55,043 bases of DNA, taken from Candidatus Abyssobacteria bacterium SURF_5 (GTDB lineage Bacteria > Abyssobacteria > SURF-5). Positions 1-55,043 of the stretch are shown here, one piece after another. The translations under genes and the position numbers were made by a program. Under the pieces are notes generated by a model. That model did not search any database, was not told where the DNA came from, and was given only the letters and a program-made list of their open reading frames with translations. Positions within the stretch are counted from its first letter, which is position 1. Each line of letters begins with the position of its first letter. Location: the NCBI GenBank assembly GCA_003598085.1, contig QZKU01000098.1, positions 1 to 55,043 of the forward strand, given 5' to 3'.

Positions 1-447
1 GTAGTCGTATTCCATCGCGGTGGTTCCCGCGGCGGTGGTTCGACTCGTGAGGTTCCCATTCAGATCATAAGCGAATTCGGCAATCGGATTGCCCAGCCGG
101 TAGATGGCCGTCACCTGATTCAGCGCATTGATCTCGCAGGTGTCCAGGCTGCCGTTGGCCAGGCTGGTGCGATTGTCGGCAAGGTCATAGCCATAATTGT
201 TCGTATAGACGGGTGAGCCGTTGTCAATGGAATATTCATTCGTCAGGCGGTACATATCGTCATAGACGTATTCGTACGATTTGTTGCCGGGCAGACTGAT
301 CGTATCGATGAGATTGGCGTCGTTATATTCGTAATCGAACAGGCTGCCGTTCGAAAACTGGTAATCGTCGAGGCGGTCAAGATTATCAAAGTCATAGATC
401 GTATAGATACTGCTCGTCGCCGCGATTCCCCTTATATGAGAGGGCAT
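1..447 (-). CDS. RHS/YD-repeat protein fragment, runs off left edge
   Basis: The minus-strand frame is open from ATG at 447 to the window edge. It encodes successive Tyr/Asp-rich repeats of the form YxYDxxxRLT and FAYDLNGNLTSRT, the hallmark of RHS/YD-repeat proteins, which are large wall or toxin-delivery shells. An in-frame TAG lies at 480-478. A GAGGGG stretch sits 8-9 nt before the ATG and could be a ribosome site. The frame begins directly inside repeats, with no signal peptide or N-terminal domain. It is therefore either a 5'-truncated copy or a detached C-terminal cassette. The family assignment is firm; function and intactness are open because the C-terminus lies outside the window. 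Confidence 0.75.
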   Translation of the reverse strand, partial: MPSHIRGIAATSSIYTIYDFDNLDRLDDYQFSNGSLFDYEYNDANLIDTISLPGNKSYEYVYDDMYRLTNEYSIDNGSPVYTNNYGYDLADNRTSLANGSLDTCEINALNQVTAIYRLGNPIAEFAYDLNGNLTSRTTAAGTTAMEYDY

Positions 448-1198
448 CGGAATGTCCCCCTCACGGGATACTGCCGTCTATGTTTGTCCCTCTCGGGTTG
501 CAGCAAAAGAATACATTTTCGCTGAAGTCTATTCGCTCCAGTCTTCTTTTGTCAAGCACTTTTTTTGATTAACTTTATGTTAACGGACGATTCCGGGAAG
601 GCCAATAATATCAAGGATGCCTCAAACAGGAAGTTGCGTAAGAAGAAAACTCCTGACCAACATAGCTTTCACAAAGGTTCAAGGAATGAAAGCACTCTTG
701 TCCACAATAATTTTCCAAAAGCGGAACATGAGATACTTCCGCATCCCGCGGGCCCAACGGAGCTACACAAGAAAGAAGAAAAAAAGATTCCTCAACAGGA
801 GGTAACAGAGGAAACAGAGCACAGAGAATATCTTTTCCTCCGTTACCTCTGTTGCCTCCTGTTTGAGATGTTTCTTCTTGAATCTGTACATCAAACAAAC
901 CTCATTTTCAGGCAGACAGCGGAACCTTGAAAATCGTGCGTTCTTAACTTCTGACATGTCATTCTCACATTGGACAGCAGTGAATTTCTGTCGTGATTTT
1001 GGTTGCGGCTTTACTGCGCTGTGCCGACCTGAATCACCGGTGTTCTGAACCAATATGTGCAAATTAGAAGGAGCGGCGGGAAAAAGCCATAATTTAGTAG
1101 AGATAATAATGAAGTGGATAGAATTAACAACAGTTCGGGAGCTGATGTGCAGGCGCAAGGTTTTCTCTGCACGGCTCTCCTCGAAAGGATGATATAAA
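448..1198. other. intergenic stretch, no supportable gene
   Basis: This roughly 750-base stretch is AT-rich on its left side and contains one imperfect inverted repeat, listed separately. Open frames here are short, mutually overlapping, lack ribosome sites and show no recognisable protein. Nothing else was identified. Confidence 0.6.
796..861. repeat. inverted repeat, CAGGAGGTAACAGAGG type
   Basis: The arms at 796-811 and 846-861 are complementary over 16 bases with one mismatch, separated by a 34-base loop that itself contains AACAGAG/CACAGAG units. The arms belong to a low-complexity AACAGAGG motif class that I have seen as dispersed intergenic sequence in other bacterial genomes. No gene is associated with it. 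Confidence 0.6.
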
Positions 1199-1726
1199 AT
1201 GGAAGCAAAGAAAACAAATTGGAAGCCGGAAGGGTTTCATTCCCTTACACCCCACCTTACGGTCAGCGATGTTGAAAAAGCCATTGAGTTTTACAAAGAC
1301 GCTTTTGCGGCCGAAGAAATCTCGCGCCTGGCGGGTCCCGGCGGAGCCGGCGTGATGCATGCCGAACTCAAGATCGGCGACTCGTTCTTCATGTTGGGCC
1401 AGAGTTGTGATGAATCAAGCCACGAGGAACATCATGAAAAATATCATGGAGAAGAACACGAGGGGAAACACAAAGAGCACGAGGAACATGCAAGCTGCAT
1501 GGTGCATATATACGTTGAAGATGTTGACGCCGCATTTGAGCGGGCGAAGGCGGCGGGGGCGAAGGTGACGATGCCGCCCGAGAACATGTTCTGGGGAGAC
1601 CGGTACGGAATGGTCAGCGATCCGTTTGGACATTCGTGGTCGCTGGCGACTCATATAGAGGATATCACGCCGGAACAAATGAGCGAGCGCGCGGAGGAAT
1701 TCTTCGCGAAAATGAGCAAAAAGTAA
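1199..1726 (+). CDS. VOC-superfamily (PhnB/glyoxalase-like) protein with His-rich loop
   Basis: A 175-aa protein with the paired beta-alpha-beta-beta-beta modules of the vicinal-oxygen-chelate fold. Module 1 covers about residues 12-68 (SLTPHLTVSDVEKAIEFYKD) and module 2 about 100-155 (HIYVEDVDAAFERAKAAGAK, then DRYGMVSDPFGHSW). This resembles PhnB-like proteins, whose substrates are mostly unknown. The two modules are joined by an unusual loop at residues 71-99 with eight histidines (75, 78, 79, 83, 87, 91, 94, 97) and many Glu/Lys, a plausible extra metal-binding patch. The start is supported by AAAGGATG about 8 nt upstream. The gene stands alone, 212 bases ahead of a crotonase. The fold is clear; the reaction cannot be assigned. 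Confidence 0.82.
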   Translation: MEAKKTNWKPEGFHSLTPHLTVSDVEKAIEFYKDAFAAEEISRLAGPGGAGVMHAELKIGDSFFMLGQSCDESSHEEHHEKYHGEEHEGKHKEHEEHASCMVHIYVEDVDAAFERAKAAGAKVTMPPENMFWGDRYGMVSDPFGHSWSLATHIEDITPEQMSERAEEFFAKMSKK

Positions 1727-1938
1727 ATGTCTTCCTCTTAGACAAGAGGCGCAGACAACGAATCACGCCTTTAGAATCGGGTCTTGGCCGATTTTTCTCC
1801 TTCCTTCGGGGGGCGTTTACATTGCAACGCTCCCCGCAATTTTCGTTCGGAGCCATTCACGGAGAGGCGCTGTGTCGCCAGCGCGAGTCGGAAACCCTGC
1901 CTGTGATACAATCTCATGATCACGAAAGGAGGAACTGC

Positions 1939-2805
1939 ATGGAAACCATGCGTCTGGAGACAGCCGAGGGCGTGCGTTCGATTGTGTTTTGCCGGGCGCG
2001 CGAGTACAACACGATCACGTTTCAATTTCGCGACGAGCTATCGCGCGCGATCGACGAGGCCGACGCCGACCCCGAAGTGCGCGTCATTCTTCTTCGCGCC
2101 GAGGGACCTGCATTCTGCGCGGGTTACGGGCTGGACTGGTCAACGGCATCGCAGGCGGAAGAGGCCGCGACCGGAGCCGTCGTATCGTCGACCGCGAAGC
2201 GGGTGTGGAATTCAGTCGCCGATTACCAGGTGATGTCGACCTTCGTCGACACCTACATGAAGCTGTGGTATGCGAAGAAGCCGACCATTGCCGCGGTGCA
2301 GGGCTGGTGCATCGGCGGCGGGACGGATATGGTGCTGTGCGCCGATATCATAATTGCGGCCGATAACGCAATCTTCGGGTATCCGCCGGCGCGGGTATGG
2401 GGCACGCCGACGACGGCGATGTGGGTGTATCGCATGGGGCTCGAACAGACGAAGCGTTATCTTTTGACCGGCGACGAGATTCCTGCGAAAAAGGCGGCCG
2501 AGATCGGATTGATTCTGGAAGTCGCTCCGGCGGAAGAATTGCAAGAGCACGCGTTTGCGCTGGCGAGGCGGATGGCGCGGCTGCCTTTGAACCAGCTCAT
2601 CATGCTGAAGCTGTTGGCGAATCAGACGGTGGAGAATATGGGATTGGCGTCGAGCCGGATGCTCGGGACGCTCTTCGACGGCATCGCGCGCCACACGCAG
2701 GAGGGGCTCGATTTCGTCAAGCGCGCGCAGGAGGCGGGCTTCCGTCAGGCGGTAAGAGAGCGCGACAACCCGTTTGAGGATTACGGAAGCAGGAAGAAGG
2801 CGTAG
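1939..2805 (+). CDS. crotonase/enoyl-CoA hydratase-family protein, atypical active site
   Basis: A 288-aa crotonase-fold protein. The CoA/oxyanion segments are present: FCAGYGLDW near residue 60 and GWCIGGGTDMVLCADI near residue 125. Family hydratases use two Glu residues; by alignment to rat crotonase the first falls on Asp (GGGTD for GGGCE) and the second on Pro (FGYPPARVWG for FGQPEILLG). A simple hydratase reaction is therefore doubtful; another crotonase chemistry such as a hydrolase, lyase or isomerase is possible. The start at 1939 follows AAAGGAGG with good spacing. The frame is open further upstream to 1636, but that part overlaps the VOC gene and is not protein-like. Monocistronic, with a repeat-rich region downstream. 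Confidence 0.85.
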   Translation: METMRLETAEGVRSIVFCRAREYNTITFQFRDELSRAIDEADADPEVRVILLRAEGPAFCAGYGLDWSTASQAEEAATGAVVSSTAKRVWNSVADYQVMSTFVDTYMKLWYAKKPTIAAVQGWCIGGGTDMVLCADIIIAADNAIFGYPPARVWGTPTTAMWVYRMGLEQTKRYLLTGDEIPAKKAAEIGLILEVAPAEELQEHAFALARRMARLPLNQLIMLKLLANQTVENMGLASSRMLGTLFDGIARHTQEGLDFVKRAQEAGFRQAVRERDNPFEDYGSRKKA

Positions 2806-2856
2806 GGAAGCCAGAGGCATGCGCAGACGGTTTGCTGCGTGTGGGATCACTGAGAG

Positions 2857-2893
2857 GCGCAGACCCTGGATTCCTGCTTCCGCAGGAATGACG
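2857..2893 (-). repeat. palindromic repeat family A, copy 1
   Basis: The core ATTCCTGCTTCCGCAGGAAT at 2870-2889 is a near-perfect 20-base palindrome, flanked by CCTGG on the left and GACG on the right. It reads in the same orientation as copy 3. Read through in translation, this family gives the often-seen artefact peptide (I)PA(E/K)AGIQ. Confidence 0.85.
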
Positions 2894-3065
2894 AAAAAGA
2901 AAAAGCAGGAATGAAGAAAAAGGAAAAGCAGGAATACTAGCAAGAGAAGGCGGGAGTTCCGAGAAGAAAGAGCAGGAACGAAAAAAGAAAACAAGGACGA
3001 TCAAAAGATTCCGGGTCGGCATCAGCGGGGAAACTTGATATAGCAGAAGTGAGGCACCCATTTCC

Positions 3066-3094
3066 CGTCATTCCTGCGAAAGCAGGAATCCAGG
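3066..3094 (+). repeat. palindromic repeat family A, copy 2 (left flank of GIY-YIG gene)
   Basis: The core ATTCCTGCGAAAGCAGGAAT lies at 3070-3089, preceded by CGTC and followed by CCAGGAAAGCGAAC. The 29 bases 3066-3094 are exactly the reverse complement of 3474-3502 on the other side of the GIY-YIG gene. The extended right flank GAAAGCGAAC is shared with copies 4 and 5. Confidence 0.9.
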
Positions 3095-3172
3095 AAAGCG
3101 AACAACCGGCCGACAGGTTCCTACTCCCTTTTTGGCCAGCGGCAGCGGGAAGATAAAGCATATATCAGTCTT

Positions 3173-3463
3173 ATGAAGCCTTCCTACGTTTACATATTGG
3201 CAAGCGGCAAGAACGGTACTCTTTATATTGGTGTGACGAATGAACTTGTGAAGAGAGTATATCAACATAAGGCTAATCTCGTGGAAGGTTTTACAAAGCG
3301 ATACTGTGTTCATGACCTGGTTTACTATGACCAGTTTGAAGATATACGAGAAGCGATTGAGAGAGAAGAGCAAATCAAGCGGTGGAAGCGGCGGTGGAAA
3401 TTGCAGCTGATTGAAGAGAGCAATCCGCACTGGAGGGATCTTTATCAGGACGTGATTCACTAG
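3173..3463 (+). CDS. small single-domain GIY-YIG nuclease-family protein
   Basis: A 96-aa protein consisting of only a GIY-YIG domain. It has the YVYIL strand, the GTLYIGVT strand, the Arg of LVKRVYQHK, and the Glu in the REAIEREEQIKRWKR helix that binds the metal in this family. It belongs to the UPF0213/YhbQ-like group of tiny GIY-YIG proteins, whose roles are poorly known; the fold cuts DNA in characterised members. No separate DNA-binding domain is present. The gene lies between two identical, inverted palindromic repeats: copy 2 ends 78 bases upstream and copy 3 begins about 10 bases after the stop codon. This suggests that the nuclease acts on, or moves with, the repeats. Family call firm, role inferred. 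Confidence 0.9.
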   Translation: MKPSYVYILASGKNGTLYIGVTNELVKRVYQHKANLVEGFTKRYCVHDLVYYDQFEDIREAIEREEQIKRWKRRWKLQLIEESNPHWRDLYQDVIH

Positions 3464-3465
3464 AT

Positions 3466-3507
3466 GCGCAGACCCTGGATTCCTGCTTTCGCAGGAATGA
3501 CGAAAAG
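3466..3507 (-). repeat. palindromic repeat family A, copy 3 (right flank of GIY-YIG gene)
   Basis: The core ATTCCTGCTTTCGCAGGAAT lies at 3479-3498. The 29-base segment 3474-3502 is the exact reverse complement of 3066-3094. The left extension GCGCAGACCCTGG is shared with copy 1. It begins almost at the GIY-YIG stop codon, so any transcript would end in this hairpin. Confidence 0.9.
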
Positions 3508-3692
3508 AAAAAGGCAGGGATGACGGAATAAAAGAAATGGGAGTGACGAAATAAAAAAGGAAGAATGATTAAAGAGAAAGTGGGAATCAGGAAAGGAGCA
3601 TTGGTCGCGGGCAGTGAAACCGATGTTCTCGCATTAAAACGCATCCAGTAGCTGGAATGCTTGACATGGCAAGGGCACAGCGTCTTCCTCTC

Positions 3693-3744
3693 CGTCATTC
3701 CTGCGGGATCTGTCCCGGACCCCGATCCGGAAGCAGAATCCAGG
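3693..3744 (+). repeat. palindromic repeat family A, copy 4 with enlarged loop
   Basis: It begins CGTCATTCCTGC and ends AGCAGAATCCAGG like copy 2, but the central loop is replaced by a GC-rich segment containing TGTCCCGGACCCCGATCCGG. The right flank GAAAGCGAAC is kept. This is a composite variant of the family. Confidence 0.7.
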
Positions 3745-3836
3745 AAAGCGAACCTTGGCGAAGAGGCCCGAAGCTGTCTCCTAAAAAGCTGTCAGGAGCG
3801 GGTATAGTTGACACAACAAGGAGACCGCCCTCTTCC

Positions 3837-3865
3837 CGTCATTCCTGCAAAAGCAGGAATCCAGG
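3837..3865 (+). repeat. palindromic repeat family A, copy 5
   Basis: The core ATTCCTGCAAAAGCAGGAAT lies at 3841-3860 and differs from copy 2 by a single base in the 29-base unit. The right flank GAAAGCGAACA(C/A) is conserved, showing that the mobile unit is longer than the palindrome. Confidence 0.88.
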
Positions 3866-3980
3866 AAAGCGAACACCGGGAGAGAAAATGATCAGTTGCG
3901 GGAAAAGACCTCTGCAGATGGAGAAGCTGTTTTGCGGAACAATAAGCGTGAAGCGTAAAAGTATCTTTACGCCCACCGTA

Positions 3981-5678
3981 TCAATCCAGCAGCTTTCCCT
4001 TCAGCGTATCCACTTCCTCATACGGCACGTCGAAGACGAGGTCGTGCGGCTTGATTCTGACCTCGGTCATGAATTCCGGCAGGCGGTCATGCGATGAGGT
4101 AAACCCGGCGCGCCGGTTGAAGTCGTGCTCGGCGCGCAACGTCCGCCGCCCGAGATCGAGAAGATTCTCCTCCGTGAACGGAGCGCCGTTAAACGCCGTA
4201 AGCGTCTTCACCAGATAATCATTATAATTCGGGCATGCGCGCGAAAACATGCACATGCCGAGCGTGTCGATGAATCCCATCTGGATCTGGACCGCGAGCG
4301 ATTTTTCCACCTTCCCTTCCGGATTGTGGACGGTGTTGTCGTAAATGATGCCGGCCGTATGGTCGGCGCCCATCGGGCTGGTGCAGTAGGTGACGCCCGC
4401 GATCTTGTTGCCCTGCGGATGGTGCGCGGGAATCGCCTGCCCCTTGACGGCGGGGACCTTCTTGACACCCAGCATTTTGCCCGTGACAACCGCTCCGCTC
4501 CCAATCATGCGGCCCCGAATTGTTCCCTGCGCGACCTCCTGGATCAGCTCGATTGCGCTCTCGCTGTCGCCGAACCTGAGATACCCCGCCTCCATGGCCA
4601 CTCCGATAGCTGCGCCCGTTTCAATCGTATCGAGGCCGACATCGTTGAGCAGACGGTTCATCAGCGCGATCGCATCCAGATCGTGAACGAGGAGGTTTGA
4701 ACCCAGCAGCGCAACCGTCTCATATTCCAATCCACTCACCAGGAACTGATGATTCTGATCGTGATAGACAATCGAGCACCTTACCGGGCAGCTTGGCGAA
4801 CAGGAATGCATCTTTGCGCCGCGGCTCTTCGCGATTTCTATGATAGCCAATCCCTGAATCTGCTCGGCGTACTCGTAGGCGCCCGCCGAGAAATTGCGGG
4901 TGGGCAGCGTGCCGAAAGCGTTGAAATTGGGAATGCCGCCGGGTGTTCCGCAGGTGCGCAATTGTTCGAGGAATCCCTTGGCCTCGCGCATCGATTTCGT
5001 GAACTCGCGGGTGACCGCGTTATATTCTGCTTTCTGCTTCGGCTGAACCGGCGCCGTGCCGGCGTCATCGATAACGATGGCTTTGAGTCCTTTTGAACCC
5101 ATCACGGCGCCCATGCCGCCGCGGCCGGCATGGCGATTCGGCATTCCTTCCATATCACTTGACGCGACGCTCGAGCCATGCAGCAGCATTTCGCCCGCCT
5201 GTCCAATCGAGAGACTGGCCACCTTTTCACCATGGTTTCGGCGAACGCTCTCGCACACCGCATAATTGCCTTTTCCCGCAAGATCGCCGGCTTGTTCGAG
5301 ACGCGCCGCATCTTTGGATATGCTCAGCACATGAAGGCCGTCCTCTTTCGGCTGTCCCTCGATGACGATGGCCGCGATCCCGAGACGCGCCAATTTCTGA
5401 GACGCCATTCCTCCGACGTTGCTTTCCTTGATGCCGCCGGTGAGCGGGCTTTTGGCGCCGATGGAAAGCCGGCCGGAGCACGGCGTGCCGGTGCCGGAGA
5501 GGTAACCCGGAGCAATGACCATTTTGTTGTGCGCACCGAGCGGAAAGCAGGTCGGCGGCACTTCCCTATTTATTATGGAAGAAGTGAGGCCTCTTCCTCC
5601 GAGATCCAGGTATTCCTGCGGCAGTTCTTCAGCTCTGATGGATAAATCGGTCATGTTGACCCTGAGAATCTTTCGCAT
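3981..5678 (-). CDS. tungsten/molybdenum aldehyde:ferredoxin oxidoreductase family protein
   Basis: A 565-aa protein matching the AOR fold along its length; typical members are about 600 aa. The N-terminal domain carries DLGGRGLTSSII, APGYLSGTGTPCSGR and SPLTGGIKESNVGG, which wrap the bis-pterin cofactor. The [4Fe-4S] ligands appear as C293-x3-C297-x3-C301 (CSPSCPVRC) plus a distal Cys476 in DTLGMCMF. The C-x3-C-x3-C spacing differs from the C-x2-C-x3-C of Pyrococcus AOR. Such enzymes oxidise aldehydes, or reduce acids, with ferredoxin in the cytoplasm. The start at 5678 follows AGGAGCG; a longer frame to 5705 lacks a better site. A minus-strand flavoprotein lies 150 bases upstream. The specific aldehyde is unknown. 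Confidence 0.9.
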   Translation of the reverse strand: MRKILRVNMTDLSIRAEELPQEYLDLGGRGLTSSIINREVPPTCFPLGAHNKMVIAPGYLSGTGTPCSGRLSIGAKSPLTGGIKESNVGGMASQKLARLGIAAIVIEGQPKEDGLHVLSISKDAARLEQAGDLAGKGNYAVCESVRRNHGEKVASLSIGQAGEMLLHGSSVASSDMEGMPNRHAGRGGMGAVMGSKGLKAIVIDDAGTAPVQPKQKAEYNAVTREFTKSMREAKGFLEQLRTCGTPGGIPNFNAFGTLPTRNFSAGAYEYAEQIQGLAIIEIAKSRGAKMHSCSPSCPVRCSIVYHDQNHQFLVSGLEYETVALLGSNLLVHDLDAIALMNRLLNDVGLDTIETGAAIGVAMEAGYLRFGDSESAIELIQEVAQGTIRGRMIGSGAVVTGKMLGVKKVPAVKGQAIPAHHPQGNKIAGVTYCTSPMGADHTAGIIYDNTVHNPEGKVEKSLAVQIQMGFIDTLGMCMFSRACPNYNDYLVKTLTAFNGAPFTEENLLDLGRRTLRAEHDFNRRAGFTSSHDRLPEFMTEVRIKPHDLVFDVPYEEVDTLKGKLLD

Positions 5679-5830
5679 CGCTCGCTCCTCTTGTCGATCG
5701 TTCACAAACGGGCACGGCCCGCCGTGCCTTACAAATGTATTGCCAAACCATCCAGATTAATTTTCGTTGCGTACCGATGCCCCTGCAAATAAATTGCTTT
5801 ATTCACGGGCGATATGTATGGCCCGCAGGC

Positions 5831-7135
5831 TTATTGTTTCAAGTGATCTCTGATCATCGGCGCCGCTTTGATGGCCGAATCGAATGCAATGTCTCCGCTG
5901 CAGCCGTCTCCTTTCGCGGTGTCGCCGACGAAGAACAGGTTTGGCACATACGGCGACCTGATATCGTGACGGTCAACACGCGTCTGGCCCACTTTCAGCA
6001 GAGTTCCATCAAGAATCACATAAGCAAGCGGGCGCTCCCACTCGACGTACTCGAAGAAATCGGGATAGAGATTTCGGATGAATTCGCGCAACAAGTCAAG
6101 CGCATTTTTCAGCGTCGGTCCTTTTTTGGCCTGCTCGCGCGGGACAACCATGAGCCACGTGGAAAGCTGTTTTCCGCGCGGCGCGAGCGAAATGTCGTAA
6201 TTTGAGGGAAAGCTCCCAAGCACGACGGGATCGAGGCAGATGATGTTGCCTTCCATATCGCTCACAGGTTTTCTCAGGCCGAAATCGATGCTGACGCCGG
6301 AAGTGGGCTCAAGCGACCAGGCATAATCTATGAACTCCTGGGGGAATGGTTCGGTTGAAACGCAATTGAACAGGTGCTGGACCGGCGGAGTGAAGACTAC
6401 GGCGTCACCGAGGTACAGACGACCGCGGGCCGTCACGCCGATCGCCCTTTCCTTTTGAATTTCTATTCCGGAAACAGGCATGCCCGTCTTGATCTCGCCG
6501 CCGTTTCGCTCAATCACGTATCTCAACTTATCGGTGATCTGCTTTACGCCGCCGACAGGCTCAGCCAAAGGTTCTTCCGCTATTTGCGCATTCTTCACGA
6601 AATCCATGACCTCGCCCGCCGAAGCACTCTCGATATCGGGGGCGATTATGGTGAATCCGAGCAGGCGGAAGAAACGTTTCACGTGCTCGTCCTGAGTATG
6701 ACGCTCGACAAACTCGAGGAGGGTCTTGTCGTACCATCGAGACGGGTCTTCGCCAATCATTTCAAAGATGGTTTGCAAGAGGGCGGGCCGGCTCTCGTCC
6801 GGCACGAGTTCGGTCTGCATGAAGTCTTCAACACCATTCGGCCGCTTGATCAGCCTGCCGTCCTGATAAACGTATGAGGTCCTGTCCTTTTTCCTCGCGA
6901 ACTCGATGGATTCCCCGACCATATCAAGAACGCGCGCGGCGGGGCCTTGATGTCCGAAGCGGTTGGCATGCAACCCCAGATCGATGATATAACCGTCCTT
7001 CTCGATGCATTTGGCGCGACCTCCGATTTCAGAGTCGGATTCGAAAATAGTGACGGGAATGCCGCACTTTGCCAATAACGCGCCTACGGATAAACCGCCG
7101 AATCCGGCGCCAATAATGATGACGTTCTTTTGCAT
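5831..7135 (-). CDS. FAD-dependent oxidoreductase, phytoene-desaturase/amine-oxidase type
   Basis: A 434-aa flavoprotein. The N-terminal Rossmann motif IIGAGFGGLSVGALLAKCG is followed by FESDSEIGGRAK, the FAD-binding GG doublet typical of CrtI-like and protoporphyrinogen-oxidase-like enzymes. The C-terminal FAD motif is NLFFVGDTAKGDGCSGDIAFDSA. There is no signal peptide or membrane segment. A GGGAG site precedes the ATG. It sits between an AOR gene downstream and an amidohydrolase upstream on the same strand, but the gaps of 150 and about 320 bases do not force one operon. Possible roles are desaturation or saturation of a polyisoprenoid or another lipid; the substrate is not evident and no carotenoid genes are nearby. 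Confidence 0.82.
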   Translation of the reverse strand: MQKNVIIIGAGFGGLSVGALLAKCGIPVTIFESDSEIGGRAKCIEKDGYIIDLGLHANRFGHQGPAARVLDMVGESIEFARKKDRTSYVYQDGRLIKRPNGVEDFMQTELVPDESRPALLQTIFEMIGEDPSRWYDKTLLEFVERHTQDEHVKRFFRLLGFTIIAPDIESASAGEVMDFVKNAQIAEEPLAEPVGGVKQITDKLRYVIERNGGEIKTGMPVSGIEIQKERAIGVTARGRLYLGDAVVFTPPVQHLFNCVSTEPFPQEFIDYAWSLEPTSGVSIDFGLRKPVSDMEGNIICLDPVVLGSFPSNYDISLAPRGKQLSTWLMVVPREQAKKGPTLKNALDLLREFIRNLYPDFFEYVEWERPLAYVILDGTLLKVGQTRVDRHDIRSPYVPNLFFVGDTAKGDGCSGDIAFDSAIKAAPMIRDHLKQ

Positions 7136-7458
7136 GCGTTCTCCCGAAAAGAAGCAGGGGTGGCTGCCCCATTATAAACGGCAGGGGCAGTTGATTTCAA
7201 TACCTCAATTCACCTGGAGAAACTGTGCGAATGAATTCGCACCTACCGTGGAATACAATAGAATCCTGAGGCCGAAAGCCTGTGCCAGCAAGACTTGCAT
7301 GGCCATGAGTTGAAAGGCCACGGCGACGGTACGAAAAATATACGGCCGCGGTCGGATGCGCGAACGCCGAATATCCGGTCGCGGCCGGATGTCTATCGCT
7401 ACCGCAGGGCGCGGGCCCGCCCTTCTTGTGCATGCGACGCGAAAGCGAGCTGATAACC
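7136..7458. other. intergenic stretch with two repeat elements
   Basis: Contains family B palindrome copy 1 (own entry). At about 7328-7403 there is an imperfect inverted element: CGGCCGCGGTCGGATG at 7343-7358 recurs with two changes at 7376-7391, and the outer flanks (GGTACG near 7328, CTACCGC near 7400) are roughly complementary. No gene is seen. Confidence 0.55.
7222..7247 (-). repeat. palindromic repeat family B, copy 1
   Basis: The core GTGCGAATGAATTCGCAC at 7225-7242 is flanked by ACT on the left and CTACC on the right. The same unit recurs at 45.4, 47.9 and 51.6 kb. Confidence 0.85.
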
Positions 7459-9051
7459 CTATCGCGTCAATACCCGTCCCGGCAGTTCGCCGGTATGCTC
7501 GTCGTTCTCGACCACGATTTTTCCGTTCACGACGACCGCCCGTATCCCGACCGGATACTGGTTCGGGTTCTCGTATGTGGCCCGATCCTCGATCGTGCCT
7601 GCATCAAAAACCACGAGGTCCGCCTTCTTCCCACGTCCGATAACGCCTCTGTCGCTGATGCCCCAGCGCGCCGCCGGGAGCGAGGTCATTTTGCGAATCG
7701 CTTCGGGCAGCGAGAGGATTTTTTCCTGCCGGACATACCTGGCGAGCACGCGCGGGAACGTTCCATAGGTGCGCGGATGGGGGACCACCATGCCGAGCAT
7801 CCCGTACGGCGCCATCGCGGAGGCGTCGGAGCCGATCATCACCTTCGGGTGCTGAATGAACATGCGGACGTTGTCCTCGGACTGGTCCATGATGTTCACA
7901 AAAGCGACGCAGTTGCACTCAAGGATAATGTCCATAATGGTATCGGCGGGATCCTTCTTCAATTCCTCGGAAATCTTCTTGACTGTCTTCCCCTGATATT
8001 CCGGATGTCCAAGGCTCAGGCCGATGAAGAGGCCGTCGTAGCCGCCGTTCAGGTTTTCCGGGCTGAACTCTTCACCGCCCCGCATCATCTCGGTTTTTAT
8101 GCGATCGCGCACCGCCGGATCCCGAAGCCGTTCGAGCAGTTTCTGATTGCCTTCATTATGCATCCAGTAGGGCAGCAGCGCGGATAGCTCGGTATGACCG
8201 GCAGTGTAAGGATACATATCGGCCGCGATGTCCATTCCCATCTCCAGCGCCTTTTGCATTTTTTCAAGCGCCTTCGGGCCGAGCGGCCAGTGGTTTTTCC
8301 CGGCAGCCTTGATGTGACTGATCTGGACCGGCACACCGGCGCATTCACCGATTTCGATCGCTTCGCCGAAGGCTTTGAGTAAAGTCGCACCTTCGCCCCG
8401 CACGTGAGTGGAGTAAATGCCGCCGTTGCGAGCGACAGCCTTGTTCAGCTCGATGAGCTCCTTTGTAGTCGAATAGATGCCGGGTGGATAGATCAGACCG
8501 GTTGACATTCCCCACGCGCCCTGTTCGAAGGCGCGATCGATTTCGGTCTGCATCCGCCGGATTTCATCGTCAGTCGGTTCGCGATCGGTTCGTCCCATTA
8601 CGGCGTCGCGAAGAGCGCCATGACCAAGCAGATGAATCACGTTGAGCGCGATCCCGCGCTCGTGAAGCTGCCGGGTATATTCGGAAAAATTGCTCCAGGA
8701 GATGTCGATGCCGATCATCTTGGTCAACGATTCGGCTTCCCGCCTCGCGTCGCCGAACATGGGCGCCGCCGATATTCCGCAGTGGCCGATGATTTCAGTG
8801 GTCACTCCCTGGTGGACCTTGCTTTCGGCATTCGGGTTGAGCGGATAGAGGAACTCGGAATGGGTGTGAACATCGATGAAGCCGGGGGAGATGTGCAGTC
8901 CCTTGCCGTTGAGCACGCGCTTCGCCTCCGCCCCGGCAAGGTTGCCGATTTCGGCTATCTCATCGCCTTTCACGGCGATGTCGGAGTGGAACTCTTTCTT
9001 TCCGAGGCCATCGAGCACCTGAACATTTTGAATGAGCAGATCGAACATCAT
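7459..9051 (-). CDS. D-aminoacylase / N-acyl-D-amino-acid deacylase-family amidohydrolase
   Basis: A 530-aa amidohydrolase-superfamily protein. Metal-site residues of the D-aminoacylase group are visible: H62 and H64 (FIDVHTHSE), Cys91 in the family-specific GHCG, His in YSTHVRGEG and QISHIKAAG, and Asp in IGSDASAM. The end SLPAARWGISDRGVIGRGKKADLVVFD is the usual C-terminal beta-sandwich closure. Characterised relatives hydrolyse N-acyl-D-amino acids, while others act on dihydropyrimidine-like rings. AGGAGG lies 5 nt before the first of two tandem ATG codons, so either may initiate. It lacks a signal peptide and is probably cytoplasmic. No partner gene indicates its natural substrate. Confidence 0.88.
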   Translation of the reverse strand: MMFDLLIQNVQVLDGLGKKEFHSDIAVKGDEIAEIGNLAGAEAKRVLNGKGLHISPGFIDVHTHSEFLYPLNPNAESKVHQGVTTEIIGHCGISAAPMFGDARREAESLTKMIGIDISWSNFSEYTRQLHERGIALNVIHLLGHGALRDAVMGRTDREPTDDEIRRMQTEIDRAFEQGAWGMSTGLIYPPGIYSTTKELIELNKAVARNGGIYSTHVRGEGATLLKAFGEAIEIGECAGVPVQISHIKAAGKNHWPLGPKALEKMQKALEMGMDIAADMYPYTAGHTELSALLPYWMHNEGNQKLLERLRDPAVRDRIKTEMMRGGEEFSPENLNGGYDGLFIGLSLGHPEYQGKTVKKISEELKKDPADTIMDIILECNCVAFVNIMDQSEDNVRMFIQHPKVMIGSDASAMAPYGMLGMVVPHPRTYGTFPRVLARYVRQEKILSLPEAIRKMTSLPAARWGISDRGVIGRGKKADLVVFDAGTIEDRATYENPNQYPVGIRAVVVNGKIVVENDEHTGELPGRVLTR

Positions 9052-9342
9052 GACGTCCTCCTGAACGAACTGAAGTGGGCGTATCTTTATGGAGAAGGTA
9101 AAACATTATATCAAATTATCTATTGCGGCACAGGCGCGCCCAAGGCAAATTGATTCGGGGCGTATTTGCGGCGCCGGAGAAGGCCGAAGCTTGACCGCCA
9201 GAGCGGTCGGCTCCCCGGGAATCCTTGAGGAAGAAGGGGATATGTCCGCTCAACAGTTGATTTTCTAGGGGAATTTCAGGTAATCTCAATCGCCGGGGGG
9301 CGCTCACTCGAACAAGCACCGGCAAGCGAAGGAGGGCTAGCG

Positions 9343-9780
9343 ATGAAGGTTCCCGAATATGTAACCGTTGAAGAAGTCAGGAGAGTCTGCAAGGAACTGG
9401 GGATACGCGACTGGACGAAGTTGAAACAGCTCAAGGTACAGCCAAAAGAGGCTCGCGCCATTTTGGCTCGCGTCAATCCTGGGAAGATGAAGATAGCTCT
9501 TGAGGATTTTCGCGCAGGATTGGAAGTGGAACTGGAACACGGCACCAGGTTCCCGGATGCGAATGTGACGAATAATCACCCCATCTTGACGGGCAAGATT
9601 GTCATGGCGCATTTCAAGGAATCGCTGGATTACTACCAGCGTCTTGAGGTTGCGGAACTCGAAGGAGACCTTCTGAAAGCGATCCGTGCGGGAAAAACGG
9701 ACAAGATCAAGGGGTATTACAAGAGATTGGTCAAGGCAAGAAATGCGTTGAGCCAGGTGGAATTCAGCCAGTTGAAATGA
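9343..9780 (+). CDS. DUF5661-type protein of unknown function
   Basis: A 145-aa soluble, mostly helical protein. The central block FRAGLEVELEHGTRFPDANVTNNHPILTGKI and the following HFKESLDYYQRLEVAELEGDL strongly resemble the DUF5661 family, found in many bacteria and in phage or metagenomic contexts. The His, Asp and Asn residues of that block are the likely functional site. The N-terminal VTVEEVRRVCKELGIRDWTKL looks like a small helical adaptor. The start follows GGAGGGCTAGCG. The stop lies 19 bases from the stop of the convergent UroD-family gene. The function is unknown, and I do not propose one. Confidence 0.75.
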   Translation: MKVPEYVTVEEVRRVCKELGIRDWTKLKQLKVQPKEARAILARVNPGKMKIALEDFRAGLEVELEHGTRFPDANVTNNHPILTGKIVMAHFKESLDYYQRLEVAELEGDLLKAIRAGKTDKIKGYYKRLVKARNALSQVEFSQLK

Positions 9781-9799
9781 GGCAGGTATTGCTCTTCCT

Positions 9800-10897
9800 T
9801 TATTCCAGGGAGATGGGGTAGCTCCCGTATTGATGAGTGGCCTTCACCATGGCGATATAGTTTTCCGGCTTGCATCCGGGATGAATGGAATTTGAAGAGC
9901 TGAGGATATAGCCGCCGCCCGGAGCCGCGGCCTTGATAGCCTGCTTGACGGCGGCTTGCACTTCTTCTTCCGTGCCGGAAGGCAGAAGCTCGATGCAGTC
10001 GATGTTGCCGATGAGGCACACCTTTTCGCCGCAATGATCTTTGACTTCCTTCAGTTCCATGCATTGGGGCTGGATCGGGTGAATGCCGTCGAAGCCTATG
10101 TGGACGAGCCTGTCAAGAATCGGCCAGACATTACCGTCCGAATGCTTGATAGCTTTCGAACCTCTTCGATGAACGACATCGACGAGCTCGCTGAGATAAG
10201 GCGCGATGAATTCATCAAACTGCGCCGGAGACATCAGCGTATTCGAGTTGAACGCGAGATCGCTTCCGAATAACACTGCATCGGCGCCCGCGTCAAGTGC
10301 TGCGGCAAATAATTCCTTGTAGTAATCGGTGGAAATACGAGCGATGCCATGCGCCAGCTCGGCATTTTCCAGATAGTCTACGAGCAGATGCTCGAGGCCT
10401 CCACGCAATTCCCAGCCGGTGACAAAACAGTCATTGGAACAAAAAACGATCGCTCTCTTGTCTCCGAACCTCGCTTTCAGCGTGTTCAGCATGATGAAAT
10501 CAATATCAGGATCGACCGCGGGCGGCCTGTAGGCTTTCAGGTCGGTCATCGATTTGATCGGTCCATCCATGGGAAATCCCAATCCGTGCGGGTTCCGTTT
10601 GAACGTAATGCCCCAGGCGTCCTTGAAATATCCATCGCCCAGATCTTCTCCGCGCTCGAACGCACGCGCAAATACCCCGTCGATGTCAAGTTCTTCAATG
10701 AAGTGCGCGAACGCGTCAGATATCATCATGAGCTCCTCCGGCGACATATCGGCGGCAGGTTTGACCGGTGGCAGCTTGTCTGTAAAATGTTTCGCAATCC
10801 CAATGATGCTGGACTCGTTATATGCATTCTCGAAGTGCGGGACTCGGTCGGGTTCTCTCAGATCGAGTGCAGCCAGGAATCTCTCTCTCGGCAACAT
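9800..10897 (-). CDS. uroporphyrinogen decarboxylase/MtaA-family protein
   Basis: A 365-aa TIM-barrel protein of the UroD/methylcobamide:CoM methyltransferase superfamily. It starts MLPRERFLAALDLREPDRVP, the usual opening of the non-haem UroD-like branch. The zinc-site region reads KHSDGNVWP where MtaA/MtbA enzymes have His-x-Cys, so the Cys is replaced by Asp; a Cys remains in SSSNSIHPGCKPENY near the C-terminus. A haem-biosynthetic role is unlikely given the lineage. A corrinoid-linked methyl transfer or demethylation role is typical of the family but unproven, and no corrinoid protein is adjacent. I chose the ATG at 10897 because the conserved N-terminus begins there; a GGGA stretch lies just upstream. 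Confidence 0.82.
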   Translation of the reverse strand: MLPRERFLAALDLREPDRVPHFENAYNESSIIGIAKHFTDKLPPVKPAADMSPEELMMISDAFAHFIEELDIDGVFARAFERGEDLGDGYFKDAWGITFKRNPHGLGFPMDGPIKSMTDLKAYRPPAVDPDIDFIMLNTLKARFGDKRAIVFCSNDCFVTGWELRGGLEHLLVDYLENAELAHGIARISTDYYKELFAAALDAGADAVLFGSDLAFNSNTLMSPAQFDEFIAPYLSELVDVVHRRGSKAIKHSDGNVWPILDRLVHIGFDGIHPIQPQCMELKEVKDHCGEKVCLIGNIDCIELLPSGTEEEVQAAVKQAIKAAAPGGGYILSSSNSIHPGCKPENYIAMVKATHQYGSYPISLE

Positions 10898-11021
10898 AAG
10901 ACGTCCCTTCAAGCGTGAAGAAAAAATACAACGACGGCGGTAACGCAATATGAAATCAGTATAGTCGCCCTAACTGGGAATTACAATTCAAAAACTCTTC
11001 CGATTTCAAACCTCCACTGGA

Positions 11022-11055
11022 GAAGAAAAAGGGCCGAAGCAATAAGCTTCGGCCC
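11022..11055 (-). terminator. intrinsic terminator after the thiolase gene
   Basis: A perfect 10-bp stem (GGGCCGAAGC / GCTTCGGCCC) with a 5-base loop at 11031-11055. On the minus strand it is followed by TTTTTCTTC. It lies 28 bases beyond the thiolase stop codon and closes the dehydratase-crotonase-thiolase operon. Confidence 0.88.
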
Positions 11056-11082
11056 TCATCTCAAGCTGATACCGACTATCTG

Positions 11083-12285
11083 TTATTTTTCTCTTTCAAT
11101 GATAGTGGCAATGCCTTGGCCGCCGCCGACGCACGCATTTGCGAGGCCATAGCGGGCGTTATTCTTCTGAAGGATGCGGGCGAGGGTCCCGAGCAGCCGG
11201 ATGCCGGTGGCGCCCAGCGGATGCCCGATGGCGGTTCCGCCGCCCATCACGTTGACTTTATTGGGGTCGATTCCCAATTCCTTGATGCAATTGAGGGCGA
11301 CAACGCAGAAGGCCTCGTTGATTTCCCAGTAGTCAATGTCACTGGCTTTGAGGCCGGCCTTTGCGAGCGCCTTTTTGCTGGCCGGTACCGGGCCTGCGCC
11401 CATGATGGTGGGGTCTACGCCGGCCCACCCCATGGAAACGATCTTCGCCAGCGGCTTGATGCCCTTCTTTTTCGCCGTTTCCTTTGACATCAGAATCATG
11501 CCGGTGGCCGCCGCATTCAGGGGGGAAGAATTGCCGGCGGTGATGATGCCGTCGGGCCGGAAAGCGGGCTTCAAGCCGGCGAGACCTTCGAGCGTTGTAT
11601 CGGCGCGAACGGCCTGATCTTTTTTGACAAGCAGTTTCGAACCGTCAGCCTGCTCGGCCTCGAACGGCAGGATCTCGCCGTCGAAGAAGCCTTCTTTTTG
11701 CCCTTTCGCGGCCAGTTCATGGCTGCGCTTGGCCCACTTATCCATTTCCTCTTTAGTGATGCCTGCCTGCCGCGCCAGCTTTTCGGCGGTCAGGCCCATA
11801 TTCATCGTCGTCATCATATCCCAATGCGCATACTTTTCATCGCCCATCAGGTCCATATTCGGCCTGATCGCATCGCTACCGCGGGCGACCATGTCCATCG
11901 GGACCCGGCTCATGTGCTCCATGCCGAGACAAAGCACCACGTCGGAATAGCCGCACATGATTTCCATCGCGCCGATCTGAACGGCGGCCATGGCGGAACC
12001 GCACTGCTGATCGACGAAGCGGGCGGCAAGCGTCTCCGGCAGATTGGCGAGGAATACGGGCATCCTGCCGCCATACGTCCACTGCTCGTTCACCCCCATG
12101 GCGGAGCCGGTGACGCAGTTGTCAATTTCCTTTGGGTCAATGCCGGTCCTTTTGATAATTTCGGTGGCGACTTCCGCAACCATCCTGTCAGCCCTGACTT
12201 GCCCGAACCAATCACGCGCCGGGTCATTGGGCCGCGACCTCGATTGAGCCGTTCTCAGATATCCTGCAATGACAGCTTCACCCAT
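11083..12285 (-). CDS. acetyl-CoA acetyltransferase / thiolase
   Basis: A 400-aa thiolase of standard length. The nucleophile Cys95 sits in DQQCGSAM, the NEAF motif is present (WEINEAFCV), the catalytic His lies in GGGTAIGHPLGATG, and the second Cys is in ANACVGGGQG. It performs CoA-dependent cleavage of 3-ketoacyl-CoA, or the reverse condensation, in the cytoplasm. AAGGAG precedes the ATG. It is the last gene of a three-gene minus-strand set (dehydratase, crotonase, thiolase), with gaps of about 62-66 bases and a terminator after it. This fits conversion of acetoacetyl-CoA to two acetyl-CoA. Chain-length preference cannot be read from the sequence. Confidence 0.93.
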   Translation of the reverse strand: MGEAVIAGYLRTAQSRSRPNDPARDWFGQVRADRMVAEVATEIIKRTGIDPKEIDNCVTGSAMGVNEQWTYGGRMPVFLANLPETLAARFVDQQCGSAMAAVQIGAMEIMCGYSDVVLCLGMEHMSRVPMDMVARGSDAIRPNMDLMGDEKYAHWDMMTTMNMGLTAEKLARQAGITKEEMDKWAKRSHELAAKGQKEGFFDGEILPFEAEQADGSKLLVKKDQAVRADTTLEGLAGLKPAFRPDGIITAGNSSPLNAAATGMILMSKETAKKKGIKPLAKIVSMGWAGVDPTIMGAGPVPASKKALAKAGLKASDIDYWEINEAFCVVALNCIKELGIDPNKVNVMGGGTAIGHPLGATGIRLLGTLARILQKNNARYGLANACVGGGQGIATIIEREK

Positions 12286-12347
12286 CGTTTAACTCCTTTA
12301 CAATGTTTTCCCTATGCCCATGCTTCTTATCTATTATCTCCCGTCCA

Positions 12348-13187
12348 TCATGACAGCGGGAAAAACTCCGGCATGTCCTTGCTGACCTTCATTTTCCAAT
12401 CAGGCGGCCTCTTCTCGAGGAACGACATGATCCCTTCCTGACAGTCGGGTTGGGCACCGGTCCACGCGAAGTACGCATGATTGATTTCCTCGACCCTGTT
12501 CAGATCGCTTTCCGCAAGGAACTTCCAGAGCATGTGTCTCGTAAGAGCGACGCTGACCGGAGCAGTATTGGCGGCGATCTCGTTCGCCATCGACTGCGCG
12601 GCATTCATTAATTCCGCATCCGGCACGACTTTGCTGACCAGCCCGCATTCCAGCGCTTCTTTTGCGCCTATGATTCGGCCGGTGTACATCAATTCAGCCG
12701 CTTTGCTTACGCCGATTATCCGTGGAAGGAACCAGGGGCTTGCAAGTTCCGGGACGACTCCGCGACGGACGAACACCATGCCGAAGCGAGCGCTTTCAGC
12801 CGCGATCCGGATATCCATCGGGAGTATCATCGTCAGGCCCACGCCTACTGCCGGGCCATTCACCGCGACGATGATCGGCTTCTTCAAGTTGAGGAGCGAA
12901 GGCAGAAGGTCGCTCACGGACAGGTCCATCCTTTCGCGCCCGCTTTTCTGTTGAGCCCCGGGATTGAATGTAGTCCCGCCTGCGGCCAAATCCATTCCCG
13001 CGCAGAAACCTCTTCCCGCACCGGTGACGACGGTTACCCGCAGGTCGTCGTTCGCGTCAACTTTCTTGAGAGCGTCCACCATTTCACCGGCAAGCGTGTA
13101 GGTGAATGCATTGAGCCGCTCCGGGCGGTTAAAGGTAATAGTCGCCACCCGTCCGCCGGTCTCAAACAGGATCTGCGTATAGCTCAT
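12348..13187 (-). CDS. enoyl-CoA hydratase/isomerase-family protein
   Basis: A 279-aa crotonase. The oxyanion-hole strands GFCAGMDLA and NGPAVGVGLT are present, and the C-terminal helix includes LTRHMLWKFL. The usual first Glu of hydratases is absent (GVGLTM). The region after FGMVFVRRGVVPELASPWFLPR has a Glu in the VPE position, a pattern shared with PaaG-like and delta-isomerase-like members and with many deltaproteobacterial hydratases. Its place between a 4-hydroxybutyryl-CoA-dehydratase-like gene and a thiolase suggests hydration of a crotonyl-CoA-like product, or double-bond isomerisation. A GAGGAAA ribosome site precedes the ATG. The fold is certain; the exact reaction is inferred from context. 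Confidence 0.88.
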   Translation of the reverse strand: MSYTQILFETGGRVATITFNRPERLNAFTYTLAGEMVDALKKVDANDDLRVTVVTGAGRGFCAGMDLAAGGTTFNPGAQQKSGRERMDLSVSDLLPSLLNLKKPIIVAVNGPAVGVGLTMILPMDIRIAAESARFGMVFVRRGVVPELASPWFLPRIIGVSKAAELMYTGRIIGAKEALECGLVSKVVPDAELMNAAQSMANEIAANTAPVSVALTRHMLWKFLAESDLNRVEEINHAYFAWTGAQPDCQEGIMSFLEKRPPDWKMKVSKDMPEFFPLS

Positions 13188-13253
13188 CAGATTTCCTCAT
13201 CTTTGGCCAAAGGGCATGGCATGCCGTGCCGCTACATATTAGCAGATGTATCT

Positions 13254-14717
13254 TTAGTCCTTGATTCCCGCGAGGCGTTTGACCATCTCCTTGCGCGTAT
13301 TGATGTCGTATTGCGAGGTAATGGCAATCTGCTCCATGATGGGAGAGCCGCCGCCGTGATAACTGCCGAACGCGTGGACGCCGGCGCTGGCCGATACGAG
13401 CAGGTCGCCGACATAGCGCCACAATTGCGCCGCGTTTTCGGCGGAAATGTCCGGATTCCTCATGATGTACTTGTTCAGCAGATCCTTGGTTTCCGGATTG
13501 ACAAAATCGCCTTCGTACGGGAACGTGGCCGGGATACCGCCTGCGAGATCGCACAGCATCTCGCTCTCGTGGAAAACGGCCTCACCGGTGAGGCAGCGTC
13601 CAACGTTGGCGTAGATGCTATCCGGAATGTAGCTGCCGGGGCCGTACGGCATCTTGCCCATGGTGGGAACGAACAATTCCTTTCCGCCAAGCTCAGACGC
13701 CGTGAAGCCGGCCGCGTACCCGAGTTCGGTTACCATGATGAATTCGGCAAGTTTCGCGCGCACGTGCGAGGCTTTGTGGATGCCGTTGTATTCCGCAATC
13801 AGCGCGGCCGTTCCGAGCAGCAGGTCGCCGATGGCCGGCTTGCAGCCGGAGTAGCTGTGGCGATGGAACAGCGCGAACAGCAGAGCGCAGGCGCCGCCGT
13901 GAATCGTTTCGCCGCACAGGAACACGCGGTCCCACGGAACGAATACGTTATCGAATATGGTGTAGGAATCGGTTGCGCCGGGGGTGAATCCACGAGGGAA
14001 ATGCTCCCGTTTGCGAAGGTTGTGGATGCTTACCACCTGCTTGATGCCTTCCCAATCGCCGGGCAGCGCGAATGCGATCGCCCAATCTTTTTCTTCGGGT
14101 TTGAGGGCGCGGGTGGGAACCACCAAAATTTCATCGGCCACGGAAGCCTCTGAATTATGGACTTTGCAGCCGCGGACCACAACGCCGTCCTTCTTCTTCT
14201 CGACCACCCGCAGGTACAGATCCGGGTCTTCCTGCTCACTGGGCCGTTTCATCCGGTGTCCCTTCACGTCCGTCTGCGCGCAGCAACCGACCAAGTCTTC
14301 TTCCTGAAAGCGCTTGAGCCATTTCTTGAAATTCTCATGATATTCGGTGGCGCCGTTGTTCCCCTTATCAGCCTCGTACGAGACATTGTAAATGGCATTG
14401 GAGCCGTCAATGCCCATGCAGCGCTGAATACACCCGCCGACCACCCTGCAGAGCATGCGGGTCATATCCTGCTTTTTGTGCAGGTCTTCCTTGCTATGAT
14501 GAACATGGCAGAACCGGTTGATCTTCTTGCCGGTGAGATGCGAGGTGGCTGTGCACAGGTCTTCATATTCCGGATTATTGGCATAATCGAATGTAACCCC
14601 AATGGTGTTGAGGCAATCCATCTGCAACTCGTCGTCGCGGTCGATCCTCTGGCCGTTCACATAAATGTTTCGGCGCATTTTCTTTAGACCCGCAATGTAC
14701 TGTTCTTTCGTACGCAT
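13254..14717 (-). CDS. 4-hydroxybutyryl-CoA dehydratase/vinylacetyl-CoA isomerase-family enzyme
   Basis: A 487-aa protein; the Clostridium enzyme is about 490 aa. All four [4Fe-4S] ligands of AbfD align: C96 and C100 (GCIQRC), H285 and C292 (HRHSYSGC), matching C99, C103, H292 and C299. Tyr289, Lys293 and Gln98 match catalytic Tyr296, Lys300 and Gln101, while Ser189 replaces Thr190. This separates it from flavin-only 4-hydroxyphenylacetate 3-hydroxylases of the same superfamily. The family eliminates water from 4-hydroxybutyryl-CoA through a ketyl radical and is oxygen-sensitive. It is first in an operon with a crotonase and a thiolase. AAGGAG precedes the ATG. A relative acting on another 4-hydroxyacyl-CoA is possible. 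Confidence 0.88.
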   Translation of the reverse strand: MRTKEQYIAGLKKMRRNIYVNGQRIDRDDELQMDCLNTIGVTFDYANNPEYEDLCTATSHLTGKKINRFCHVHHSKEDLHKKQDMTRMLCRVVGGCIQRCMGIDGSNAIYNVSYEADKGNNGATEYHENFKKWLKRFQEEDLVGCCAQTDVKGHRMKRPSEQEDPDLYLRVVEKKKDGVVVRGCKVHNSEASVADEILVVPTRALKPEEKDWAIAFALPGDWEGIKQVVSIHNLRKREHFPRGFTPGATDSYTIFDNVFVPWDRVFLCGETIHGGACALLFALFHRHSYSGCKPAIGDLLLGTAALIAEYNGIHKASHVRAKLAEFIMVTELGYAAGFTASELGGKELFVPTMGKMPYGPGSYIPDSIYANVGRCLTGEAVFHESEMLCDLAGGIPATFPYEGDFVNPETKDLLNKYIMRNPDISAENAAQLWRYVGDLLVSASAGVHAFGSYHGGGSPIMEQIAITSQYDINTRKEMVKRLAGIKD

Positions 14718-14889
14718 AAGCCGGACTCCTTGATTTTATGTTACCTCATACTTGACAGCAGCTCGATCTGAACGCATCAAACACCAAGAGATATCTTCTT
14801 CCAAACCGAATGGGGTGACACGTATAATATCATATTGCAGGGCTGAAATCAAAATCATTTTTCCTTCGAGTCAGTGGAAAAACCCCCCA

Positions 14890-16116
14890 TTATGGCTGAT
14901 TTTCAATATGACCGACGGCCCAGTCCGCGGATACTGAATCCTCCTGTTGGGTGAGGCGCGTTTTCAGCCATGCCGCCGCCTTGGGCACGTATTCAACCAT
15001 GCTGTCATGGGCGCAATGGCCGTCGCCTTTGTACACCCATTCCTCCTGCTGAATGCCGGCGCGGGAGATGATGTACAGGTCTTCGATCGGGACGAGCGGA
15101 TCCAGATCGCCATTGATGCTCAAAAGCGCCGCCTGCCGTTCAGGCGTCTTCAGGAGACCCTGCTGTTTCAGCGACATCGGTTCAGAGACCTCCACCTGCC
15201 TGTCCAGGTTATTCTCGAGCTCTGTCCGCATCGCGTGCGCTATGGTTGCGATCATCACATCAGGCACTTTCCGGATGTGTTCGCGTGTGAACGCAAGGTG
15301 AATGGGGCCCCCGATATTGACGGCTGCTTTCACATTGGGATCAACGAGCGCGAGTTTTACCGCAAACAATCCGGCGAAGCTTTGCAGATAAACCCCGATC
15401 TGTTCACCGTCAACGGCCGGGTGATCCTTGAAATACTCGATGACCCGGCTGTACACTCTATCCGAAGTCGGTTCAAGCGGCCATTGACTCTCGCCCGTCC
15501 CCGGCATATCGAAGGCAAATACCGCCAGTCCTTCCGAAAGCATTGCATTTATCTGAGGCTCCATGTCGCTTTTCCAGGTGTCGACCCCACCGGTCAGAAC
15601 CACCAGCGGCGGCATGTCAATTTCCGGAACCCGCAGATATCCGATTATCTCTTTGTTTTCGAACGGAATTCTCACGATCTCGAGGGGCGGATCAAATGAT
15701 TGCGCCGCCTGCAGGTAACAGTCGATATGCTTTCGATAGGCTTCCGCTTTGGCGGGAGATGAGACGAAAGGGAACCGGGCGATGAAATAATAGACAGCCG
15801 CCTTCTGATATTCGGATGCGGCAGCGGCCAGGTTGTTATTCATCTCGGCCACTCGCGCAGTCAACTCATGGCTGTTGGCGGGCCGACTCAATTCGTATAC
15901 CCATGAGCCTGGTCCCGATCCTCTCGGATCGTGAATCCGCCGCAACGCAGTATCCAGTTCCCGCTCATCGGCTCCGGCCGAGAGCCAACCGCCGAATCGA
16001 TCCTTTACGAATGGGCGCATTCCGGTGATCCGGAGGATCAGAGACTCGCGGTAGATGAAGCCGGCGATCAGAGCAAGAACAAATATTCCAATAAGAGCAA
16101 TCTGCCATTTTCGCAT
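14890..16116 (-). CDS. membrane-anchored alpha/beta-hydrolase
   Basis: A 408-aa protein with one N-terminal membrane helix at residues 5-23 (IALIGIFVLALIAGFIY), then a periplasmic or surface alpha/beta-hydrolase domain. The oxyanion segment is VVLTGGVDTWKSDM. The nucleophile elbow is degenerate (GVYLQSFAGLF, with LQSFA where GxSxG is expected). The acid is in LSINGDLDPLVP and the His in KGDGHCAHDSM. This is closest to the FrsA/DUF1100-type esterases. I chose the start at 16116 because GGGAGGAATCC lies just before it. It is divergent from the spermidine-synthase-like membrane gene. An esterase or acyl-hydrolase role is likely; substrate unknown. Confidence 0.78.
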   Translation of the reverse strand: MRKWQIALIGIFVLALIAGFIYRESLILRITGMRPFVKDRFGGWLSAGADERELDTALRRIHDPRGSGPGSWVYELSRPANSHELTARVAEMNNNLAAAASEYQKAAVYYFIARFPFVSSPAKAEAYRKHIDCYLQAAQSFDPPLEIVRIPFENKEIIGYLRVPEIDMPPLVVLTGGVDTWKSDMEPQINAMLSEGLAVFAFDMPGTGESQWPLEPTSDRVYSRVIEYFKDHPAVDGEQIGVYLQSFAGLFAVKLALVDPNVKAAVNIGGPIHLAFTREHIRKVPDVMIATIAHAMRTELENNLDRQVEVSEPMSLKQQGLLKTPERQAALLSINGDLDPLVPIEDLYIISRAGIQQEEWVYKGDGHCAHDSMVEYVPKAAAWLKTRLTQQEDSVSADWAVGHIENQP

Positions 16117-16253
16117 GGATTCCTCCCGAGGGAGTTGTAATGATTTATCAATCACTGTTTACTGTGCAACAGGGTAAGGAGAGTATATCTTATCGGATTC
16201 ATGTCCTGCAACAACATTCAATGAGAACCGGAAAATCCCACAAAGCAGCCATC

Positions 16254-16283
16254 TTGACAGGCATTTTTTGATTAAGGTATACT
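16254..16283 (+). promoter_or_regulatory. sigma-70 promoter for the 16309 gene
   Basis: A -35 TTGACA at 16254-16259 and a -10 TATACT at 16278-16283 with an 18-base spacer. The predicted transcript start near 16290 leaves a leader of about 18 bases containing TAGGAG at 16294-16299, which supports the TTG start at 16309. Confidence 0.7.
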
Positions 16284-16308
16284 TTAAAAACTTTAGGAGT
16301 TTCTTTTT

Positions 16309-18717
16309 TTGTTTTTTGAGGAGGGCTGTTCGAGAGTGTCATCACGAAAAGGGGATTATCTATTCGCGTTCATCGTAATCGGATTCATATCATGTTCGAT
16401 GCTCATGTATGAGCTTCTCTTGATGCGAATTTCGGCGCTCCGTCTGTTTTTCCATTTCGGATTCCTCATCATCAGCAACTGCCTCCTCGGGATCGGCGCC
16501 AGCGGGACATTAATAGCATATTATCAGGACGCTTGGAGGGAGCGCCAGCGTTTTTGGATCAGCTTGTTCTCAATTCTCTATATCATTTCGCTCATATCCA
16601 CGTACGTTTTCCTCTTGAGATTTCACATCCCGAACCAGCTTAACCTGTCGGATTTCTCCGACCTGCTCAGGTTCTCGATCTTTAATCTGGCTGCTATTCC
16701 GCCATTCTTCTTCGCCGGCACGATCATCGGCATGATTATCACCTTCAATGCTGAACGGGTGAATGCGATCTATTTCGCCGATCTGGCGGGAGCGGGGCTG
16801 GGTTGCCTGATTCTCCCGTTCCTCCTGTCGAGATTCGGCGCCGGCGGCAGTTTCGTTTTCCTTTGTTTGCTTGTGGTAATCAGCGCAATAGTCGCCTTCC
16901 CCGCTCGGGGAAAAAGGGCGGCAATCGGGGCGGGTATCTTACTGTTGGCGCTGGGTGCCGCCCTGCTGCCCAGACTCGACAAGCAATTTCCGGTTCCCGG
17001 GAAGGACATATTGGATTTTACCGATAAAATGCGCATGGAGGTGCCCCGTTATCCTGATTACACGAAATGGGGCAGCAACAGCAGGATCGATCTGCTGCCG
17101 GTAAACTACAATCCGCTTCCGTTCTGGTGCGGAAAGGACGGCAGGGGCCGTCTTCCCAATCCACCTGACACCAAGATCATCACACAGGATGGGAGCGCGG
17201 CCACCTTTATCATGAATTTTTCGGATAATCCTGAGGCCCTTGAGATTATCCGGCGTTCGATGTATTCGACCGTCTTCCAGGTGAAGGAGCGCCCGCGAGT
17301 TTTCATTATCGGCGTGGGCGGGGGAAACGACGTTTGGGCTGCAAAGATCCATGATGCGAGCTACATAAAGGGGATCGAGCTGAACAAACCGACGCTCGAG
17401 ATCCATCAGAAAATTCTGCCGGAGTATACGCGCGTCCTGACCCAGGATCCGAATATTACCCTCGTCTGTTCCGAGGGCCGCAGCGCCTTGATGCGAGAGC
17501 CGAACGAGTACGACGTTATCCAACTGAGCGGGATTGACACGTGGACCGCATTGACTTCCGGTTCGTATGTGATGGCGGAGGACTACCTCTACACGCGCCA
17601 GGCTATCGAGAACATGTATGCGCACCTCGCGGAGAACGGCATTCTGCAGATCATCCGGTTTGCAGGGCCTTCGGAATCGCTGCGCCTGATTTCCAACATT
17701 AACGCCTCGTTCGAGAGAACGGGCGTCATCGGCCTTGATCAATCGATCGCTTGCATAAAAAACAACCACCTGATGTGCACGCTCTTGAAGAAAGGCACTT
17801 TTTCAGACGAAGAGGTCGGGCGGCTGGCTGCATTCGCTGAGGAAAACGGATTTGAGCCGGTTTATCTGCCCCGGCGCGTACTGGGTACGATGGCGGAGAC
17901 ATTTATCCGAACGCCCGATAAAGAGGGCTTCATTGCGAACTGCAAGCCAAACATTTCCCCGACGACCGACGATAGCCCTTATTTCTTCTTCTTTTCGAGA
18001 TGGCCGAATCCATTCAGGTTTGATGATTACCAGTGGAGACCCGACACGCTCTTCTGGGTAAACCCGAACTTCATTCTTTTGCAGCTCCTGCTGAGCTCAT
18101 TGCTGAGCGCGCTGTTCATTCTGGCGCCGCTGTTGGTGTTTGCGCGGAAAGGCATCGAGCGCACGTGGATGAAACAGTTCCTCATCTTTTTTGCGGGGCT
18201 GGGTTTGGGATTTATTGCCGTCGAGATTGTAGCAATGCAGAAACTGGCGCTCTTCCTGGGCCACCCGATTTACTCGATTACGGTGACCCTTTTCTCCATG
18301 CTGATCTTTACCGGACTCGGAAGCCTTCTTTCAGCCAAACTCTTTCAGCCGCCGGATAAAAAAGTGTGGCTGGTCCCTGCGGGACTTGTGGCGCTTCTCG
18401 TTCTTTTCGTCGTCCTGTCTCCACAACTGGTTTCTTCATTGATTCACCTTTCTCTTCCGGCGCGGATTGTTATTACGGCCGGTGTCCTGGCGCCGATTTG
18501 CCTGCTGCTGGGGGTCCCGTTCGCTTATGGGATCCGACTTGTGAACCTCAAGAACCCATCGATCATCCCATGGGCGTGGGCGGTAAATGGCTGCTGTACC
18601 GTCGTTGGCTCCATCCTGACAGTAATCCTGTCCATGAGCTTGGGCTTTAACGCCGTCATTGTTATGGCAGCTTTTATCTATATCGCTGCTTTTACCGCCC
18701 TGGCCACCGTGAGATAA
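16309..18717 (+). CDS. polytopic membrane protein with embedded spermidine-synthase-like domain
   Basis: An 802-aa protein in three parts: about six or seven membrane helices (residues 18-225), a cytoplasmic Rossmann domain (about 290-560) and a second helix bundle (about 590-800). The Rossmann domain has VFIIGVGGGNDVWAA around residue 331 and an acidic residue in GIELNKPTLEI, as in spermidine synthases, but the aminopropyl-transfer gate-keeping Asp motifs are not obvious. Many bacteria encode such membrane-fused spermidine-synthase-like proteins with unknown substrates. I favour TTG at 16309, with AGGAG upstream and a matching promoter; GTG at 16336 is an alternative. True polyamine synthesis is not supported; methyl or aminopropyl transfer to a membrane substrate is a guess. 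Confidence 0.82.
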   Translation: MFFEEGCSRVSSRKGDYLFAFIVIGFISCSMLMYELLLMRISALRLFFHFGFLIISNCLLGIGASGTLIAYYQDAWRERQRFWISLFSILYIISLISTYVFLLRFHIPNQLNLSDFSDLLRFSIFNLAAIPPFFFAGTIIGMIITFNAERVNAIYFADLAGAGLGCLILPFLLSRFGAGGSFVFLCLLVVISAIVAFPARGKRAAIGAGILLLALGAALLPRLDKQFPVPGKDILDFTDKMRMEVPRYPDYTKWGSNSRIDLLPVNYNPLPFWCGKDGRGRLPNPPDTKIITQDGSAATFIMNFSDNPEALEIIRRSMYSTVFQVKERPRVFIIGVGGGNDVWAAKIHDASYIKGIELNKPTLEIHQKILPEYTRVLTQDPNITLVCSEGRSALMREPNEYDVIQLSGIDTWTALTSGSYVMAEDYLYTRQAIENMYAHLAENGILQIIRFAGPSESLRLISNINASFERTGVIGLDQSIACIKNNHLMCTLLKKGTFSDEEVGRLAAFAEENGFEPVYLPRRVLGTMAETFIRTPDKEGFIANCKPNISPTTDDSPYFFFFSRWPNPFRFDDYQWRPDTLFWVNPNFILLQLLLSSLLSALFILAPLLVFARKGIERTWMKQFLIFFAGLGLGFIAVEIVAMQKLALFLGHPIYSITVTLFSMLIFTGLGSLLSAKLFQPPDKKVWLVPAGLVALLVLFVVLSPQLVSSLIHLSLPARIVITAGVLAPICLLLGVPFAYGIRLVNLKNPSIIPWAWAVNGCCTVVGSILTVILSMSLGFNAVIVMAAFIYIAAFTALATVR

Positions 18718-18804
18718 AGGGTTTCGGAGAATTTTGGGCGGCGCACCTCCTTTCCGTCTCCTCTGTGTCTTCTCATCTCTCTCATGATTTGCTGCGAAGG
18801 GATG

Positions 18805-18813
18805 TGCTATAAT
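18805..18813 (+). promoter_or_regulatory. extended -10 element immediately before the GT-C gene
   Basis: TGCTATAAT, an extended -10, ends 7 bases before the ATG at 18821. The expected transcript start coincides with the start codon, and no ribosome-binding sequence is visible, suggesting a leaderless mRNA. No convincing -35 is present. Confidence 0.5.
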
Positions 18814-18820
18814 TTCGCTG

Positions 18821-20833
18821 ATGGATCTGGAAATCACAAAATATGATGCGCTACCTCCGACAGGTCTCATTCAGGTCGAAAATCAAGAAGTATCGCGGGC
18901 TACACAATTTAAAACAACAGCCTCTATCCTGCTGATCATCCTTCTCTCGTTTCTTATTTTTTGGAATAAGATCGGTTCCGGACAGTTTCTCGGGGACGAC
19001 TTTATTTTCCTTGAGAAGGCAGGCAGCTTCACGGTGTCTGCGAAAAATCTTGCATCGTTCGGAATCTTTCACATTTACCACAATACGTTGCTTCTCGCGA
19101 GTGGTTTCCGGCCCGTTCCACTCGTGCTCTGGCTCGCGCTGTACAAGCTGTTCGCGCTGGAATCCGCTTACTACCATTTGAGCATTCTCTTTTTGCATTC
19201 CGCTGCTTCTGTTCTTCTGTATCTCTTGCTTCGGAAGCTGTTCGAGGAAAATGTGGCGATGATCACCGCATGCATATTCGCGGTTTTTACGGGGCACCTG
19301 GAAGCGGTGCAGTGGATCTCGGGATTCTTTGATGTCGCCTGCGCTTTCTTTCTCCTTTCTTCTCTGTTGCTGTTTCTCAGGTTCTTGAGCAGCAAGAAAT
19401 CATCTTTCTACCTTCTCTCCCTTTTTTCGGGAGTTCTCGCGATTCTCTCGAAGGAAACGGCTATCATATTGCCGCTCCTCCTGGCCGCGGTTCTGTTGTG
19501 GACGCGCCCGAGCAAGGATGGGGATCTGCCACTCAAGCCGACAGTGAAGTTGGTTCTTCCTTTCGTGGCGCTTTTTGCCGGATACCTGGTGGCCAGAAGG
19601 ATCTTCCTGTGGGATTACCACACCGCCGGGAATGGCCTTCTTTCTTTTCTCGACCCAAGGAGACTGTTGAATGTCTGGACATTGCTCGAGAATATGACGC
19701 TTCCACACCAGCGAACACCCTTTATTGAGCGAATACTGCCGGTGGTCGTGATCGCGTTCGGCATACTATCCTTTCTGGCGTATAAGAACCGGCGCGAATC
19801 CAGGAATACCATGCTCTTCGCCGCCGCCTGGTTCTTTCTTACGGCCGTCCCCACACTGGGATTCCTCGATCGCCACCTTTACTGGCAGCGCTTCAATTAC
19901 CTGCCCTCGATCGGTTTTTGCCTGCTGATCGCAGAGATGGTGGCGGGGCGCCCGGGAAGAAGCAAGATGCTTCGGTGCGTCTTGCCGGGTCTCATGATCG
20001 GGCTGTACTCCCTCAACACGATCCACCAGAGCGGCGTCTTCTGGAAGCCCGCGTGGGCAACAGCGAGAGATGTGCAGGCAAGTTTTCGGGAGGATGTAGA
20101 CCCCGTCCTCGAGGAGCCGGCCAGGGTATATTTCAAAAACGTGCCGGAACTCGTAACTGGGATCGACGTTTTCTTCACCGGCCTGCCCCAGGCGTGCGCG
20201 ATGGCCAGCCGCTCCGGCAAAAATGAATTTTATCTCGAAAGCCGTATCACTCCGGAAGTGCCCCCGCTCGTAGAGCATGCGGATGAGCTGATGATTGAAG
20301 CCAACGGCGCTTCTTATTACGTCTTCGAGTGGGATCACTTGAAAAAAAGATTCGTTCAAGCTGGCAAGACGCTGAAGGAGCCGCGACTTGAAAAAACCCC
20401 GATCATGTGGGACTTTTCGAAGTACTCGGATTCCTCGCGGTGGGAAGCTGCGCAGGATATTCACCCGCTGTCACCGACCGGAGCAGGTAGCTCGATGTTT
20501 GTGACAACCGGGAAAGACTCATTCTTTAAAAGTCCATTCATAGGCGGCCGATCGTTGAAGTACGTTCAGGTGCAGTTTTCCGCGAGACATGCAGACGGCC
20601 TTCCTCTGAGGGGGCAGGTATTCTGGGTGACGGAAGAGGATCTGCGGTACGACGGCAGAAAATCGGTTGTGTTCGATGTAAAAAACGATGGGATGCCGCA
20701 TACCTATACAGTCCCCCTCTATGTGAATGTCTCTTCATTGAAAGCAGAGATTCAACGGGTTGCCTTGCGTATCAGCGACAGGGCTTCAACAGTAGTGGAA
20801 ATGAGATCGGCGGCGTTTCATTTTTTTGAATAA
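18821..20833 (+). CDS. GT-C-type membrane glycosyltransferase-like protein
   Basis: A 670-aa protein with roughly nine or ten membrane helices between residues 35 and 400, followed by a soluble beta-rich C-terminal domain (about 430-670). The first large outer loop has FLGDDFIFLEK, with the acidic pair that GT-C enzymes use, and a later loop has LSKETAIILPLLL, a Lys-Glu motif seen in O-mannosyltransferase and TMTC-like proteins. This suggests sugar transfer from a polyprenyl-phosphate donor on the outer membrane face. The ATG is 7 bases after a TATAAT box and has no ribosome site. It follows the spermidine-synthase-like membrane protein after a 103-base gap. Donor and acceptor are unknown. 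Confidence 0.7.
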   Translation: MDLEITKYDALPPTGLIQVENQEVSRATQFKTTASILLIILLSFLIFWNKIGSGQFLGDDFIFLEKAGSFTVSAKNLASFGIFHIYHNTLLLASGFRPVPLVLWLALYKLFALESAYYHLSILFLHSAASVLLYLLLRKLFEENVAMITACIFAVFTGHLEAVQWISGFFDVACAFFLLSSLLLFLRFLSSKKSSFYLLSLFSGVLAILSKETAIILPLLLAAVLLWTRPSKDGDLPLKPTVKLVLPFVALFAGYLVARRIFLWDYHTAGNGLLSFLDPRRLLNVWTLLENMTLPHQRTPFIERILPVVVIAFGILSFLAYKNRRESRNTMLFAAAWFFLTAVPTLGFLDRHLYWQRFNYLPSIGFCLLIAEMVAGRPGRSKMLRCVLPGLMIGLYSLNTIHQSGVFWKPAWATARDVQASFREDVDPVLEEPARVYFKNVPELVTGIDVFFTGLPQACAMASRSGKNEFYLESRITPEVPPLVEHADELMIEANGASYYVFEWDHLKKRFVQAGKTLKEPRLEKTPIMWDFSKYSDSSRWEAAQDIHPLSPTGAGSSMFVTTGKDSFFKSPFIGGRSLKYVQVQFSARHADGLPLRGQVFWVTEEDLRYDGRKSVVFDVKNDGMPHTYTVPLYVNVSSLKAEIQRVALRISDRASTVVEMRSAAFHFFE

Positions 20834-20871
20834 GATTTTCTTCCCTTCCTACTATCGCCTCCTTACTTTTG

Positions 20872-20880
20872 TGATATAAT
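20872..20880 (+). promoter_or_regulatory. extended -10 promoter for the FAD reductase gene
   Basis: TGATATAAT, an extended -10, lies about 60 bases before the TTG start at 20942. The -35 region is weak. A similar TGTGATATATT occurs near 38535, so the extended -10 may be a common promoter form here. Confidence 0.45.
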
Positions 20881-20941
20881 TGTTTTACCTTGGCGAATGG
20901 ATAATTCTTTTCGTGCACCTGCAATTTGACAGGGGACGCCA

Positions 20942-22237
20942 TTGCGCTATCTCATCATCGGTACGGGCATAGCCGGTCTTACGGCGGCCGAGACAATCAG
21001 GAAGCTTGACCCTGAAGGAAAGATACTGCTCTTTTCCGCCGAGAACTCTCCCCCCTATGCACGGTATCTTCTCCCCGAACTGCTGGCGCTCGAGAGAGAC
21101 GCCGAGTCGCTGCGGTTGAGGAGGGATGATTTTTATCATAGGAACCAGCTTGAGCTTCACCTCGGCGAAGCGGTCGAGGATGTGGATTGCAGGAGTTCCA
21201 CCCTTTCCACCGGCCGGAGGCGCTACAATTTCGACAGGTTGCTGCTCGCCACAGGCGCGCGGACGGTTCTGCCTCGCTCCCCCCTCTTGAACGCGAGAGG
21301 CGTCTTCATCCTGAGAAATCTGACGGACGCCTTGTTAATAGATGAATTCATTCGCAAGAAAAAGGTGAAGACGGCGGCGGTTATCGGGGCGGGTCTGGTC
21401 GGCCTGAAAATTGCCTCCGCACTCGACCGCAGGGGAATCGATGTCTCTATCGTAGAGAAGGAATCGCGAATCCTTTCGCGCGTTCTGGACGCTGAATCTC
21501 AGACTCCGGTGGCGAGGGTGTGCCGCGAGAACGGGCTCAAGCTTGTTCTGGCGGAACGTTTCAGGGAGTTCATCATCTCTGCCAGGAGCCGGCGCATAAC
21601 TCATCTGGTCACCTATTCCGGATATTCGCTGGCCTGCGAAATGGCGATCTTCTGTCCGGGGATGGCGTCGAATAAAGAAATCGCGAAGGTGGCCGGGCTG
21701 AGAACAGGAAAAGGAATCAAAGTGGACCGATTTCTGCGCACGAGCGCCGAGAATATCTACGGAGCCGGCGATGCAATTGAAACGTTCAATGCCGCTACAG
21801 GAAAAACAGAATTCATGCCGTTGTGGATGAATGCGCTGCAGCAAGGCGGCATCGCCGGGGCGAACATGGCCGGAAGGCGCGTTGCCTATGAGGGCGCCGT
21901 CTGGCACAACACGCTTCAACTGTTCGGCCTGAACCTGGTCAGTCTCGGCCAAAATCATTCGGCAGATCGTGTACGCGGAGTGCGCGTTGTCAGCAGCGTC
22001 AAGAACCGGCGCGGGATCAGATTGTTTTATTCCGGCGACAAACTGATTGGGGCGACCGTGTTCGGGCATCCTGAAATGACTGATCTCTTGAAGAAAATCA
22101 TCCTGCACCGTATCCCGTCATGGCGCCTGCGAGACCACCTGCTCAAAGCGAGACTCAGCCCATCCCTCCTCTTCGACTCTTTCGAGTCCTCCCGACAATC
22201 CGAATCGTGCATCAATCCGGCCGCTCTTGAGGAGTAA
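20942..22237 (+). CDS. NAD(P)/FAD-dependent pyridine nucleotide-disulfide-family oxidoreductase
   Basis: A 431-aa two-dinucleotide-binding flavoprotein. FAD binding is shown by YLIIGTGIAGLTAAETIR at the N-terminus and ENIYGAGDAIE near residue 275. NAD(P)H binding is shown by TAAVIGAGLVGLKIASAL near residue 142. There is no CxxC redox disulfide, so it resembles NADH:rubredoxin/nitrite-reductase-type (Pyr_redox_2) enzymes that pass electrons to a small protein or Fe-S acceptor. The start is TTG, with AGGGGA 6 nt upstream and the conserved N-terminus starting exactly there. The 3' end overlaps the convergent MFS gene by 26 bases. The electron acceptor is unknown. Confidence 0.86.
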   Translation: MRYLIIGTGIAGLTAAETIRKLDPEGKILLFSAENSPPYARYLLPELLALERDAESLRLRRDDFYHRNQLELHLGEAVEDVDCRSSTLSTGRRRYNFDRLLLATGARTVLPRSPLLNARGVFILRNLTDALLIDEFIRKKKVKTAAVIGAGLVGLKIASALDRRGIDVSIVEKESRILSRVLDAESQTPVARVCRENGLKLVLAERFREFIISARSRRITHLVTYSGYSLACEMAIFCPGMASNKEIAKVAGLRTGKGIKVDRFLRTSAENIYGAGDAIETFNAATGKTEFMPLWMNALQQGGIAGANMAGRRVAYEGAVWHNTLQLFGLNLVSLGQNHSADRVRGVRVVSSVKNRRGIRLFYSGDKLIGATVFGHPEMTDLLKKIILHRIPSWRLRDHLLKARLSPSLLFDSFESSRQSESCINPAALEE

Positions 22238-23426
22238 GCAAGGCGGCGCGCGGCGAGGTGAACTGCAGGATGATCAGGCCAACGAACATGGCCAGCGACC
22301 CAATGGGGAAAAGCAGGCGAAAGCCGAAGATGTCAATAAATGTTCCCGCCAGAATCGCCCCCAAAACCATCGGCAGCGAAATACTGAAAATGCTGAAGCC
22401 GACAAATTCCGCTGTTCTTTCAGGGGGAATCAAATCGAGCATATAGGCGTAGCCGACCCCGAGAACGGTGGCAAAGGGCAAGCCCGTCAAGCCGACCAGG
22501 ATAACTGCCTGAGGCAATGTTCTCGAAAATCCGATAAACAATCCGAGAACGCCCCAAAGAGCAATCATTGCAGTCAATAGTTTTTTTCGTCCAACATGGT
22601 CGCCAAGGACTCCCAGCGGATACATGGAAAGGGTCGTCACAACGGTAAGCGCCATGGGGAGAAACATCGAATCGCCTTCAGTTACGCCCAGTTCTTCCAC
22701 CGCAAACAAGGTAATAAAAGTCGAAACCATATAAAAGCCGAGCCACCAGAAGAACTGCGCGCTGTAATACTTCATTGCCTCAGTCTCCTGAATTATACCC
22801 GAAAGATATGAACTTATGCCGGAAGTCTGCTTCTGGGTCGACTCTATAGTAGCCGGCTCCTTTATCAACAGAACCACCGTAAGCATGGCGGTAAAGGTGA
22901 CGATTCCAACCATGCGAAAAACTGCAACTGGATGAACATCCCATAGACGCGAACTGATCGCAAAAAAAATGATCAACCCCACGCTCCCCAATAGATGCAC
23001 GATCCCGCTCGTTGTGCTCCGCTGCTCTACCGGCGTGATATCTGGCAGGAGGGAAAACAGCGGCGTCTCGGCACAGGCTATTACGAGATACAGGATAGCG
23101 GACAGAACAGCCACTGATGCAAATGTTTGCAGATGAGGGATGACAAACAGGCAAAGCAAAACGCCGGAGACACCAAACACCACGAAAGGCTTTCGGCGGC
23201 CAAACCGGGTCCAGGTGCGATCGCTTACGTGGCCGACTATGGGCGGCATAATGCAGCTTGCCAGGCCGGCAAAACCGAGCACCAGTGAAATGGAAAATTT
23301 CGATTCGGAAAAATTCTTCAGAAAAAGCGGCATGGGGCCGCCGTAGAAGGCCCAAAAGAAATTTGAGCCGAACCATCCGGCGCCGAGTATGAACATCGTG
23401 GAGAGCGAAATTTTTTGTGGATTCAT
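22212..23426 (-). CDS. MFS transporter (SLC45/GPH-like)
   Basis: A 404-aa, 12-helix transporter. The loop-2 motif GHVSDRTWTRFGRRKPFVVFG is characteristic of the glycoside/SLC45-like branch, and the matching loop in the C-half is GVLGDHVGRKKLL. The cargo is unknown; sugars or small organic acids are typical. No clear ribosome site is seen before the ATG. It is the last of five minus-strand genes (sulfatase, zincin, aldo/keto reductase, epimerase, MFS) separated by 33-73 bases. Its tail overlaps the convergent FAD reductase gene. Confidence 0.85.
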   Translation of the reverse strand: MNPQKISLSTMFILGAGWFGSNFFWAFYGGPMPLFLKNFSESKFSISLVLGFAGLASCIMPPIVGHVSDRTWTRFGRRKPFVVFGVSGVLLCLFVIPHLQTFASVAVLSAILYLVIACAETPLFSLLPDITPVEQRSTTSGIVHLLGSVGLIIFFAISSRLWDVHPVAVFRMVGIVTFTAMLTVVLLIKEPATIESTQKQTSGISSYLSGIIQETEAMKYYSAQFFWWLGFYMVSTFITLFAVEELGVTEGDSMFLPMALTVVTTLSMYPLGVLGDHVGRKKLLTAMIALWGVLGLFIGFSRTLPQAVILVGLTGLPFATVLGVGYAYMLDLIPPERTAEFVGFSIFSISLPMVLGAILAGTFIDIFGFRLLFPIGSLAMFVGLIILQFTSPRAALLTPQERPD

Positions 23427-23471
23427 GAAATGCGCGGCCGCACCCGGCTGAGAGATCGTCCCCGCGTACTG

Positions 23472-24458
23472 CTACAATTTCCCATTTGCCCTGAACCACG
23501 CGATGGCGCGGCCGATGCTATCGCGAATCGGGGTCTGCGGCATGCCGAGCTCGCGCACAGCCTTTGAACTGTCCCAGAAGGAATATTCACTGCCGACGCG
23601 GACCCATGCGGAAGTCGTCACCGGCGGTTTCTTCGTGACAGCGGACAGGAGTTCATACAGATAACCGGAGCTTACCGCAACCGAGCGGGGAATCCTGATG
23701 GAAGGCGATTTTCCGCCGCCTATTTGAGCGATCAAATCGAAGTATTCTTTTACCGAAACATTGGTATTGCCAAGGACATACTTTTCGCCCGGCTTTCCTT
23801 TCTCCATCGCCAGCACGTGTCCCTTTGCAGTGTCATCGATATCGGAAACATTAATGCCTCCGTCGACATATCCCGGCAGTTTTCCCTTGATAATATTAAT
23901 GATGAGCTGTCCGTTCGGCGTTGGAGCTATGTCGCGCGGGCCGCACGGATTCGTCGGATTCACGATCACGACCGGCAGACCGCGGCGGAAGAAATCAAGC
24001 GCCACCTGCTCGGCCCGATATTTGGAAATGTAGTAATGATCCTTCGTGTGCCAGAGGTTGAACTGGACCGATTCAGTGGCTGGGCGGTCTTTTCCATGTG
24101 CTCCGAGAGCGGCCACCGAGCTGGTGTAGACTACCTTCTTGATCTTCTTTTGCCGGCACGCTTCGAGAACGGTCCGGGTCCCCTGCACGTTTACCCAATA
24201 CATCAGCCGGGGGTCCGGTAGCCAGATGGCGTAAATGGCTGCAAGGTGGAACGCGCGATCGCAGCCGTCAAGGGCCGCAAGCACCGAGTGATAATCAGTG
24301 ATATCACCATGGACGAGTTCTACGTCGAGCCCATCGAGATTGCGCAAATCATCTGTCGGCCTTACGAGCACCTTCACCTTGTTTTTGTTTCCCGACAGCA
24401 GTTCGCGGACAACAGCAGATCCGATATATCCTGAGCCTCCGGCAACCAGATACTTCAT
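23472..24458 (-). CDS. NAD(P)-dependent epimerase/dehydratase (dihydroflavonol-reductase-like SDR)
   Basis: A 328-aa extended short-chain dehydrogenase. The nucleotide motif is VAGGSGYIGSAVVREL at the N-terminus, the catalytic pair is YxxxK in YYISKYRAEQ, the catalytic Ser is in YTSSVAALG, and NPTNPCGPRD is present. This pattern fits the DFR / 3-beta-HSD / hopanoid-associated reductase group rather than true sugar epimerases. GGGGGAAAG precedes the ATG at 24458. It starts 33 bases after the aldo/keto reductase stop codon, implying co-transcription. Substrate unknown. Confidence 0.87.
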   Translation of the reverse strand: MKYLVAGGSGYIGSAVVRELLSGNKNKVKVLVRPTDDLRNLDGLDVELVHGDITDYHSVLAALDGCDRAFHLAAIYAIWLPDPRLMYWVNVQGTRTVLEACRQKKIKKVVYTSSVAALGAHGKDRPATESVQFNLWHTKDHYYISKYRAEQVALDFFRRGLPVVIVNPTNPCGPRDIAPTPNGQLIINIIKGKLPGYVDGGINVSDIDDTAKGHVLAMEKGKPGEKYVLGNTNVSVKEYFDLIAQIGGGKSPSIRIPRSVAVSSGYLYELLSAVTKKPPVTTSAWVRVGSEYSFWDSSKAVRELGMPQTPIRDSIGRAIAWFRANGKL

Positions 24459-24491
24459 ACGCTTTCCCCCAGTTTCATTACGCTTCATTCC

Positions 24492-25517
24492 TCATTCCTG
24501 CCGCTTCACATACTCATGATAGAGCGCCAGATTCTCCTTGAGCAGGTCGGGGATCGGCAAGTCGTAAGGACATTTCTCCACGCATTCCCCGCATTCGACA
24601 CAATTCTCGACGCTTTCCATTGCAGCCTGCGCCATGGCGATGGCGGCGCCCGGCGCCAGTCGCCGATACATGGACTTGAAACTGAATACGCTCGGAATCA
24701 GAACCCCCTTCTCGCAGGGCATGCAGTATTCACAGCGGTGGCAGAACTTGATCCCCACTTCGGCCCGGATTCGCTCGATCTGCTTGTTGTCCTCTTCGTT
24801 TAGGGGTTTCGGGTTTCGATAAAGCTCAATGATCTCGTCAAGTTCCGCTTTCGCCTGGATGCCGGGGATGGGCACCACATTCGGATATTGCTGCAGGAAT
24901 TTGAAACATAAATCCGCCCGCTCGAGCAGGCCGCCGCCGAGCGGTTTCATGCCGATGATCCCCATTTGCATTCCGGCGGCCACCTTGAACAGCTCGTCTG
25001 CTGGGTCGCGTTCGATGAAATTGAACGGGAACTGCAGCGTGTCGAAGTGGCCGCTGCGGCAGGCTTTGATTGCGGTCGAGATATTGTGCGAGCTGAGGCC
25101 GATGTGGCGGATCTTTCCGTCGGCGCGCGCCCCGGTCAGCGCCTCATACGCGCCGCCCGGCGCCATCACGTTCTCAAGTGTTTCATCATTTGCAATATTA
25201 TGAAGTTGGTACAGATCAATACAATCCGTCCGCAGGTTTTCCAGGCTGTATGAGATGTGTTCCGCAGCGGTCTCGGCGTCGCGCGCGAGCGTTTTTGTGG
25301 CCAATACCACGTTCTCTCGAACACCCTCGAGCGCCTCTCCAATTTTCTTCTCGCTGTCGCCATAAACATTCGCGGTATCGAAAAACGTTATCCCGCTCTT
25401 ATAACAATGACGCACTACCTCGACGGCTTCAACCATGTCGAGCCTGATGATCGGGATGCCGCCAAAGCCCAGCGCGGAGACCCTGAGGCCGGTTTTCCCC
25501 AACTGAATCTGTTTCAT
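24492..25517 (-). CDS. aldo/keto reductase with C-terminal 4Fe-4S domain
   Basis: A 341-aa protein. The N-terminal TIM-barrel AKR domain has the complete catalytic tetrad D47, Y52, K75 and H106 (FFDTANVYGDSE, LATKT, YQLHN). After residue 260 comes an Fe-S tail with CHRCEYCMPC and CVECGECVEKCP, giving at least one [4Fe-4S] cluster and Cys for more. Such AKR-ferredoxin fusions are common in anaerobes and probably couple carbonyl reduction to ferredoxin instead of NADPH alone, but this is inferred. It lies in an operon-like run between the zincin gene upstream and the SDR gene downstream. Confidence 0.9.
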   Translation of the reverse strand: MKQIQLGKTGLRVSALGFGGIPIIRLDMVEAVEVVRHCYKSGITFFDTANVYGDSEKKIGEALEGVRENVVLATKTLARDAETAAEHISYSLENLRTDCIDLYQLHNIANDETLENVMAPGGAYEALTGARADGKIRHIGLSSHNISTAIKACRSGHFDTLQFPFNFIERDPADELFKVAAGMQMGIIGMKPLGGGLLERADLCFKFLQQYPNVVPIPGIQAKAELDEIIELYRNPKPLNEEDNKQIERIRAEVGIKFCHRCEYCMPCEKGVLIPSVFSFKSMYRRLAPGAAIAMAQAAMESVENCVECGECVEKCPYDLPIPDLLKENLALYHEYVKRQE

Positions 25518-25590
25518 GAGTTACCCCCAAACCCGTACCGAAATGAACTTTTCAATCTTATCATACTTCGCCGAGTGCGCCAACACCGGG

Positions 25591-25959
25591 CTAATAGCCT
25601 AATTGGCGAAGCCTTCGGTCGGATATGCCGAAATGATGCGCCACTTCGTGCACGACTACTTTCTTTATCTCTTCGCGCAGCTCGCGATCAGATGAGCAAC
25701 TTGATTGAATGGGAGCCTGAAAGAGCACTATCCGGTCGGGAAGCGCGCTGTAAGAGGTGGTCCTTTGTAAAAGGGGGATGCCCTCATAAACCCCCAGGAG
25801 CTCATATCGATTTTGCAGTCCCATCTCATCGAGCAGGTCGCGCGAAGGCCATTCCTCCACGACCACAAAGACATTGGTCATCGCCTCGGCTATCTCGCCG
25901 GGCAGCTCATCGAGGGCTTCGGCCACGATCTCTTCGAACTTTTTGCGGCTGATTTTCAT
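25591..25959 (-). CDS. minimal zincin (PF06262-type metallopeptidase family)
   Basis: A 122-aa protein of the short zinc-metallopeptidase-fold family. The HExxH motif is in VVHEVAHHFGISDRRLRQLGY at the C-terminus, with the downstream Asp of GISDRRL as the third ligand candidate. It starts MKISRKKFEEIVAEALDELP, the usual family N-terminus, which is why I chose ATG 25959 over the longer frame from 26037 that overlaps the sulfatase gene. Members are cytoplasmic, and proteolytic activity is largely undemonstrated. It is 47 bases from the sulfatase stop codon on the same strand. Confidence 0.85.
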   Translation of the reverse strand: MKISRKKFEEIVAEALDELPGEIAEAMTNVFVVVEEWPSRDLLDEMGLQNRYELLGVYEGIPLLQRTTSYSALPDRIVLFQAPIQSSCSSDRELREEIKKVVVHEVAHHFGISDRRLRQLGY

Positions 25960-26006
25960 GCTGATTATGCGACTAACATCTTTCCGATCAAAACGTTGAT
26001 CCACAA

Positions 26007-27410
26007 TTATTCCAACTGGGCTTCGAGCGGCGTGCATCCGGGTATGTTCATATCCGCGGCGACGCGCAGATGCTCGGGAATCATGCCGCCGGCATCCTCG
26101 AGTGCGCGCTCGGACATTCGTTTTACCACATCCTTCTTTCGGTCCGCAAGGTTGTTCGCAAGGTGGGGGTCCGCACGCAGGTCGAACAGCATGGGGCGCT
26201 CCCCCCAGAGGTAGGCGTTATACCAGTAATCGTGATCGCGGACCATGACGAACGGCCCCCAGCCGGTCGTGGCGTGATCGTATAACTGCTTTCCTTCCAC
26301 AATTGCCGGTCGCAGGTCTTTTCCCTCCATCTCGTCGGGCGGCGAGAGATCGAGAGCCTTTAAAATTGTGGCAGGTATATCATGCTGATAACACAAAGCA
26401 TTGCAGACTCTTCCGCCGGCGGTCCCATCCGGGTACCGGATCATCATCACCAGATCGGCGACTTCGCGGCTCATCGGATATCCCTGTTTCGAGACAATTC
26501 CGTGTTCACCCAGACAGTGGCCGTGATCGCTTACCACCACGATCAGCGTTTTCTCCAGCAATCGCAGTTCTCTTACCTTGGCGATGAACTTTCCCAGCCA
26601 CAGATCGACCATGGTGACTTCGCCGGCATAATTGGCGCGCATCCGCTTCAATTCGCGTGCTGTCAACTGATTGACCGATCCGTACAATGAAAAGATCACC
26701 TCGCGCAGCCCGGGAACCTCTTCATCATCATACAACCGCCGGTAGTGAAGCGGCGGGTCCCACGGTTCGTGGGGGTCGAAACTCTCGATAGTGAGAAAGA
26801 AATTTTTTGCGTCGCGATTTGCGTCCAACCAATCCATCGCCGCCCCAAATACCTGCGGCGCAAAGTAATCTTCTTCACGCTTGCGATACTGAATGTTCGT
26901 CAGGTATTTCTCCAGCGCCATCTCGAGCTGCCATGCGTACAGAATGTTCTCGGGTGTGTGGTGCAAGATCAGGTCTTTGGACGGCAGGGGGCCGGACAGG
27001 TATGAATCAGATTCCTGGCCCCGAATCCACGTCCACTGGTCGAAGCCACGGTGGAAATTTTTTGAGGGCTTGAACTGATGATAGACGTCGCTGATCAAGC
27101 ACGTCCGGTACCGGTACATCTGGAGGGTTTCAGCCAGCGTCTCTCTGTCTTCCTCGATTGGACCCCAGCCGGGGGAGAGACCGACGAAATCACCCTTCTG
27201 CGGCGAATGGTTCACGAATGGGAACACGCGGCGGCCGGTATAGATGCTGCGCCGACACGGAAGTGTCGGCAGCGACTCGGGATACATATTTGTGAAACGC
27301 ACGCTCTCCCGCGCGAGCGCATCGAGATGCGGGGTCTTGATCCAGTTGTTTCCGTAACACCCGACGTGATCCTGGCGCAACGTGTCGAGGATGATCAATA
27401 TCGCGTTCAT
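26007..27410 (-). CDS. sulfatase-fold hydrolase with Thr at the nucleophile position
   Basis: A 467-aa alkaline-phosphatase-superfamily protein. The metal site shows ILIILDTLRQDHVGCYG at the start and VVSDHGHCLGEHG near residue 325. The sulfatase signature C-x-P-S-R-x4-T-G appears as T49-L-P-C-R-R-S-I-Y-T-G, so the Cys or Ser that becomes formylglycine is Thr. Phosphodiesterases of this superfamily use Thr as nucleophile. A sulfatase reaction via formylglycine is therefore unlikely; a phosphodiesterase or phosphonate hydrolase is more plausible. The ATG at 27410 follows GGGAGG; a longer frame to 27497 has no homology-like sequence. No signal peptide. First gene of the minus-strand run. Confidence 0.85.
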   Translation of the reverse strand: MNAILIILDTLRQDHVGCYGNNWIKTPHLDALARESVRFTNMYPESLPTLPCRRSIYTGRRVFPFVNHSPQKGDFVGLSPGWGPIEEDRETLAETLQMYRYRTCLISDVYHQFKPSKNFHRGFDQWTWIRGQESDSYLSGPLPSKDLILHHTPENILYAWQLEMALEKYLTNIQYRKREEDYFAPQVFGAAMDWLDANRDAKNFFLTIESFDPHEPWDPPLHYRRLYDDEEVPGLREVIFSLYGSVNQLTARELKRMRANYAGEVTMVDLWLGKFIAKVRELRLLEKTLIVVVSDHGHCLGEHGIVSKQGYPMSREVADLVMMIRYPDGTAGGRVCNALCYQHDIPATILKALDLSPPDEMEGKDLRPAIVEGKQLYDHATTGWGPFVMVRDHDYWYNAYLWGERPMLFDLRADPHLANNLADRKKDVVKRMSERALEDAGGMIPEHLRVAADMNIPGCTPLEAQLE

Positions 27411-27727
27411 CAATCCCTTCCTCCCGTACAGGCTAGAGACGATATTCGCTTCCAATATTTTGCCACTCATCATATCGTTCGCGCTGGATGAAGTCAATCA
27501 CCGACCCGGCGGACAGTGGAGAATCTTGTGCAATTTATGATAATATGATTACCTTTCAGATCTAATATAACTCGTGCAGGCGAGCGCGGGGGCGGCGCAA
27601 AAAATATCCGCGTTCAAAAACAAATTCCTTTCCTGCGGTTGGATACTCGACGCAGGGACCCAGTTCGTTGCGCCCGCGGTTGCGATTATTCGAAAATTGT
27701 GTCAAAAGAGAGGCTTCTCCTCCTCAG

Positions 27728-29848
27728 ATGGCTAGCTCAGGAAAGACAAAAAACGAGCTTCTCGCGGATGTGGAATCCCTTGGGAGGCAGGTCGCCGACT
27801 TAAAGCGTCAACTTGCCGATCAAAGCGCTGATGATACAGCGCAAGCGGCACGATTCCGGATCATCGAACAATTTCGACTTTTAGCGGATTCATTGCCGGT
27901 ACTCGTCTCCTATGTGGATTCGAACCTGCGATATCGATTCAACAACAAGTGCTACGAAACGTGGTTCGGATACTCGCGCTCGGAAGTATATGGAAAACAT
28001 GTGAAGGAAGTAATCGGGGAAGCCGGCTACGAGGCCGTACTTCCACATATTAATGCAGTTCTGTCGGGCCGGCAGGTGGATTTCGAAACTTCGATAATGT
28101 ATGAGAAGGGCGATCGCCGAGAAGTATACTGCAACTACGTCCCAGACCTGATGGATGGCAAGGTGCGCGGATTCTTTGTGCTTGTTCAAGATATCACCGA
28201 GCGGAAGCACCACCAGAAAGTCCTGGAAAAAACCCTGCGCAGCCTCGCGGAGGCCCAGCGCATCGCCCACCTCGGAAATTGGGACTGGGATATCGAGCAT
28301 AACGAGCTACTGTGGTCCGACGAGATCTACAGGATTTTCGGATTGACCCCGCAGCAATTCGGAGCCACCTACGAGGCGTTCCTGGATCGTGTGCACCCGC
28401 AAGACCGGGATTTTGTGAATCGGTGCGTCGATGAAGCCCTGCGCCGGCAGCAGCCTTACAGCATAGATCACCGCATTATCCGCCCCGATGGGAGCATCCG
28501 CATCGTTCATGAGCAGGCCGAAGTTTTCTTTAATCAGCAGGGCGAACCCAACCGGATGATTGGGACTGTTCAGGATGTGACCCAGGCGAAGCATGCCGAA
28601 CAGGCCCTCCAGGAAAGGCTGCGGTTCGAGCATTTTCTGTCGGAGTTTTCCGCCGGCTTCATCAATTTACCGGTGGAAAAGGTTACCGAGGAACTCGAAC
28701 ACGGACTTCAGGGAATCGTCAGGCTGATGGACCTGGACCTCGGCGCCGTGCTGCAATACGTGGAGGGAAAGATCATTGTCACCCATTTCTGGGGGGTTGC
28801 GGGCGTCTCGTCATTGAACGGATTCGTGGTGAGCGATCGCCTGCCCTGGTTGAGCGACCAACTGCGCCGGGGACTTCTTCAGGCTTATGGACGCTTGCCC
28901 GACGATCTGCCGGAACAGGCGAAGGCTGAAAGGCGCTTCTGCGAAACAAGAGGATTCAAATCCATCATTTGTATTCCGCTGCAGGTCGGCGGCTCGATTC
29001 TGGGGGCCGTCTTGTTCGTCTGTTACTTGAAATATCGAGAGTGGCCAGCCGATCTGATACAGCGGCTGAAGCTTGTGGGCGAAATCTTCGCGACCGCGCT
29101 TATCCGCGAACAAAATGAAGAACACGCGCGTGGACTCAGAGCTGAACTCTCGCACGTCGCGCGGGTGGTCACTCTGGGTGAATTATCGGCCTCTCTGGCC
29201 CATGAACTGAATCAGCCGCTAACGGCGATCCTGATGAATGCGCAGGCTGCGCAACGGTTTCTTGCGGAGGAAACGCCGGATATCAAGGAACTTCGCGAGA
29301 TTTTGAACGACATCATTACGGATGACAAACGCGCGGGAGAAATCATTCACAAACTCCGCACACTGCTGAAAAAGGATGAGCGAAAACTCGAGTCGATACA
29401 GTTCAATTTGATAGCGAGGGAGGTTATCGAACTTCTTCGCAATGATGCAATGCTTCGCGGCGTCACGCTTGATATGCAGATCGCTCCGGACTTGCCGGAG
29501 GTTCGCGGAGACCGGGTGCAGCTCCAGCAGGTTCTCATGAATCTCATCTTGAATGCCTCGGATGTCGTCGCAAGCCAGGAGCCGGATAATCGAAAAGTGA
29601 TTGTCCGAACCGATCTGCATGATCCGGCAAACATCAAGGTCACGGTCGCAGATTCCGGCCCCGGACTGCCCGAGAATGCCCAGCGCCTTTTCGAGCCGTT
29701 CTATACGACAAAAGCCAATGGGCTGGGAATGGGGCTGGCCATCAGCAGGTCGATCGTCGAATCACACGGGGGCAGGATCTGGGCCGAAAATAATCCCGAT
29801 CGCGGCGCCTGTTTCAGTTTCACCGTTCAGGTGGCGGTGGAGGAATAG
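27728..29848 (+). CDS. PAS-PAS-GAF sensor histidine kinase
   Basis: A cytoplasmic kinase of about 706 aa. In order: a short coiled coil (1-40), PAS 1 (45-160), PAS 2 (180-295), GAF (300-460), HisKA with His492 in ASLAHELNQPLTAIL, and HATPase with the N-box LMNLILNASD, G1 DSGPGLP and G2 GLGMGLAIS. No membrane helices, so it senses a cytoplasmic signal through PAS or GAF. There is no FixL haem signature that I can identify. The ATG at 27728 is preferred; the frame extends to a TTG at 27668. Its stop codon abuts the ATG of the FixJ-type regulator, its obvious partner. Confidence 0.9.
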   Translation: MASSGKTKNELLADVESLGRQVADLKRQLADQSADDTAQAARFRIIEQFRLLADSLPVLVSYVDSNLRYRFNNKCYETWFGYSRSEVYGKHVKEVIGEAGYEAVLPHINAVLSGRQVDFETSIMYEKGDRREVYCNYVPDLMDGKVRGFFVLVQDITERKHHQKVLEKTLRSLAEAQRIAHLGNWDWDIEHNELLWSDEIYRIFGLTPQQFGATYEAFLDRVHPQDRDFVNRCVDEALRRQQPYSIDHRIIRPDGSIRIVHEQAEVFFNQQGEPNRMIGTVQDVTQAKHAEQALQERLRFEHFLSEFSAGFINLPVEKVTEELEHGLQGIVRLMDLDLGAVLQYVEGKIIVTHFWGVAGVSSLNGFVVSDRLPWLSDQLRRGLLQAYGRLPDDLPEQAKAERRFCETRGFKSIICIPLQVGGSILGAVLFVCYLKYREWPADLIQRLKLVGEIFATALIREQNEEHARGLRAELSHVARVVTLGELSASLAHELNQPLTAILMNAQAAQRFLAEETPDIKELREILNDIITDDKRAGEIIHKLRTLLKKDERKLESIQFNLIAREVIELLRNDAMLRGVTLDMQIAPDLPEVRGDRVQLQQVLMNLILNASDVVASQEPDNRKVIVRTDLHDPANIKVTVADSGPGLPENAQRLFEPFYTTKANGLGMGLAISRSIVESHGGRIWAENNPDRGACFSFTVQVAVEE

Positions 29849-30481
29849 ATGAATGCGCAGCCAAAAGTATTTGTAGTTGACGATGATCCTTCCGTGCAGA
29901 AAGGGCTCGAGCGGCTCATGCGATCGGTCGGCCTGAAGACGGAAGCTTTCTCCACGGCACAGGACTTCTTGCTGAACGCTTCTTACGACGGGCCCTGCTG
30001 CCTGATTCTGGACATACGGATGCCCGGCCTCAGCGGACTTGAGCTTCAGGAGAGGCTTATTGCAAAAGAGATGTTGATGCCGATTATTTTCATTACCGGT
30101 CACGGCAATATCCCGATGAGCGTAAAAGCGATAAAGGCCGGAGCGGTCGATTTTCTCGAAAAACCCTTTGATGAACAAGTTCTGCTCGACGCTGTCCACA
30201 AAGCAATTGAAAAGCATAAATCCGCCCTGCGCGAGCACGCGGAATTGGCCGAAATCCAGAAAAGGTTGGATTCTCTCACCCCCCGCGAACGAGAAGTTTT
30301 CGGGCTGGTCGTCACCGGAATGCTCAACAAACAGATCGCATACGAGCTTTCTACAACAGAAAAAACTGTGAAGGTCCACCGCGCTCGCGTTATGCAGAAA
30401 ATGCAGGCGCAGTCGCTTGCCGAACTCGTCCATCAGGCCGAAAAACTGCATCTCCCCCTCCAGAAGCCCAACTCGTATTAG
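29849..30481 (+). CDS. FixJ/NarL-type response regulator (receiver plus LuxR HTH)
   Basis: A 210-aa regulator. The receiver has acidic D11-D13, phosphoacceptor D55 (LILDIRMPG), Thr in FITGHG and Lys in FLEKPFDE. The output domain (about 145-200) carries [40 protein letters not shown], a typical LuxR/GerE helix-turn-helix. It begins directly after the kinase stop codon, with GGAGG inside the kinase gene as its ribosome site, indicating translational coupling. Target promoters are not identifiable by eye. Confidence 0.93.
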
Positions 30482-30594
30482 ACCAAAGTCCAATAGACAC
30501 ACCTCTTCCTCTGGGGTATCATCTATTCGAACTTATCAACCGCACCGCGTCATAGCGCGTTTGCCTTCTCAAGGCGCGGTCAACAAAGGGGCCC

Positions 30595-31044
30595 ATGATG
30601 ATTTCAAGAAACATATGCGTCATAGATGATGACGCATCAGTGCGAAAAGCTCTGGACCGGTTATTAAAGTCGGTCGGCTACGAAACCGAAATTTTCCCGT
30701 CGGCTGAAAGCTTCCTCGAACGCCCTCATTTCAGGGGAATCGACTGCCTCCTCCTGGATATCCAACTGCCCGGGATGAGCGGGATCGATTTGCAGAAACA
30801 GCTCACGAGCAGCGGCATGAATATACCGACGCTCCTCATGACCGCGCACGGAGACCCCACAATGCACGAGAAGGCTGCAAAGAGCGGCGTCGCAAATATC
30901 TTGCGAAAACCATTCGATAAGGCGATTTTGCTCGACGCTATGGATTCGATCTTCCAGAGCAAGACAAGAAGTTCCGAATTTCACGGTCAAGCCATTAGCC
31001 CAAACGATTGCGATTCTCAACCGCGCATCAGCGATAATCCATGA
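30595..31044 (+). CDS. stand-alone receiver-domain protein
   Basis: A 149-aa protein with a complete receiver (D11-D13, phosphoacceptor D55 in LLLDIQLPG, Thr in LLMTAHG, Lys in LRKPFDK) similar to the FixJ receiver encoded 113 bases upstream, but without an output domain. The last 30 residues are polar and look unstructured. It lies between the FixJ regulator and a sigma-factor gene, 34 bases before the latter. It may act as a phosphate sink for the kinase or control the sigma factor by protein contact, as other lone receivers do. That role is inferred from gene order only. Confidence 0.88.
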   Translation: MMISRNICVIDDDASVRKALDRLLKSVGYETEIFPSAESFLERPHFRGIDCLLLDIQLPGMSGIDLQKQLTSSGMNIPTLLMTAHGDPTMHEKAAKSGVANILRKPFDKAILLDAMDSIFQSKTRSSEFHGQAISPNDCDSQPRISDNP

Positions 31045-31078
31045 ACAGTGAGACATCAAGGAAAGTGGAGGGACCGAA

Positions 31079-32224
31079 ATGAAGACGAGGCAAAAAACAA
31101 CCTGCCAGGAGAGAAGACGCACCTCGCATCGTTCACGTTCAACCGCGGCATGGAAGGAGTTCGCCGTCCCGAAGAGATCTGTTTCGGAAGATAGCCCTAA
31201 TTTGGGGCACCTGTCTTCCGCGGCCGGGGAGAAATTTCAATCCGTCGACGATCCCGAATCCATTGCCGAACAAATTGACGTTCTTGATCCCGATATGCTG
31301 CTCGAAGAAAGCGAGGAGGACCAGTATCTTGATGCGGAGCAGGAGAAGGATGTCCCGGAAAGGCGGACTGCAAATGAAGATATGGTCCAATATTATTTCC
31401 GCGATATCGCAAAAATTCCATTGCTCTCGGCGCAGGAAACAATAAAACTCTTCTGCGAACTCCAATCCGCTTGCAAGAACAATCAGGAAGCCGACAGATT
31501 GAGGTTGAAGCAGACCCTCGTTCTTGCCAACTTGAGGCTTGTCGTTATGCTCGCCAAGAAATTCACAAGCTGCGGACTCCCGCTCCTCGACATCATTCAG
31601 GCGGGAAACATCGGGCTTATGAGAGCAGTCGACGGGTTCGACCCCAATTTGGGCTTCAAATTCAGCACATACGCTTCCCGATGGATACTGGCTTCGATCA
31701 TCCGCATGATCTCAAACCAGGGACGCATAGTGAAGATTCCCGTAAATATCATTCCCACTCTCAGGAAAGTTGCAACGGTGAATCAAAAGCTCGAGAGAAA
31801 ACTGGGACGCCAGCCAACCAGAAGTGAAGTGGCCGAAGTCATCGGCATGGACGGCGAATACATCCGGTCCATGGATAACATGCTGAAGGTCTCGATTTCT
31901 CTCGATCAGCCCCTGGATCAGGAAAACTCGAACACCATCCTGAGTCTGATGCAAAGTGACGCCTCGGACTCATCAATTGAAAAAAAGATAGACACGAAGT
32001 TGATCCGCGAACGCATTGATGAACTTTTCAAAGATCTCGATCCGCGCGAACAGAAAGTGCTCAAGCTGCGGTATGGACTCGAAGATGGAATACAGTATAC
32101 GCAATCAGAAATCGCAAAACAGATGAATTTCTCGCGTCAGCGCGTCTCACAGCTTGAGAAGAGGGCGATCCTGCGCCTGCGCGCCTCCGGAGGGATTCAC
32201 GCTCTCAGAAGTTACCTCAATTAA
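31079..32224 (+). CDS. RNA polymerase sigma-70 family factor (group 2-like)
   Basis: A 381-aa sigma factor. A variable acidic N-terminus (1-100) is followed by region 1.2 (MVQYYFRDIAKIPLLSAQE), region 2 (LVLANLRLVVMLAKKF, DIIQAGNIGLMRAVDGFDP, FKFSTYASRWILASIIR), region 3 (RIVKIPVNIIPTLRKV) and region 4 (YGLEDGIQYTQSEIAKQMNFSRQRVSQLEKRAI). It is shorter than a housekeeping RpoD and lacks the long non-conserved insert, so it fits a stress-type or RpoS-like alternative factor. GGAGGG precedes the ATG. Closely spaced after a lone receiver and a two-component pair, suggesting a signalling cascade. The promoter set it reads is unknown. Confidence 0.9.
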   Translation: MKTRQKTTCQERRRTSHRSRSTAAWKEFAVPKRSVSEDSPNLGHLSSAAGEKFQSVDDPESIAEQIDVLDPDMLLEESEEDQYLDAEQEKDVPERRTANEDMVQYYFRDIAKIPLLSAQETIKLFCELQSACKNNQEADRLRLKQTLVLANLRLVVMLAKKFTSCGLPLLDIIQAGNIGLMRAVDGFDPNLGFKFSTYASRWILASIIRMISNQGRIVKIPVNIIPTLRKVATVNQKLERKLGRQPTRSEVAEVIGMDGEYIRSMDNMLKVSISLDQPLDQENSNTILSLMQSDASDSSIEKKIDTKLIRERIDELFKDLDPREQKVLKLRYGLEDGIQYTQSEIAKQMNFSRQRVSQLEKRAILRLRASGGIHALRSYLN

Positions 32225-32243
32225 ATATCCGCCCTTTGCACTT

Positions 32244-33140
32244 CTACCTCGATCGGTGAAGCGGAGTGTCCCGCGGCAAAAGAAACGGGAGCCGGCGGTG
32301 CAGGAGCGTGATTGTGAGCGTTCTCATAGTCTGCGGCTCGCCATCAACATTTACGGGTGATTCCTCGCGGAATTCAATATCAAGGGAAGGCAGTTGTTTG
32401 TAATACACGAACCGGCCTTCAGTCTCCCCCAAATGTGATAATTCCTGCGCCACCGCTTTCAGATCTCGCAAAAGAAACTCGCGCACAAACATCACATCGA
32501 GCAGTCCATCATCGATAGAGGCTTTCGGGGCGACCTCATATCCGCCCCCCGCCTGACGGCCGTTAGCCGCTGTCAATAACAAAATGCTCTCATGTGTCCC
32601 GCCCTCCGGCATTCTGATCGTCACCTCGTACGGTTGCAGCCGGACCGCCGTGATAAAGGCCGTTATCGAGTAGGCGCCGCCGCCAACGGCTTTCTTCATC
32701 GACGACGGCGTGCGCGCAGTCACTTCGGCCCCGAATCCCGCGGTTATCGTATTAATGAAAAAGCGATCGCTTGCCTTCCCCACGTCGATCATCAGCGGCA
32801 TTCCTTCGGCAGAGAGGAGCAACGCCTCGAACGGATCCGGCGGTATCCCGCACCCTGAAGCGAAATCATTGGCAGTGCCCACCGGAAGAACGCCGACCGC
32901 GGTCTTTGGGAATTCATCCATCGTGAGAACGCCGTTGATTACCTCGCTGAGCAGGCCGTCGCCTCCGCCGGCAACCACAATTTCGATCCCGCTCCTTACT
33001 GCCTCACTCGCAAAACGAGCAGCGTCTCCGGGTTCCTGCGTGGTCTGTACCGTGAGGGAATGACCGCGTTGCCGGACGCGCTCGATCGCGTCTTTGATTG
33101 ATGCATCAGCCGCGCTTTTTCCGTGCAGTATGACCAGCAT
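32244..33140 (-). CDS. YegS/diacylglycerol kinase-family lipid kinase
   Basis: A 298-aa protein of the bacterial diacylglycerol/lipid kinase catalytic family. The ATP-binding GGGDGLLSEVINGV and the GVLPVGTANDFASGCGIP motif are intact, and the C-half carries FINTITAGFGAEVT and SIDDGLLDVMFV. These enzymes phosphorylate diacylglycerol, phosphatidylglycerol or related lipids at the inner membrane face. The start at 33140 follows GGAGGCTT directly; upstream codons lack homology. Convergent with the sigma-factor gene (19-base gap) and divergent from the QueG-like gene. Lipid substrate unknown. Confidence 0.88.
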   Translation of the reverse strand: MLVILHGKSAADASIKDAIERVRQRGHSLTVQTTQEPGDAARFASEAVRSGIEIVVAGGGDGLLSEVINGVLTMDEFPKTAVGVLPVGTANDFASGCGIPPDPFEALLLSAEGMPLMIDVGKASDRFFINTITAGFGAEVTARTPSSMKKAVGGGAYSITAFITAVRLQPYEVTIRMPEGGTHESILLLTAANGRQAGGGYEVAPKASIDDGLLDVMFVREFLLRDLKAVAQELSHLGETEGRFVYYKQLPSLDIEFREESPVNVDGEPQTMRTLTITLLHRRLPFLLPRDTPLHRSR

Positions 33141-33314
33141 AAGCCTCCGGCCACAGTTTCTAATCAACTATGTCATTCCCTATCCTTGACTGATCTTAAT
33201 CTCGGTTATATACTGCGAAAGCGGCAATTCGCGAAATCAAACGGCATCGTGAACTGCGCGCGGAAATCTCCATTGTTCGTTTTGGTGGTGCATGAGGATA
33301 GGAAAAGCATTCAG

Positions 33315-34244
33315 ATGAATCACGAAGTATGTCAGTTCCTGGAAAAATTGTTTTTGACCAATCAACTGAACCGGTTGCCGGTAGCTTACGGGGGCGATCG
33401 CATATTCGATGCGCCGCTTATCGGCGTCGCTCGCGGCGATGACCTCATCTTCGAGAAATTCAAGGAAGTAGTCGCGCCCGAACATCTCACGCCCGCCGAA
33501 ATGTGGACGGCGAGCGGCCTGCCGAATGATTCCGGCCTTGCCGCGCGCCTTCGCATTCTCTCGATCGTTTTCCCGTATGTGAGGCTCATTCGGGAGGAGG
33601 GGAGAAAAGCCGAGGCCATGCCTGCCGAAATCTACTGCGTGGGCCGGAACTATGCGAATGAATTCATGAGAGATGTGCTGAAGCAGACGAAGGAATTCTT
33701 CGAACGCCGCGGCTATCGCGCCGTGGCCGGAATCACCAGTCCCGCGTTCAAGTTGATCACAAAAAGCGATCCGATGCGCGTGTATTCGGTCTGGTCAGAG
33801 CGGCATATAGCGTTCGCGGCCGGAATGGGCACATTCAGCCTGCACGAAGGACTAATCACCGAGGCCGGCTGCAACGTCAGGATCGCTTCGGTCATCACTG
33901 ACATGCCGCTCCAAGTTACTCTGCGCAGAAGCGACGAGCCCTATGCCAACTGCCTGTATTACGCGAAGGGGACGTGCAGGGAGTGCGAGAAGCGGTGCCC
34001 CGCTGATGGCGCCATAACCGAAGCGGGTCATAACAAGTTCCCGTGCTGGGCTTTTGGGCGCGTCATCGAGAAGGAAATGACGGAGCGCCTCCAACCGATC
34101 CTCAAACCGCATCATCGCAGAGTCAATGATGCGGATACCTACTCATACCCGGTCGGCTGCGCGTTCTGCCAGTTCGGTGTCCCCTGCATGGACAGAAATC
34201 CCATGGCCGCCGCGCAGAGGAAGGAGATCGAGACGGGCCCGTAG
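33315..34244 (+). CDS. epoxyqueuosine-reductase-like 4Fe-4S protein
   Basis: A 309-aa protein whose centre resembles the QueG fold (FAAGMGTFSLHEGLITEAGCNVRIASVITDMPL). It continues into an Fe-S module with Cys arranged C-x7-C-x2-C-x3-C (NCLYYAKGTCRECEKRCPADG) and further Cys in NKFPCWAFG and GCAFCQFGVPC, enough for two [4Fe-4S] clusters. True QueG also has a cobalamin site and HEAT repeats, which are not apparent, so tRNA queuosine synthesis is not assured. QueG-like/reductive-dehalogenase-like proteins of this size are common in anaerobes. I chose ATG 33315 because the frame upstream to 33123 overlaps the divergent lipid-kinase gene. Confidence 0.75.
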   Translation: MNHEVCQFLEKLFLTNQLNRLPVAYGGDRIFDAPLIGVARGDDLIFEKFKEVVAPEHLTPAEMWTASGLPNDSGLAARLRILSIVFPYVRLIREEGRKAEAMPAEIYCVGRNYANEFMRDVLKQTKEFFERRGYRAVAGITSPAFKLITKSDPMRVYSVWSERHIAFAAGMGTFSLHEGLITEAGCNVRIASVITDMPLQVTLRRSDEPYANCLYYAKGTCRECEKRCPADGAITEAGHNKFPCWAFGRVIEKEMTERLQPILKPHHRRVNDADTYSYPVGCAFCQFGVPCMDRNPMAAAQRKEIETGP

Positions 34245-34349
34245 CTTTTTTTTCGAGACCGCGTCATCCAACCCTTCTTTATTTGCCCGATCCCTGTCCT
34301 GCCCCGCGGGTTCTGCTCTTCTCTTGCCCGTCCTGCCGAACATGCGCGA

Positions 34350-36002
34350 TCACCGCAAAATGCCGACTACAGGCTCGACGTCGGCAAACGCCCACGCGCG
34401 CTCGAAGCGCTCCCGGACCCGGGCGGCATCCTCAGTCTTTCCCTGGCGGCGCAGGCTTTCCGCAAGACCATACAAGGACCAACCGTTCTCGGGATTCCGG
34501 CGCAGGTCCTCCCGGTAAACCCGCTCTGCGTCAGCCGGACGGCCCGCCTCGAGCAGGACCGCTCCCAGCGATTGTCTTACGGGATAATACCAATCGGGCG
34601 GCTCGATGTAGGTTTGCTCATCTTCCGATCGGACGGCCGCCTGCAGGTGCTGAATGGCGCTCTCGTGGTCCCCGGCAGTGGCCGCGAGCTCACCGGTCAG
34701 GACTTCAGATGCGATACCAAGAATTGAGCCGACAGTATTCACGTCCCACACCTTTTGTTTCATTACAACCGGATTTGCCGCTATCGTATCGAGTTGCTCC
34801 AACTCAGCGGCGGCCTTTTCCGACTGCCCCTTCGCAATGAAAGCCATCCCCCGCGCATAATGCCATACCCCGACGGAATACAGGAGGTCGTCCGCGGGTT
34901 TCGATTCCGCCAGAATTTCATCCCACTTGCCAAAGCGGACGGAATTGTAGAGCGGCATGAGAGAGAAGTGCTGCATGAGCGGGCCCATCGCGGCGTGGCG
35001 AAACATTGTCTTGTCCACACGGGCTGTCTCGCGGGCCGCCTCGGTCGCAAGCGCGCTGCGTCCCTTCATAGTAGCGGCATACCAGAGGAAATGCGAATTG
35101 TGCGGCATATACGCCAGCGGATAGAGCCCCTGAGCGTGGCACTCGGCGATGTAGACCTGATCCATCGATAGCGCCCGCAAGTTCGCGAGCGATGCATCAT
35201 GGTAGCGGCCGATGCGGATGTATGTGTGTGAGGGCATGTGGGCCAAATGGCTGGTGCCCGGAACCAGTTTGCTCAGCCGATCGGCGGCCGCCTCCCCCTT
35301 CTGCGGCTCGGAGGAGGCCTCGGTGGCGTGAATATAGAAATGAAGCGCCCCCTGGTGCTCGGGCGCCCGATCCAGGACCGACTCAAGCGTCGTCAGGATT
35401 TCAGGCGTCCACGGGTGAGGAGTCCCCTCTTTGGTCCAATAGTTCCACGGGTGAAGGTCCAACAGTGATTCGGCAAAAAGCGACGCGATGTCGACGTCCT
35501 CCGGGTACCGTTTTGCAACCTCACGCATGGCGTCCGCGTACGCCGCGTCAAGCGGACTCCTGTCCTTCGGTGGAGTTTCGGCGTAACGCTTCGCGAGCGC
35601 GTTGATCAAAGCCCTCTCCTTTTCGGCGGCCTGAGGCGCCAGCTCAAGGGCCTTCTGAATCGCTTCATTCGCCTTCGGGACTGCCTCCGGCGCCATCGGC
35701 GCATTGATGTTTGGACCCAGGACAAGAGCGATTCCCCAATAACACATGGCGCAATCCGGGTCCAGCCGCGCAGCCTCCCGGAATGACCGCTCCGCCTCGG
35801 CATGATTGAATCCGTAGGAGAGGAGCAGTCCCTGGTCGAAGAACCGCTGGGCCTCGGGCGAATCCGTCGATATCGGATAATGGTGGCGTCCCATTCCCTT
35901 CAGGAGCGGCGCCAGCCTCTCGGATTCTTGTGCAAAGGCCGGCACGGCAAAACTCATCGCAAAAACGACGAGTAAAATTCGGCATATCATCTTATGCTTC
36001 AT
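34350..36002 (-). CDS. secreted TPR-repeat protein with conserved His/Cys pairs
   Basis: A 550-aa protein with a signal peptide (MKHKMICRILLVVFAMSFAV, cleavage after AFA). TPR-like helices run from FFDQGLLLSYGFNHAEAERSFREAARLDP to the C-terminal SLYGLAESLRRQGKTEDAARV. It belongs to a widespread family recognisable by DPDCAMCYWGIALVLGPNINAP. A central block has conserved His residues (ALHFYIHATEAS, HLAHMPSHTYIRIGRY, MPHNSHFLWYAA), suggesting metal binding or catalysis rather than simple scaffolding. CxxC at CAMC is not a haem motif, as no His follows. GGAGGG precedes the ATG. It stands alone. Function unknown. Confidence 0.82.
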   Translation of the reverse strand: MKHKMICRILLVVFAMSFAVPAFAQESERLAPLLKGMGRHHYPISTDSPEAQRFFDQGLLLSYGFNHAEAERSFREAARLDPDCAMCYWGIALVLGPNINAPMAPEAVPKANEAIQKALELAPQAAEKERALINALAKRYAETPPKDRSPLDAAYADAMREVAKRYPEDVDIASLFAESLLDLHPWNYWTKEGTPHPWTPEILTTLESVLDRAPEHQGALHFYIHATEASSEPQKGEAAADRLSKLVPGTSHLAHMPSHTYIRIGRYHDASLANLRALSMDQVYIAECHAQGLYPLAYMPHNSHFLWYAATMKGRSALATEAARETARVDKTMFRHAAMGPLMQHFSLMPLYNSVRFGKWDEILAESKPADDLLYSVGVWHYARGMAFIAKGQSEKAAAELEQLDTIAANPVVMKQKVWDVNTVGSILGIASEVLTGELAATAGDHESAIQHLQAAVRSEDEQTYIEPPDWYYPVRQSLGAVLLEAGRPADAERVYREDLRRNPENGWSLYGLAESLRRQGKTEDAARVRERFERAWAFADVEPVVGILR

Positions 36003-36473
36003 TTGTAATTTCCCTCCAATTTTCAATTCTTGGCCAGTGATTGCAATGCCACAGGCTCACCCAAAAACTTCACCTTATCACATAAATATGACCGACAAAT
36101 TCCCCAAAAGCCAGTTCCGCGAGTCATTCCCGATGTCTTTGGCGGGAGTGAGGCGGGACGCAACACGATGGGACACTTGTCATGTGAATGTCCTTGGCGG
36201 AAATCCGGCCACCCGGCTAAAGATGATCATACCGGAAGCAATGATGAGGCATGAAGGGATTTGCAACCAAACCGGTGAAGCCATCACCAAAAACCCCAAT
36301 GCATGTTCCCGGGGAATTGTACATTGACCTCAATTTTGGTAGGCTATGTGTATTACGCAGTCACTGCTGTCAAAGATAATTCCTATATGGTCTATTCACG
36401 TAATTCGTCGAATTCAAGCAATTCGTGTTCCATCTGTTTGTAAGACATTTGTGGTCAAGGAGGAAAAAGATCG
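36003..36473. other. intergenic stretch, no supportable gene
   Basis: About 470 bases. Two overlapping plus-strand frames (36030-36254 and 36037-36327) have no ribosome site and no recognisable protein features. The last 60 bases hold the leader and AGGAGG site of the ThDP enzyme. No repeats were noted. Confidence 0.5.
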
Positions 36474-38120
36474 ATGGCAATGGTTTCAGGTGGAATTCTC
36501 GCAGCAAGGATGCTCAAAGCCGAAGGTGTAGATTATATATTCAGTCTGGTGGGAGGACACATTTACGCTCTTTATGACGCGTGCCGGGATGCCGGGATAA
36601 AAATTGTGGATGTCCGCCACGAAGAGGCGGCGGCCCACATGGCGGAAGGCTTTTCTTTGGTCACGGGAAAGCCGGGCGTATGTGTCGTCACGGCGGGACC
36701 GGGATTCACGAATATGATAACAGGTGTGGCCGCCGCCGCCGTCGCCAATAGCCCCATTATCTGCCTGGCCGGCCACAGCGGCATTCGCGAATATGATACA
36801 GGAGCGCTTCAGGACCTCAATCAGATCGACATTATCAAGCCCCTGACCAAGCTCTCGCGTACCGTTTACCAGACCGAGCGCATTCCGGAATATATGGCAA
36901 TGGCCTTTCGTCATTGTCTCGCGGGCCGGCCGGGACCGGTCTACCTGGAGATCCCGCTCGATGTCTTCTACAATCAGGTGGATGAATCCGGTGTGGAGAT
37001 GCCTGAGCGCTACAGAACGCAAACGCGCCCGGCCGGCGACCCTGCCGAAATTGAGAAAGCGCTGGCTTTGCTCCAACAGGCGAAGAGGCCGCTCGTGGTG
37101 GCCGGCAGTGGAGTATGGTGGTCTCAGGCCCACAAAGAGCTTCAGGCATTCGTCGAAAAATCCGGAATCCCCGCCTTCACGCGCAACAACGGCCGGGGCG
37201 CCATATCGGACAAACACCCGCTGTGCTTCGGCGTTTCAGCGCTGGCCGGTTTGTTCAAAGCGGATGTCGCTTTGATCATAGGCACTCAACTCAATAACAC
37301 ATTGGCGTACGGAAAATTCCCGCCGGAACTCAAGGTCATCCAGGTGGACATAGAGCCCTCGGTCATCGGGCATAATCGCGCAATCGACGTCGGCATCATC
37401 GGTGACGCGAAGAACGTACTTCGCCAGCTTACAGATGGCATTGAACAACGCTCATATGACGTATGGGTCGAAACCCTGCGGCAGGCGAAGGCCAAGCGCG
37501 CCGAGCGAAATCGGCCGTTCATGGAATCCGATAAAATTCCGATTCACCCTCTGAGGCTGTGCCGCGAGTTGACGAACTTCATCGATGAGGACACCATTGT
37601 CTGCATAGATGGCGGAGATATCTCCGTCTTTGGAAGCATGGTGCTGCCGGCCTGCACGCCCGCCCAGCATCTTGCCAACGGCGCCTCCAGCTTTGGCTGC
37701 CTCGGTGTCGGGCTTCCCTATGGGCTCGCGGCGAAACTGGCCAGGCCGGAGAAGAAAGTGCTTGTGCTTTGCGGAGACGGCAGCTTCGGATTCAACGCGA
37801 TGGAATTCGATACCGCTCTCCGGCATAACCTGCCGATTGTCTGCGTTATCGGCAATGACGGATGCTGGGGCATGATGAGACATGGGGCGGAAGCAGTCGT
37901 CGGGGCCGACCGCATTGTGGGTTGTGATTTGCCGCTTCGAAAGTATCACAAGGTCGTCGAGGCGCTCGGCGGGCACGGCGAATTGGTGGAACGTCCGTCG
38001 GACATCAGGCCGGCGATAGAGCGCGCATTCGCCTCTGGCAAGCCCGCGTGCGTCAATGTGCTGACCGACATAAAAGTGAGCCCGCAAAAACCAGCCGGCG
38101 ATGCAGAGTTTGGGGCATGA
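36474..38120 (+). CDS. thiamine-diphosphate-dependent enzyme (acetolactate synthase/2-hydroxyacyl-CoA lyase type)
   Basis: A 548-aa ThDP enzyme with all three domains: Pyr domain (catalytic Glu50 in VRHEEAAAHMAEG), central domain (PLVVAGSGVWWSQ, ALIIGTQLNNTLAYGKFPP) and PP domain with GDGSFGFNAMEF...GNDGCWG for Mg/ThDP. The second Asn of the usual NN pair is Asp. It resembles acetolactate synthase large subunits, oxalyl-CoA decarboxylases and 2-hydroxyacyl-CoA lyases, which sequence alone does not separate. No ilvN regulatory subunit follows, which argues against branched-chain synthesis. AGGAGG precedes the ATG. Monocistronic. Confidence 0.85.
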   Translation: MAMVSGGILAARMLKAEGVDYIFSLVGGHIYALYDACRDAGIKIVDVRHEEAAAHMAEGFSLVTGKPGVCVVTAGPGFTNMITGVAAAAVANSPIICLAGHSGIREYDTGALQDLNQIDIIKPLTKLSRTVYQTERIPEYMAMAFRHCLAGRPGPVYLEIPLDVFYNQVDESGVEMPERYRTQTRPAGDPAEIEKALALLQQAKRPLVVAGSGVWWSQAHKELQAFVEKSGIPAFTRNNGRGAISDKHPLCFGVSALAGLFKADVALIIGTQLNNTLAYGKFPPELKVIQVDIEPSVIGHNRAIDVGIIGDAKNVLRQLTDGIEQRSYDVWVETLRQAKAKRAERNRPFMESDKIPIHPLRLCRELTNFIDEDTIVCIDGGDISVFGSMVLPACTPAQHLANGASSFGCLGVGLPYGLAAKLARPEKKVLVLCGDGSFGFNAMEFDTALRHNLPIVCVIGNDGCWGMMRHGAEAVVGADRIVGCDLPLRKYHKVVEALGGHGELVERPSDIRPAIERAFASGKPACVNVLTDIKVSPQKPAGDAEFGA

Positions 38121-38932
38121 CACCCCGAAACGGCCGGAAACAAGAATATTGAACCGCCCGACCATGCCTGTCACGCGCTTCCCATGATCACGCCCTTCGC
38201 GTGAAGTCTCTCTTCATCCCCTCGCCCGTCTCTTTGTCACTCTGAGCGAAGGCGAAGAATCTCTCTCTTCTTCAAATCCAAAGATTAACAATCCTTAATG
38301 GCCTTTTCCTAAGGCCTAATGCCTCCAGTCTAAAGCGTGCTGTTCCGAGCCTAACGTCTCCGGGCCAAAAGCCTGCCTTCCCGGCGTCCGGATGAAGAAG
38401 TGCTTCCAGATTATAAAGCAATGTCTTAACATCGGCTACTAAGCGAAAAGCAGAGATGCGACCCCATCGGATTATCAATTGGATTTGCGCTCGCGTCGTA
38501 AGCCGCGTTCTCTCAATTGTGTTTTCGTTCCTTTTGTGATATATTGATAAGCAGGAAAGCGAATTGTCTCAGAGACCTTCCATTTCAGCCATCCATCACT
38601 TTCCGCAGTTCATCCCGTACCGGCGCCGCCTTCAGGACGCAGGAAAGGGCAGCAAATTGAAAGAGTGCATTTCATTCTGGAGTACTCCCCCTGGAGCAGG
38701 CAAATATATGCTCCACTTCTCGCCTAACGGCGAGCGCCACTCTATTCTCAGTTACAGCAAAACTTCTTTTCAGCGCCGCATTCATATCTTTTATTAACCT
38801 TGCCCGGCGAGGTTGGCAAATGGGATGTTCTGTCCTCGCCTTCACGATGCAAGAAGACCTGATTGCAAGAAAAGGGAGCCGCGGACCGAGATGCTCTGGT
38901 TCGAGTCGCGGCCTTACAAAGGAGGTGGCGCC
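38121..38932. other. long intergenic stretch before a receiver gene
   Basis: About 810 bases. At 38233-38266 lies GTCACTCTGAGCGAAGGCG with AAGAATCTCTC following, a widely dispersed bacterial intergenic motif. At 38290-38390 there is a run of degenerate GGCCTAA / GCCTAACG / GGCCAAAAGCCT units. A possible extended -10 (TGTGATATATT) occurs near 38535, and a short hairpin CTCGCC-TAA-CGGCGAG-like near 38717. The frames at 38564-38797 and 38672-39145 show no protein-like features. Confidence 0.5.
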
Positions 38933-39343
38933 GTGTTGCTTGAGGACGAAAGAAAAAGAATACTCATCGCCGATGATAACAAGGATCTCCTGACTCTCAT
39001 GCAGTCGATTCTCGAATTCGCGGGATTCCTGGTCCAAACGGCGGAAGATGGCGAGGAGGCACTGGATCAAGTCAAGAAGGTCCACTATGATCTGCTGGTC
39101 CTGGGTGTCGTCATGCCGAGAGTTGACGGCATCAAGCTTTTGCAACTGGTGAGAACCCGCAAAGAATACGCCTCAGTCCCAATTATCTTCATTACCTGCT
39201 CGAGCTGGAAACAGGGGACGAAACACCCGAGAGAAATGTCCTGCAAGTTGGAAGGATTCAGAAAGCCCTTCAAGAACAAGGCGTTCCTCAAGATGGTGAC
39301 GGCGCTCCTCGGCAGTGAACAGGAAGAGGCGCGCTATAATTAG
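38933..39343 (+). CDS. receiver-domain protein lacking the phosphoacceptor Asp
   Basis: A 136-aa receiver fold. The acidic pocket (ILIADDNKD), the switch Ser/Thr region (IFITCSS) and the conserved Lys (GFRKPFKN) are present, but the phosphoacceptor position reads LLVLGVVMPRVDG, with Gly where Asp is expected. The codon is GGT. It therefore cannot be phosphorylated in the usual way and may be a constitutive or ligand-sensing pseudo-receiver. I chose GTG 38933 because AAAGGAGG lies 7 nt before it; the frame is open upstream to 38813 without homology. A 172-aa unknown protein is encoded 32 bases downstream and may be its partner. Confidence 0.85.
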   Translation: MLLEDERKRILIADDNKDLLTLMQSILEFAGFLVQTAEDGEEALDQVKKVHYDLLVLGVVMPRVDGIKLLQLVRTRKEYASVPIIFITCSSWKQGTKHPREMSCKLEGFRKPFKNKAFLKMVTALLGSEQEEARYN

Positions 39344-39375
39344 TGGCGTCATCCGGAAAGACTTGAGAGAGCCTT

Positions 39376-39894
39376 ATGAGATTCTTCAAATGGCGGCACA
39401 AGCCGCCTGCGAAAAGGAAAAAAGAAGAGACCACCCCTGTCACGCCAGCCATGCCCGACTTCAAAATGTTGTTTCTTTCACTGCCTGATATAGTCAAACC
39501 AACCACCGTGCCAACCGAAGATGCAACGGCTGCCGCTCCTTCTTCCAAAGCGCGCGTCGCCGCCGCCAGATGCTCGGCCGAAAGCGAAGCTAAGGCGGCA
39601 ACCTCCAGAGAAAAGGTAAACATGGTTCACGCCAGAATTCAAACGGCTATCCAGAAACACAAGGAAATTGTCTGGCTTCTTCAAGCAGACAAAGAGATTC
39701 TCCACGGATCATTGAACGATCTGTTCAAGAGTCTCCGGAACCTGGAAAATAGCAATTCCTGCAAAGGAATATCCGTGAATTATGTTTCCGACGGGAAATT
39801 GCGTGAGATTTCGCCGCTGACCGAGCAGGACCTCGCAGGGCTGGCCCGAAAATGTGAAACGGAAAAGAGTCAGGGACGAATATCCTCCCAATAG
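39376..39894 (+). CDS. hypothetical protein, Ala-rich linker plus helical C-half
   Basis: 172 aa, family not recognised. The N-terminus is strongly basic (MRFFKWRHKPPAKRKKEE), followed by a Pro/Ala/Thr-rich low-complexity linker (about 20-75). A helical, possibly coiled-coil segment (about 75-125, ...REKVNMVHARIQTAIQKHKEIVWLLQADKEIL) follows, then a short C-terminal domain with EISPLTEQDLAGLARKCE. No signal peptide or membrane helix. Only a weak GAGAG ribosome site precedes the ATG. Closely follows the Asp-less receiver gene on the same strand, so joint expression is likely. Confidence 0.55.
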   Translation: MRFFKWRHKPPAKRKKEETTPVTPAMPDFKMLFLSLPDIVKPTTVPTEDATAAAPSSKARVAAARCSAESEAKAATSREKVNMVHARIQTAIQKHKEIVWLLQADKEILHGSLNDLFKSLRNLENSNSCKGISVNYVSDGKLREISPLTEQDLAGLARKCETEKSQGRISSQ

Positions 39895-40104
39895 AGAGAA
39901 CGGCTAAAACGTTGGTTAGAGACGACTGATGAGGCGTTCCCTTGCGCCGCTCACGGCGTTCGTCACGATAGTGAGAGCCCCGCTGAGCTCGAATGTGAAC
40001 GCGACGGAGGAATGCGGCCGCACAGCCTTCCACGCCTCTATTATTTGTCTCTTGTCTTACCTGTAGACTGTGGACCGTGAACGGACTCTGGACGAGCAAC
40101 TGAC

Positions 40105-41547
40105 TTACAACCGGCAGGATCTCTTCCACTGCTGAAAACGTTCTTCCCGCTGGGAGGCGTTCCAGCGAGGCTCGAAGATTCGGTCTGTTGTGCGAAGGGT
40201 GCTCGTTGACCACGGTTCCCACAGGCCGCACGACTCGCCTGCCAGCAGCGCGGCTCCGTATGCGGTGGCTTCCAGCGGCTGTATTCGTTCCACCGGCAAT
40301 CCGAAAACGTCAGCATGTTGCTGCATCAGGAAATCGTTAGCCGCGGCGCCGCCATCCACCCTCAAAGAACTCGGCTTCGGCAAACCGGCATCAAGATAAA
40401 TCCGCTCGACCATTTCCTTCACCCGAAACGAAACCCCCTCTATCGCCGCTCGCACGAGGTGGGCCGCTGTGGCGCCCAGATAGAGCCCGCCGAACGTGCC
40501 ACGCCGTTCGGGAACAATGTGCGGAGTGCCGAGTCCCTGGAGACTCGGCAAAAAGAAGACTCCGTTGCTGTCGGCGACGCTTGCGGCGACGGCCGACGCC
40601 TGCGCCGGATTTTCGAGCAATCCCAACTGCGTCAGCCAACTGAAGACCGCGCCTGCGGTAATCACCATGCCTTCAACGCAGTAGGGACGATGCTCGCCGC
40701 GCCGCCATAAAACCAGCGGATATGAGCCCGAGGCCATTTTCAATTCTTCGCCGGTATTGACATCGCAGGTGGCCGATGTGCCGAACGTAATCTTTCCATC
40801 GCCCTTGGAGAGGCACCCCTGCGCATACGCCGCGCTCTGCTGATCGCCGATGATAGCCCCGATCATGACCTCCGCTCCGAAAGCCCGGCGCGAGGTGAAG
40901 CCAAGTTGTCCCGCCGAATCCACGATGCGAGGGAAGAACTTGATGTCAAGTCCCTGGATTTTCAGGAGGTCGCTCTGCCACTCCCATTTCTCCATGTAAT
41001 CATAGTAGCCGGTCGCAACGGCATTGGTCAGATCGGTAATGTGAACGGCGCCGCCGCTCAGCCGCCACGCGAGGAAACTGTCAACGTTGCCCCACGCAAG
41101 CTCGTTTCGCCGCATCCTCTCAAAACCGTCCGGAATGGCTCTTAAAATCTGTTCCATTTTTGCCGCCGGAGTAACCGAAGCGGCTGTAATGAATCCAAGG
41201 TCCTGAAGCTCGACGGCGCGCGCCGCGCCCCGTTGATCCTGCCAGCTTACGGCGGGGGAGAGGGGGCGTCCGGTGGCCCGCTCCCAGACAATGGTCGTGG
41301 AGCGCTGGCCGGTAATTCCGATTGCGCTGAGGTCGCCCACTCTGATGCCCACTCTTTCAAGCGCCTGATGTATCGTCTTCTCAGCGACCAACCACATCTC
41401 CTCCGGGTCCTGCTCCACATATCCGGCCGCCGGGAAACTACGCTTGAACTGGTTTGCGCACACGCTGAGGACGCGGCCGTCGTCTCCTACGACCATGCTT
41501 CTGACACTCGTGGTGCCCGCGTCGATTGAGAGGACCGATTTACTCAT
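40105..41547 (-). CDS. glpK: FGGY-family carbohydrate kinase, glycerol-kinase-like
   Basis: A 480-aa FGGY kinase. The N-domain has SIDAGTTSVRSMVV (phosphate loop) and GITGQRSTTIVWERATG with SWQDQRG, close to the glycerol-binding GITNQRET...WQDRR pattern of GlpK. The C-domain has the FGTSATCDVN loop and RVDGGAAANDFLMQQHADVFGLPVER. It would phosphorylate glycerol to glycerol 3-phosphate. It is the last gene of a minus-strand set (glpD, AGPS-like, this gene), and its ATG overlaps the upstream stop codon by 8 bases, indicating translational coupling. Slightly shorter than E. coli GlpK. Another polyol cannot be excluded, but the glpD neighbour supports glycerol. Confidence 0.82.
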   Translation of the reverse strand: MSKSVLSIDAGTTSVRSMVVGDDGRVLSVCANQFKRSFPAAGYVEQDPEEMWLVAEKTIHQALERVGIRVGDLSAIGITGQRSTTIVWERATGRPLSPAVSWQDQRGAARAVELQDLGFITAASVTPAAKMEQILRAIPDGFERMRRNELAWGNVDSFLAWRLSGGAVHITDLTNAVATGYYDYMEKWEWQSDLLKIQGLDIKFFPRIVDSAGQLGFTSRRAFGAEVMIGAIIGDQQSAAYAQGCLSKGDGKITFGTSATCDVNTGEELKMASGSYPLVLWRRGEHRPYCVEGMVITAGAVFSWLTQLGLLENPAQASAVAASVADSNGVFFLPSLQGLGTPHIVPERRGTFGGLYLGATAAHLVRAAIEGVSFRVKEMVERIYLDAGLPKPSSLRVDGGAAANDFLMQQHADVFGLPVERIQPLEATAYGAALLAGESCGLWEPWSTSTLRTTDRIFEPRWNASQREERFQQWKRSCRL

Positions 41548-42946
41548 TCGGTATCAATACCCCCGGATTCATGAAGTTCGTCGGATCGAGAGCATGTTTG
41601 ATGCTGCGGAGAAGCTCGACGCCCGTCGCGCCCAATTCGCGCCGCATCCAATCGCGCCGCAGCCGGCCGATGCCGTGGTGATGCGATATTCCGCCGCCGT
41701 TCGCGGCCGTCGCTTCCAATGTTCTCCGCCAGCACTCTTCGTAGGTGCGCGCCATGTCTTTCGAATCGTCCGGCCGAGCCGCAAAAGTAAAATAAAGGTT
41801 GATGCCCGAGCGGTAGGCGTGGGAACTGTGAGCCGATGCATTGAGGATGTTCTCAACTTCGCTGAGCGAGGCCACAACATCCCGATAAATAGGACGGATC
41901 CGATCCCACGTTGCGGCAATCTCAATCGTGTCCAGAATGACGCCCTTCTTCAAGAAGCTCTCAAAGGTCGGCACCTCGTTCCGCTCCGCCATCCATTTCT
42001 CGCCTGCCGCCACAGGACCGGCTTCGCCATGCGCCTCCGCAGCCAGCGCGGCGCATGCCGCCTTCTCAGTTTCGACTCTCGCGGCCGGCCCTTCGTGCAC
42101 AAGCAACAATAATGCGCCGTCCCCTTTGGCCTGATCCGGAAACAGGCGCCACGCTTCCGACGTGTCATACTGCCGCATCACCGGCGGAGTCCATCCCGAC
42201 TGAATGATGGCGCGTTGAAGATCAAAACCGGCATCCATATTGGGCAAATAATACACGCTGTAATCCCGTTTCTCGGGTTGCCATCGCACGGAGAAAGTGA
42301 CGGATGTGATGACGCCTAACGTTCCCTCGCTGCCGAGAAACAACTGGCGCAGATCGGGTCCGGTCGAGGCTCGCGGAGTCAATCGTGTTTCCAAAACTTT
42401 TCCGTTCGGCAAGACCACTTCGAGACCCAGCAGGATATCTTCGATGTTGCCGTAGGCGGTCGAGAACTGGCCCGCGGAGCGCGTGGCCACCCATCCGCCG
42501 ACCGAGCTCACATCCATTGACTGAGGATAATGGCCGAGCATCAAGCCCCGCTTGGCAAGCGCCGCCTCGGCGTCAGCCCCTCGAAGGCCGGCCTCAAAAG
42601 TTGCGAGCAGATTGTCGACGTCGATCCGGAGAACCCGATTCATGGAACTCATATCCAGAAGAACGGTGGCGGGATCAACCTTTATTCCGCCGCACACGCC
42701 CGAACCGAGCCCAAACGGCACGAGCGGCGTCGAGGTCTCGCGGCAGGCGTTGACGACGCTTATAACATCTTTTGTTTCAGTCGGCTGAACAATGCATGCC
42801 GGCCGCGGCGCCCCGCGATCCTGCAGGTCCTCGAGTTGGCTCAACACCCAGTAATCATGCCTCCGGTCGTTGAGCAACTGCGAGTTGGTGATAACTTTTC
42901 CCGCGCCCACTTCCTGTTTCAGTTTCTCGATAATAGATGATGGCAT
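41540..42946 (-). CDS. FAD-binding oxidase, alkyl-DHAP synthase (AGPS)-like
   Basis: A 468-aa VAO-fold flavoprotein. The FAD_binding_4 domain (about 45-225) includes VPFGLGSGVCGG and SVGGWVATRSAGQFSTAYGNIEDILLG. The C-terminal cap ends GGGISHHHGIGRLRRDW...LDPTNFMNPGVLIP. The His-rich HHHGIG segment is characteristic of alkyl-dihydroxyacetonephosphate synthases, which swap an acyl for an alkyl chain on DHAP to make ether lipids; D-lactate and glycolate dehydrogenases share the fold. AAGGAGCGG precedes ATG 42946. Between glpD (11-base gap) and a glpK-like gene (8-base overlap), where DHAP chemistry makes sense. Ether-lipid synthesis is an inference. Confidence 0.82.
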   Translation of the reverse strand: MPSSIIEKLKQEVGAGKVITNSQLLNDRRHDYWVLSQLEDLQDRGAPRPACIVQPTETKDVISVVNACRETSTPLVPFGLGSGVCGGIKVDPATVLLDMSSMNRVLRIDVDNLLATFEAGLRGADAEAALAKRGLMLGHYPQSMDVSSVGGWVATRSAGQFSTAYGNIEDILLGLEVVLPNGKVLETRLTPRASTGPDLRQLFLGSEGTLGVITSVTFSVRWQPEKRDYSVYYLPNMDAGFDLQRAIIQSGWTPPVMRQYDTSEAWRLFPDQAKGDGALLLLVHEGPAARVETEKAACAALAAEAHGEAGPVAAGEKWMAERNEVPTFESFLKKGVILDTIEIAATWDRIRPIYRDVVASLSEVENILNASAHSSHAYRSGINLYFTFAARPDDSKDMARTYEECWRRTLEATAANGGGISHHHGIGRLRRDWMRRELGATGVELLRSIKHALDPTNFMNPGVLIPNE

Positions 42947-42957
42947 TTGCCGCTCCT

Positions 42958-44565
42958 TCATTGGTTCCCTGTCTCCGCACGAGCCTTCAGCTCTTCCGCA
43001 TGCAGATTTCGACATCGCTCGATCTGCCGCATCTGCTCATCTTCCGACCACCCCATCAACGCGCTCATATGCTCCGCCGCCCTAATAAGTGCGCTGGGCG
43101 GGCCGACGTCGAACCGGGCGCGAGCGCTCCGCCGGAACCAGTAGTCTTCCAGAGTCAACGCGCCTTCGCATTCCACCGCGTGCCGCACCTCGCCTGCAGG
43201 GCCGGCATCTTTCGAAGATATTTCAAGAGCCTCGGCGCCATACAGCCGGGCCGCGCGCTCCGAGTCGGCGGGATTCAAACCCAAAGACTCGAGTTGCGAG
43301 CGCAGTTTCTCCGGCCCTCCCGCGAAATCTCCGCCGGGCAGAGGCTCCTCAGCCGTCGGCGGCGGATTCGACTTTCGCTGCAGCCGTTTCTCACACAGAT
43401 TCACTACCCGCTCAGCCATCGAGCGATAACTCGTCAGCTTGCCGCCGGCAACGCTCAGCACTCCGCCGGGTCCTTCCATCGTCTCATGTCTTCGTGATAT
43501 CTCGGATGGGCTCTTTCCTTCCGCGCCTAAAAGAGGTCTCAAGCCCGCCCACGCCGAAACAACATCATTGCCAGTAAGCGGCTCAATGTCGAACATCGCG
43601 CTGGCCGGCAACAACAGATAGTCGAAATCCTCGCTCGTTATCCCGGGCCAATATTCGGCTTGAGGATAAAAAGTGTCAGTCGTACCGATATACACAAAAC
43701 AATCCCTCGGTACCGCAAAGATCGAGCGCCGGTCGGGCGTCGCCATGATAACCGTATTGTCGAGGGGCAACCGCTCGCGCCGGACAACCAGGTGGATTCC
43801 TTTCGTCAACTGGAGCTTCTTCTTCGCCGCCGCATCCTCGAGCCGTCGAATGGCGTCCACCCACGGTCCGGCGGCATTCACCACAACTCGAGCGCGCACG
43901 CGTGCCGCGTCATCCTCTCCGGGCAAAGCGGCCTGGACTATCGCCCCCGCCGCCTTTCCGCCCTCCAGCAACAGGGTCTCGACCCTGGCGTATGTGTCCA
44001 CGCAAGCGCCATGAGACGCCGCGCTGCGCGCATTGGCAAGAGTAAGTCGGAAATCGTCTGTCACATACTCAGGATACACAACGGCTCCGATCAGCTTGCC
44101 TGAACGCACGCGCGGCTCCCGCGCGTGTAATTCAGCCTGATCCCAAACTTCATGCGCCTCCTCGGGAGCGACGCCGCCCAGCTTCTCGTAGGCAACCATG
44201 GCCGCCACCATCTTCGCCTGGTCCGTCTTGCCGCGAAGCGGAATGATCATCGGCATGGTCTGAGCCAGATGAGGAGCGATTGCGCGAACGGCACGCCGTT
44301 CAACCGCGGCTTCCTTTACCACGAACAGATCGCCTTGCGCCAGATAGCGGAGGCCGCCATGAATAAGCTTCGATGACCGGCTCGATGTGCCCGCTCCGAT
44401 ATCGGCCCTGTCAACCAGCGCAACGCTCAGGCCCCGCATCGCGGCGTCCCGAGCTATGCCGCAGCCGGTAATTCCGGCCCCTATCACCAGCACATCAAAA
44501 ACCTGTTCCTCCAACCGGCCAAAACTCTTGCGCCTGTCTCTCAAATCCAAGGCATGCGTTTTCAT
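42958..44565 (-). CDS. glpD: aerobic-type glycerol-3-phosphate dehydrogenase
   Basis: A 535-aa FAD enzyme. FDVLVIGAGITGCGIARDAAMRG is followed by the GlpD hallmark DIGAGTSSRSSKLIHGGLRYL near residue 70. A further FAD and substrate contact is GGVLSVAGGKLTSYRSMAERVV near residue 345. The C-terminal helical DAO_C domain (about 385-535) is present. It oxidises glycerol 3-phosphate to DHAP at the membrane, feeding quinones. First gene of the glp/AGPS set and divergent from the TetR gene. I list ATG 44565; a GTG four codons upstream (44577) is an alternative, and neither has an ideal ribosome site. Confidence 0.9.
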   Translation of the reverse strand: MKTHALDLRDRRKSFGRLEEQVFDVLVIGAGITGCGIARDAAMRGLSVALVDRADIGAGTSSRSSKLIHGGLRYLAQGDLFVVKEAAVERRAVRAIAPHLAQTMPMIIPLRGKTDQAKMVAAMVAYEKLGGVAPEEAHEVWDQAELHAREPRVRSGKLIGAVVYPEYVTDDFRLTLANARSAASHGACVDTYARVETLLLEGGKAAGAIVQAALPGEDDAARVRARVVVNAAGPWVDAIRRLEDAAAKKKLQLTKGIHLVVRRERLPLDNTVIMATPDRRSIFAVPRDCFVYIGTTDTFYPQAEYWPGITSEDFDYLLLPASAMFDIEPLTGNDVVSAWAGLRPLLGAEGKSPSEISRRHETMEGPGGVLSVAGGKLTSYRSMAERVVNLCEKRLQRKSNPPPTAEEPLPGGDFAGGPEKLRSQLESLGLNPADSERAARLYGAEALEISSKDAGPAGEVRHAVECEGALTLEDYWFRRSARARFDVGPPSALIRAAEHMSALMGWSEDEQMRQIERCRNLHAEELKARAETGNQ

Positions 44566-44725
44566 TTTAAGGTTCACACCCTGCTATGAATCCGAACGTA
44601 AATCATTGCTCGATGCCCGGATCTTGGAGTGACAGGCGTCGAGCCACCGCGAAAACGAGTATATCATGGAATGGTGAGTTTTTATATAAAAGGCTGGATC
44701 AGCCGGCATGTATGAAAGAAACCTC

Positions 44726-44754
44726 TTGACAGACTCACAAGCGTGTGATATATA
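44726..44754 (+). promoter_or_regulatory. sigma-70 promoter of the TetR gene
   Basis: A perfect -35 TTGACA at 44726-44731, a 17-base spacer and TATATA at 44749-44754. The predicted transcript start near 44761 lies inside the 22-base palindromic operator. Confidence 0.8.
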
Positions 44755-44755
44755 T

Positions 44756-44777
44756 TAGTACCAACCGGTCAGTACTA
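44756..44777. promoter_or_regulatory. palindromic operator overlapping the TetR transcription start
   Basis: AGTACCAACCGGTCAGTACT at 44757-44776 is a palindrome (AGTAC-nn-ACCGGT-nn-GTACT), extended by T and A to 22 bases. It starts directly after the -10 box and ends 15 bases before the TetR ATG. Position and symmetry indicate autorepression by a TetR dimer. It could also reach the divergent glpD promoter, about 190 bases away, only by looping. Confidence 0.75.
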
Positions 44778-44792
44778 AAACCTTAGGAGATC

Positions 44793-45374
44793 ATGACCAG
44801 TAAAGAAAAAATACTCGAGGAAACGACGAAACTCATTCATGCCAAAGGATTTAACAATACCAGCATCCAAGATATCCTCGACGCCTCCTCCGTGAGCAAA
44901 AGCAACTTTTACTACCATTTCAAAACAAAAGAGGAACTCGGTTTCGAGGTGCTCGCCCTGCGAATACAGCAGTTTTACGATTTCGCCGTGCGGCCGGCCC
45001 TGGAAAACGATCTGAAACCGCCGGAACGGATAGACGCATTCCTCGACCGGCTCCTTGCTATCGGCCTTTCTCCTCAGGGCGAGCTCGGCTGTCCCTTCGG
45101 GAATCTTGCTCAGGAGATGAGCGCCGTCCATGAGCCGCTTCGCAAGGCATTGAGCGACTTCTTTCACGCCGGCGCCGAATTGGTCGAGCAATGTTTCGAG
45201 GAGGGGAAGCGACAGGGCGATTTCAAGGAATCACTGCCGTCAAAGCAGCTTTCGGAATTCGTTCTCGCGCAGATGCAGGGCGCGTTCCTCTTGAGAAAGA
45301 CGCACAAGGATCCGAAAGTGATCGAGCGGAATGTCTCCTTGCTGCGAGATGTTATTAAGGGTTGGAGGACTTAG
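44793..45374 (+). CDS. TetR-family transcriptional regulator
   Basis: A 193-aa repressor. The N-terminal helix-turn-helix is complete (ILEETTKLIHAKGFNNTSIQDILDASSVSKSNFYYHFKTKEEL, residues 7-48), and the ligand domain starts near 50 with a GCPFGNLAQEM segment typical of the YcdC/NemR-like branch with TetR_C_11-type ligand domains. TTAGGAG precedes the ATG. The gene has its own strong promoter with a 22-base operator. It stands between the divergent glpD operon and the Fe-S/molybdopterin cluster 205 bases downstream, so it could regulate either. The ligand is unknown. Confidence 0.92.
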   Translation: MTSKEKILEETTKLIHAKGFNNTSIQDILDASSVSKSNFYYHFKTKEELGFEVLALRIQQFYDFAVRPALENDLKPPERIDAFLDRLLAIGLSPQGELGCPFGNLAQEMSAVHEPLRKALSDFFHAGAELVEQCFEEGKRQGDFKESLPSKQLSEFVLAQMQGAFLLRKTHKDPKVIERNVSLLRDVIKGWRT

Positions 45375-45435
45375 GGTCGAAGCTCGATGTATGATTGCGC
45401 TGCAAATGCCCCTTTTTCTGATTCAATTCTGTCGT

Positions 45436-45491
45436 GGTAGGTGCGAATTTATTCGCACTTTCAAGACCGTCCGAATGAATTCGGTCCTACC
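45436..45491. repeat. palindromic repeat family B, copy 2 (inverted doublet)
   Basis: Two related palindromes face each other: GGTAG plus GTGCGAATTTATTCGCAC (core 45441-45458), then CCGAATGAATTCGG (45471-45484) plus TCCTACC. The outer GGTAG/CTACC ends are inverted, as in REPIN doublets. Lies between the TetR gene and Fe-S protein 1. Confidence 0.8.
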
Positions 45492-45578
45492 AACAGGGGG
45501 GCAGCGGAATCAAGGTTTAAAGCTCAAAATTCAAATGAAGTGAAAAGCGGACGAACGTCACACGAAGCGGAGGGTAAC

Positions 45579-46667
45579 ATGAGCAAAGACAGCTACCGGA
45601 AATTAGCGGAACATCTCGATGCAATGCCGCAGGGATTTCCAAAGACCGAGAGCGGCGTCGAGTTGAAGATCCTGAAGAAAGTGTTCACCGAGCAGGAGGC
45701 CGAGATCGCATCGCAAATGAAATTGATTCCCGAATCGGCCCAGCAAGTGGCCGAGCGGTTGGGACGCAATCCCGAAGAAATGGGGCACCTGCTCGAGACG
45801 ATGACCTCGAAGGGCCAGCTCATGGGGATGGGGCCGAAAGAATATCGCATGTACAGCGCGTTCCCGTTTCTTGTCGGAATCCACGAGTTCCAGCTTGCGC
45901 GCGTCGATAAGGAATATGCCGCGCTGTTCGAGCAATATCTCGAGGAAGCGCTTGCCGAAAAGCTGGGGCAGGTCGCGCCGTCGCAGGTGCGCGTGTATCC
46001 GGTCGAAGAGGCGATCCCGAATCAACTGAATATTCTTCCGTTCGAGAAGGTAACGAGCATGATCGAGAAGGCGCAGTCGTGGGCGATATCCGACTGCATC
46101 TGCCGAAAGGAAATGACCCTTCTCGACAAAGGCTGCGGCAAGACAATGAACAACTGCATTGCTTTCTCACCCTCCCCTGATGCGTTCGATATCGAATATC
46201 GCGGCGCCCGGAAAGCCACGAAGCAGGAAGTGCTCGATTTGTTGAAGAAAGCCGAAGAAGAGGGGCTGGTGCATAATTCCTGGAACATTCAGGACGATCA
46301 TATGTTCGTCTGCAACTGCTGTACGTGCTGCTGCGCGATTCTGCGCGGCGTCAAGATGGCGAAATCGCCGCATTTCCTGGCGAAATCGAATTATCTCGCG
46401 CAGATCGATGCGGACACTTGCGTCGCGTGCGGCGTATGCGCCGATGAACGCTGCCCGATGGGCGCCATCGAATCGCGCGGCGAATATTTTGAAGTCAACC
46501 CCGAGCGCTGCATCGGCTGCGGCGTATGCGTGGTCACGTGTCCGAGCGGCGCGCTCTCGCTCCAGCGCAAACCCGAAAGTCAGATCGATCTGCCGCCCGA
46601 AAACATGATCTCGTGGACCATGCAGAAAGCGCAGATTACCGGCCGAACAATGGAAGGACTGATCTAA
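45579..46667 (+). CDS. Cys-rich winged-helix/ferredoxin Fe-S protein 1
   Basis: A 362-aa protein. A helical, winged-helix-like N-terminal domain (1-90) is followed by a middle region with C173-x-C175...C186...C193, a CNCCTCCC cluster (C245-C252) and two [4Fe-4S] ferredoxin motifs (C281-x2-C-x2-C-x4-C292 and C311-x2-C-x2-C-x3-C321). Paralogous to Fe-S proteins 2 and 3 in the same run. The upstream Cys set is enough for at least one more cluster. GGAGGG precedes ATG 45579; the open frame extends to 45441 through repeat sequence and is not coding there. Likely transfers electrons to or from the molybdopterin subunit; soluble, no membrane helix. Confidence 0.85.
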   Translation: MSKDSYRKLAEHLDAMPQGFPKTESGVELKILKKVFTEQEAEIASQMKLIPESAQQVAERLGRNPEEMGHLLETMTSKGQLMGMGPKEYRMYSAFPFLVGIHEFQLARVDKEYAALFEQYLEEALAEKLGQVAPSQVRVYPVEEAIPNQLNILPFEKVTSMIEKAQSWAISDCICRKEMTLLDKGCGKTMNNCIAFSPSPDAFDIEYRGARKATKQEVLDLLKKAEEEGLVHNSWNIQDDHMFVCNCCTCCCAILRGVKMAKSPHFLAKSNYLAQIDADTCVACGVCADERCPMGAIESRGEYFEVNPERCIGCGVCVVTCPSGALSLQRKPESQIDLPPENMISWTMQKAQITGRTMEGLI

Positions 46668-46730
46668 TTCTGGATTTTGCGAAAGACAGTGCCCTCAAAG
46701 AGCCACCGGATGAGGAATAAGGAGGACATC

Positions 46731-47855
46731 ATGCAGCAGTCGCCCTACAAAAGACTTGCGGAACGCATCGACATGAATCTGAACGGCGCCCCGAAAAAAG
46801 ACGGCGACTTTTCGCCCGCTTTCCTGAAATACCTCGAGCTGCTCTTCACTCCAGAGGAAGCGGTTGTGGCGTCGCGTCTGTCGGTCGATCCGCACATGAA
46901 GTCGGCGGACGAAGTGGCGCTCGAACTCGGGCGGACGGGCGAGGAGGTCGAGCATATATTGAGCGGATTGGTCGAGAAGGGCGTAGTGCTTGGCTTCGGC
47001 GGACAATACATGTTGCCGGTCGTCCCCCTCGTCGTGAATGTGCATCAGTTCCGCGAAACGGTAACCAAGGACACCCTCGAAGCGGGCAAACTATACCAGG
47101 ACTTCTTCATCAAGGACGGTTTTTATAAATTCTACGAGTCGTCGGCGGCGGGAACTCCACTTCGCCGCGCCATTCCCGTCGAACAATCGATCGATACCGG
47201 ACAGGAGGTGCTTTCGCACGAGGATCTGGCGATGTTTCTCGATCATGCGAATATGGACGCGATCGCGCTGGTTCCCTGTCCGTGCCGGACGCGGACCGAG
47301 CGACTCGGCATCCGCGAATGCAAAGAAAATAATCCGGTCGGCCACTGCTTTTTCATCGGAATGCCTGCGATGCTGTTTGTCGGTCGCGGCGAAGGCAAGC
47401 TGATCACACGTGAGGAAGCGAAGAAGTATGCGGCCGATATGCGGGAAAAGGGCCTGGTGGTAATGACCGACAACGCCGCCAGCATGGAGAACGGAGTCAT
47501 CTGCTTCTGCTGCGGATGCTGCTGCTCGATCACCCGCGGCCTCACGCGCTGGGACAATCCGCATGCATTTGCCCGCTCGAATTTTGTGGCGCGCGTTCAT
47601 GAGGAATGCGCCGCCTGCGGCACGTGCGTCGACCGCTGCTTCTTCAAAGCGATCTCTGTGCCGGACGGCGCCGACGCGGCCGAAGTCGATCCGAGCCGCT
47701 GCATGGGCTGCGGCGTCTGCACGGTCACGTGTCCGACGGGCGCGCTGCGGCTCGAGCGGCTCGAGCGCGAGCCGATATTCGTATCCACGGCCCAGCTCTA
47801 CTCCAGAGTCGCCGCCGAGAATGAGGCCGCCGGCCAGAAGCGGCCCATGGAGTAA
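46731..47855 (+). CDS. Cys-rich winged-helix/ferredoxin Fe-S protein 2
   Basis: A 374-aa paralogue with the same architecture: N-terminal helical domain (1-95), C183-x-C185...C197...C206 (CPCRTRTERLGIREC then GHCFFIG), CFCCGCCC (C258-C265), and ferredoxin motifs at C293-C303 and C324-C334. In the first ferredoxin motif the usual Pro after the fourth Cys is Phe. AAGGAGG precedes ATG 46731, 63 bases after the stop of Fe-S protein 1. A family B palindrome lies between this gene and the molybdopterin gene. Confidence 0.85.
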   Translation: MQQSPYKRLAERIDMNLNGAPKKDGDFSPAFLKYLELLFTPEEAVVASRLSVDPHMKSADEVALELGRTGEEVEHILSGLVEKGVVLGFGGQYMLPVVPLVVNVHQFRETVTKDTLEAGKLYQDFFIKDGFYKFYESSAAGTPLRRAIPVEQSIDTGQEVLSHEDLAMFLDHANMDAIALVPCPCRTRTERLGIRECKENNPVGHCFFIGMPAMLFVGRGEGKLITREEAKKYAADMREKGLVVMTDNAASMENGVICFCCGCCCSITRGLTRWDNPHAFARSNFVARVHEECAACGTCVDRCFFKAISVPDGADAAEVDPSRCMGCGVCTVTCPTGALRLERLEREPIFVSTAQLYSRVAAENEAAGQKRPME

Positions 47856-47885
47856 CCATGATCCTCCATGCAAAATTTCTAGACC

Positions 47886-47911
47886 GGTAGGTGCGAATTC
47901 ATTCGCACAGT
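47886..47911 (+). repeat. palindromic repeat family B, copy 3 (inside the Fe-S/Mo gene run)
   Basis: GGTAG plus the perfect palindrome GTGCGAATTCATTCGCAC (47891-47908) plus AGT. It lies between the stop of Fe-S protein 2 and the start of the molybdopterin gene. If the genes share a transcript, it forms a 9-bp hairpin there. Its GTG is in frame with the downstream gene and can mislead start prediction. Confidence 0.85.
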
Positions 47912-47977
47912 CTTCAGGAAGCTGCCGCGCATCGCGCGATAAGTTCGTTCTCTTGTCCCAAAGATGAAGGAGAGGCT

Positions 47978-50149
47978 ATGGATACTCAATGGAAATCGAC
48001 GGCGTGCTGCATGTGCGGCAACAATTGCGGGATCGAAGTGCAGGTTGAAAACGATAAAATTGTGAAGGTAAGAGCCGACAAGGAAAACCCCTTCAGCAGG
48101 GGATACGTCTGCAACAAGTCCCTCTACAATCCTTATTACCAGCACAATGACCAGCGTGTTTTATCGCCGCTGAGGCGGCGCGCCGACGGCTCATTCGAGG
48201 CAATCGATTGGGAGACGGCCACCGCCGAGATTGCAGAAAAACTCAAGAAAATCATCGCCGAGACCGGCGGCAAGTCAATCGCCTTCATGGGAGGCGGCGG
48301 GCAGGCCAATCATCTGGATGTGCCGTTCGCGATGTTTCTCATGCGTGCGCTCGGCACCAAATATCTCTATAACGCGCTCGCGCAGGAATACACGCAGAAG
48401 TACTGGATCAACGGCCACATGTTCGGCAGCGAGAACCTCGACTTCCATTTCGACGAGCACCGCTGCGATGTGCTGCTTCTGATTGGAAGCAATCCCTGGA
48501 TGAGTCACGGAACACAGCGGGCAAGAAAAGTTGTAACCGAAATAGCAAACGACCCGGCGCGAAAGCTGATCGTCGTCGATCCGCGCCGGCACGAGACCGC
48601 GCAGAGGGCGGACAAATTTCTCATGATCAAGCCGGGCACCGATGTCTATTTCCTGCTCGCTCTGATCAACGTCATCGTGAAGGAAGACCTGATCGACGCC
48701 GATTTTATCCGCAAGCATACGACCGGATGGGAAAAGATAAAGTGGATCGCCAACCTGGTGACTCCCGAACAGGCCGCCCGTTTATGCGATCTAAAGGCCG
48801 AGGATATCTCTGAAGTCGCCCGCACATTCGCAAAGGCAAAGCGCGCGGCGACGTGTATCGACCTCGGCATCTATCATCAGATATACATGATGGAGAACGT
48901 GTATCTGGAAAGGGTCCTGCTTGCCATAACCGGCAACGTCGGCGTCCCCGGCGGCTGCGCGTTTCCCGAAGGTTTCATGAGTCTTGATTTGCCGGAAGGC
49001 GACGGCGAGGAGAAATGGAAGACGCGCGTCGCCGGTATTCCTGCTATCCGCGGCCTGTTCCCGCCGAACGCTCTCCCCGAGGAGATACTCACACCTGGAG
49101 ACGGCCGCATTCGAGCCGTCATCGTCGAAGGCAGCAATCCGCTGCGCTCGTATGCGGACTCAAAAAAATTCGAGCAGGCGTTCAAGGCGCTCGATCTGCT
49201 GGTTGTAATCGATCCGGTCATGAGCGAGGCCGCAATGCTCGCACACTACGTGCTGCCCGCGAAATGCGGATTCGAGAAGTATGAGGCCTCTTTCTTCGCG
49301 AAAGGGTATCCGCAGATCTATTACCACCTTCGCCGGCCGGTATGCAACGGGCCCGAACTCGCCCGGCAGGAGTGCGAGATCCATCTGATGATCCTCGAGA
49401 AAATGGGAGTCGATGTCTCCGGCCTGCTTCCGTTCGCAATGATGAAGCAGTGGAAGAACGAGAGCGATCTGCCGCCGGTATTGTCGGTCGTCAAAGCATT
49501 CGCAATGATGTTCGCAATGAAGCATCGCGACGCGCTGGTTCAAAACAAAGTGATTACCAGCCAGGGCGACGATACCGAGGAGCTGTTCAAGGCGATCCTC
49601 GAGCATCCGGAAGGCTTATATTTGTGCGATACGAAAGACGAAAACAATCTTGATAACTTGAAGACATCGGACGGCAAAATCCATCTGGATATCCCGATGG
49701 TGCCGGACCTGCTGAAATCGCTGAAACTGCCCGAACGTATCGAACCAAGTGAAAACAAGGAATTCCCGTTCATTCTCCAGACCGGCGAACGCACGAACTA
49801 CACGGCCAACAGCCTGATGCGCGTTCACGAATGGCGAGCCTCGAGCCTGCCGTCGAACTACCTGAGAATGAGCTCGGAGGACGCCGGCCGCCTGAAAATC
49901 TCCGACGGCGAGACCGTGAAGGTTGTCACCGACACGTCCCAGGTTTCGATCCCCGTTCTGGTCTCGGACGATATCTTCCCGGGCAATTTGTCCATTCCGC
50001 ACGGTTTCGGAATGCTACAGAAAAACAAACAAACCGGCAAGCTTGAACAGGCGGGAGTGAACGTGAACGAGCTTATCTCCGCCGCGCACCGCGAGCCTTT
50101 GACTGGGACGCCTTTACACAAGTACATTCGCTGCAGGATCGAGAAATGA
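47978..50149 (+). CDS. molybdopterin oxidoreductase, DMSO-reductase superfamily
   Basis: A 723-aa catalytic subunit. The N-terminal [4Fe-4S] site is C10-x2-C13-x3-C17-x27-C45 (ACCMCGNNCG, GYVCNKS). Pterin-binding stretches follow: VDPRRHETAQRAD, GNVGVPGGCAF, VVIDPVMSEAAMLAHYVLPAKCGFEKYE, and a C-terminal domain (about 590-723) ending LTGTPLHKYIRCRIEK. At the Mo/W-ligand position, where formate dehydrogenases have SeCys/Cys, the sequence reads ALAQEYTQKYW, with Glu137 or a neighbour and no Cys or Ser. No Tat signal, so cytoplasmic. AAGGAGAGG precedes the ATG. Flanked by three Fe-S paralogues that should be its electron partners. Substrate unknown. Confidence 0.87.
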   Translation: MDTQWKSTACCMCGNNCGIEVQVENDKIVKVRADKENPFSRGYVCNKSLYNPYYQHNDQRVLSPLRRRADGSFEAIDWETATAEIAEKLKKIIAETGGKSIAFMGGGGQANHLDVPFAMFLMRALGTKYLYNALAQEYTQKYWINGHMFGSENLDFHFDEHRCDVLLLIGSNPWMSHGTQRARKVVTEIANDPARKLIVVDPRRHETAQRADKFLMIKPGTDVYFLLALINVIVKEDLIDADFIRKHTTGWEKIKWIANLVTPEQAARLCDLKAEDISEVARTFAKAKRAATCIDLGIYHQIYMMENVYLERVLLAITGNVGVPGGCAFPEGFMSLDLPEGDGEEKWKTRVAGIPAIRGLFPPNALPEEILTPGDGRIRAVIVEGSNPLRSYADSKKFEQAFKALDLLVVIDPVMSEAAMLAHYVLPAKCGFEKYEASFFAKGYPQIYYHLRRPVCNGPELARQECEIHLMILEKMGVDVSGLLPFAMMKQWKNESDLPPVLSVVKAFAMMFAMKHRDALVQNKVITSQGDDTEELFKAILEHPEGLYLCDTKDENNLDNLKTSDGKIHLDIPMVPDLLKSLKLPERIEPSENKEFPFILQTGERTNYTANSLMRVHEWRASSLPSNYLRMSSEDAGRLKISDGETVKVVTDTSQVSIPVLVSDDIFPGNLSIPHGFGMLQKNKQTGKLEQAGVNVNELISAAHREPLTGTPLHKYIRCRIEK

Positions 50150-50188
50150 GAACGACACTCTTGAAGTTTCCAGGTAAGGAGAAGGGAT

Positions 50189-51280
50189 ATGAGCAAGCAT
50201 GAAGTGTACGATCAACTGGCCGAACATCTCAATTCTATGCCTATTGGCGCACCGAAGACGCCGGAACTGATTGAAATTTTGAAAATCCTTTACACAAAGG
50301 AGGAAGCGGATCTGGCTGTCAAGCTGCCTTTCCTGCCGATGACTGTTGATGCGCTTGTCGATCGCACCGGCATGGCCGAAAAAATGCTGAAACCTATGCT
50401 CGATAGGATGGCGAAAAAGGGGATCGTGTTCGAGCAACTTGGCGGAGATGAGCCGATGTACCGGCTTCTTCCCACCGTTGTCGGCTTCAGCGAGACGCCC
50501 TTCTGGCCGGGCAAGCGAACTCCCGAAACGGAAAAACTCGCCGTTCTGTGGCGGAAATACGCGCGCGATGCATTCTTCCATGAAATCGGCGGTCTTTCCG
50601 AAACCCCGCTCGTCCGCGTCATTCCGGTTCAGGAATCCCTCTCCGAAACCCGCAAGGTATCTCCCTATGAGAAACTGGTCGAGAAAGTGAAAGAGACTTC
50701 CTATCAGGCAGTCGCCCATTGTCCGTGCCGGCTCATGAGGGAATATTCCGGCGACGGAAAATGCGAACATTCCACCGAAAACTGCTTGCACTTCGGCAGT
50801 CTGGCGCGTTATATGGTCGCCAACGGGATGGCGCGTGAACTTACTGTCGATGAGACATTGGCAATCCTCAAGAAGTCAAACGAGGAAGGCTTGGTGCACG
50901 TTACCGGAAATCATCAGGCGGAAATCGATACGATCTGCAACTGCTGCGCCGACGCCTGCATTTTCCTGACCGGACTCCTGGCCATGGGCGAGAAGAACAT
51001 GTTTGCCCGCTCCAATTTCGTCTCGCAGATAAATCAGGAAACCTGCGTCGAGTGCGGCACGTGCGAAGAAAGATGCCCGGTGAAAGCCATTTCGCTCAGT
51101 GATGGCCCGGCCCGGGTAGACGAAGATAAATGCATTGGATGCGGTGTGTGCTTTCCGACGTGCCCCTCTGAATCTATTTCGCTTGCGCCGCGCCCTGAGA
51201 CCGAACAGTTGCCCGTCCTGCCACCCGGCGAGATGGTCATGAAGGTAATGGCAGAGAAAGGACGTGCGTTCAAGTTCTGA
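50189..51280 (+). CDS. Cys-rich winged-helix/ferredoxin Fe-S protein 3
   Basis: A 363-aa third paralogue. N-terminal helical domain (1-95), C178-x-C180...C192...C199 (CPCRLMREYSGDGKC then NCLHFG), CNCCADAC (C250-C257), and ferredoxin motifs at C286-C296 and C315-C325. The second Cys block has four Cys instead of the six of paralogues 1 and 2. AAGGAG precedes the ATG 39 bases after the molybdopterin stop codon. Probably part of the same electron-transfer assembly. Followed 8 bases later by an inverted repeat that could end the transcript. Confidence 0.85.
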   Translation: MSKHEVYDQLAEHLNSMPIGAPKTPELIEILKILYTKEEADLAVKLPFLPMTVDALVDRTGMAEKMLKPMLDRMAKKGIVFEQLGGDEPMYRLLPTVVGFSETPFWPGKRTPETEKLAVLWRKYARDAFFHEIGGLSETPLVRVIPVQESLSETRKVSPYEKLVEKVKETSYQAVAHCPCRLMREYSGDGKCEHSTENCLHFGSLARYMVANGMARELTVDETLAILKKSNEEGLVHVTGNHQAEIDTICNCCADACIFLTGLLAMGEKNMFARSNFVSQINQETCVECGTCEERCPVKAISLSDGPARVDEDKCIGCGVCFPTCPSESISLAPRPETEQLPVLPPGEMVMKVMAEKGRAFKF

Positions 51281-51288
51281 TATCCGGT

Positions 51289-51350
51289 GGGGACTGACTC
51301 CATTTACGGAATTCATGTCTTTTTGAATTCGTAGAATGGTGTCTGTCCCC
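51289..51350. repeat. imperfect inverted repeat, GGGGACTGACTCCATT type
   Basis: The left arm 51289-51314 and right arm 51325-51350 are complementary over 26 bases with a few mismatches (GGGGAC(T/A)GAC(T/A)CCATT...GAATTC), with a 10-base loop. It lies 8 bases after the Fe-S protein 3 stop codon. Resembles the GGGGACAGACACC repeat class that I have seen dispersed in other bacterial genomes. Confidence 0.75.
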
Positions 51351-51521
51351 GAAGCTGCGCTCCGCTAGGCTGTCCCCAGAGCCTAAAGGGGAACAACCAG
51401 CCGGAAGAAATAGAGGCGAAGATTTATCGAGTCGTCAATCCAAAGCTTCCCTTCTCTGCTGAGCGAAGCGAAATCACGCGCCTCGAGGATCCCGCACTCG
51501 GATCGAGGTTCGAAAATCAGG

Positions 51522-51597
51522 AAGGCAAACCACCAAGGCACAAAGACACCGGGAAGATCATGGATCCACACCTCTTTGTGTCTTGGTGGTTTGCCTT
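51522..51597. repeat. long hairpin repeat, CACCAAGGCACAAAG type
   Basis: The arms 51522-51545 and 51574-51597 match over 24 bases with one mismatch (AAGGCAAACCACCAAG(G/A)CACAAAG), with a 28-base loop. The CACCAAGGCACAAAGACACC motif recurs widely as intergenic sequence in bacterial genomes. Confidence 0.85.
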
Positions 51598-51630
51598 TCT
51601 TTCCTTCGCGCCTGTTTTCCACCTCCGAAG

Positions 51631-51707
51631 ACTGTGCGAATGAATTCGCACCTACCGGTTAAACGTTTCACCCCGCAGGCTGGTAGGGCCGAATTCATTC
51701 GGCCTTA
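51631..51707. repeat. palindromic repeat family B, copy 4 (inverted doublet)
   Basis: First unit GTGCGAATGAATTCGCAC (51634-51651) plus CTACC; second unit GGTAG plus GGCCGAATTCATTCGGCC (51687-51704). The units are inverted relative to each other, as in copy 2, and the second has swapped stem ends (GGCC/GGCC for GTGC/GCAC) with complementarity kept. Confidence 0.85.
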
Positions 51708-51740
51708 TCCCTCTCCCTGAGGGAGAGGGTTTGGGGAGGG
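51708..51740. repeat. CCCTCTCCCTGAGGGAGAGG hairpin repeat
   Basis: CCCTCTCCCTGAGGGAGAGG with TTTGGGGAGGG following is a compact hairpin of a widely dispersed bacterial intergenic repeat type. It lies 43 bases from the DUF3500 stop codon. Confidence 0.7.
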
Positions 51741-51782
51741 TCCATCTTCGTGTCCTGACGCCTTGATGGTTATCTCTGTCCT

Positions 51783-52808
51783 TCAAGATCTTGGCGCTTG
51801 TCTCGCGCCGTGCGCCTCCCCGTAATGCCGCCTGAGCAGATCCTCGCCCCAGTCATCCTGAATATCTCGCCAGACAGAATGAATATGATTCGCGTTGTTC
51901 TGCGTGTTGTCGTACTCGACCAGAAAACTCGGCCCGTGGATTCTGTAGTAATGCGGGCCGCCCGGCTCCGTCTTGCCCGCCCACGCGAAATAGAGATAGC
52001 GCTTGCCTTCCCTTTCGAGCCGCTCCATCCGCAGCCCGGCCACGTCGCGCGGAACCCGGTGGATGTATTCCGACACAAGATTCATTAGATGTGCTTGCTG
52101 CGCTTCGGTCATGTCGCCGTATGAGAGCCCGGTCGGATCGTCCAGCCGCACGCGCGGGCTGTCGCCGGTCAGGATATCCGCCGGCGCGCGCATATCGATC
52201 ACGGCCCGTTTCAGTTGATTCGTATCGAGCGCCCCGAGCAGTCTCCGCGCGAGGTCCTCTTCAGCCGCCAGGATGCGGAGACCCTCGAGCCGGCCATGCG
52301 GCACGCGCGCCGGATGGGCGCCGAAGAAATTGGGAGTCGGCGCGATTCGCTTGCCCTCGACCACCAGGAAATTGACTGAAAGATGATGTCCCTCGACGCG
52401 CCAGCCCCAGGGCGCATCGTCCGAAGGCGAGCCAAACACAGCTATATAAAACAGGTCGGGGTCCCGATCATAATCGCTATCGCCCTCGATCTCGCGCAGG
52501 ACCGCCTCGAGGCTCATGATCGAGAGCGCCTTCGCATTTCCCTGTGCGCTCAGGCCTGAGGCCAGGAGCGCGAACGCCAGCTTCTGCTGGAAGCTGTCGA
52601 GTTGTCTCAGGCTGATGCCATGCCGTTTGCCGGGCAGGTAGGTCCAGTTCCGGCGATCTTCAAAATCCACGGCGAACTGAGTTTTCTTCTTTTGTGCATC
52701 ACTGAGCGACGCAAGAAACACGCTTGCGGCCTCAGCCATCCTTAGAGCCGTCTGAGAAGCCAGCTCTATTTGCTTACCAACGGCCGCCGCCGGCGATAAT
52801 ATATGCAT
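51783..52808 (-). CDS. DUF3500-family protein
   Basis: A 341-aa protein recognised as DUF3500 by its middle and end: AFGSPS...WGWRVEGHHLSVNFLVVEG (reads AVFGSPSDDAPWGW here), PNFFGAHPARVPHG, and HYYRIHGPSFLVEYDNTQNNANHIHSVWRD. The His and Asp/Asn residues of the last segment suggest a metal-dependent active site, but the family has no known reaction. No signal peptide in this copy, although many relatives are secreted. AAGGAGGG precedes ATG 52808; the frame extends to 53318 through repeats and lacks protein-like sequence. Monocistronic. Confidence 0.85.
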   Translation of the reverse strand: MHILSPAAAVGKQIELASQTALRMAEAASVFLASLSDAQKKKTQFAVDFEDRRNWTYLPGKRHGISLRQLDSFQQKLAFALLASGLSAQGNAKALSIMSLEAVLREIEGDSDYDRDPDLFYIAVFGSPSDDAPWGWRVEGHHLSVNFLVVEGKRIAPTPNFFGAHPARVPHGRLEGLRILAAEEDLARRLLGALDTNQLKRAVIDMRAPADILTGDSPRVRLDDPTGLSYGDMTEAQQAHLMNLVSEYIHRVPRDVAGLRMERLEREGKRYLYFAWAGKTEPGGPHYYRIHGPSFLVEYDNTQNNANHIHSVWRDIQDDWGEDLLRRHYGEAHGARQAPRS

Positions 52809-52885
52809 GTCTTCCCTCCTTATGTGCAGAAGACCTTTATAATTATTATTTCCCTTCCGCGGCCGAAATGCGCGTCCCGCTTCGT

Positions 52886-52979
52886 AGCGCAGGCCTCCTG
52901 CCCGCCGTTTTATGGTCGTAGGGGCAGCCCGGAGCGCAAACATCCTGCCCGCCGTTTTTTTCGGTCGTAGGGGCGGCCC
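52886..52979. repeat. two tandem copies of a GTAGGGGC(A/G)GCCC repeat
   Basis: The unit AGCGCA...CCTGCCCGCCGTTTT...GGTCGTAGGGGC(A/G)GCCC occurs at 52886-52930 and again at 52933-52979, about 46 bases each with small differences. GTAGGGGCGGCCCCATGGAGCCGCCC-like ends form a small hairpin after the second copy. Confidence 0.75.
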
Positions 52980-53049
52980 CATGGAGCCGCCCAATTCCCA
53001 CTCCGGGGTTCTCCCGCTCCTGCAATTCCTTTTTTGTTGAATACTTAGA

Positions 53050-53089
53050 AATAAAAATACCGGCTTCGGAGAAAATCGACGAAGCCGGT
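53050..53089 (-). terminator. intrinsic terminator of the 53248-53781 gene
   Basis: A 10-bp stem ACCGGCTTCG / CGAAGCCGGT (53059-53068 and 53080-53089) with an 11-base loop. On the minus strand it is followed by ATTTTTATTTC. About 160 bases beyond the small membrane-protein stop codon. Confidence 0.75.
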
Positions 53090-53247
53090 GCGCCTCTGGC
53101 CGCCAGTCATCCCGCTGCTTCTCACTTCGGGTCAGGGCTCTGTTCCCTAATTTTCCCATCGGAACTGAGGACAAAACAAATTCGCTTATTAATTCCACCT
53201 GTTTGAGGGTTTTCCCGAAGGGACATCGGCGAGAAACTTTTTCGTGT

Positions 53248-53781
53248 TCAGACGGCGAGGCGTTTTCTGCCGAAGTACACGCCGGCGAGCGGCGGGATGA
53301 AAAAGAGCAAGGCGGCAAGAGGAGTTATTCCGAAACGCCAGATGAAGAGCGCCACCAGCAGAGCGTATGCCGCTCCAAGAAGAAAGGGCCTGTCAATCAG
53401 GAAGCCGAGCCAGCAGCCAGCCAGGAAAAGGCCAGGCGCCATTAGCAATAAGAAAACCGGCGTCATGAATTGAGGATTGTCAACGCCGAAGGCGTAGGCG
53501 ACGATGACGAGCAGCAGCATTGCCGGCGCAAAAGACAGGATTCCGATAAGAGCAAAGCCCTGGATACCGATAACCACCCTTTTCACCGGCAGAACTTTCT
53601 CGATCTGGAGAAGACGCCAAAGAAGAAAACCGCCGGCCAATATGGCAGCCAATTTTAGCAAATCAAGCTGATGGGAGGAATCAGCGGGGAAAACAGGCTT
53701 CGGGACGACAAAGAAGAACCAGAAAAACCAGAAAATGATTTTGTCCCGGCTGGGGGTTTCCTGAAAGAAACTTTTCAGCAT
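53248..53781 (-). CDS. small polytopic membrane protein of unknown function
   Basis: A 177-aa protein with about five or six hydrophobic segments (IIFWFFWFFFVVPKPVF, LLKLAAILAGGFLLW, FALIGILSFAPAMLLLVIVAYAF, FMTPVFLLLMAPGLFLAGCWLGFL, LLGAAYALLVALFIW, LAALLFFIPPLAGVYFG). No recognised family or catalytic residues. AAGGAA precedes ATG 53781; the frame is open to 53823. Followed by a terminator on its own strand. Function unknown. Confidence 0.7.
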   Translation of the reverse strand: MLKSFFQETPSRDKIIFWFFWFFFVVPKPVFPADSSHQLDLLKLAAILAGGFLLWRLLQIEKVLPVKRVVIGIQGFALIGILSFAPAMLLLVIVAYAFGVDNPQFMTPVFLLLMAPGLFLAGCWLGFLIDRPFLLGAAYALLVALFIWRFGITPLAALLFFIPPLAGVYFGRKRLAV

Positions 53782-54114
53782 GGGAAATTCCTTCTGAGCA
53801 AAAATTTTTCTATATCTTATCACGCGGTTTCTTCCCCGTCAACCGCAAGGTTTCCCCAGCGCCAACTGCCATTCAAGAAGAGTATTCTCGTGTTCATTCA
53901 TTCGCGAAGGGCAAGAAGCCATGGGATCGGGAGAAGAGGCACGGTTCCGCGTCATTTGGCGCATTTCAGGATAAAGCCCCAGGCGTTCAGCCAGAAGAAG
54001 GGGGCGGGAAGCGCAAGAGCTGGAGTTGAGAACATCCCAAGCTTTCGAGGATTGAGGTGAGCGCGGAAGGGGAGCAGCATTTGGGATTTCCGAAGGGCTT
54101 GAAGAGTAAATTGT
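53782..54114. other. intergenic stretch, nothing recognised
   Basis: About 330 bases between the membrane-protein start and the decayed HicA frame. The plus-strand frame at 53671-54060 overlaps the membrane-protein gene and is not protein-like. No repeat or signal is noted. Confidence 0.45.
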
Positions 54115-54276
54115 TTATTGGGTTTTTGCCGTGATGTTGGGTTTGGATGCTGTTCTTTCTTCCGCGCGTGCGGACCGATCATCGCGGGCAGGATTAACTT
54201 GATGACGCGGGGGCAGCAGCTTCCATCCATGACGTTCGAATATTCTGGAAAGTTCTTTGCCGGAAATCGCCTTCAT
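54115..54276 (-). pseudogene. decayed HicA-type toxin gene
   Basis: The ATG at 54276 overlaps the HicB stop codon (ATGA), the usual coupling of hic pairs. The frame opens MKAISGKELSRIFERHGWKL, matching HicA N-termini, but then loses the GSHH core and ends after 53 codons. A different frame further on reads PHARKKEQHPNPTSRQ, reminiscent of the HicA end (VPHARKKELHPGTLRQ). This indicates frameshifts and a short deletion. The length and missing catalytic His region imply no active toxin. Confidence 0.5.
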
Positions 54277-54476
54277 ACCGCAATTTCTATTATTCGATCT
54301 TTCCCCGTGGTTTTCGGCTCTTCCAGGTCAACAGATAGACATCCCTCCACTGCCTCATACAGATTCTTCAGAAGCTCTTCGAAGGTATCGCCCTGAGTTG
54401 CGCAGCCGGGTATGGACGGCACTTCAGCCCAGTACCCGCCTTCTTCAGCTTCATGAACGACAATTTTTATTTTCAT
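54273..54476 (-). CDS. hicB: HicB-family antitoxin
   Basis: A 67-aa protein with the HicB fold: IVVHEAEEGGYWAEVPSIPGCATQGDTFEELLKNLYEAVEGCL, the degraded RNase-H-like core common to small HicB antitoxins. It has no C-terminal HTH/RHH extension, so it probably cannot autoregulate alone. AAGGAAGG precedes the ATG. The adjacent, overlapping hicA frame is broken, leaving this as an orphan antitoxin. Order hicB-hicA is the reverse of the commonest arrangement but is known. Confidence 0.85.
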   Translation of the reverse strand: MKIKIVVHEAEEGGYWAEVPSIPGCATQGDTFEELLKNLYEAVEGCLSVDLEEPKTTGKDRIIEIAV

Positions 54477-54884
54477 GATCCTTCCTTTTATTTGCCCAAG
54501 GTCGCCGCGTAAATCAAGCTTAACGTAAAGTTTTGTTTTCTGTCAATATATGGGCGTATTACGTGCAGGGAAGAGGTTCTTCATCCGCCGATCCTTCAAC
54601 GCTCTGGACGAGTTTCGCGGATGAGAAAGACAGACCCCAGACCACCGCAGTCTGTAGAGAAAGTTTCTTTCTATCCGCATACGCCGTCCTGGACTCGATC
54701 CGGGATTTCGCTGATTTTCTCAGATTGAATGACCACGCATTCACGCGGATTTGGCTTGGCCCTTGATTTTCTTTCGGCTTTTTCCTTTTTACCTTTTCCT
54801 TTTTCCTTTCCGTTAAGGAAGAACCTAGTTGCTCCGGCGCCGGATTTATCGGCGTGAGTTGAGCCAAGGAGTTGGTGTTCGCGC
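54477..54884. other. intergenic stretch with a CGCGGATT-type repeat
   Basis: About 400 bases. Near 54695-54760 is GGGATTTCGCTGATTTTCTC followed by CACGCATTCACGCGGATTTG, like the dispersed CTGCGAAATC/CGTGAATCCGCG repeat class. Pyrimidine-rich CTTTTTCCTTTT runs follow at 54775-54815. The minus-strand frames at 54559-54867 and 54671-54943 cover these and are rejected. Confidence 0.45.
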
Positions 54885-55043
54885 TTGGGCGAGCGGCGGC
54901 GAGTCGCCGCTGACGGAGTAACTAATCTGTCAGCTTTTCTCATACTCGTCGCTGTTCCTGTCGCCGGTTGCGCAAGCGGTAGTCTCGTGCCGGACTCTGA
55001 ATGCCATGGCGTTTACTCTTTTGGCAAACTACGGGAAGTCTTC
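54885..55043 (+). CDS. possible lipoprotein N-terminus, runs off right edge
   Basis: An open plus-strand frame from TTG 54885 reads a basic start (GERRR), a hydrophobic stretch and a lipobox-like VAGC (SAFLILVAVPVAGCASGS), then continues to the edge. An AGGAG lies 13 bases upstream of the TTG, which is long. A later non-standard start is possible, or the resemblance may be chance. Too little sequence is present to name a family. Confidence 0.25.
   Translation, partial: MGERRRVAADGVTNLSAFLILVAVPVAGCASGSLVPDSECHGVYSFGKLREVF

Follow-up and report, generated by a model that had tools for sequence, protein, structure and literature searches.

A stand-alone receiver with Gly at the phosphoacceptor position and its conserved partner gene in Candidatus Abyssobacteria bacterium SURF_5

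INTRODUCTION

What does a receiver domain do when the residue that takes the phosphate is missing? CheY-like single-domain response regulators are switched by phosphorylation of one Asp residue. The question is raised by a gene at 38933–39343 (+ strand) of the window, by which we mean the whole 55,043-nt stretch that was analyzed. Its product looks like such a regulator, and it has Gly where the phosphorylated Asp is expected. An earlier note, made from the letters of the window alone, had offered two explanations: a phosphorylation-independent signalling pair formed with the downstream gene, or a recently disabled regulator.

The window is contig C98 of genome G000, whose 145 contigs add up to 5,103,455 bases. 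Candidatus Abyssubacteria SURF_5 is described as a deep-subsurface bacterium, and the genomes of SURF_5 and SURF_17 are both reported from one mine sample (PMC6121073). Receivers without Asp account for 2.0% of bacterial receivers (3,111 of 152,269) in a 2025 review, which discusses 20 pseudo-receivers, 18 of them orphans, and describes the on/off switching of bacterial pseudo-receivers as a mystery (PMC12632262). According to a 2015 survey, the substitutions in aspartate-less receivers are Glu (26%), Asn (16%), Ser (15%), Gly (11%) and Ala (9%); as that survey presents them, each of these frequent types has a characterized member with a structure, Gly alone excepted (PMC4395418).

RESULTS

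Active site of the receiver

The gene at 38933–39343 starts with GTG and encodes a stand-alone, CheY-like receiver of 136 residues; one AGGAGG ribosome-binding site (38920–38925, + strand) lies 7 nt upstream of the start codon. Residues 10–121 match positions 1–109 of the 111-position Pfam profile PF00072 (Response_reg) with 70.5 bits, against a cut-off of 30.2. The translation contains ...YDLLVLGVVMPRVDG..., in which the phosphoacceptor is replaced by Gly58, encoded by GGT at 39104–39106. The earlier note had read the site in the same way, and its description of the surroundings is also correct: the Asp-Asp pocket (IADDN), the Thr (FIT) and the Lys (RKPF) are all present. The residue directly after the active-site Thr is Cys. 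In the alignment, the switch aromatic is located two residues before the Lys and not three, because one residue is missing compared to the paralogue in the same genome (EGF-RKPF versus EGYIRKPF).

With a PF00072 domain and no phosphoacceptor Asp, the window gene encodes an aspartate-less (pseudo-) receiver (ALR or PsR) that stands alone. The Asp of a canonical single-domain response regulator is lacking in the window protein, in its paralogue and in its SURF_17 relative, all of which have Gly; only the relative from G001, the third genus compared, has Asp. Since established receiver chemistry needs the Asp that is absent here, phosphorylation at the usual site has probably been lost. Some active-site chemistry may persist in both copies of the SURF_5 genome, since neither has lost the pocket Asp pair, the Thr or the Lys.

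Gly among homologues and other receivers

In a scan of 386 genomes, where no more than 10 candidates of each genome were scored, the receiver subfamily consists of four sequences, scoring 240–253 bits; the next sequence scores 108 bits. The paralogue (G000:C123:209-628) is 67% identical to the window receiver and carries Gly (GGC); it is preceded by the ribosome-binding site AAGGAGG. The orthologue from Candidatus Abyssobacteria SURF_17 is 55% identical and also carries Gly (GGT), and the G001 receiver is 49% identical and carries Asp (GAC). In the SURF_17 receiver, the active-site Lys is replaced by Ile and the Thr by Ser, so that, as judged from the alignment, its catalytic set is largely dismantled.

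Gly is found in three loci, and the third codon bases differ; we therefore rejected a sequencing error or one single mutation as its source. Mis-binning of contig C123 is likewise unsupported. Its GC content is 0.552, compared to 0.550; its tetranucleotide correlation with the window is 0.965, that of another stretch of the same genome is 0.928, and those of the two other genomes are 0.890 and 0.917. These figures do not amount to proof.

The Gly stands out among the receivers of the two control sets, which were collected as matches to the query, trimmed by a profile threshold, and are samples rather than a full census: within the same genome, 82 of the 86 distinct aligned receivers have Asp, two, namely the window gene and its C123 paralogue, have Gly, one has Glu and one has Asn; among receivers from other genome contigs, with SURF_17 set aside, Asp is found in 74 of 74 distinct sequences (73 of 73 without one contained row). 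Two further receivers of this genome without Asp are L024 (G000:C106:21631-21876) and L159 (G000:C105:9090-9458); one of them has Glu (FDLIISEVKTP), and the other has Asn (DLILINTRLS) and Ser in place of Thr.

The intact pocket Asp pair, Thr and Lys of the two SURF_5 copies would also suit a different explanation, in which a kinase encoded elsewhere phosphorylates the receiver on another residue, be it one pocket Asp or Thr/Ser. We consider this quite unlikely. The SURF_17 receiver has no Lys and has Ser for Thr, yet both the Gly and the partner gene were kept at its locus. The pseudo-receiver of FrzS, with Ala at the phosphoacceptor site (PMC4395418), is reported to bind neither Mg2+ nor phosphoryl analogue, and mutation of its nearest Asp is reported to give no motility phenotype (PMC1974792).

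The receiver is paired with one downstream gene

The gene downstream of the receiver (39376–39894, + strand) begins 32 nt past the receiver stop codon and encodes a protein of 172 residues, hereafter the partner. The earlier note had listed it as an unknown protein, and it proved to be a real ORF. Relatives of the partner are located downstream of the receiver, on the same strand, in all three Gly loci; they are 49% (C123) and 40% (SURF_17) identical to the window protein, and the identities of 40–49% at two other loci led us to reject the possibility of a spurious ORF. The spacing between receiver and partner is 27 nt at C123 and 350 nt at SURF_17.

One profile search of the partner family against the G001 genome gave no match at an E-value of 0.1, and tblastn of the three partners against the contig of the G001 receiver (G001:C30:1-14000) gave nothing better than 2.7. 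The G001 assembly is 92% complete; therefore, one partner gene located elsewhere in that genome could be absent from the assembly. No further copies were found by profile search in the three genomes of the phylum that were examined, and the family is present in 2 of the 386 genomes, the same two that carry the Gly loci. Viral contigs gave 173 pattern matches and no relatives, and plasmids gave no match. The earlier note had named two observations that would count against it, Asp in all close homologues or a pair without conservation, and neither was made: only one of the four receivers, that of G001, has Asp, and it is the one for which no partner was found.

When ORFs of at least 70 codons in the window were compared with the surroundings of the three other loci, only the receiver and the partner were common at these positions. 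The remaining matches are other receivers, antisense receiver frames, genes distant from the pair and one match of 42 residues. The last (57% identity between window 45322–45540 and C123, 5–6 kb downstream) was rejected as a shared neighbour, as it is a dispersed DNA repeat and not a gene. This intergenic repeat occupies 45399–45499 of the window and L118:4351-4450; in contig C123 it recurs over about 100 nt with 84% identity, and pieces of it, of which those of 22–29 nt occur in both orientations in the window, lie at 7222–7247, 47886–47914 and 51628–51702. Directly after the C123 pair there is an ankyrin-repeat protein (L002:1183-1467), with no counterpart beside the window pair.

At SURF_17, one 82-aa CxxC-rich ORF sits between the receiver and the partner. 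All three genomes of the phylum that were examined have one copy of this protein (L031:5440-5688 in SURF_17, G000:C51:32829-33056 and G001:C212:4774-5010), with 71% and 62% identity to the SURF_17 copy and no Pfam family over the cut-off. Only in SURF_17 is it found between receiver and partner, the G000 and G001 copies being on contigs other than those of the receivers; it is therefore probably a visitor at the SURF_17 locus, and we rejected it as a third member of the system.

Nine further genes were scanned between 33123 and 47855 of the window. They encode one TPR protein, one thiamine-pyrophosphate enzyme, one FGGY kinase, two FAD oxidoreductases, one TetR regulator, two 4Fe-4S proteins and one protein without family at an E-value of 1e-5; no histidine-kinase domain was found in these nine. 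Scanning of 38121–40110 revealed no promoter-like site on the + strand and one single terminator-like site on that strand (38188–38204), which is fewer than expected by chance. Further upstream, the + strand carries consecutive genes for one FixJ-like response regulator, one stand-alone receiver and one sigma-70-type factor (29849–32224).

Taken together, the comparison of loci identifies the receiver–partner pair as a conserved unit across three different gene neighbourhoods, and the co-occurrence with the 172-aa neighbour, which the earlier note had proposed to check, holds at every Gly locus. Adjacency is at best a sign of co-expression, and the 82-aa ORF at SURF_17 indicates that the spacing is not rigid; it could be, then, that the two genes are merely co-transcribed and co-inherited, that their products never touch and that the partner serves something else. 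We regard this as unlikely, as the pair is kept together in three different neighbourhoods, twice in one genome, and as no partner was found with the Asp-bearing G001 receiver.

Both genes appear to be constrained

For the Gly receivers, the NG86 method gave dN values of 0.22–0.36 and dS values of 1.65 and 1.98, with one pair beyond estimation; the YN00 method gave dS values of 1.27 and 1.48 for the two pairs that could be estimated. For the partner, dN is 0.40–0.56 and dS is 2.2 and 3.3 by NG86, again with one pair beyond estimation, and the one pair estimable by YN00 has dN of 0.43 and dS of 1.69. As dS is at or near saturation, dN/dS ratios are not quoted. Limited protein change with near-saturated synonymous sites fits purifying selection on both genes. 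The absence of Asp was retained in three of the four subfamily members, in two genera, over a divergence at which dS is near saturation.

The four receivers form one group, with support of 99/96 in one tree and 82/85 in the second tree. When the Asp/Gly column was included, the Gly receivers clustered with support of 87/80 and 81/78 in the two trees. When this column was omitted, the first tree joined the SURF_17 and the Asp-bearing G001 receivers (87/81), and the second tree left the order unsettled; for the latter, one single Gly clade was not rejected (AU p = 0.355). RpoC fragments, with identities of 0.879–0.891, do not settle the branching order of the three genera. All relatives outside the subfamily in these trees, which were built from chosen subsets, have Asp; therefore, Asp is likely the older state at the phosphoacceptor position. 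The history of Gly may have been one gain, two gains, or one gain followed by reversion to Asp in G001; the latter two would fit the trees without the Asp/Gly column, which do not recover the Gly receivers as a clade.

These data bear on the possibility that a canonical receiver is on its way to loss, with Gly disabling the protein and the gene drifting thereafter. Evolution is indeed faster in the subfamily, with tree paths of 0.53–0.83 changes per column between genera, than in the Asp-bearing sister receivers from the same three genera (0.25–0.27); more active-site residues are gone in SURF_17, and the window copy is one residue short before the Lys. However, this faster change extends to the Asp-bearing G001 copy of the subfamily. 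The frames are open at all three Gly loci, with 54–66% amino acid identity and synonymous sites near saturation; Gly was kept in the three loci and the partner was retained; and the window gene and the paralogue both have good ribosome-binding sites. Loss is therefore improbable in our judgement. The recently disabled regulator of the earlier note finds no backing in these results: the Gly is either old or was repeatedly gained and kept, and both genes look constrained.

Organization and predicted fold of the partner

The partner is composed of one short basic head, one conserved MP[DN]FK motif, one variable linker and one C-terminal domain. The head (39376–39453, + strand) precedes P[DN]FK and contains Trp and Phe; it is a putative contact to the membrane periphery or to nucleic acid. 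Its net charge is +6 in the window protein (before PDFK) and +2 and +10 in the other two members. The earlier note had placed the basic part in the tail; it is in fact the N-terminal head.

No family in Pfam or NCBIfam describes the partner: the best E-values over the three members were 0.015 and 0.058, and all matches of the window protein were under the cut-off. The best PDB match by sequence (E-value of 0.02), a fusion of maltose-binding protein with a mitochondrial import protein, was judged to be chance, and the last 82 residues of the window partner alone gave no PDB match at an E-value of 10. The partner thus represents a hitherto undescribed family, kept together with the Gly receiver.

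AlphaFold2 modelling of the C-terminal 95 residues gave one model with a mean pLDDT of 77.7 and a pTM of 0.65. The domain (39607–39891, + strand) is predicted to be of α/β fold, with the order helix, two strands, helix, β-hairpin and helix. The model of the whole partner has a mean pLDDT of 55.3, with residues 8–69 below 50.

In the Foldseek search with the C-terminal model, ERH had the lowest E-value (0.034; probability 0.60, rmsd 7.2), and the PilB N2 domain came next (E-value 0.055; probability 0.91, rmsd 3.9). ERH and PilB/GspE each make up about 18–19 of the best 50 matches listed, and as a rule the PilB/GspE matches have higher probability and lower rmsd than those of ERH; TM scores, normalized to the query, are 0.39–0.44 over the PilB and GspE matches listed. 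VIA-align superposed the PilB/GspE N2 domain at 3.6 Å over 65 residues with 17% identity. The Z-score of this match was 4.9, the same as for Rubisco small subunits and slightly lower than the 5.0 of one photosystem I match. ERH, the Rubisco small subunit and photosystem I thus rank alongside PilB as candidate relatives, and none of them was accepted as a relationship.

At the sequence level, comparison of the partner with the PilB-type N2 domains of this genome by hhalign gave a weak match (P = 0.012, probability 3.5%), which scored above 199 of 200 column shuffles, one of the 200 being as high. The joint profile was weaker still, and the PilT-type N2 domain gave nothing. One short motif around VxYxxDGxLxE is common to the partner and the PilB/GspE N2 domains. 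The A[ST]D-[IL]-H box is absent from the three partners and present in the seven PilB-type N2 domains aligned, which had been cut out by that very box. We treat the N2-like appearance of the modelled C-terminus as a lead. The T2SSE cut-off is exceeded at 19 places of this genome, four of them consecutive on contig C113 (25276–29562).

DISCUSSION

All of the above is best explained, in our view, if the Gly receiver and the adjoining partner form a phosphate-independent pair, in which the pseudo-receiver would work through contact with the partner and not through Asp phosphorylation; we put the probability of this reading at roughly 0.6. Of the two explanations in the earlier note, it is the signalling pair that stands as far as sequence goes, with Gly in three of three partner-bearing loci, which represent two genera, two paralogues and three neighbourhoods; binding between the two products is what we infer. 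The main weakness of the pair reading is that there are only three loci in two genera, and hence few independent events.

The pair might operate as follows. Unable to take phosphate at the usual place, the receiver would be fixed in one working conformation by its own sequence, and it would serve as a protein-docking module for the product of the adjoining gene. With its basic, aromatic N-terminal head, the partner would probably bring the receiver to one cellular location, and its small C-terminal α/β domain would be offered to another target. In that case the pair would be controlled by the amount of it that is made, or by the binders of the partner, and not by a histidine kinase.

One more specific version can be drawn from the N2-like model. 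The pair may serve the motors of type IV pili or of type II secretion as an adaptor that needs no phosphate; the free-standing N2-like partner would dock in the assembly-ATPase ring, and the Gly receiver would lock or localize the partner. We consider this version a long shot. If it is true, a separate degenerate receiver would here be linked to such motors through an N2-like adaptor, a novel kind of coupling for a pseudo-receiver and a parallel to FrzS. Different from the PilB/GspE ATPases, the partner has neither the ATPase domain nor the ASD-I-H box.

The pair matters beyond this locus. As a Gly-type pseudo-receiver with one conserved, separate neighbour, it permits a direct two-protein test of whether a receiver that loses its Asp gains a fixed partner as well, and the Asp-bearing, partnerless relative in the third genus (G001) is a natural control. 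The receiver–partner system is small and lineage-restricted. Among the titles and abstract openings by which we judged the literature, none pointed to a Gly pseudo-receiver that stands alone and is accompanied by a partner gene.

The window receiver resembles the CheY-like single-domain regulators in size, in stand-alone architecture and in its Pfam receiver domain; it differs from them in the absence of Asp. It shares the PF00072 receiver without phospho-Asp with the aspartate-less receivers. Such receivers are already known, and the new part is the conserved partner together with the Gly type: the window receiver stands alone and is accompanied by a separately encoded, conserved neighbour of an undescribed family. 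In FrzS, the receiver and the coiled-coil part belong to one polypeptide. At the level of the receiver fold, at which the two were compared, the FrzS pseudo-receiver of Myxococcus xanthus likewise lacks Asp, and FrzS is described as acting through a partner protein, SgmX (PMC12632262). Different from FrzS, the window receiver is a protein of its own, and the helical or α/β part is supplied by a second gene.
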